IMG/VR virus record: IMGVR_UViG_3300043570_002446
Coordinates: 1 to 22,451 of that record
Direction: 5' to 3' (one strand)
DNA: 22,451 nt
Source of the DNA: a virus
Below, piece after piece: positions 1-22,451 of this stretch (positions are counted from its first letter, which is position 1; every line of letters starts with the position of its first letter). A program made the position numbers and the translations under genes. The notes below the pieces were generated by a model, which did not search any database, was not told the DNA's origin, and saw only the letters and a program-made list of their open reading frames with translations.

Positions 1-681
1 AGTAAACATACCTGTCGTAACTTTTGCTGATGTATTGGCATCATCTGCACGAGATGCGGCACCAGAAGCAACCGCTACATAAATACCGTTTTCAGATGCT
101 GTGCTCTGGTCTTTGAGGAGAACACGGTCACCAGCAACAAGTGTGACTCCATCAATTACGTCGCCTGCTTCAAGAGCCGAAGCGATTGCCACTGGAGCAA
201 CGGAGGCGACTCTTACTGAATCTTTGACATCAAGACCTTGACGAGCGGCATCAACATAACCCTTTGTAGCAATGTGTGCGGCATCTGTTGGGTCGGCAAC
301 TTTGGCATTGCCGTTTCCATCACGTTTTACAAGTTTAGAAACTGTTGCATCTGAGGTTGCATCTGTGAGCATTTGCCACATTGCGGCTGGCAATAGACCA
401 GCACTGTCGGTATCAGCAACAGCAAGTGTAAGAGTAATTGTTCCGTTTGACTCAAAAACTGAGAGTGCTTCAGCAATACCAGCACCACCACCAGAAACGA
501 TAGTATGTGGCAGGGACTTCCATGCCGAACCCGTGTACACCTTGATAGTGTCGGTTGCGGTGTTGTAAATTAGGCGACCTTCAAAGTTACCCGAAGATGG
601 GTCTGTGCCTAACTTTTCAAACGTAGCGTTAATCAGTTGATTCTGATTGAGGTCAATATTAGTTAGAAACTTTTGAGCCAT
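1..681 (-). CDS. Phage tail fibre protein, 3' end outside the window
   Basis: An uninterrupted 227-codon frame starts at the ATG at 681 and runs off the left edge, so the C-terminus is missing. AAGGAAG lies about 5 nt before the ATG as ribosome-binding site. The protein begins MAQKFLTNIDLNQNQLINAT, contains FEGRLIYNTATDTIKVYTGS (residues about 34-53), and later ATKGYVDAARQGLDVKDSVR followed by ENGIYVAVASGAASRADDAN. These are typical of phage tail fibre and tail collar proteins: an N-terminal virion-attachment part, the ATKGYVD segment and a beta-rich shaft. The role would be host receptor binding at the virion tip. It is last in a minus-strand series, 9 bp after the 142-residue fibre-like gene. 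The family call is firm; receptor specificity cannot be read because the tip is absent. Confidence 0.82.
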   Translation of the reverse strand, partial: MAQKFLTNIDLNQNQLINATFEKLGTDPSSGNFEGRLIYNTATDTIKVYTGSAWKSLPHTIVSGGGAGIAEALSVFESNGTITLTLAVADTDSAGLLPAAMWQMLTDATSDATVSKLVKRDGNGNAKVADPTDAAHIATKGYVDAARQGLDVKDSVRVASVAPVAIASALEAGDVIDGVTLVAGDRVLLKDQSTASENGIYVAVASGAASRADDANTSAKVTTGMFT

Positions 682-690
682 TGAACTTCC

Positions 691-1119
691 TTACGTGAGG
701 TATGCGAAACCAGAGAACGCTGATGTAAAGTTTACTACAACTTGAGAGACAGAAACATAGTTGACTTCCCCAAATACAACAGTTTTACCACTATCTACAA
801 TTGAAACAGATGGGTATCCACCCAAAGCATGGTTAATTGTCCATGTAGTAGTAGCCGTACCTTGTGTATGTATGTGACGGATAGATGATGGGTAAACAAG
901 ATTAAGGACTTGGTTTGGAGCAGTACCTGTGATGGTGGCACCTGCCGTACCTGTAGTGACTGTGCCGATACTGAGGGTATTAGGAGGACCAGCAACACCT
1001 GGATCATGCACTTCAAGTACTTGGTCAGCAGGCTCTGTTACGACAGAGACTGACTTCTTCTGTGTAACCGTAACGTACTTGTTCGGTTGCTTGGTTACCT
1101 CAACGGTTGTTGTGCTCAT
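691..1119 (-). CDS. Small phage tail fibre-like protein
   Basis: This 142-residue protein starts at the ATG at 1119, which overlaps the stop of the upstream gene as ATGA. A longer in-frame start at 1173 would lie deep inside the upstream gene and is not favoured. The centre has a Gly/Thr-rich segment with LSIGTVTTGTAGATITGTAP followed by NQVLNL, a pattern seen in phage fibre shafts. The C-terminal 55 residues (TWTINHALGGYPSVSIVDS, then VVFGEVNYVSVSQVVVNFTS) resemble a compact beta-domain common at the ends of phage fibre proteins. It probably forms part of the fibre or baseplate periphery. Overlap with the gene before and a 9-bp gap to the gene after suggest one late operon and translational coupling. 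Confidence 0.7.
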   Translation of the reverse strand: MSTTTVEVTKQPNKYVTVTQKKSVSVVTEPADQVLEVHDPGVAGPPNTLSIGTVTTGTAGATITGTAPNQVLNLVYPSSIRHIHTQGTATTTWTINHALGGYPSVSIVDSGKTVVFGEVNYVSVSQVVVNFTSAFSGFAYLT

Positions 1120-1823
1120 GCAGGCGGTGCAGAGATAGCAGCCTCTACAACGACCGTCCCACTCGCCAAGCAATCCCAGTCTCCAGCGGAGTCCTGAACA
1201 AACAAGTCAAAGTTGTAACTGCCTGAGGACACTGTGTTCTTATCCGAGATGTGCATTTCTAGTGTTCCGCCAGCAATCGGGGCAAGATAACCACGTTGCT
1301 CTACTGGAAGGGCAATAACGGTGGCTTCTGAAGGGGTGGACGCAAACCAACGAAGGTCTAGGACAGTGACACCTGCGGTGTTCTTTGCCTGCATGTAGGC
1401 GTTCTGTACGGTGAGGATGTCTCCATCAGCATCTTTCCATGTGAAAGTGCGACGGAAGTCCACACGTTGCTTAAAGCGGATTTCCATTGCTTGTGAATCC
1501 TCCCACGGAGTAATATTGTCAAGAGCCGATACAACGATTGTACCCTTTGCTACTGGTCTCTGAACTTCATTGATAGTTGCAAGAACATCATAGGCAAGTT
1601 CTCCCAACGGTAGATCCTGGGTTTCTTCGGCACTTAATGACAACATAATGCCATTTGCACTCGTTAAATCAACAGTTAATTCTTTTTTAGACAAGCCAGT
1701 AGTCTGGATAAAAGAACGAGCCTCAGTGGGTTTAATTTGTCTGTGAGTGCGCCTATCCTTGAGGATAATGAGGCGTTCCCATGGAAGCCCACGAGTAATG
1801 TTGTAGTTAACGGTATGGGGCAT
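1116..1823 (-). CDS. Virion structural protein with two tandem beta-domains (baseplate-like)
   Basis: A 235-residue protein that appears internally duplicated. Repeat 1 (about residues 1-108) has TRGLPWERLIILKDRRTHRQ, an LTVDLTSANG strand and LPLGELAYDVLATI. Repeat 2 (about 110-230) has RVDFRRTFTWKDADGDILTV, then TLEMHISDKNTVSSGSYNFD. Each copy follows the order polar strand, 'dkdG' turn, strand, loss-of-conservation loop, 'Y(D/N)(F/V)(L/D)' strand, as in N-terminal domains of phage upper-baseplate proteins (BppU type). That is my structural inference from the strand pattern, not a verified homology. No signal peptide or membrane segment. The start at 1823 has no Shine-Dalgarno but has TAAACT exactly 6 nt upstream, suggesting a leaderless mRNA. 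The stop overlaps the next gene as ATGA. Confidence 0.6.
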   Translation of the reverse strand: MPHTVNYNITRGLPWERLIILKDRRTHRQIKPTEARSFIQTTGLSKKELTVDLTSANGIMLSLSAEETQDLPLGELAYDVLATINEVQRPVAKGTIVVSALDNITPWEDSQAMEIRFKQRVDFRRTFTWKDADGDILTVQNAYMQAKNTAGVTVLDLRWFASTPSEATVIALPVEQRGYLAPIAGGTLEMHISDKNTVSSGSYNFDLFVQDSAGDWDCLASGTVVVEAAISAPPA

Positions 1824-1835
1824 ACACTTAGTTTA
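1824..1835 (-). promoter_or_regulatory. Leaderless promoter: -10 TAAACT 6 nt before the ATG
   Basis: On the minus strand TAAACT (1835-1830) is followed by AAGTGT and then the ATG at 1823. It matches the actinobacterial TANNNT -10 consensus at the distance that places transcription initiation on the start codon. The same TAAACT at the same distance precedes the gene at 4259. No convincing -35 was seen. Confidence 0.5.
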
Positions 1836-1837
1836 CT

Positions 1838-2005
1838 CTATGATTCGTCACCTTTTAAGAGCGCTCCAGCAAGGTGCACTGCTAAAGAAATAATAGAAAT
1901 CCAGATACCCCATTTAAGGGTTTGTCCACTAAGGGTAATGAGAACCATGCCTGTTCCGCTGAGTGTCCACGCAAGGCTATGCATTTCATTAATAAGTTTC
2001 TTCAC
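1838..2005 (-). CDS. Small two-helix membrane protein, holin candidate
   Basis: A 55-residue protein that starts at GTG (2005), chosen because AGGA lies 5 nt upstream and no ATG in frame is better placed. After a short KKLINEMHS head it has two hydrophobic segments, about residues 11-28 (LAWTLSGTGMVLITLSG) and 33-50 (WGIWISIISLAVHLAGALL), and ends KGDES. A basic N-terminus, a hydrophobic hairpin and a charged tail are the layout of small phage holins, and its place beside tail genes and a secreted protein fits lysis or envelope work. Holins share little sequence, so this is topology-based only. An unrelated small phage membrane protein is equally possible. Confidence 0.6.
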   Translation of the reverse strand: MKKLINEMHSLAWTLSGTGMVLITLSGQTLKWGIWISIISLAVHLAGALLKGDES

Positions 2006-2035
2006 AAGGCTCCTAAGTCGTCACGTTTCAACTTG

Positions 2036-3871
2036 TTATCTACGTCTAGAAACGACTGGTGCGGGCAATATAAATGATACCGTAGTTACGGCAATGACAA
2101 CTCTGCGTCCACTGACAGGTATCACCGATCCAATAGCGGTATAGGTGTCAAAGACACCCTCGTAGACATTTAATTCTTTTTCAAAAGATTTCTTGACGGC
2201 TTTAGGGGCATCCTGCACAGCGTCCACAATGGCAAGACCATCTTCTGGGGTTACTGCCGAAGCCACGATTGCGTCAAAGACTTCAGCCGCTTGCTCTCCT
2301 GAAACGCTTTCCAGCACTTTGGCGCTCGTAGCGAGTTCGGTGGCTTGTCCTTCACTTACCCCACCTTCTTGAGAAATGACCAAATCCACCACTTGAGCAA
2401 CTTGATCGTTTGTAATGGTGTCGTTTTCAAGGATATTCACTACTTCCTCAAACTTACTGTCCGACAGTTCTGGGGTCAAAATGGCATCAAAGGTTTGTGT
2501 CAAAACCTCATCGGACACTTCTTCGTCAAAAATGGCATTGATTACTGTTGCAAACTCGTTGTCATCAAGTGGGCTGTCAAGAATCTGGGCAGCAAGGGCA
2601 ACTGTTTCCGCATCAGACAAGTCACCGTCAAATGCAGCCGTAAAGACCGCTTCTAGTTCTGCTGGTGAAAGGTCGGAATCCAGCATGTTATCAACAATTG
2701 CGCTCATCTCTTCAACACTTGCTTCTTCACTAAAGACGGTGTCCATCACAATTGTAAGTTCTTCGTCCGAAAGATTAGAACTCAGCAAAGAAACTAAGAC
2801 TTCAGACACTTGCTCGGTATCAGTCGTATCGGCAAGTACGGCATCCATTACGGTAGAAAACTGTTCCGTTGAGAGGTCGGCGCTTAATATGTCATCAAGT
2901 GCAGCCGTTATCTCTTCGGTAGAAGCGTCAGGGGTAAAGGTGTCCTCAAGGATATTCGTTAATACCGCATCCGATATAACCTCACCGACAAACGGTAGCG
3001 TTTCGTCTGTATCAACGGTAGTATCTGGGTATGTTATATCTGGTGTTAAATCTGTTGTCTCTGTCGGTATCACTTCTGGGATTATTGCTGGTATTTCTTC
3101 AGGAAGCGTCGTTACTGTGGGTACTTCTATCTGTTCTAGCACTGTTGTCCCCGTTGGTACTTCTGGAACTACCAAGTCAGGAACAGTAATTGTCGGTATT
3201 TCTAGTGTTGTTGACGTGGTCGTTGATTCTTCTGGCAATGTTGTTTGGAGTACGGAAGAGGTAGATGAGTTTTCAGGGATAGTGGTATCCGCTGGAATAG
3301 TGGTATCCGCTGGAATAGTGGTATCAGGAACTGTGGTAGTTGGTGGAATAGTGGTATCAGGAACTGTGGTAGTTGGCGCAGCAATACCATTCCATAATGA
3401 TAAATTGCTAATTGTGAGATGACCAGGTTGACAGCAGGTATCTATTGAGTATTGGCGAAATGTAAAGATGTCGCCTTCTTCAACAGGCACAGACAAGGTT
3501 CCCGATGAAGTGTTGATTTGTGTAATCAGCGTGTAAACCCCGTTGATGCCGTACTGCGGTGGGTCAAATACCCAACCGTCATTCGTTTGATATGACCAAG
3601 TAAAATCAAGGGTTGCTAGATCATCAGGGATTGTGGTTTCAATTTTGACCCAATGCGCTCCCCCACAAGGTGACCCTTGCGGTGCTAATTGGTTATCAGG
3701 ACCATGTAAAGTTATGGCGTTGTCTACGACTTCAATGTAACCACCACAGTTTTGTGATTGGCTGTATGTCCACTCACCAAGTACGTCGGCTTTAACAGAT
3801 GTAGTAAAAGGAGTGATCCAAGCAAAGATCGCTACAGGAAGGTAGATCCAGAAACCTTTACGCAGCCTCAT
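2036..3871 (-). CDS. Large secreted or surface protein: signal peptide, beta-domain, Thr/Pro stalk, 17-residue helical repeats, C-terminal anchor
   Basis: The start at 3871 is preferred over the ATG at 3907 because GGAGG sits 6 nt upstream and the product then opens with a proper signal peptide (MRLRKGFWIYLPVAIFAW..., predicted cleavage after TTSVKA). This gives 611 residues. Order: an N-terminal beta-rich, Cys-containing domain (DVLGEWTYSQSQNCGGYIEV to SIDTCCQPGHLTISNLSLWN) resembling a carbohydrate-binding jelly roll; a stalk of TTTVPDTTIP-type repeats; a linker rich in V, P, E and T; about ten acidic repeats of 17 residues (for example LSTEQFSTVMDAVLADT, LSDEELTIVMDTVFSEE, LSPAELEAVFTAAFDGD); and a final hydrophobic stretch (VVIAVTTVSFILPAPVV) ending SRRR. 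The whole resembles an actinobacterial cell-surface protein rather than a virion fibre. It could act in superinfection exclusion or lysis, or decorate the virion; the sequence does not decide. Confidence 0.72.
   Translation of the reverse strand: MRLRKGFWIYLPVAIFAWITPFTTSVKADVLGEWTYSQSQNCGGYIEVVDNAITLHGPDNQLAPQGSPCGGAHWVKIETTIPDDLATLDFTWSYQTNDGWVFDPPQYGINGVYTLITQINTSSGTLSVPVEEGDIFTFRQYSIDTCCQPGHLTISNLSLWNGIAAPTTTVPDTTIPPTTTVPDTTIPADTTIPADTTIPENSSTSSVLQTTLPEESTTTSTTLEIPTITVPDLVVPEVPTGTTVLEQIEVPTVTTLPEEIPAIIPEVIPTETTDLTPDITYPDTTVDTDETLPFVGEVISDAVLTNILEDTFTPDASTEEITAALDDILSADLSTEQFSTVMDAVLADTTDTEQVSEVLVSLLSSNLSDEELTIVMDTVFSEEASVEEMSAIVDNMLDSDLSPAELEAVFTAAFDGDLSDAETVALAAQILDSPLDDNEFATVINAIFDEEVSDEVLTQTFDAILTPELSDSKFEEVVNILENDTITNDQVAQVVDLVISQEGGVSEGQATELATSAKVLESVSGEQAAEVFDAIVASAVTPEDGLAIVDAVQDAPKAVKKSFEKELNVYEGVFDTYTAIGSVIPVSGRRVVIAVTTVSFILPAPVVSRRR
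3276..3376 (-). repeat. Tandem DNA repeats encoding the Thr/Val/Pro stalk
   Basis: A 32-bp unit beginning GGAATAGTGGTATCAGG occurs identically at 3312-3343 and 3345-3376 (33-bp period, 11 residues). Two near-copies of an 18-bp unit, ending TAGTGGTATCCGCT, precede it. They encode the repeating TT(I/V)P units and are prone to slippage, so stalk length probably varies between relatives. Confidence 0.8.
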
Positions 3872-3889
3872 ATGCCTCCGTAGATACGA

Positions 3890-3919
3890 AAGACGGATCG
3901 CTCGCAAGCAACCCGTCTT
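3890..3919 (-). promoter_or_regulatory. Stable hairpin in the 5' leader of the surface-protein gene
   Basis: AAGACGG (minus-strand 3919-3913) pairs with CCGTCTT (3896-3890). Pairing continues inward (GTTGCT with AGCGAT, including wobbles) to a 4-nt loop, giving about 13 bp. It ends about 10 nt before the GGAGG ribosome-binding site at 3875-3879. It could stabilise the transcript or set ribosome access. No T-run follows, so it is not an intrinsic terminator. Confidence 0.55.
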
Positions 3920-3938
3920 CGTTGAGTCTCGGTATTAC

Positions 3939-3968
3939 ATTATACACGATTTTGAACATCGTACTCAA
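3939..3968 (-). promoter_or_regulatory. Sigma70-like promoter for the surface-protein gene
   Basis: On the minus strand TTGAGT (3968-3963) and a perfect TATAAT (3944-3939) are separated by 18 bp. Initiation near 3932 would give a leader of about 60 nt carrying the hairpin at 3890-3919 and the GGAGG site. This is the best canonical -35/-10 pair I saw in the window. Confidence 0.55.
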
Positions 3969-3987
3969 TACTTAGTATATAAAGCAC

Positions 3988-4131
3988 TTAATATACCCCT
4001 TCACAGCAAGCATCACGGCTTCCACATTGAGGACAACGGTAGTGGGCATGCTCAGGACGCATGCGAGCACCGCAGTGAACACATTGCTCACTACAGTCGG
4101 CTACTTGAGGACTTGGAGTTTGACTTCCCAT
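3988..4131 (-). CDS. 47-residue zinc-ribbon protein
   Basis: The protein is MGSQTPSPQVADCSEQCVHC followed by GARMRPEHAHYRCPQCGSRD and ACCEGVY. It has a CxxC pair at residues 17-20, a second at 33-36 with the context YRCPQCGSRDACCEG, and a further CC, so it is a small metal-binding ribbon with at least four Cys ligands. The start at 4131 is the only ATG after the in-frame stop upstream; its ribosome-binding site is weak (AGG 5 nt upstream). The N-terminal 10 codons overlap the end of the 52-residue gene in another frame, which suggests coupled translation. Small zinc ribbons of this kind are frequent in phages, often of unknown role. Too short for automatic calling, but the Cys pattern makes it credible. 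Confidence 0.65.
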   Translation of the reverse strand: MGSQTPSPQVADCSEQCVHCGARMRPEHAHYRCPQCGSRDACCEGVY

Positions 4132-4259
4132 GCACCTGTGCCCACAGACTTAATACTAAGTAATATAGACGTTTTGTAGCCATGTGCTTTGGCAAGACGC
4201 ATTGCTTGATCAATGGCATCCTGCATAGATGGAGTGTGTATTGGGTATGTGACAATCAC
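4101..4259 (-). CDS. 52-residue protein of unknown function with leaderless start
   Basis: Starting at GTG (4259) the product reads MIVTYPIHTPSMQDAIDQAM, RLAKAHGYKTSILLSIKSVG, TGAWEVKLQVLK. The predicted pattern is strand, helix (SMQDAIDQAMRLAKAHG), strand, strand (WEVKLQVLK), a complete small alpha/beta fold. I do not recognise a named family. The start is supported by TAAACT placed exactly 6 nt upstream, the same arrangement as at 1823. An ATG at 4226 is a possible internal alternative. The last 31 bp overlap the zinc-ribbon gene. This short gene is supported by codon-like structure and by its promoter, not by a recognised relative. Confidence 0.55.
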   Translation of the reverse strand: MIVTYPIHTPSMQDAIDQAMRLAKAHGYKTSILLSIKSVGTGAWEVKLQVLK

Positions 4260-4275
4260 GGCTATAGTTTACATC
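4260..4275. promoter_or_regulatory. Bidirectional promoter with overlapping -10 hexamers
   Basis: CTATAGTTTA carries TATAGT on the plus strand (4263-4268), ending 7 nt before the ATG of the dioxygenase gene at 4276, and TAAACT on the minus strand (4271-4266), ending 6 nt before the GTG at 4259. Only 16 bp separate two divergent start codons. Both transcripts would be leaderless, and polymerase could occupy only one direction at a time. Confidence 0.55.
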
Positions 4276-5037
4276 ATGGAACTACATGACTTAACTATCC
4301 CAGCCCCAGCCCCAGGACCAGCCGATTGGAATGACGATGGTTTTGTTATTAAGAAAGGCTTTCTTCCAGAGAACCTGTTGGTTGCTTATGAGCAGTGTTG
4401 GATTGAGCATAATGAAGAACGACCTGGTGGTTGGCCTGATTGCACTCCTTACCGTCGTCACCCAGAAGTTATGAATATTTTGACACATCACAACATTAAT
4501 GACACAATGGAACGCTTACTTGGTGAACCAGCGGCTGTTCACTTAAATCTAACTGGTTGGGTTACTACTCGCCGTAATTGGCATCAAGATACATATTTAA
4601 ATCCAGAACACGTTGGTGATTACTACGTTGCAATTTGGATTGCTTTGGAAGACATTCATCCTGATTCTGGTCCTTTTCAGTTTGTGCGAGGGTCACACCG
4701 TTGGCCTGTGGTAACACAAGAAAAGATACTTGCAGCGCTTTCACCAGAAGAACGAGATCATCGTTGGCCTAAACACAGTGAACGCATCTTAACTCCACTG
4801 TTTGAAGCAGAGATTGAGAAGCGTAATGCGGAAGTTGTTACGTACCTTCCAAAACGTGGTGATGTTCTTTTCTGGCATGGTCGCTTAGTACATCGTGGTT
4901 CTGTACCAAATGTTGATGGGATGGTGCGTAAATCGCTAATTGCACACTACTCAGGTATTAATCACAGACAGGACATGCCTACAGCACAGAAGCATGGTGG
5001 TGGCTGGTATTTCCCAATTGATGGAGGAAATGTTTAA
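4276..5037 (+). CDS. Phytanoyl-CoA dioxygenase (PhyH) family 2-oxoglutarate/Fe(II) oxygenase
   Basis: A 253-residue protein. The iron ligands are visible as H103-x-D105 (WHQDTYLNPEH) and a distal His, H206 (FWHGRLVHRGS). An Arg about 12 residues later (R218) is placed to hold 2-oxoglutarate. GPFQFVRGSHRWP (about 132-144) is the characteristic PhyH segment after the first ligand pair. The fold hydroxylates small molecules or amino-acid-type substrates; the substrate cannot be told. The ATG at 4276 is chosen over an upstream in-frame ATG at 4213 because TATAGT ends 7 nt before it (leaderless) and the upstream 21 residues look non-coding. It overlaps the methyltransferase gene by one base (TAATG). 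The pair is a plus-strand island among minus-strand genes, which suggests acquisition as a unit. Such auxiliary enzymes are frequent in aquatic phages. Confidence 0.82.
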   Translation: MELHDLTIPAPAPGPADWNDDGFVIKKGFLPENLLVAYEQCWIEHNEERPGGWPDCTPYRRHPEVMNILTHHNINDTMERLLGEPAAVHLNLTGWVTTRRNWHQDTYLNPEHVGDYYVAIWIALEDIHPDSGPFQFVRGSHRWPVVTQEKILAALSPEERDHRWPKHSERILTPLFEAEIEKRNAEVVTYLPKRGDVLFWHGRLVHRGSVPNVDGMVRKSLIAHYSGINHRQDMPTAQKHGGGWYFPIDGGNV

Positions 5038-5618
5038 TGAAACTTTTAAATGTTGGTTGTGGAACACATTACGCACAAGGTTGGGTAAACGCAGACACAT
5101 GGGAAACAGAAGATACTAAACCAGACGTCAAGGTAACTCCTGGTCAACCGTACCCTTTTGAAGACAACACATTTGATGCCATATACATGGGACATGTACT
5201 GGAACACATTCCATGGCTAGAAGTATCTACATTCCTTAAAGATATGCAGCGTATTGCTAAACCCAATGCACCAATGCTTGTTGTTGGGCCAGACGTTCAT
5301 AAAACTATTAAGCGATGGAAAGAAGGACAAGAGCCATGGTGGATGGTGGAGTCAGTTATGGAACACCTAGATGTTCCTAGCACCCATGTTCCTGGTTTGG
5401 AATGGTGGGATGGGGCACACCATCATTGGAATTGCCATGAGGCACGAGTTGAAAAGTTATTGAACTCATTGGAATTTAATAAAATTGTCAACGTATTTGA
5501 TGCAATACCTAATGATCCAGAAGGTAAGGCATGGTTTGATGAAAAGAACCAAATTGAATGGCCTGTTGTAGGTAAATACTTTTGGCAACTAGCCTTTAGT
5601 TGTAAAAATATTAGTTAA
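5037..5618 (+). CDS. Class I SAM-dependent methyltransferase (type 11)
   Basis: A 193-residue protein. Motif I is LLNVGCGTHYAQGW at the N-terminus (SAM glycine loop at NVGCGT, residues 5-10), with an acidic residue after the second strand (VNADTW). The post-motif stretch FDAIYMGHVLEHI (about 47-59) is typical of Methyltransf_11 members acting on small molecules or sugars. It begins on the stop of the dioxygenase gene (TAATG), with GGAGG about 9 nt upstream inside that gene, so the two are translationally coupled. The pair may modify the same substrate, possibly a glycan or surface molecule; that is inference. It ends 6 bp from the convergent holin-like gene. Confidence 0.8.
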   Translation: MKLLNVGCGTHYAQGWVNADTWETEDTKPDVKVTPGQPYPFEDNTFDAIYMGHVLEHIPWLEVSTFLKDMQRIAKPNAPMLVVGPDVHKTIKRWKEGQEPWWMVESVMEHLDVPSTHVPGLEWWDGAHHHWNCHEARVEKLLNSLEFNKIVNVFDAIPNDPEGKAWFDEKNQIEWPVVGKYFWQLAFSCKNIS

Positions 5619-5624
5619 TACTAA

Positions 5625-5906
5625 CTATTCCTCGTTATCAGGAATTCCGTTACCATCTTTATCTTCGCCATTGCGACCAGTTGAAATCATAAGACCTGCA
5701 AGAGTTCCAGTGATGAATGTTGCAACTGATGACAAGACACCAAAGAACATCTTGTCATTTTCGGCTTGAGCGCCAATTGGCTGTGTAACAAACACAAGTG
5801 CCCAAAGAACGCCGATGGTTGTAATCATAAGAACGAACCCAAGCATGCAACCAATAACAAACTTAAGGCGTGCATCTAGTTCTGCTGGTGTCAAACGCTT
5901 TTTCAT
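5625..5906 (-). CDS. Two-helix membrane protein, holin-like
   Basis: A 93-residue protein with a basic, polar head (MKKRLTPAELDARLK), a first membrane segment at about residues 16-40 and a second at about 53-75 (MFFGVLSSVATFITGTLAGL), and an acidic tail GEDKDGNGIPDNEE. The tail resembles a calcium-binding DxDxDG loop (DKDGNGIPD). Two membrane segments with a charged tail suit a holin. Its start overlaps the lipoprotein stop (ATGA), so the two are made together, as in lysis cassettes. No endolysin gene is seen nearby, which weakens the lysis reading. Confidence 0.65.
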   Translation of the reverse strand: MKKRLTPAELDARLKFVIGCMLGFVLMITTIGVLWALVFVTQPIGAQAENDKMFFGVLSSVATFITGTLAGLMISTGRNGEDKDGNGIPDNEE

Positions 5907-6127
5907 GGGGCAACTATCTCCTCTGTTGGAATGGTGTCAATAACTGAAGATCCTGCAAGTGGATCAAAGCCGAGCAATACATCGGGACATGCTCCATCTA
6001 CTTCACACACTGGCTTTTGACATTGTGGTGCTTCCCATTTTTCTGGGTCTTGACACTCATAACGGTAGTTACCGTCGTATCCACAACCTGCGAGCAAAAG
6101 AGCAGAAATGAAAAGTAGTTTCTTCAT
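5903..6127 (-). CDS. Small phage lipoprotein
   Basis: From the ATG at 6127 the product is 74 residues and opens MKKLLFISALLLAGCGYDGN: basic head, hydrophobic core and a clear lipobox LLAGC, with lipidation expected at the Cys. The mature part is Cys-rich (YECQDPEKWEAPQCQKPVCE, DGACPDVL), four or more Cys that could form disulfides outside the membrane. I recall proteins with the same GYDGxYRYxCQDPxxW opening from aquatic phages, role unknown. A longer start at 6154 is rejected because TATAAT lies exactly 6 nt before 6127, inside that extension. Overlap with the holin-like gene suggests a lysis or envelope role such as a spanin-like or exclusion lipoprotein. Confidence 0.72.
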   Translation of the reverse strand: MKKLLFISALLLAGCGYDGNYRYECQDPEKWEAPQCQKPVCEVDGACPDVLLGFDPLAGSSVIDTIPTEEIVAP

Positions 6128-6139
6128 CCATAGATTATA
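6128..6139 (-). promoter_or_regulatory. Leaderless promoter: -10 TATAAT 6 nt before the ATG
   Basis: Minus-strand TATAAT (6139-6134), then CTATGG, then the ATG at 6127. A perfect -10 hexamer at the leaderless distance; no clear -35. Confidence 0.6.
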
Positions 6140-6198
6140 GACGGTATGGAACATAGGGTGCGAGTAACACGAGGCACCCTCACTATTGTAAGTAGTTG

Positions 6199-6390
6199 TT
6201 ATACCCTGTGACGACTTTTAAAGTCATGATGGTAATCAACGAAGTATCCTCTGTATTGCTTATCCTCAGGGGAGTGGTCGTACTCTTCAATGGCATTCAT
6301 AACAGCCTTGTGAAAAGAGCGGACAAAAGCAATAACGGAGATGATAGTTAGGCAGACCATAGAACTTTTAAGTATAACCGATTTATTCAT
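6199..6390 (-). CDS. Single-pass small membrane protein, unknown
   Basis: 63 residues with one hydrophobic segment near the N-terminus (about residues 7-26, including MVCLTIISVIAFV), followed by a polar, His/Tyr-rich tail (EYDHSPEDKQYRGYFVDYHH). Topology is probably an N-terminal anchor or uncleaved signal. GGAGG lies 7 nt before the ATG at 6390, and the stop of the FmdB-like gene is only 3 nt upstream, so that Shine-Dalgarno lies within the end of the FmdB-like gene. I do not recognise a family. Confidence 0.6.
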   Translation of the reverse strand: MNKSVILKSSMVCLTIISVIAFVRSFHKAVMNAIEEYDHSPEDKQYRGYFVDYHHDFKSRHRV

Positions 6391-6393
6391 GAA

Positions 6394-6567
6394 TCATCCT
6401 CCGTTGGAATAAAAACCACGACCGACGAGATTGACGGCTGGGGCGTAGTACACGGGCTTGAGAGGCTCGTGACACTCTAGACAGTGCTCTACGCTCTGTG
6501 CTTCTCGGATACTGCGCTCTTCTTCATGTATGTGTCCGTTTGGGCACTTGTATTGATACGTAGGCAT
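6394..6567 (-). CDS. FmdB-type zinc-ribbon protein
   Basis: A 57-residue protein reading MPTYQYKCPNGHIHEEERSI, REAQSVEHCLECHEPLKPVY, YAPAVNLVGRGFYSNGG. This matches the FmdB/CxxC regulatory zinc-ribbon pattern: MPxYxYxCxxGH at the N-terminus, a CxxC pair at residues 29-32 (here CLEC), and the terminal GxGFY signature. The first pair is C8-P-N-G-H rather than CxxC, as is usual in the family. The founding members were called transcriptional regulators of formamidase/acetamidase genes; in phages the role is unknown. Translation is predicted leaderless from TAGAAT 6 nt upstream. Confidence 0.75.
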   Translation of the reverse strand: MPTYQYKCPNGHIHEEERSIREAQSVEHCLECHEPLKPVYYAPAVNLVGRGFYSNGG

Positions 6568-6579
6568 TGTGCCATTCTA
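6568..6579 (-). promoter_or_regulatory. Leaderless promoter: -10 TAGAAT overlapping the upstream stop codon
   Basis: Minus-strand TAGAAT (6579-6574) is followed by GGCACA and the ATG at 6567. Its first three bases are also the TAG stop of the ParB-like gene. Confidence 0.5.
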
Positions 6580-6972
6580 GTCAGAAAGATCATCGTTGGG
6601 TGAAGCGTACTTTACTGGAATCTCCATTTTTGGATCAATACTGTTTGCTACAGAGATGCGATGATGCCCGTCTTCAATAACAGGACCCTCATAGTTTGCT
6701 CCTGGAAAGTAGTCATAGACACGACCAGAACGAACACGCATAGGGTGTTGTCCTATGGTGATAGGCGTTTGTACGCCCTCACTTTTAATTTCATTGTACA
6801 AGCCGTCCCGTTTTGCTTCTTTTATTTTACGAGAAGCCACGTCAGGAAGATTCCGTAATGTAAGGGGCCTTCTTGAAGCGGGTTGGTCTAGTGGGATTGC
6901 ATCCATCAGGTCTTTTGCAGGGATGAACATTGCCAGTTGATCTTCGTTAAGGACGTGCTTCTTTTTAGCCAT
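6577..6972 (-). CDS. ParB-like nuclease-fold protein with a putative sliding-clamp motif
   Basis: 131 residues. The C-terminal half has the ParB/Sulfiredoxin-type core: a VQTPITIG strand (about 67-74) and VIEDGHHRISVANSIDP (about 98-114), the DGHHR being the family's catalytic or nucleotide-binding box. The N-terminus KHVLNEDQLAMF contains QLAMF (12-16), close to the bacterial beta-clamp pentapeptide QL(S/D)LF, and an LNxxQ(F/L) motif shared with neighbouring genes. ParB-like proteins in phages may be nucleases, CTP switches or modulators. No helix-turn-helix DNA-binding domain is present, so this is not a partition ParB. The start overlaps the upstream stop (TAATG). Confidence 0.72.
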   Translation of the reverse strand: MAKKKHVLNEDQLAMFIPAKDLMDAIPLDQPASRRPLTLRNLPDVASRKIKEAKRDGLYNEIKSEGVQTPITIGQHPMRVRSGRVYDYFPGANYEGPVIEDGHHRISVANSIDPKMEIPVKYASPNDDLSD

Positions 6973-7412
6973 TACCTGGTGTTCCTTGTATAAAAGTTAT
7001 CGCCAATGCCTTCTTGTGTCACTGATGGGTTGTTAGCCCAACCAACGATCTTTTCTGGTTTTACCTTACTTTTAGATATAGCGGTGTCCTTAGTATTATC
7101 ATTTACATGGTCTCGGGGTATTAGATCTTTGAGCATAGTAAAGGATTCGGATGGTACTTCATACACTGGAGCAAATAACATCCCTGCTCTTTCTGCTTTA
7201 CTGGCGGCTTTAGATGCCGCACGGTCATAGGAGGTAGAAGCGCTAACAGTATCTTTATCAGCCCAATCTTCTTTTAGTTCTGGACGAGGATAATTACCAT
7301 CTATTTTAAAGTAGTTTTGTTTGCTTTTTGCTGGGTCAATCATTTCCTCATCAGCAAAGATGTGTGCAGTTCCATGAAACAACTTAGGATTAAGGTGTTC
7401 TGAGGCTGCCAT
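6972..7412 (-). CDS. ADP-ribosyltransferase-like protein (Arr-type fold), tentative
   Basis: 146 residues beginning MAASEHLNPKLFHGTAHIFA. LFHGT (11-15, with H13) followed by an acidic, Pro-containing loop (DEEMIDPAKS), then TVSASTSYDRAASKAASKAE (55-74) and MLFAPVYEVPSES (78-90), gives the order seen in rifampin ADP-ribosyltransferases: F(Y/H)HGT, a 'vyls.t.d.A...a' strand-helix, then a 'vYeV.p' strand. The similarity is by motif order only. The substrate could be a host protein. It overlaps the genes on both sides (TAATG), giving a tightly coupled set of three effector-like genes. Confidence 0.5.
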   Translation of the reverse strand: MAASEHLNPKLFHGTAHIFADEEMIDPAKSKQNYFKIDGNYPRPELKEDWADKDTVSASTSYDRAASKAASKAERAGMLFAPVYEVPSESFTMLKDLIPRDHVNDNTKDTAISKSKVKPEKIVGWANNPSVTQEGIGDNFYTRNTR

Positions 7413-8032
7413 TACTTCTTAGGCCATTCAGTTGGTACAGATTGTGGATCAATGAGCCATTCTGCTTCAGGTCGTCTGTTTTTACCGACTGTTCTTGGCA
7501 TTCCACCGAGTTCCTCTAAAGGAACTCCACGAACTAGTCCTGGGGCTGCTTTAAAGATTTCTCCACGAGAAGTACCTTGAGGTGCAGCAAACGAGCGAGC
7601 CACGTGTCTGTCTGGGGTGAAGGAGAGAGCGTTGTCTTTAGAGGCACCAATATCTTCCGCAGGAGAACGACGAGCGCCACGATATAGGGTTACGTCGTTT
7701 TCACGGCTACCACTGCGCACAGCCTGCGTTAGGTCTCGTAAACTAGCAGCGACACGGTGTGAGTCACCAATAAGGTGTTCTCCATGCTCTCTTTGAAAAT
7801 TGCGTACTGTTTTGCTCACATCAGTTGGTTGGATCAATTCAGCGTGACTTTCCGCAAAAGGACGCATTCCTTTACCAATACGTGTGCCTTTCCAATTATC
7901 GTCGTACTCTTCTGCGGACATCAAGGTGCTGTTTATTTTGGCAACCTTACCTGAGAGGGCTTCATCAACAGTCATGCCATGAATGGCTTTGAAATGATCC
8001 CCAAATAGATAGTTATTAAGTGGCGCAGCCAT
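7412..8032 (-). CDS. Mono-ADP-ribosyltransferase-like protein (R-S-ExE motifs)
   Basis: 206 residues. The C-terminal half has the ordered signature of R-S-E ADP-ribosyltransferases: VTLYRG with R118, NALSFTPDRHVARSF with SFT at 137-139, and RRPEAEWLIDP with the ExE pair E189-A-E191 that carries the catalytic Glu. The N-terminal 110 residues are of unknown function. Such enzymes transfer ADP-ribose from NAD+ to Arg or another residue of host targets; phages such as T4 inject Alt/ModA-type enzymes to redirect host polymerase and ribosomes. Injection from the virion is inference here. The start at 8032 lies 12 nt after the previous stop without a clear Shine-Dalgarno; it is likely coupled. Confidence 0.62.
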   Translation of the reverse strand: MAAPLNNYLFGDHFKAIHGMTVDEALSGKVAKINSTLMSAEEYDDNWKGTRIGKGMRPFAESHAELIQPTDVSKTVRNFQREHGEHLIGDSHRVAASLRDLTQAVRSGSRENDVTLYRGARRSPAEDIGASKDNALSFTPDRHVARSFAAPQGTSRGEIFKAAPGLVRGVPLEELGGMPRTVGKNRRPEAEWLIDPQSVPTEWPKK

Positions 8033-8044
8033 ACAGGGCTTAAA

Positions 8045-8278
8045 TTAGTATTCGGAACCTGGGTTGTCCAGCATGTTCGCAAGTTCGTTGCGATCTCTGC
8101 ATTCATCACAATGGTTTGGATCAGGGTGGACAGCACGGAAGAAGGCTGCAATGTGTGGAAGGCGACCCGATGGAGCATTATCTACAGTTGTAGAGATGTA
8201 CCCTTGGTTATGAATGCGCTCTTTAGCGGTCTGAGTCAGCGGCTTCGCTGGTTCTTTTCTAGGTGTCTGCATGCCCAT
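8045..8278 (-). CDS. Small protein of unknown function with a CxxC pair
   Basis: 77 residues, MGMQTPRKEPAKPLTQTAKE..., with a basic Pro-rich head, a HIAAFFRAVHPDPNHCDECRD segment containing one CxxC, and an acidic end. No domain is recognised. It heads the four-gene coupled set ending at 6577. Its start has TACAAT exactly 6 nt upstream. A Met two codons downstream is a possible alternative but would break that spacing. Confidence 0.6.
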   Translation of the reverse strand: MGMQTPRKEPAKPLTQTAKERIHNQGYISTTVDNAPSGRLPHIAAFFRAVHPDPNHCDECRDRNELANMLDNPGSEY

Positions 8279-8290
8279 GCATTTATTGTA
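8279..8290 (-). promoter_or_regulatory. Leaderless promoter: -10 TACAAT 6 nt before the ATG
   Basis: Minus-strand TACAAT (8290-8285), AAATGC, then the ATG at 8278. Would drive the four-gene effector set (8278 down to 6577). Confidence 0.5.
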
Positions 8291-8369
8291 CAGTATCCCC
8301 TACTACCAGTTTGGCACATAGGTGTGCTGCTTGTCAAGGGTTTGACTAAAGAATCTTTAAATTCCTGAG

Positions 8370-8771
8370 TTATGCCCTACCCCGTATGCGTGGGGTGAAC
8401 TTGTGCTCTTTGACAACATTAGAATTATAATTAGTGTCGTATGCCCCAATGATGTGTACTGGGGTTCCAGGGCGCAAAGGTACTTCATTTTCTGCTTCGT
8501 AAGATCCCTCACCTGTATTAGACCACTCTTCATGTTCTTCTGAGCCTGGTTCCATAATATGTCTCTTATGCACTAAACCAGTAAGAACAGTACCTACAAC
8601 GTCGTCATTAAGTCCTGCAAAGTGGTCTGCCCATCCCGCATCGTCATCACCGACCCAATGCACACCCAAGTTACTCGTGTCTACCTCATTGTGCTGCACT
8701 CCCCCAAAGCCACGATGTAGGCGCACATACTTACCTGATTGGTCTTTATTAATATGTTCGTGGGCAGCCAT
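8370..8771 (-). CDS. ADP-ribosyltransferase-like protein with ExE motif, tentative
   Basis: 133 residues beginning MAAHEHINKDQSGKYVRLHR. KYVRLHRG (R20), then LGVHWVGDDDAGWADHFAG (35-53), then TVLTGLVHKRHIMEP, and finally YEAENEVPLRPGTPVHIIGA (91-110) follow the R-S-ExE order; E92-A-E94 or E94-N-E96 would be the catalytic pair. The middle Ser of the S(T/S) motif is replaced by HWV, so activity is uncertain. The fold assignment is by motif order and length. It follows the 97-residue gene by 3 nt and shares the MAAHE(H/N)(L/I)N opening with it. Confidence 0.52.
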   Translation of the reverse strand: MAAHEHINKDQSGKYVRLHRGFGGVQHNEVDTSNLGVHWVGDDDAGWADHFAGLNDDVVGTVLTGLVHKRHIMEPGSEEHEEWSNTGEGSYEAENEVPLRPGTPVHIIGAYDTNYNSNVVKEHKFTPRIRGRA

Positions 8772-8774
8772 TAT

Positions 8775-9068
8775 TTAGTTGTTCCATGATGCGTAGTTGC
8801 GTCTTGCTCTTTTTCTATCTTTAAAACCTTGATTAATGAGTATTTGCTTAGGAACATCAGATGATGGATTAGCAAGGTGCTCGTCAACCATCAACTTAGC
8901 CTGTTCCCGTCCTTCCCCTAGAAGTTGCATAGGTGATACTAGATTACCAACATCGTTCTGCCAAGTTGCAATGCCATCTGCCCAGTTGCGTGCGTAGGAT
9001 TCACGTAAACGTGGATAAGGATGCTGTATATCAAACTGTCCTTCGTTGAGGTTTTCATGTGCAGCCAT
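8775..9068 (-). CDS. Unknown 97-residue protein with MAAHENLNEGQF opening
   Basis: The protein starts MAAHENLNEGQFDIQHPYPR and continues with Trp- and Arg-rich amphipathic segments (RESYARNWADGIATWQNDVG) and a basic C-terminal part (KDRKRARRNYASWNN). No domain is recognised. The opening is nearly the same as in the gene that follows it. It may be a virion-delivered or internal protein that shares a loading signal with its neighbours; this is inference. TATAAT lies exactly 6 nt before its ATG. Confidence 0.62.
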   Translation of the reverse strand: MAAHENLNEGQFDIQHPYPRLRESYARNWADGIATWQNDVGNLVSPMQLLGEGREQAKLMVDEHLANPSSDVPKQILINQGFKDRKRARRNYASWNN

Positions 9069-9080
9069 TGGTCAATTATA
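9069..9080 (-). promoter_or_regulatory. Leaderless promoter: -10 TATAAT 6 nt before the ATG
   Basis: Minus-strand TATAAT (9080-9075), TGACCA, then the ATG at 9068. Perfect -10 at the leaderless distance. Confidence 0.6.
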
Positions 9081-9124
9081 GACTGTTCTCTCGCCCGTCA
9101 CCGAAAAAAATGTACTTCTCTATG

Positions 9125-9481
9125 TCAACTTGTACGAGGTCGCCCCAAAGGCTTGCTTCGGTCTGGCTGCTGTGAGGAATGTGTGCCCGCACGGTGCTCT
9201 CGGATGACTGCTACACCTTCTCTATGGGTAGCCACAGCCTCTAATTCCTTGCCATCGGGGGTATATGTAGAGCGAATACCACTCACAGGGGTATAATCTA
9301 TGCCGTACCCGTCTACGGTGACAAAACCAGCAATACTAGCGTCACTGTACTTATCGTACGGGGACAGGCCACGGCTCTCTAACTCGTCATGGGCAAGGAA
9401 ACGTTCACCAGCAACGGTCATTTTGCTCCGTCTACCAGCAGTTTTCAGTAGTTCGTTGAATTGATCAGGGTTGAGAGCCAC
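9125..9481 (-). CDS. Unknown 118-residue protein, GTG start
   Basis: Starts at GTG (9481) directly after the preceding stop (TAA then GTG), so initiation is probably by coupling. The product opens MALNPDQFNELLKTAGRRSK, with the LNxxQF motif found in its neighbours, and later has a strand-rich centre (FVTVDGYGIDYTPVSGIRST) and a basic, Pro/Gln-rich tail. No family is recognised. There is no membrane segment or signal peptide. Confidence 0.6.
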   Translation of the reverse strand: MALNPDQFNELLKTAGRRSKMTVAGERFLAHDELESRGLSPYDKYSDASIAGFVTVDGYGIDYTPVSGIRSTYTPDGKELEAVATHREGVAVIREHRAGTHSSQQPDRSKPLGRPRTS

Positions 9482-9853
9482 TTAGTCTCCGAATTGCTCT
9501 GAGAGGTGCGATGGCTTCTCTTTAGCACCCTTTGATCGTATATTTCCTAGTGAAGACATCTTTCTGGAGTCTCTTTCCTTTACTTTTGGTAGTTGTCTTG
9601 CTCCTGAGGCTACGTCCGACAGGTACGACTCCTGCTCCTCTTGGATGTAATCGCCCCATTCGTGCTCATTAGGGCGGATATGGCCCATATTGCGTGGTCC
9701 TCCACCCATATCTCCGTATTCTTCGTGCTCTACATCGTCTGTGTAGGTGACATTATCTGGGCTGCTTCGCAGATTATCTACCAAACTGGTGTAATTCGTG
9801 ATACTCCGTGGTATTTTGCCTGGAATAGAGCCTTTGGGGTTAGGAAGTGTCAT
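9482..9853 (-). CDS. Unknown 123-residue acidic/polar protein
   Basis: MTLPNPKGSIPGKIPRSITN... with a disordered, charge-rich composition (YTDDVEHEEYGDMGGGPRNM) and a C-terminal PSHLSEQFGD, where HLSEQF repeats the motif that neighbours carry at their N-termini. It begins immediately after the stop of the 238-residue gene (TAA-ATG), so it is translationally coupled. Function is unknown; low complexity suggests a linker or scaffold-like polypeptide. Confidence 0.58.
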   Translation of the reverse strand: MTLPNPKGSIPGKIPRSITNYTSLVDNLRSSPDNVTYTDDVEHEEYGDMGGGPRNMGHIRPNEHEWGDYIQEEQESYLSDVASGARQLPKVKERDSRKMSSLGNIRSKGAKEKPSHLSEQFGD

Positions 9854-10570
9854 TTAGATACCTGGAAGTGTGAGTTGTTCGGTGTCGGGTGCCTTCATTT
9901 GCTCTGTTCTCGGCTTACGACCGAGTGCAGCACGCAGAAACTGTTTACCATTCAAGATGGCATGCTCTGGGATACGGGTGGATTCATCCATGACACGGTC
10001 AGAAACCATTGTTCTGCGTGAATACGCATCTTGGTTAGCGTCAATAGGCTCCCCATCCGAACTCATATCTAGGTTTCCAGGGTGTGGGAGGGCTAAACCT
10101 CTGTTAACGGCATTTTTTGACAATCTACTGGAGTATCCTGACAGATCTTCGGCTGCGGACAGTTTCACATGTGGGTTGTCCATTTGGGCAATGGCTAGTA
10201 AATGAGGAACATGCCTGCTCATATCTGGGTGTGCGAAAGCGGAATCAACCACTAACCGATCTGGATCCGTATGAAACAGTTCCGTGGGTGGCTTACTCCC
10301 GCCACTGCGATTGCGATAATTAAAAGAAACCCCACCGTGGTTAGCGGCATATGTGTCAAAATTAGCGGTAGTTCCTTCGCCTTGTTCCATTCTTAATTTA
10401 ATACGAGCAACAGGGTAGCCACCTTCTCCTAGGTCGTGACTCCAACTCTCAGGAGGGGCTTTCGGTCCTTGTTCTGGCTCTTGGTACTTGTCACTCATAG
10501 CGACATAGTTAACCCTGTCACCGTCTTCACTCATTCTGTTGAAGTTGCTACCTCGGTAGTATCGTGCCAT
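9854..10570 (-). CDS. Unknown 238-residue protein with a C-terminal QLTLP clamp-like motif
   Basis: Opens MARYYRGSNFNRMSEDGDRV; the YYRGS and following strand resemble the first motif of ADP-ribosyltransferases, but no ExE pair is evident, so I do not assign the fold. The middle contains RLVVDSAFAHPDMSRHVPHL and AIAQMDNPHVKLSAAEDLSG, probably helical. The C-terminus ends APDTEQLTLPGI; QLTLP at the extreme end resembles the QLxLP form of the bacterial sliding-clamp binding peptide, which often sits at a terminus. The gene is preceded by TATACT exactly 6 nt before the ATG and heads a three-gene coupled set (10570 down to 9125). Confidence 0.6.
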   Translation of the reverse strand: MARYYRGSNFNRMSEDGDRVNYVAMSDKYQEPEQGPKAPPESWSHDLGEGGYPVARIKLRMEQGEGTTANFDTYAANHGGVSFNYRNRSGGSKPPTELFHTDPDRLVVDSAFAHPDMSRHVPHLLAIAQMDNPHVKLSAAEDLSGYSSRLSKNAVNRGLALPHPGNLDMSSDGEPIDANQDAYSRRTMVSDRVMDESTRIPEHAILNGKQFLRAALGRKPRTEQMKAPDTEQLTLPGI

Positions 10571-10582
10571 GTCTCAAGTATA
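10571..10582 (-). promoter_or_regulatory. Leaderless promoter: -10 TATACT 6 nt before the ATG
   Basis: Minus-strand TATACT (10582-10577), TGAGAC, then the ATG at 10570. The same hexamer and distance occur at 10956. Confidence 0.55.
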
Positions 10583-10599
10583 GATGATTTACTTAAGCA

Positions 10600-10956
10600 C
10601 TAGTCTTCGTTGTCATGGTTGGGTTCGTAGGATGTTCTTCTGTAGTACTTGTCCTCAAACTGTTCAGCCAAATGGGTAGCGGCTGGATGGATAGTTAACC
10701 CCCAATTTATAGAAGATTTAGGATAGCGGTCATACAAATGTTGCATAAGCGCTTTAGCGTGACCCTTTCCTTCCTGATGGCTTTTTAGGTAATCAATGTC
10801 AATTTGAGAATTACCGTCATCATTGGTGTGATTTTCAAAAGAAACCCGAGCGAGATGGTTGCTATCCCTGTTGGACAATGTCAGGGCATGGTATCCAGGA
10901 CCTAGTTTGTCATGGGTTACACGAAACTGTTGACTGAGGTGCTCCGATGATGCCAT
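10600..10956 (-). CDS. GNAT-type N-acetyltransferase-like protein
   Basis: 118 residues opening MASSEHLSQQFRVTHDKLGP. The core has RVSFENH (strand), QIDIDYLKSHQEGKGHAKAL (51-70) and a following helix with YPKSSINWGLTIHPAATHLAEQF. QEGKGHA (61-67) matches GNAT motif A, (Q/R)xxGxG/A, which binds the pyrophosphate of acetyl-CoA. The length is near the minimum for the fold, and the N-terminus carries the EHLSxQF motif of the effector-like locus. The substrate is unknown; a protein or small-molecule amine is usual. It is the first gene of the minus-strand block, read away from the origin-like region. Confidence 0.68.
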   Translation of the reverse strand: MASSEHLSQQFRVTHDKLGPGYHALTLSNRDSNHLARVSFENHTNDDGNSQIDIDYLKSHQEGKGHAKALMQHLYDRYPKSSINWGLTIHPAATHLAEQFEDKYYRRTSYEPNHDNED

Positions 10957-10968
10957 TCATTCAGTATA
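10957..10968 (-). promoter_or_regulatory. Leaderless promoter: -10 TATACT 6 nt before the ATG
   Basis: Minus-strand TATACT (10968-10963), GAATGA, then the ATG at 10956. It sits at the edge of the non-coding region. Confidence 0.55.
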
Positions 10969-11023
10969 GGGCTATTTGGGCGAGTTGGGTGGTCAGTCGG
11001 ATTTTGGAATGGGGCTATTTGGG
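10969..11023 (+). repeat. Direct repeat GGGCTATTTGGG, two copies
   Basis: Exact copies at 10969-10980 and 11012-11023, 43 bp apart, just upstream of the DnaA boxes. Possibly protein-binding sites near the divergent promoters. Confidence 0.6.
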
Positions 11024-11066
11024 TGGAGCCGTTCGGGTGCCAGGTAAAGCCTACCCCCAAACATAT

Positions 11067-11204
11067 GTTCGCCCCTCACTTAACCATGGGGGGTTATCCA
11101 CAGCCCTCGCCATCACCCATAAGGCTTTGCTGGGTTATCCACAGGTGCCTGTGTATATGCCTGTGGATATCTGTGGAACATCCTGTGGAACATTGGGGGC
11201 GAAC
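11067..11204. other. DnaA-box cluster bounded by a 9-bp inverted repeat (putative replication origin)
   Basis: Two perfect TTATCCACA boxes lie at 11094-11102 and 11135-11143. Facing them is a phased series of TGTGNANAN-type sites: TGTGTATAT 11150-11158, TGTGGATAT 11162-11170 (reverse complement ATATCCACA, one change from the box), and TGTGGAACA at 11172-11180 and 11184-11192, with starts 12, 10 and 12 bp apart, near one helical turn. GTTCGCCCC (11067-11075) and GGGGCGAAC (11196-11204) form a 9-bp inverted repeat around the cluster. TTATCCACA is the established bacterial DnaA box. An origin using host DnaA, or DnaA-mediated transcription control, is inference. Confidence 0.6.
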
Positions 11205-11214
11205 CCTTGTTCGT

Positions 11215-11246
11215 ATGTGTCGTTCGTCACATGTGTCGTTCGTCAC
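11215..11246 (+). repeat. 16-bp perfect tandem repeat (iteron-like)
   Basis: ATGTGTCGTTCGTCAC occurs at 11215-11230 and immediately again at 11231-11246. A degraded third copy with ATGTGTAACAA and ATTCGTCA follows to about 11278. Iterons next to a DnaA cluster are a classical layout for initiator-protein binding. Confidence 0.75.
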
Positions 11247-11368
11247 ACCATGTGTAACAATCGTGTGACATTCGTCATAATACTTGACAAGGTGCCCACC
11301 CATGTGCCCTCGCTTCCTAATGCGTTCTAAGAGGCGCAGAGGCGTTTTGGCACAATGAGGCGTTCTCA

Positions 11369-11380
11369 GCGTTTAAACGC
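11369..11380. repeat. Perfect 12-bp palindrome GCGTTTAAACGC
   Basis: The palindrome is framed by CTCAG and CTGAG and lies among repeats of GAGGCGTT (11330-11370). A similar CATCCTGA(G/C)GC block recurs near 11533. It may be an operator or part of an origin; it is AT-rich at the centre. Confidence 0.6.
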
Positions 11381-11767
11381 ATCCTGAGGCATCTGAGTGG
11401 CTTAGGAATAGGGCTATAACCCTTGCTGGGTAAGGGGATGCGGGGTATGGGTAGGTGTACAAAGTACCCCACGATCGCCTGTATTGCTATCCACTGCCCC
11501 ATTGCTCCATATCGCTGTACATCGCACCACAGCGCATCCTGACGCTTCTCAGGGCATCTCCTGATCTACCCTCCAATGCCTGTATCTCCTCCTCCATCCG
11601 ATGGATGGCTGTCGCTTGGGGCGCCATATTCCAGCCCCCAGCCCGCTCCAGCCCATGGGGCATGGCTCAAAAGATTCTCAAGAATTATTCAATTGCCTAT
11701 TGACAGATGTACCCTCCATGTGGAAGACTGTTTGTGAAGGCGCTTGTCCCCTTCGGCGGTTCCTTGA

Positions 11768-11823
11768 CAATCGGCTCACACGGCAGGCGGGCTTCGGCTC
11801 GCTCTTTGTCGTTCTGCCGATTG
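11768..11823 (+). ncRNA. Hairpin upstream of the first right-arm cassette
   Basis: CAATCGGC (11768-11775) pairs with GCCGATTG (11816-11823). Inside, GCGGGC (11787-11792), a TTCG loop and GCTCGC (11797-11802) form a UUCG-capped stem. It probably lies in the 5' leader of the right-arm transcript or is a small separate element; no T-run is present. Confidence 0.45.
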
Positions 11824-11877
11824 CTTGGGCGCTCCTTTCCAACTTCAGAATCAAAACATGGTTCAATAAATTCCTCA

Positions 11878-12002
11878 GCGTCACGGGCTTGCTTCGGCTT
11901 GCTCGTGGCGCTCAATGAGGGCTGGAGGTTCTCCCCCGCTTCAGCCCTGATTGAGCGCACCACGCTCCACTGGCTCACTGCCAGTGCAGTCCTGAGGAGG
12001 AC
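11878..12002 (+). ncRNA. Class II structured element + RBS hairpin, cassette 1
   Basis: P1: GCGTCACG (11878-11885) with CGTGGCGC (11904-11911). P2: GCGCTCAAT (11908-11916) with ATTGAGCGC (11950-11958), continued by AGGGCT/AGCCCT. P3: CACTGG (11968-11973) with CCAGTG (11981-11986). P1 and P2 overlap by GCGC, so both cannot be complete at once. The RBS hairpin is GTCCT-GAGG-AGGAC (11989-12002), 5 nt before the ATG at 12008. Confidence 0.65.
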
Positions 12003-12007
12003 ACACC

Positions 12008-12319
12008 ATGAACACATACCAACTCACCCCAGCAGTTCGCTGGCTTGAATGGCAATTGGCACACGGTCAACAGACAGACAAATATGTCGTAGAACGATTG
12101 CAGGCACTCATCAGTACCGCCCAGCATGCAATCAAGGACATAGAGGCTGGCGAGATCACATGGATGGAAGACTACGCCTTCCCATCCATGAGCAACACGC
12201 TTGCCGATGCATTCAAGGCATTCATGAGACACACCAGCGTCAAGCAGGCTCTCAATGGGGTCAAGCAGTATCAAGAGGAGTGCACCGCTCCTGTTGAGAT
12301 AGTTCAGTCTGCTGTCTGA
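12008..12319 (+). CDS. Unknown 103-residue protein, first gene of the right arm
   Basis: MNTYQLTPAVRWLEWQLAHG... is predicted mostly helical, with an acidic helix (AQHAIKDIEAGEITWMEDYA) and a C-terminal helix (FKAFMRHTSVKQALNGVKQY). No domain is recognised and there is no membrane segment. The start is fixed by the cassette-1 ribosome-binding hairpin (11989-12002). Being the first gene beyond the origin-like region on the plus strand, it would be expressed early if transcription starts there; this is inference. Confidence 0.7.
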   Translation: MNTYQLTPAVRWLEWQLAHGQQTDKYVVERLQALISTAQHAIKDIEAGEITWMEDYAFPSMSNTLADAFKAFMRHTSVKQALNGVKQYQEECTAPVEIVQSAV

Positions 12320-12340
12320 GTCCAGCAAGTGTTGCTATCG

Positions 12341-12438
12341 GCATCACGGGTTCCCCTGCCCGTGGTGCTCTCAGAGGTCATCGGCTTCGGTCGGTGGCTT
12401 CTGAGGGCATTCCGCCCATCTAGAGACCTGAGGAGGTC
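12341..12438 (+). ncRNA. Class II structured element + RBS hairpin, cassette 2
   Basis: P1: GCATCACGGG (12341-12350) with CCCGTGGTGC (12359-12368). P2: CTCTCAGA (12368-12375) with TCTGAGGG (12400-12407), capped by GGTCATCGG/TCGGTGGCT-type pairing. P3: GGGC (12405-12408) with GCCC (12414-12417). GGG 12405-12407 belongs to both P2 and P3. A small AGCAA/TTGCT hairpin precedes. The RBS hairpin GACCT-GAGG-AGGTC is at 12425-12438. Confidence 0.7.
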
Positions 12439-12443
12439 ACACC

Positions 12444-12698
12444 ATGAATACAGCAACAGAGACAGCCGAGATCGTCAAGAGCATTGCCGACATCGCTATC
12501 AAGCACACCGCCACTGCAATGCAATCGGCGCTCGCCAACGATAGCGATGGAGATGTGTTCACATGGTTGGGCGTCTGCCACCATCTCTTCACCGAGTATG
12601 TCAACGCTGGCTTCGCCATTGATCGCATTGCGTTCTACGAGGCTTGCGGATTTGACATGGCGCTCGGTCACTACGACTGGCGATCGGATTGGCGCTGA
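12444..12698 (+). CDS. Unknown 84-residue protein
   Basis: MNTATETAEIVKSIADIAIK opens a long helix. The centre DVFTWLGVCHHLFTEYVNAG and the aromatic C-terminus (GHYDWRSDWR) suggest a compact helical protein. No family is recognised. The start is fixed by the hairpin at 12425-12438. It ends 8 bp before the class I element of the next cassette. Confidence 0.68.
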   Translation: MNTATETAEIVKSIADIAIKHTATAMQSALANDSDGDVFTWLGVCHHLFTEYVNAGFAIDRIAFYEACGFDMALGHYDWRSDWR

Positions 12699-12706
12699 AT
12701 AATTCC

Positions 12707-12793
12707 CCCCAGCGACTAGGTCGTGGCGATTCAATTCGCACTGGGGACTAGCGACACATTCCGTGTCGTGAATAAATAACTCCTGAGGAGGAG
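12707..12793 (+). ncRNA. Class I (TTCAAT-loop) three-way junction + RBS hairpin, cassette 3
   Basis: P1 CCCCAG (12707-12712) with CTGGGG (12741-12746). P2 CGAC-TAG-GTCG (12713-12723). Linker TG. P3 GCGA (12726-12729), loop TTCAAT (12730-12735), TCGC (12736-12739). Downstream hairpin CGACAC (12752-12757)/GTGTCG (12763-12768). RBS hairpin CTCCT-GAGG-AGGAG (12780-12793), whose outer pairs differ from those of cassettes 1 and 2 but still match. Confidence 0.75.
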
Positions 12794-12798
12794 ACACC

Positions 12799-13113
12799 AT
12801 GGCATATCAACTAACAGTAGATGATCTTGAATTGATCACCGAGATACTGGAGCAACACGAGGCGGGCACTGTCATGCAGTACTCGGGTCGTGCGATGTAC
12901 GGAGAACAGTGCCTCGGCATTGTGACCGAGGACGAGGCTTCAACATTCTTGATTCTCGGGCTTGAATTGGCTGATGCGAATGCACAAACACTCGGGACAA
13001 TCTTGCTCCGATCAGTGCGCTCGGACAGCATGGGACGAGCAGTTGTCGTGTACTTCCCCAAGGTCTCAATGCCCGAGGGATACTCGGCAGACGAGAACGA
13101 GTACAACGACTGA
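12799..13113 (+). CDS. Unknown 104-residue acidic protein
   Basis: MAYQLTVDDLELITEILEQH..., then SGRAMYGEQCLGIVTEDEAS and a beta-strand-rich end (RAVVVYFPKVSMPEGYS). The pattern is mixed alpha/beta and the protein is strongly acidic. No domain is recognised. The start is fixed by the hairpin at 12780-12793. Confidence 0.68.
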   Translation: MAYQLTVDDLELITEILEQHEAGTVMQYSGRAMYGEQCLGIVTEDEASTFLILGLELADANAQTLGTILLRSVRSDSMGRAVVVYFPKVSMPEGYSADENEYND

Positions 13114-13122
13114 TAGTCGGGA

Positions 13123-13219
13123 GCATCACGGGAGCGATCTCGTGGTGCCCACAGTGGTCATCGGCGTGAGTCGGTGATCAGTGTGGGCATTTGCCCAACC
13201 AAATAGACCTGAGGAGGTC
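13123..13219 (+). ncRNA. Class II structured element + RBS hairpin, cassette 4
   Basis: P1 GCATCACG (13123-13130) with CGTGGTGC (13141-13148). P2 CCCACA (13148-13153) with TGTGGG (13182-13187), inner GGTCATCGG with TCGGTGATC around a CGTGAG loop. P3 GGGC (13185-13188)-ATTT-GCCC (13193-13196). GGG 13185-13187 is shared by P2 and P3. RBS hairpin GACCT-GAGG-AGGTC at 13206-13219. Confidence 0.72.
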
Positions 13220-13224
13220 ACACC

Positions 13225-13605
13225 ATGGATACAAAAGATGAACGATTCAAGAAGTTCAACCACAACTACGACATCGTTAAACACTTCGCTGAGATCTTGG
13301 CTGACATTGTCAAGAACAAGGCTTCATCGGCAGACAAAGCACTATGGGATTCAGTTCCCGAGATCAGTGCCGATTCCGAGTGCTTTGACATCGTCAAGGA
13401 CTTCAGCATCCGAGGTCACGAGAAGAGATACATCAGTGACCTACTCGGTTACGGGGATCTTGGCGGTCAGGTCGGCTTGGTCTTACACAATCGTGAGATC
13501 ACCAAGCGTGACGGTCGTACGGCAGTGCAGGTAGAGATCGTGTTCTACCCCCACACCAACCGATCAGAGCCACGGTATCGCAATGTGGAATTCATCAAGG
13601 GCTGA
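13225..13605 (+). CDS. Unknown 126-residue protein
   Basis: MDTKDERFKKFNHNYDIVKH leads a helical N-terminal half; the C-terminal half is strand-rich (GGQVGLVLHNREITKRDGRT, AVQVEIVFYPHTNRS). No domain is recognised and there is no membrane segment. The start is set by the hairpin at 13206-13219. Confidence 0.68.
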   Translation: MDTKDERFKKFNHNYDIVKHFAEILADIVKNKASSADKALWDSVPEISADSECFDIVKDFSIRGHEKRYISDLLGYGDLGGQVGLVLHNREITKRDGRTAVQVEIVFYPHTNRSEPRYRNVEFIKG

Positions 13606-13614
13606 TACAGCCTC

Positions 13615-13692
13615 CCCGCACGACTTGGTCGTGGGCTTCAATGCCGATGCGGGACTGTGAGCACATGCTCACTAAAACGACCTGAGGAGGTC
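13615..13692 (+). ncRNA. Class I (TTCAAT-loop) junction + RBS hairpin, cassette 5
   Basis: P1 CCCGCA (13615-13620) with TGCGGG (13648-13653). P2 CGAC-TTG-GTCG (13621-13631). TG linker. P3 GGC (13634-13636), TTCAAT (13637-13642), GCC (13643-13645). Downstream hairpin GTGAGC (13657-13662)/GCTCAC (13667-13672). RBS hairpin GACCT-GAGG-AGGTC at 13679-13692. Confidence 0.75.
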
Positions 13693-13696
13693 AACC

Positions 13697-14104
13697 ATGA
13701 CAACACTTACCAAACTTTACGAAGTTCGCTTCACCGACACGGTGCACGCCGACATCACTCCAATCTTGGAGGATATTGGGCGAGGCATCAAAAGTGGATC
13801 AGTGGACGCTTGTGACCGAGGTCTTGCCGAGTTCATTCTTGCCGAGCACCGAGTCGTAATCAAGCGTGAGGGTAACTACACCTATGCAGTGAATCTGTCC
13901 GTTGAGGGCGTGTTCGCATTCGCCAAGGAGGTTGCCTATCGCTGTGAGCAGGCTCGTGAGATTCGTAAGGAAGAGGGGTTCTACGACCGCTCCAGTTACC
14001 AGTACATGACCAAGATCATTCGTCAACTGGACAACGCATTGAAGAGCGCCAACAAAGCGCTCGCCAGTGCGGGAGTGGATCCAGTGACTTCATACTGGCG
14101 CTGA
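13697..14104 (+). CDS. Unknown 135-residue protein, largely helical
   Basis: MTTLTKLYEVRFTDTVHADI opens with a strand; the remainder is helix-rich with an Arg/Glu-rich central helix (AYRCEQAREIRKEEGFYDRS) and a C-terminal helix (IIRQLDNALKSANKALASAG). No family is recognised. The start is fixed by the hairpin at 13679-13692, with CAACC between hairpin and ATG. Confidence 0.68.
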   Translation: MTTLTKLYEVRFTDTVHADITPILEDIGRGIKSGSVDACDRGLAEFILAEHRVVIKREGNYTYAVNLSVEGVFAFAKEVAYRCEQAREIRKEEGFYDRSSYQYMTKIIRQLDNALKSANKALASAGVDPVTSYWR

Positions 14105-14120
14105 GTGACCCTGTCACTCG

Positions 14121-14197
14121 CCCCATCGCTTCAGGCGTGGCGTTCAATCGCAATTGGGGGCTGTGAGCGTTCGCTCACTACTAGACCTGAGGAGGTC
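14121..14197 (+). ncRNA. Class I (TTCAAT-loop) junction + RBS hairpin, cassette 6
   Basis: P1 CCCCA (14121-14125) with TGGGG (14155-14159), slightly irregular below. P2 CGC-TTCAG-GCG (14127-14137). TG linker. P3 GCG (14140-14142), TTCAAT (14143-14148), CGC (14149-14151). Downstream hairpin GTGAGC (14163-14168)/GCTCAC (14173-14178). An extra hairpin GTGAC/GTCAC (14105-14117) lies directly after the previous stop. RBS hairpin GACCT-GAGG-AGGTC at 14184-14197. Confidence 0.72.
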
Positions 14198-14200
14198 ACC

Positions 14201-14572
14201 ATGGAAACAGCAACAAAAGTCAACATCACTATCTCGGTGGATGCACATGAATTTGTGTCCGCCGTGCTCGGTTCATCCTTCACAACATGGAGTTGGTGGA
14301 CAGAGTTCAAGTATGTGGATGGCTACGACTGGGATACGACACCGAGCAATCACAACTTGAAGTTTGTGAAAGTCGGGATCCAAGATCCTGAGTCGTACGA
14401 CATTGACGATGATGTGAAGACAAAGCGCAAGTCATTATCAGTGAATGACATCGCCAAGGCGTTCGGTGAACTCGTGTCCAAAGGTTACACCTTGGATCAC
14501 GCAGACCTTGATGCCATCGGCGCTGATTCAGTCATGCAATACGCAGTGCTCGGTGAGGTCACCTACGGGTGA
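14201..14572 (+). CDS. Conserved-looking phage protein of unknown function, 123 residues
   Basis: The ATG at 14201 is chosen because it follows the RBS hairpin (14184-14197); the upstream in-frame start at 14105 would translate the whole RNA element. The product METATKVNITISVDAHEFVS has a strand-rich N-terminus, then SSFTTWSWWTEFKYVDGYDW and DTTPSNHNLKFVKVGIQDPE, then a helical end with SVNDIAKAFGELVSKGYTLD. Proteins with this WW...YxxGYDWDT...(V/I)xIxDPE layout are, to my recollection, common in actinobacterial phages, without known function. Confidence 0.7.
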   Translation: METATKVNITISVDAHEFVSAVLGSSFTTWSWWTEFKYVDGYDWDTTPSNHNLKFVKVGIQDPESYDIDDDVKTKRKSLSVNDIAKAFGELVSKGYTLDHADLDAIGADSVMQYAVLGEVTYG

Positions 14573-14581
14573 TTGAGCCTC

Positions 14582-14667
14582 CCCACACGCTTCAGGCGTG
14601 GGCTTCAATGCCAGTGTGGGACTAGCGACACCGTTGGTGTCGTGAATACAGATACCTGAGGAGGTAT
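14582..14667 (+). ncRNA. Class I (TTCAAT-loop) junction + RBS hairpin, cassette 7
   Basis: P1 CCCACA (14582-14587) with TGTGGG (14615-14620). P2 CGC-TTCAG-GCG (14588-14598). TG linker. P3 GGC (14601-14603), TTCAAT (14604-14609), GCC (14610-14612). Downstream hairpin CGACACC (14626-14632)/GGTGTCG (14636-14642). RBS hairpin ATACCT-GAGG-AGGTAT at 14652-14667, six pairs including two A-T exchanges relative to the common GACCT form. Confidence 0.75.
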
Positions 14668-14671
14668 AACC

Positions 14672-15184
14672 ATGAAAGCAGATGAGATTAGAGCAATTCG
14701 GAGCGTCAGTCCCGAAGCGGTCTTCATGAGCGCCAAGTTCAATGGCTACTTTGTCATTGACGAGGTGTACGAAGATGTCGTAGAGGTTGGCACCTCGTGG
14801 AGTAGTTCATCAACGAAGACCCGCAAAGTCACCAAGTTGAAGGGGCGCACGATCACATTAGATCGTGGGCGTCAACAATCAGTGTCGTACAACGGTGACA
14901 TCATTCCTGAGCGTCTGCCATCAGTGAAGATATCTAATCTTCACTACCGATTGCGTCCGCAGGACATCGCTGGTCTGTACACAAAAGAAACGATGAATGT
15001 GTTCATTGAAGAACAGCAGATCCGCATGATGGAATCGTTCACGGAGACTCGTGACCAAGATGCGCACTACGACTCGCTCGTAGAGCAAGTCTCGGCACTG
15101 CTCGGTGTGAGCATGGCAACGGCTAGGCAAGGTGAGCCTCTACTTGAGGCGATCGTTGCCAAGTTCAAGGTGAGTGCATCGTGA
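14672..15184 (+). CDS. Unknown 170-residue protein
   Basis: MKADEIRAIRSVSPEAVFMS leads into a strand-rich region with a Ser-rich turn (EVGTSWSSSSTKTRKVTKLK) and a strongly helical C-terminus (MNVFIEEQQIRMMESFTETR, ALLGVSMATARQGEPLLEAI). No domain is recognised. The start is fixed by the hairpin at 14652-14667. Its stop overlaps the next gene's GTG (GTGA), so the two are co-translated. Confidence 0.68.
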   Translation: MKADEIRAIRSVSPEAVFMSAKFNGYFVIDEVYEDVVEVGTSWSSSSTKTRKVTKLKGRTITLDRGRQQSVSYNGDIIPERLPSVKISNLHYRLRPQDIAGLYTKETMNVFIEEQQIRMMESFTETRDQDAHYDSLVEQVSALLGVSMATARQGEPLLEAIVAKFKVSAS

Positions 15185-15399
15185 TTGACGCAATCGTAAT
15201 CGGTATTGCATTAGACGATGGTGGGTTGGTGTGCTTTGAGTGCGCCGACTACTACCAAGCAGAAGCGATACGAAAAGGTAAGGCATTGGGGTTCCAGCAG
15301 GCGTACGACATCGGATACCCCGATGGCTACACCTGTGCGACCTGCGGTGATGCGTGGTACCCCGAGGGGTACGACCACTCAATTGATCACAGCGCATGA
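15181..15399 (+). CDS. Small zinc-binding protein, 72 residues, GTG start
   Basis: Starts at GTG (15181) overlapping the previous stop; no RBS hairpin, as expected for a coupled downstream gene. It reads MIDAIVIGIALDDGGLVCFE with CFEC near residues 18-21 and GYTCATCGDAWYPEGYDHSI with CATC near 51-54. Two CxxC pairs make a single treble-clef or ribbon-like metal site likely. Function is unknown. Confidence 0.62.
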   Translation: MIDAIVIGIALDDGGLVCFECADYYQAEAIRKGKALGFQQAYDIGYPDGYTCATCGDAWYPEGYDHSIDHSA

Positions 15400-15405
15400 T
15401 CGGGA

Positions 15406-15508
15406 GCATCATGGGGGCAACCTCGTGATGCCCTCACAGTGCATGGGCGTTGGCTCGTGCATTGTGAGGGCATATAATGTGCCCAACTAAGTTAACGCCT
15501 GAGGAGGC
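15406..15508 (+). ncRNA. Class II structured element + RBS hairpin, cassette 8
   Basis: P1 GCATCATG (15406-15413) with CGTGATGC (15424-15431). P2 CCCTCACA (15431-15438) with TGTGAGGG (15463-15470), extended inward by AGTGCATGGGC/GCTCGTGCATT to about 18 pairs with a GTTG loop. P3 GGGCATA (15468-15474)-TAA-TGTGCCC (15478-15484). GGG 15468-15470 is shared by P2 and P3. RBS hairpin GCCT-GAGG-AGGC at 15497-15508. Confidence 0.75.
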
Positions 15509-15512
15509 AATC

Positions 15513-15713
15513 ATGAGTGCAATATCAACGAATATCCACAATGTGTCATCAGTCAGAACGGTGTTCAGCCATTTTGATCACTTCTCATCAATTGAATTAA
15601 CAGTTCGTGATGAAGAAGGCAATGACTTAATCGCTGTCACACTCTTCGTAAGAGATGCAGTAGAGGTTGGCAAAGTGCTCGCACAATTGGGCACTGGTAT
15701 TGAGCGCAAATAG
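15513..15713 (+). CDS. Unknown 66-residue protein
   Basis: The ATG at 15513 directly follows the RBS hairpin (15497-15508); an in-frame ATG at 15477 would translate through P3 and the ribosome-binding site and is rejected. MSAISTNIHNVSSVRTVFSH is followed by strands (SSIELTVRDEEGNDLIAVTL) and a helix (VRDAVEVGKVLAQLGTGIER). No domain is recognised. Confidence 0.65.
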   Translation: MSAISTNIHNVSSVRTVFSHFDHFSSIELTVRDEEGNDLIAVTLFVRDAVEVGKVLAQLGTGIERK

Positions 15714-15729
15714 CGTTCAGCAGTGGGCA

Positions 15730-15836
15730 GTCACGGCGTGAGTCGTGGCGTGCTCGTGGTGCATCGGTTCTCTTCAACGGGTGCATCACGAGGACGCAAG
15801 TCCACCTACACATACAAAACAAGACCTGAGGAGGTC
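15730..15836 (+). ncRNA. Class II (GCAA-loop variant) element + RBS hairpin, cassette 9
   Basis: P1 GTCACG (15730-15735) with CGTGGC (15744-15749). P2 CTCGTGGTGCATC (15753-15765) with GGTGCATCACGAG (15780-15792), 13 pairs. P3 GGAC (15792-15795)-GCAA-GTCC (15800-15803), a GNRA-type tetraloop. G15792 closes P2 and opens P3. RBS hairpin GACCT-GAGG-AGGTC at 15823-15836. Confidence 0.72.
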
Positions 15837-15840
15837 AACC

Positions 15841-16134
15841 ATGAAAGCAGTAATAGATGCAATTGCCAAGGGCGTGTACAAGCACCGAGAGTTTGATGCT
15901 CAAATGTCACCAGCAGAACAGGAGTTCTTCGGGATCCCTGATATGGATCGTGCACAACTTGCGATGTCAGTCTTGTACTCAGTACTCAAGTTGATGTTCC
16001 CTACGGCTACCGATGCAGGACTCATGACAGTGACAGATGGCAAAGAGTTCTTGAGTGCTTGCGGATTCAGTGATGAGTTCATTCATCACTTTTACTCGGG
16101 CAATGCAGAAGATGATCCATGGACGGTCTACTAA
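15841..16134 (+). CDS. Unknown 97-residue protein
   Basis: MKAVIDAIAKGVYKHREFDA is followed by EQEFFGIPDMDRAQLAMSVL and a helix-rich remainder ending DDPWTVY. The ATG at 15841 is set by the hairpin at 15823-15836; the upstream in-frame start at 15745 would cross the RNA element. No domain is recognised. Confidence 0.67.
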   Translation: MKAVIDAIAKGVYKHREFDAQMSPAEQEFFGIPDMDRAQLAMSVLYSVLKLMFPTATDAGLMTVTDGKEFLSACGFSDEFIHHFYSGNAEDDPWTVY

Positions 16135-16152
16135 TCAAGTGACCGACCATTC

Positions 16153-16240
16153 CCCGTGCGCCTTGGGCGTGCCGTTCAATCGGAACACGGGACTAGCGAC
16201 ACAAGAGTGTCGTGACTAATACAGAATCTGAGGAGGTTCT
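16153..16240 (+). ncRNA. Class I (TTCAAT-loop) junction + RBS hairpin, cassette 10
   Basis: P1 CCCGTG (16153-16158) with CACGGG (16186-16191). P2 CGCC-TTG-GGCG (16159-16169). TG linker. P3 CCG (16172-16174), TTCAAT (16175-16180), CGG (16181-16183). Downstream hairpin CGACAC (16197-16202)-AAGA-GTGTCG (16207-16212). RBS hairpin AGAATCT-GAGG-AGGTTCT (16223-16240), seven pairs with one T-G wobble. Confidence 0.75.
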
Positions 16241-16244
16241 CACC

Positions 16245-16970
16245 ATGGGTGCAATAACACCAAAGCAACAGGCGTTCATTAAGACGCTGTTATTGGAGCG
16301 TGCTTCAACACTTGGTCTCAATGAAGAGCAAGTGGAGCAGTACATCACCGATCACACACTCAATGAACTCACTGCCAAGTCAGCATCATTCGCCATTGAC
16401 TCCATTCGCAAGATTGAAGTTAAGCGTGTGGGCACAGATCACTTGCCCAAAGCAGAGCGCATCATCGTGAACAAGTACGCCAACCCGTGTGCCCTTTGTG
16501 GGCATCCAGTGCGGACAGGTACTGGTCACGCATTGCTCAATGCAGGCAAGTGGGCTACCTACCACAAGCAAGGTGACTGCTCTGCGGAGAGCGCTATCGT
16601 CCCCGACAAGTTGACCAATGAATCCTTCGGCACCATTGCTGATGGCTTCTATGCGATGACATCATCGGGCACCAATGACCTCGTGTTCTACGCCATCAAG
16701 ACCAACAAGGGCTTCCATAATCCTTCCATGAAGGGTCAGCGAAGCATCTACATGGTCGTTGGTGGTAAAGCGGATGCGAAGTTGTCGGGCGAGCGTGCTC
16801 TGCATGCGATCAAACGCATTGCAGGTCTCACGGACGAAGGTCGTAAGCAAGCACAGGCGCTGTTCGGTCAAGAGATCGGGCAGTGTGGTGCGTGTGGTCG
16901 GCATCTCACTGATGAGGTGACACGCAAGCGTGGCATCGGCAATGACTGCGCAAGCAGGTTGGGCTTCTAG
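16245..16970 (+). CDS. Zinc-ribbon protein with C-terminal DUF6011-like domain, 241 residues
   Basis: The ATG at 16245 follows the hairpin at 16223-16240 (an in-frame ATG at 16212 would initiate in the RNA element). N-terminal region: TPKQQAFIKTLLLERASTLG and a helical part ending SASFAIDSIRKI. Middle: a first metal-site candidate, CALCGHPVRTGTGH, with later His and Cys (YHKQGDC). C-terminus: GQCGACGRHLTDEVTRKRGI followed by GNDCASRLGF, the DUF6011 pattern CxxCGRxLTDExSxxxGIGxxC. DUF6011 is common in actinobacterial phages, function unknown; nucleic-acid binding is the usual guess. It sits in the cassette directly before the SNF2 helicase. Confidence 0.75.
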   Translation: MGAITPKQQAFIKTLLLERASTLGLNEEQVEQYITDHTLNELTAKSASFAIDSIRKIEVKRVGTDHLPKAERIIVNKYANPCALCGHPVRTGTGHALLNAGKWATYHKQGDCSAESAIVPDKLTNESFGTIADGFYAMTSSGTNDLVFYAIKTNKGFHNPSMKGQRSIYMVVGGKADAKLSGERALHAIKRIAGLTDEGRKQAQALFGQEIGQCGACGRHLTDEVTRKRGIGNDCASRLGF

Positions 16971-16977
16971 CCCGAGG

Positions 16978-17071
16978 GCGTCACACCTCACGGTGTGGCG
17001 TGCTCACAGCACACGGGTACGCTCGTGTGTTGCGAGGACGCAAGTCCCTAACAAATTACCTGAGGAGGTAA
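16978..17071 (+). ncRNA. Class II (GCAA-loop variant) element + RBS hairpin, cassette 11
   Basis: P1 GCGTCACACC (16978-16987)-TCAC-GGTGTGGCGT (16992-17001). P2 CTC (17003-17005) with GAG (17034-17036) and CAGCACACGGG (17007-17017) with CTCGTGTGTTG (17022-17032). P3 GGAC (17036-17039)-GCAA-GTCC (17044-17047). G17036 is shared. RBS hairpin TTACCT-GAGG-AGGTAA (17056-17071), six pairs. Confidence 0.74.
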
Positions 17072-17075
17072 GACC

Positions 17076-18605
17076 ATGAATACACAATTAGAAGAACTGA
17101 GTGCAATGCTCTCGGGGCTTGATCGTGTGGCGCCAGCGATATTGCCTGACGCTTCACTCCACGCTCTGAGTAGTGCACACGACAGCGAGACCCTCGTGGA
17201 TCTTGCCAAGACTCTCTACCCATTCCAGCGTGCAGGTGTCGCTTATGCCATCAAGCAGAAGCGTTGCATTTTGGGTGACGAGATGGGGCTTGGTAAAACT
17301 CCACAAGCCATCGCAGTCGCAGTGAATGCAAACAACGAGGGACACAAAGTCCTCATCGTTGTACCTGCATCTCTTCGCACAAACTGGGAGCGTGAATTGA
17401 AGATGTTCGCACCATGGCTCACTGTAGCCATCGTGAAGGGCACCAAGGTTGGCGCTCTACCTAAGACCGATGTCGTGATCGTTGGTGATTCAATCATCAA
17501 TGCATGGGCAATGAAGTTCACGGGTAAGTTTGGTTGCCTCATCGTTGATGAAGCACATCGCTTGAAGAGCGCTAAGAGTGGACGCACCAAGGGCGTGGCA
17601 TACATCGCAAAGTCAATTCCGACTGAAGGGTATGTGCTGTTGCTCTCGGGCACGATCATCGTGAACAGACCCAACGAACTGGTGTCACCTCTGTCATTGA
17701 TTGACAGACTTGACCGAGTGTTCGGTGGCAAGTCAGCGTTCCTCTTCCGTTACTGCGAACCCATCCACAATGGTTGGGGTTGGATGTACAACGGAGCAAC
17801 GAACACAACTGAATTGAACGACAAATTGCGTGGCACCTGCTATGTGAGGCGTAACAAGACAGATGTGTTGACGGAACTCCCAGCCAAGCGCCGTGCGCAG
17901 GTTGCTGTAGAGATCAGTGATACTGACCTCAAGGCATACCGACATGCTGAGAATGACTTCCGTGACTTTGTCATCGCCAATGGCGGTGTTGAGGCATGGC
18001 AGAAGGCATCCAAAGCAGAAGTCATCACACGGCTCAATGCACTGCGTCACCAACTCGGTATCGCAAAGATCCCCTATGTGGTTGAGCATGTAGAAGAACT
18101 TGTCGCTCAAGGCGAGAAGGTCATCGTGTTCGGTCATCACAGGGATGTCATCAGTGGTCTCTCCGATGCATTACAACAGCACGGAGTGGTCAAGGTAGTA
18201 GGTGGCATGAGTGATGCTGAGAAGCAGAAGTCAGTAGATGACTTCATGACAGGTGACGCCAAGGTGTTCATCGGCAACTACGACAGCGCTGGTGTGGGTC
18301 TCACTCTTACGAGTGCGTCTCATGTCGTGATGGCTGAGGTGCCGTGGACGCCATCGTCCGCCACACAGGCGGAGGACAGGGCACACCGCATTGGACAGGT
18401 CTACCCTGTCTGTGCGTGGTGGCTCTTGGCTGTAGACAGCAACAGCGATGCGACACCTACGATTGATGATCGTATGTGGGCGTTGTTGAATGCAAAGCAC
18501 GAGACGGTATCCGCAGTGTTAACGGGATACGGTGAGGACATGGGTGCCGAGGGTGGAAGTATCACCCAGTCACTCATTGATGGGATTGTCGGTAACGGCG
18601 GTTGA
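17076..18605 (+). CDS. SNF2-family DEAH-box helicase/translocase
   Basis: 509 residues, the largest right-arm gene. Q-like region LYPFQRAGVAYAI (47-59); Walker A GDEMGLGKT (67-75); motif Ia VPASLRTNW; motif II IVDEAH with DEAH at 158-161; motif III LLLSGT (188-193). The second RecA domain has KVIVFGHHRDVISGLSDAL, motif V-like NYDSAGVGLTLTSASHVVM and motif VI SSATQAEDRAHRIGQ, the SNF2 signature. It lacks the chromatin-targeting domains of eukaryotic relatives and is compact, like phage SMARCAL1/HepA-type proteins. The expected role is ATP-driven movement on double-stranded DNA in replication, recombination or fork repair, consistent with early position beside an origin-like region. No nuclease domain is seen. 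Confidence 0.9.
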   Translation: MNTQLEELSAMLSGLDRVAPAILPDASLHALSSAHDSETLVDLAKTLYPFQRAGVAYAIKQKRCILGDEMGLGKTPQAIAVAVNANNEGHKVLIVVPASLRTNWERELKMFAPWLTVAIVKGTKVGALPKTDVVIVGDSIINAWAMKFTGKFGCLIVDEAHRLKSAKSGRTKGVAYIAKSIPTEGYVLLLSGTIIVNRPNELVSPLSLIDRLDRVFGGKSAFLFRYCEPIHNGWGWMYNGATNTTELNDKLRGTCYVRRNKTDVLTELPAKRRAQVAVEISDTDLKAYRHAENDFRDFVIANGGVEAWQKASKAEVITRLNALRHQLGIAKIPYVVEHVEELVAQGEKVIVFGHHRDVISGLSDALQQHGVVKVVGGMSDAEKQKSVDDFMTGDAKVFIGNYDSAGVGLTLTSASHVVMAEVPWTPSSATQAEDRAHRIGQVYPVCAWWLLAVDSNSDATPTIDDRMWALLNAKHETVSAVLTGYGEDMGAEGGSITQSLIDGIVGNGG

Positions 18606-18790
18606 TCATTGGCGCTCGGCGCCATCATGGTCGGCGCCAGTAGCGACTATCGGAGTGCCTCTGTCCTCACGGAGGTACACCATCAGTGCATCACGGGCGC
18701 AAGTCCGTGGTGTTCTGACAGTACATTGTCACACCGATAATGTATTGTCAGAACATCATCCGATGTTCAAGTAAGAGACCTGAGGAGGTC
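18606..18790 (+). ncRNA. Class II structured element + RBS hairpin, cassette 12 (long leader)
   Basis: Leading hairpins TGGCGC-TCG-GCGCCA (18610-18624) and GTGCCTC/GAGGTAC (about 18655-18678) precede the class II core. P1 CATCACGGGC (18689-18698)-GCAA-GTCCGTGGTG (18703-18712). P2 TTCTGACA (18713-18720) with TGTCAGAA (18746-18753), extended by GTACATTGTC/GATAATGTAT. P3 GAACATC (18751-18757)-ATCC-GATGTTC (18762-18768). GAA 18751-18753 is shared: the shared bases changed from GGG to GAA and both partner strands changed to match. RBS hairpin GACCT-GAGG-AGGTC at 18777-18790. Confidence 0.76.
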
Positions 18791-18794
18791 AATC

Positions 18795-19010
18795 ATGTTC
18801 AATTTAAATGTAAGTCTCAACGGAGGCATTGATCGCCGTGGGTCTGAATTAGACATCCTGTACCAGTTGGTTGAAGAGGGCATGGAAGCCATACACATCC
18901 GACTCGGTGACGATGACATCTATCCATACGGAACCGTACAGCAGTATGTTGCTGTACAACAGAAGATTCAAAATGCTCTTGGCGTGATCTGTGCCGAGAA
19001 CGGCTTCTAA
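18795..19010 (+). CDS. Unknown 71-residue acidic protein
   Basis: MFNLNVSLNGGIDRRGSELD, then a helix ILYQLVEEGMEAIHIRLGDD and a second helix VQQYVAVQQKIQNALGVICA. It could be a small alpha/beta protein. No domain is recognised. The start is fixed by the hairpin at 18777-18790. Confidence 0.65.
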   Translation: MFNLNVSLNGGIDRRGSELDILYQLVEEGMEAIHIRLGDDDIYPYGTVQQYVAVQQKIQNALGVICAENGF

Positions 19011-19019
19011 GTAAGTATC

Positions 19020-19099
19020 CCCCAGCGACTAGGTCGTGCCCGTTCAATCGGGACTGGGGACAAGGCAATAACGCCGAAGTAAACAATGCCTGAGGAGGC
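19020..19099 (+). ncRNA. Class I (TTCAAT-loop) junction + RBS hairpin, cassette 13
   Basis: P1 CCCCAG (19020-19025) with CTGGGG (19054-19059). P2 CGAC-TAG-GTCG (19026-19036). TG linker. P3 CCCG (19039-19042), TTCAAT (19043-19048), CGGG (19049-19052). The downstream hairpin is shorter, GGC (19064-19066)/GCC (19073-19075). RBS hairpin GCCT-GAGG-AGGC at 19088-19099. P1 and P2 equal those of cassette 3, while all P3 pairs differ and still match. Confidence 0.76.
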
Positions 19100-19102
19100 G
19101 CC

Positions 19103-19474
19103 ATGAAAGTAAGTGCAATAATCAATGTGTTGAACGCTGTGTACCAGCCCGATGATGAGTTACTCATCAGGTGGCTTGATCGCAATGACTTCACTGTTCC
19201 TGATGATGAGACTGGGTATCAAGAAGCCCCATCGGCAGACCACTGGAGCGAAGCAATCAGTCAGATGTCTTGGGTCAACCTGTTGGATGAATACGCCAAC
19301 GAGATGCTCTACGACATCCTTGAAGGATTGAAAGAGCACAGTGAGCCAGTAAGCGAAGTCGTGCCTATCACAGATCAAACTGTTCTCAGCACGATTGAGT
19401 ACATCAACGAATACAACCGCAAGTGGATGTCTGACATCATGTCAGAGATCAATAGCCCAAAGGAGGGCAAGTAA
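19103..19474 (+). CDS. Unknown 123-residue protein, paralogue of the 19846 gene
   Basis: MKVSAIINVLNAVYQPDDEL opens a region that aligns with the start of the 80-residue protein at 19846 (M(K/R)VS, DDE(L/V), a hydrophobic strand, an acidic turn, then a W-containing helix). It has an extra C-terminal extension with SEVVPITDQTVLSTIEYINE. Acidic, no membrane segment. The start is fixed by the hairpin at 19088-19099. Its stop overlaps the next start (TAATG). Confidence 0.66.
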   Translation: MKVSAIINVLNAVYQPDDELLIRWLDRNDFTVPDDETGYQEAPSADHWSEAISQMSWVNLLDEYANEMLYDILEGLKEHSEPVSEVVPITDQTVLSTIEYINEYNRKWMSDIMSEINSPKEGK

Positions 19475-19725
19475 TGGACAACATCGGAGCACCTATGGGT
19501 GCATGGGCAATCATCAAGTGGTTTGACTCGGGCGTGGAGGACGAACGGTACTTCTCGTTCGGCTCATACGACAACGAGATCAGCGAAGACTTTGATTCTC
19601 TCGGACAGCGAGATGACAGGATCTTCTTCTACTGCGAAGATGGCGAGGAGCAACTGAAGGGACTCATGGGCAACAACGGTGAAGACTTCATCGTTGTCTC
19701 ATACCAACTGGAGGACGCATCCTGA
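19474..19725 (+). CDS. Unknown 83-residue acidic protein
   Basis: Begins on the previous stop (TAATG), with GGAGGG about 6 nt upstream inside the previous gene, so it is coupled. MDNIGAPMGAWAIIKWFDSG is followed by aromatic strands (DERYFSFGSYDNEI) and DDRIFFYCEDGEEQLKGLMG. No domain is recognised. Confidence 0.63.
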   Translation: MDNIGAPMGAWAIIKWFDSGVEDERYFSFGSYDNEISEDFDSLGQRDDRIFFYCEDGEEQLKGLMGNNGEDFIVVSYQLEDAS

Positions 19726-19840
19726 TCGGGTGCATCATGGCTCACGCCATGGTGCGCTCACAGCCCACAGACATTGTTTGTGGGTTGTGAGGGCACTCAA
19801 TGCCCGATACATTAATTAATCCCTGAGACCTGAGGAGGTC
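19725..19840 (+). ncRNA. Class II structured element + RBS hairpin, cassette 14
   Basis: P1 GCATCATGGC (19732-19741)-TCAC-GCCATGGTGC (19746-19755). P2 CTCACAGCCCACAGAC (19757-19772) with GTTTGTGGGTTGTGAG (19776-19791), 16 pairs. P3 GGGCA (19791-19795) with TGCCC (19801-19805). G19791 is shared by P2 and P3. An outer stem ATCGGG (19725-19730) with CCCGAT (19803-19808) would compete with P3, a second possible switch. RBS hairpin GACCT-GAGG-AGGTC at 19827-19840. Confidence 0.74.
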
Positions 19841-19845
19841 AGATA

Positions 19846-20088
19846 ATGCGAGTAAGCGAAGCGATGGAACGGTTGTCACGATTCAACGCCGATGACGAAG
19901 TCATTATGAATTTGTTTCATAAGGATTCAATCATTGTCTTGGACGATGATGACAATCTGCTGGACATCCCAGCAAGTGTGTGGCAATCCGTTGTCAACGA
20001 CACAGACTCCCGAGCATGGGCACTGGATCAGTACAACGAAATAATCATTGAGGCAGTTGCACAAGCAATTGCAGAATTGGAGGAATAG
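19846..20088 (+). CDS. Unknown 80-residue acidic protein, paralogue of the 19103 gene
   Basis: MRVSEAMERLSRFNADDEVI, then NLFHKDSIIVLDDDDNLLDI and a helical end. It matches the first 75 residues of the 123-residue protein at 19103 in spacing and key residues. The start is fixed by the hairpin at 19827-19840. It heads a closely packed run of six genes (19846-21157) without further RNA elements. Confidence 0.66.
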   Translation: MRVSEAMERLSRFNADDEVIMNLFHKDSIIVLDDDDNLLDIPASVWQSVVNDTDSRAWALDQYNEIIIEAVAQAIAELEE

Positions 20089-20090
20089 GC

Positions 20091-20273
20091 ATGAGTAAGT
20101 GGATAGTAAGAGTTAACGAGACCATTGACTATGGCTACGAGGTGGAAGCGAGATCCGAGGCAGAAGCCTTTGACAAGTTCTATCACCTTGATGAGGACGA
20201 ACTAGAAGTTGCGCTCAAATGGAAAGAGAGCGTGGGCTTTGAAGCACCATGGACAGCCGAGGAGGCAGAGTAA
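20091..20273 (+). CDS. Unknown 60-residue protein (possible DpnD/PcfM-like fold)
   Basis: MSKWIVRVNETIDYGYEVEA, then RSEAEAFDKFYHLDEDELEV. A strand of type WxVxVxETxxYxxEVEAxSxxEA followed by a helix resembles the small C-terminal domain found in DpnD/PcfM-type proteins, but it is short and the match is only by pattern. GGAGGAATAGGC lies directly upstream of the ATG as a plain Shine-Dalgarno without hairpin. Confidence 0.6.
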   Translation: MSKWIVRVNETIDYGYEVEARSEAEAFDKFYHLDEDELEVALKWKESVGFEAPWTAEEAE

Positions 20274-20461
20274 TGGCTGGGACTCATGAGATGACAATGG
20301 CTGAGATCGCTAAGTTCATGAACATGCGAAGCGAAATAGCGTTCCGCATGTTTATGAACGGTGATTCACAGTTAGCACTGAAGCAACTTAATTATGTGAG
20401 GTTGGCACTCAACTTGGCAGAAGAACGAATTAATCAACAAGCCTTAAAGGAGGCACAGTAA
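20273..20461 (+). CDS. Unknown 62-residue helical protein
   Basis: The ATG at 20273 overlaps the previous stop (TAATG); the earlier in-frame ATG at 20249 lies inside the previous gene and is less likely. MAGTHEMTMAEIAKFMNMRS, then EIAFRMFMNGDSQLALKQLN and an end helix. Met-rich and all-helical by appearance. No family is recognised. Confidence 0.6.
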   Translation: MAGTHEMTMAEIAKFMNMRSEIAFRMFMNGDSQLALKQLNYVRLALNLAEERINQQALKEAQ

Positions 20462-20748
20462 TGGGAAGCATGAATGCAATGGGAATGAACGAGGCTGTCG
20501 TGGACGGTCTCATTGAACTACGACAGGCGCTCTCGTGGCACCTGACATCCAATCACTACCCATCAGTGCCATTGAGCATGCTTGATGCATGCGTACTGGC
20601 AATTGAGTATGTGAGTGCAGGAGATACCGATGTCAACATCACACTCCCTGAGGGTGTGTTGTGGCGTGGGCAACCACTGGCTCCAGCGTGGGCAATCGTG
20701 GACTCACATCACCTTGAGTCATTCATTGACGATGGGGAGTACTACTAA
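20461..20748 (+). CDS. Unknown 95-residue protein
   Basis: Starts on the previous stop (TAATG) with AAAGGAGG about 7 nt upstream. MGSMNAMGMNEAVVDGLIEL, then RQALSWHLTSNHYPSVPLSM and a C-terminal half with NITLPEGVLWRGQPLAP and a short His/Asp-rich end. An internal Met at residue 7 or 9 could be the true start. No domain is recognised. Confidence 0.6.
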   Translation: MGSMNAMGMNEAVVDGLIELRQALSWHLTSNHYPSVPLSMLDACVLAIEYVSAGDTDVNITLPEGVLWRGQPLAPAWAIVDSHHLESFIDDGEYY

Positions 20749-20960
20749 TGGACACACTGAGTCTCAACATCGGTGATCAGGTTGAACTCCTCGTGCAGAT
20801 ATACCCACAAGAGCAGTGGGTGTACATCGGAGATGTCATGGACATCACCGATACATCAGTGGTGATCTTCACCGAGGACAGCCCGCACCATGGCGAAGGT
20901 GAATTCCGTGAAATTGAAGTGCCTTTCGCCAAGATCATTAAAGCAGAGGTGTTCGTATGA
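20748..20960 (+). CDS. Unknown 70-residue small beta protein
   Basis: Starts on the previous stop (TAATG). MDTLSLNIGDQVELLVQIYP, then WVYIGDVMDITDTSVVIFTE and IEVPFAKIIKAEVF are five strand-like segments separated by turns, resembling a small OB- or SH3-like barrel. That is an appearance-based guess. Its stop overlaps the next start (ATGA). Confidence 0.6.
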   Translation: MDTLSLNIGDQVELLVQIYPQEQWVYIGDVMDITDTSVVIFTEDSPHHGEGEFREIEVPFAKIIKAEVFV

Positions 20961-21157
20961 GAAGTCTCCAAGAATATTGGGAGCGCACGGGAGAGAATCC
21001 CACAGAGACGATCATGTGCAACCATGACTTCAGACCAGCGCCTGATCTACCTTCAGATGTGTGGAGGTGTGTCAAATGTGCTGACAACGGCTGGGATGCT
21101 CGGCAAACACAGTTCGCCCCATGCAATGGCAACTGCCGTTGTGGGGGCGAGCAGTAA
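20957..21157 (+). CDS. Small Cys-rich zinc-binding protein, 66 residues
   Basis: Starts on the previous stop (ATGA). MRSLQEYWERTGENPTETIM then CNHDFRPAPDLPSDVWRCVK and a Cys-rich tail CNGNCRCGGEQ. C21, C38 and C41 (CVKC), together with the tail Cys residues, suggest one or two metal sites. The CNHDFRP...WRCVKC layout is like small phage zinc-finger proteins. Role unknown. Confidence 0.62.
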   Translation: MRSLQEYWERTGENPTETIMCNHDFRPAPDLPSDVWRCVKCADNGWDARQTQFAPCNGNCRCGGEQ

Positions 21158-21319
21158 TTCGTTAAACGAGTCCTGAGAGACTCGTACGAGACAGTAATAG
21201 GGTGCCATCAGCCTCGGCTGGTGTCATCCCGTGGGTGCTCTGCCCACTGATCGGGGTAGAGCATCCACGGGGTGAAGACACTGTGTCACACCCCTAAGTT
21301 AAAGAATCTGAGGAGGTTC
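21158..21319 (+). ncRNA. Class II structured element + RBS hairpin, cassette 15
   Basis: Leading hairpins TCGT-TAA-ACGA and ACGAGTC/GACTCGT (21160-21187) lie directly after the previous stop. P1 ATCAGC (21207-21212)-CTCG-GCTGGT (21217-21222). P2 CCCGTGG (21228-21234) with CCACGGG (21265-21271), continued by GTGCTCT/AGAGCAT. P3 GGGGTG (21269-21274) with CACCCC (21289-21294), inner GACA/TGTC. GGG 21269-21271 is shared by P2 and P3. RBS hairpin GAATCT-GAGG-AGGTTC at 21304-21319, 2 nt from the ATG. Confidence 0.72.
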
Positions 21320-21321
21320 AA

Positions 21322-21654
21322 ATGAATAAAACAGTAGTAACAATGACAGTGGAGCAGTGGGAAGACAAGTACAAGCCCGTCATGAATCATCTTGACAAAG
21401 ATGCATCATGGGGGACAGACGATGAGGGTGGAGTCATGTACGAGACCTACGGAGCCGAGTACGACTATGTCATGAAGGTTGCCAGCGTCCAGCCACACAA
21501 GGTGTGGACATGGGTAGATGGTAATGACGGCTCATACATCGTTGATGGTTGGCACATGGTCAATCGCATCGGTTACTTCATTACAGCAATTCCATGTGAG
21601 TTTGATGAAGACATCACAATCAAAGTAGACACCTACGGAGAAGGAGCAGAATGA
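21322..21654 (+). CDS. Unknown 110-residue protein
   Basis: MNKTVVTMTVEQWEDKYKPV, then a stretch with aromatic strands (HKVWTWVDGNDGSYIVDGWH, MVNRIGYFITAIPCEFDE). The motif VWTxVDGxxGxxIxxGxHxVNRxGYF is, to my recollection, widespread in phage hypothetical proteins; function is unknown. Acidic. The start is fixed by the hairpin at 21304-21319. Its stop overlaps the next start (ATGATGA). Confidence 0.68.
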   Translation: MNKTVVTMTVEQWEDKYKPVMNHLDKDASWGTDDEGGVMYETYGAEYDYVMKVASVQPHKVWTWVDGNDGSYIVDGWHMVNRIGYFITAIPCEFDEDITIKVDTYGEGAE

Positions 21655-22205
21655 TGAGCGAAGACACAGAGAATAAATGCTGTGAATGCGAGGAGATCGT
21701 GGACGCCGAAGGTGACTTCGGATGGAGCACCGTCAAAGAGGATTACCTCTGCTGGGGTTGCTACGAGTCAGATCAGAATCATTCTTCAACTGTGCAACTT
21801 GTGGATGACGGCGTAGTACGCAAGTACTACATCGGAGATCATATTCGCATGGATGAATACGGCGATGACATGTACCGATCTAAGATCACCATCAATCGTG
21901 AGTACATTCACAGTGATGCGTGGCGTGGGCACTACGAGACCACCATTGAAGGTTGGACAGATGTCATGAATGGCTGGACAACTGGAGGGTGGGATGACCC
22001 CATCGCTCGGCGCAAAGCAACCTTCAACCAGTGGGCTGACTCAGTTCTCACGGGTGAAGTGGTACCACCAGTGGCTGTAGCCATCGTGGCTGACCCCACA
22101 AGTAATGTGTTCAGCATGGGCATCTCGGTGCTCACACCTGAGCCAAAGGCATTCAAAGAATGGCTGGACGCCGAGTTTGACGAACTCTACGAGGCTCTGT
22201 CATGA
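21651..22205 (+). CDS. Unknown 184-residue protein with N-terminal zinc ribbon
   Basis: MMSEDTENKCCECEEIVDAE has CCEC at residues 10-13, and CWGC follows at about 34-37, giving a treble-clef/ribbon site. A middle Trp-rich part follows (EGWTDVMNGWTTGGWDDPIA) and a helical C-terminal end (FKEWLDAEFDELYEALS). No family is recognised. Start at 21651 overlaps the previous stop; the second ATG (21654) is equally placed. Confidence 0.65.
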   Translation: MMSEDTENKCCECEEIVDAEGDFGWSTVKEDYLCWGCYESDQNHSSTVQLVDDGVVRKYYIGDHIRMDEYGDDMYRSKITINREYIHSDAWRGHYETTIEGWTDVMNGWTTGGWDDPIARRKATFNQWADSVLTGEVVPPVAVAIVADPTSNVFSMGISVLTPEPKAFKEWLDAEFDELYEALS

Positions 22206-22451
22206 GTCGGCGTAGACCGTTTGGTGGGTGGGCGCCATGGGATGTAATAGATCAAGAGTGCACCTTCTTTTGTGAAACTGGGTGCGGTCGTTTATGGGAT
22301 GAGTTTGTATCTATGTACCCCGATTACACCGAGGGTGAAGCCACATGTACTTGTGGTGCCGTGGTGACATCAGGTACTGACTACGCCGAGTACCTAGACA
22401 AGCAAGAGCGAGACGAAGAAGCATTTAAGAACCGAGAGATGGAGAACACGC
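22202..22451 (+). CDS. Cys-rich protein, C-terminus outside the window
   Basis: The ATG at 22202 overlaps the previous stop (ATGA) and the frame is open to the right edge, giving 83 visible residues. MSRRRPFGGWAPWDVIDQEC is followed by CETGCGRLWDEFVSMYP and CTCGAVVTSG. C20, C24, C28 and the CTC pair (about 49-51) suggest a zinc-ribbon fold like those in adjacent genes. Function is unknown. Confidence 0.62.
   Translation, partial: MSRRRPFGGWAPWDVIDQECTFFCETGCGRLWDEFVSMYPDYTEGEATCTCGAVVTSGTDYAEYLDKQERDEEAFKNREMENT

Follow-up and report, generated by a model that had tools for sequence, protein, structure and literature searches.

Can the 16 bases between two divergent phage start codons act as the promoter of both genes, and what becomes of such a site when the genes on either side are exchanged? 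The locus that raises this question lies in a virus record of 22,451 bases, the whole of which was analysed and is referred to here as the window. Read directly from the sequence, positions 4257–4278 are CAC GGCTATAGTTTACATC ATG, in which CAC (4257–4259) is the complement of the GTG that starts the minus-strand ORF at 4101–4259, and ATG (4276–4278) starts the plus-strand gene. This confirms the description given in the first-pass annotation, which placed overlapping -10 boxes, TATAGT on the plus strand and TAAACT on the minus strand, within 16 bases between divergent starts. The features of the locus are as follows.

3988–4131, minus strand: 47-aa zinc-ribbon-like gene that overlaps the 52-aa gene at the latter's 3' end; its matches lie below the Pfam cut-offs
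4101–4259, minus strand: 52-aa gene beginning with GTG; the fold is predicted as beta-alpha-beta-beta (mean pLDDT 94)
4260–4275: 16 bases separating the two start codons, the entire putative intergenic promoter region
4263–4268, plus strand: -10 box TATAGT, 7 nt upstream of the ATG at 4276; identical in 9 of 9 core-holding loci
4265–4270, plus strand: second, alternative -10 box TAGTTT, 5 nt before the ATG
4266–4271, minus strand: -10 box TAAACT, 6 nt upstream of the GTG at 4259; belongs to the recurrent TGANGTARACT class
4263–4276: conserved core TATAGTTTACATCA (reverse TGATGTAAACTATA), whose final A is also the first base of the dioxygenase ATG
4276–5037, plus strand: PhyH-family (phytanoyl-CoA dioxygenase-like) gene, 253 aa (PF05721, E 1.9e-18)
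5037–5618, plus strand: SAM-dependent methyltransferase gene (PF08241, E 3.4e-8), the right end of the cargo island
5625–5906, minus strand: gene convergent with the island and marking its right border, from the gene calls

The dioxygenase is the first gene of a plus-strand cargo island, and its stop is overlapped by the start of the methyltransferase gene; the two are probably read from one leaderless mRNA. Since a minus-strand gene ends at 5625, these two plus-strand genes stand as an island among minus-strand genes. Both are accessory genes that are variably present at one place among relatives, in the manner of phage morons. A fold search with the 52-aa protein returned no match at E 0.001 or better. 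The dioxygenase family of phages is represented by 54 IMG/VR loci, and no match to the dioxygenase was found among 50,697 phage records. Its cellular relatives (14 loci, at most 54% identity) come from Chloroflexi, Alphaproteobacteria, a cyanobacterium and others; as 0 of the 14 are actinobacterial, they proved uninformative for host inference.

Both start codons are supported by homologues: those of the 52-aa protein in L065, L066 and L228–L232 begin at the same residue, with ATG, and dioxygenases of other phages begin at the equivalent position. An in-frame stop within TAAACT makes an upstream extension of the minus-strand ORF impossible. In the gap, CTATAGTTTA occupies 4262–4271, and the TATAGT and TAAACT boxes overlap by three bases (4266–4268). 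Together with A4271, the alternative box TAGTTT forms TAGTTTA (4265–4271), a symmetric TANNNTA in which the reciprocal -7T and -11A are present at the window and retained in relatives. The first T of TANNNT lies 13 nt upstream of the plus-strand start codon and 12 nt upstream of the minus-strand one, as in TA-led genes. No Shine-Dalgarno sequence was found at the two starts of the window, the best match to AGGAGG having 2 of 6 bases on the plus side and 4 of 6 on the minus side (ATGATG, at 12 nt). By arithmetic on the aligned loci, the predicted starts are 17 bp apart in the window and 18 bp apart in L228–L230. A T at -18 is absent from the window (for the plus start the base at 4258 is A, and the minus strand likewise has A at 4277), and, on our reading of the alignment, it is present in L228–L230 with their 18-bp separation.

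Such short boxes could be no more than AT-rich intergenic DNA that happens to resemble -10 elements, and a sigma-70 consensus scan lends this some weight: it listed neither direction at the site, and full sites in the region came to the number expected by chance. The scan missed the site because there are no -35 matches; no -35 is conserved on either side across nine aligned loci, and 67 leaderless starts show a weak TTNAMA-like trend at 17-nt spacing. A second point in favour of chance is the distant relative L040 (5930–6010), which keeps the divergent 52-aa/dioxygenase pair across an 18-nt gap and has lost both boxes along with the window core. The boxes there are TATACT (plus strand, 12 nt before an ATG) and TAGAAT (minus strand, 8 nt before an ATG), two bases apart, so the core is not indispensable for this gene pair; the L040 site perhaps belongs to a class of bidirectional promoters with roughly 10-bp spacing. 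What speaks against chance is the positional enrichment of TANNNT before starts, the placing of the longer minus-strand motif and the conservation of the core far above that of synonymous sites, each of which is described below. Chance resemblance is accordingly an explanation that we regard as hardly credible.

The enrichment was measured on genes called with a simple codon-score program, not a published caller, in 31 pieces, namely the window and 30 from six related contigs. Of 409 starts with an upstream gap of at least 15 nt, 44 have TANNNT at gap 6, compared with about 6 at each position elsewhere, and gap 7 is less frequent than gap 6, with 15; starts with shorter upstream gaps have it at gap 6 in 15 of 386. 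In the window itself it lies 6 nt before 5 of 41 starts, where 0.33 would be expected per position (background about 0.8% per position; P 2e-5). The gap-6 excess recurs in relatives G003 (P 7e-6), G001 (9e-5), G004 (4e-8) and G006 (1e-6), is weaker in G005 (2e-3) and is not significant in G010 (0.22); G001, G003 and G004 have orthologues in common, so that their P values are not independent. Because TANNNT is enriched 6 nt before starts, leaderless starts are, to judge from sequence, the normal mode in the window phage and in most of the relatives examined. The proposal that both transcripts start on their start codons is thus supported as the usual practice of the group. Leaderless TANNNT genes are common in actinobacteria (PMC3160421, PMC3898074). 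The terminase of relative G003 has 46–47% identity to six Streptomyces phage records (6 of 8 records matched), which makes Streptomyces phages the nearest cultivated relatives by this gene, and the phage host is probably an actinobacterium.

TAAACT is the commonest hexamer at these starts (11 of 67 leaderless starts with gap 6 or 7). G precedes 9 of the 11 matches, and GTAAACT recurs 6 nt before other gene starts, in the window (1116–1823, minus strand) and in related pieces. This recurrence suggests a phage promoter class separate from the CTATAAT/CTATACT starts such as those at 8775 and 10600. The longer form TGANGTARACT occurs eight times in the 31 pieces, both strands included, and 8 of 8 occurrences lie exactly 6 nt before an ATG or GTG. 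Four are the window locus in near relatives; the other four precede other genes, three of which look orthologous (L070, L076, L077 and L082).

The core is retained while its neighbours change. In nine aligned loci from distinct relatives, TATAGTTTACATC and the A that follows it carry 0 or 1 changes. The conserved unit thus comprises the 14 bases 4263–4276 and is smaller than the 16-base gap. Six haplotypes of the 52-aa gene provide the yardstick: pairs of them differ at 4/25 to 13/22 of fourfold-degenerate sites (16–59%), and at 9/25 to 13/22 when compared with the window (lowest ratios 8/22 and 9/25), against 0 or 1 difference in the 13-base core. The three gap bases outside the core vary among these haplotypes. 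Their one core change, T4269 to C (L004/L060), affects an N of the minus-strand TANNNT and leaves the plus-strand TATAGT untouched.

Four gene-pair contexts surround this core. The first is that of the window, 52-aa gene and dioxygenase. In the second (L059, L062–L064) the 52-aa gene and core are kept and the plus-strand gene is a methyltransferase, which in the L062 and L063 records is 57% identical to that of the window. In the third (L229) a methyltransferase lies on one side and an MSNEHLN gene (118 aa) on the other, and in the fourth (L228, L230) the core, with one change in L230, lies between MAKEHLN genes and a 231-aa gene that starts 22–23 nt further on and has an AGGAG Shine-Dalgarno sequence. 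In L228–L230 the 52-aa gene lies further down the operon, where it overlaps the gene before it. All contexts have an A directly after the core, 7 nt past TATAGT; in the window this A belongs to the ATG, and elsewhere it opens a leader that is 1, 2 or about 23 nt long. That both -10 boxes are kept where both flanking genes have been replaced supports the earlier proposal of a bidirectional promoter. The locus was also said to mark the left border of the enzyme island, and this holds because relatives carry different cargo from exactly this point.

The exchange of both flanking genes at the edges of the core could also be read as the mark of a recombination or insertion site, or of an operator for a phage regulator, in which the promoter-like appearance would be secondary. 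The motif, however, lies at the same 6-nt distance from starts at loci where no cargo is docked, and we consider this explanation very improbable.

A different objection is that the promoter works in one direction, the minus-strand TAAACT being functional and the plus-strand TATAGT a by-product of it, with the cargo read from elsewhere or barely at all. TGANGTARACT is indeed used at L070, L076, L077 and L082 with no called gene on the reverse side, and L070 has a reverse TATAGT as well. Against this, the dioxygenase has no Shine-Dalgarno sequence, and any -35 element would fall within the 52-aa coding sequence. The cargo of four contexts begins 0–23 nt from the same conserved A, in two of them with a proper Shine-Dalgarno sequence. 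Dioxygenases elsewhere also have their own TANNNT 6–7 nt before the start. When 33 distinct dioxygenase upstream regions were compared, 14 had no abutting same-strand gene, and TANNNT was found 5–8 nt before the start in 8 of these 14 vs 3 of the 19 abutted ones; the boxes of the non-abutted genes appear to lend independent support to the plus direction. A one-way promoter is therefore unlikely in our judgement.

We consider it likely that 4263–4276 is a compact, bidirectional, -10-only leaderless late promoter, with antisense cargo docked on its reverse side. The most economical view is of a leaderless promoter with a native direction for the resident gene and a reverse direction for the cargo. 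Under this model, the minus-strand reading (TGATGTAAACT, 6 nt, GTG) would represent the leaderless promoter class of the phage group, recognised via the -10 box with little or no contribution from a -35. Because TAAACTATA is nearly symmetric and gives TATAGT on the plus strand, RNA polymerase could also bind the opposite way, and the reverse-bound enzyme would initiate 7 nt downstream, on the conserved A. This reverse start is where antisense cargo, here the dioxygenase and methyltransferase, would have docked. We infer that initiation takes place in both directions, at 4276 (plus strand) and 4259 (minus strand), with a single polymerase occupying the site at any one time.

The first-pass annotation had further claimed that the two directions exclude each other, which, from the overlap of the boxes, would be a steric expectation. 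At bidirectional promoters, opposing polymerases are reported to be unable to bind together (PMC12825309). In the accessible text of that source, basal activity is low at all tested bidirectional promoters, and losing one direction gives no substantial gain in the other, so mutual exclusion is not a demonstrated switch.

Whether the late-promoter class (TGANGTAAACT, leaderless) is inherently two-way, its backward firing having been captured repeatedly by docked antisense cargo, is a broader proposition on which we are evenly divided. If true, one 14-bp element would start resident late genes and drive whatever cargo is present, with leaders of 0 to 23 nt, and the stable unit would be the element, not the genes.

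The arrangement is rare in the collections searched. Two exact-pattern scans of IMG/VR for the core adjoining a start codon gave 20 and 112 stretches. Among 130 start-adjacent core matches examined there, 23 had an ORF of at least 40 aa; an opposing ATG ORF accompanied 12 of the 23, and all 12 belong to the window phage group. Another IMG/VR pattern, CAYNNNTATAGTNTACATC, was rejected, almost all of the matches listed being due to chance: at 121 places examined from the matches listed, ORFs of at least 30 aa started on both sides in five, two of which are the window family. Among 61 divergent pairs in 85 related pieces, a count in which the caller missed some copies of the locus, the 52-aa gene being short, TANNNT 5–8 nt before both starts less than 40 nt apart was found at the window locus only. 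None of the 162 divergent pairs of the 1.12-Mb Rhodococcus plasmid pRHL1 (56 pieces) had a double TANNNT within less than 40 nt, so the arrangement is not common in this sample. One pRHL1 pair had TANNNT before both starts at 85 nt, and the leaderless signal of the plasmid is clear (19/857 at gap 6 and 15/857 at gap 7). In 119 other viral loci, the 28 divergent pairs included one unrelated double case (29 nt) and one copy of the window locus.

Other features of the window were observed alongside this locus. At 12 plus-strand starts, the GAGG of the Shine-Dalgarno sequence is the tetraloop of a hairpin that has a 5-bp stem (with G-T pairs permitted) and lies 2–5 nt before the ATG, its sequence being GACCT-GAGG-AGGTC or a variant of this.

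12008, 12444, 12799, 13225, 13697, 14201, 15841, 17076, 18795, 19103, 19846 and 21322, plus strand: starts with the GAGG hairpin upstream

The outer stem shows compensatory changes (GC, TA, AT and CG at pair 5; AT, TA and GC at pair 4), and across the 31 pieces the full stem accompanies 36 of 188 GAGG near starts vs 78 of 3189 GAGG overall. It looks like a repeated start-associated RNA hairpin. Cluster K mycobacteriophages have start-associated sequences, to which the hairpin is perhaps akin in role. Four minus-strand proteins (6972–7412, 8370–8771, 8775–9068 and 10600–10956) are otherwise different and have a common N-terminus, MAxxEHLN/ENLN/EHIN, to which MAKEHLN in L228 and L230 and MSNEHLN in L229 are related. 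A loose EHLN-type pattern near the N-terminus was found in 8 called genes of the 31 pieces vs 1 of 805 at an internal control position; a role as a tag for packaging or targeting is conceivable. No gene was called in about 1 kb (10957–12007) separating the divergent minus and plus arms, a stretch that is likely to have a major regulatory role.

Bidirectional promoters with symmetric -10 elements have been described by Warman, Grainger and co-workers, with divergent starts 7–25 bp apart and an optimum of 18 (PMC10268837); a T at -18 is frequent in them and not obligatory (PMC10268837, PMC12825309). The window site is like these promoters in that near-symmetric -10 boxes on opposite strands overlap, the predicted starts are 17–18 bp apart, no -35 is needed and one polymerase at a time is expected. 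It is unlike them, as far as the accessible text of those papers goes, in that the start codons are the predicted transcription starts, so that the promoter is the whole gap between the coding regions, and in that the reverse side carries exchangeable phage cargo. TA-led leaderless genes of Actinobacteria have TANNNT about 12 bp upstream, no Shine-Dalgarno sequence and an ATG or GTG start (Zheng 2011, PMC3160421; Cortes 2013, PMC3898074). The window matches them in TANNNT distance, in the lack of a Shine-Dalgarno sequence and in its ATG and GTG starts, and, unlike these genes as they are presented there, its two divergent leaderless starts would use one box region. For Mycobacterium tuberculosis lysG/lysE, a divergent actinobacterial pair with overlapping promoter elements and one leaderless lysE start, the available account gives a 108-bp intergenic region, a LysR-type regulator and an inverted repeat, unlike the 16-nt gap of the window (PMC5648196). 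Cortes 2013 reports prpD and its regulator as a divergent pair of leaderless genes and regards divergent promoters in close juxtaposition as common; the accessible part of that paper has no description of -10 boxes that overlap within a 16-nt gap (PMC3898074). Corynebacterium glutamicum crtR/crtE was rejected as a parallel, as its gap is 200 bp and the boxes do not overlap in the available description (PMC5401885).

A leaderless bidirectional phage promoter was not found in searches of the open-licence literature. Phage morons are extra genes on the opposite strand that vary between relatives and have their own promoter and terminator. The window cargo is like morons in consisting of extra opposite-strand genes that vary between relatives, and unlike them in that its putative promoter is common to the resident late genes, here the 52-aa gene, and not private; no terminator-like site was listed between 5618 and 5625. 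Bidirectional promoters are reported to be widespread, and the locus bears on how selection treats their backward transcripts. A natural series of relatives in which one minimal promoter is kept and the genes on both sides are swapped offers a direct test of whether new genes capture backward firing. The promoter, both predicted 5' ends and the intergenic region being the same 16 bases, polymerase competition is also testable without leader effects. Set against the known systems, what would be new here is the combination of two leaderless directions, a promoter that fills the entire gap, and cargo that is exchanged at the reverse start.
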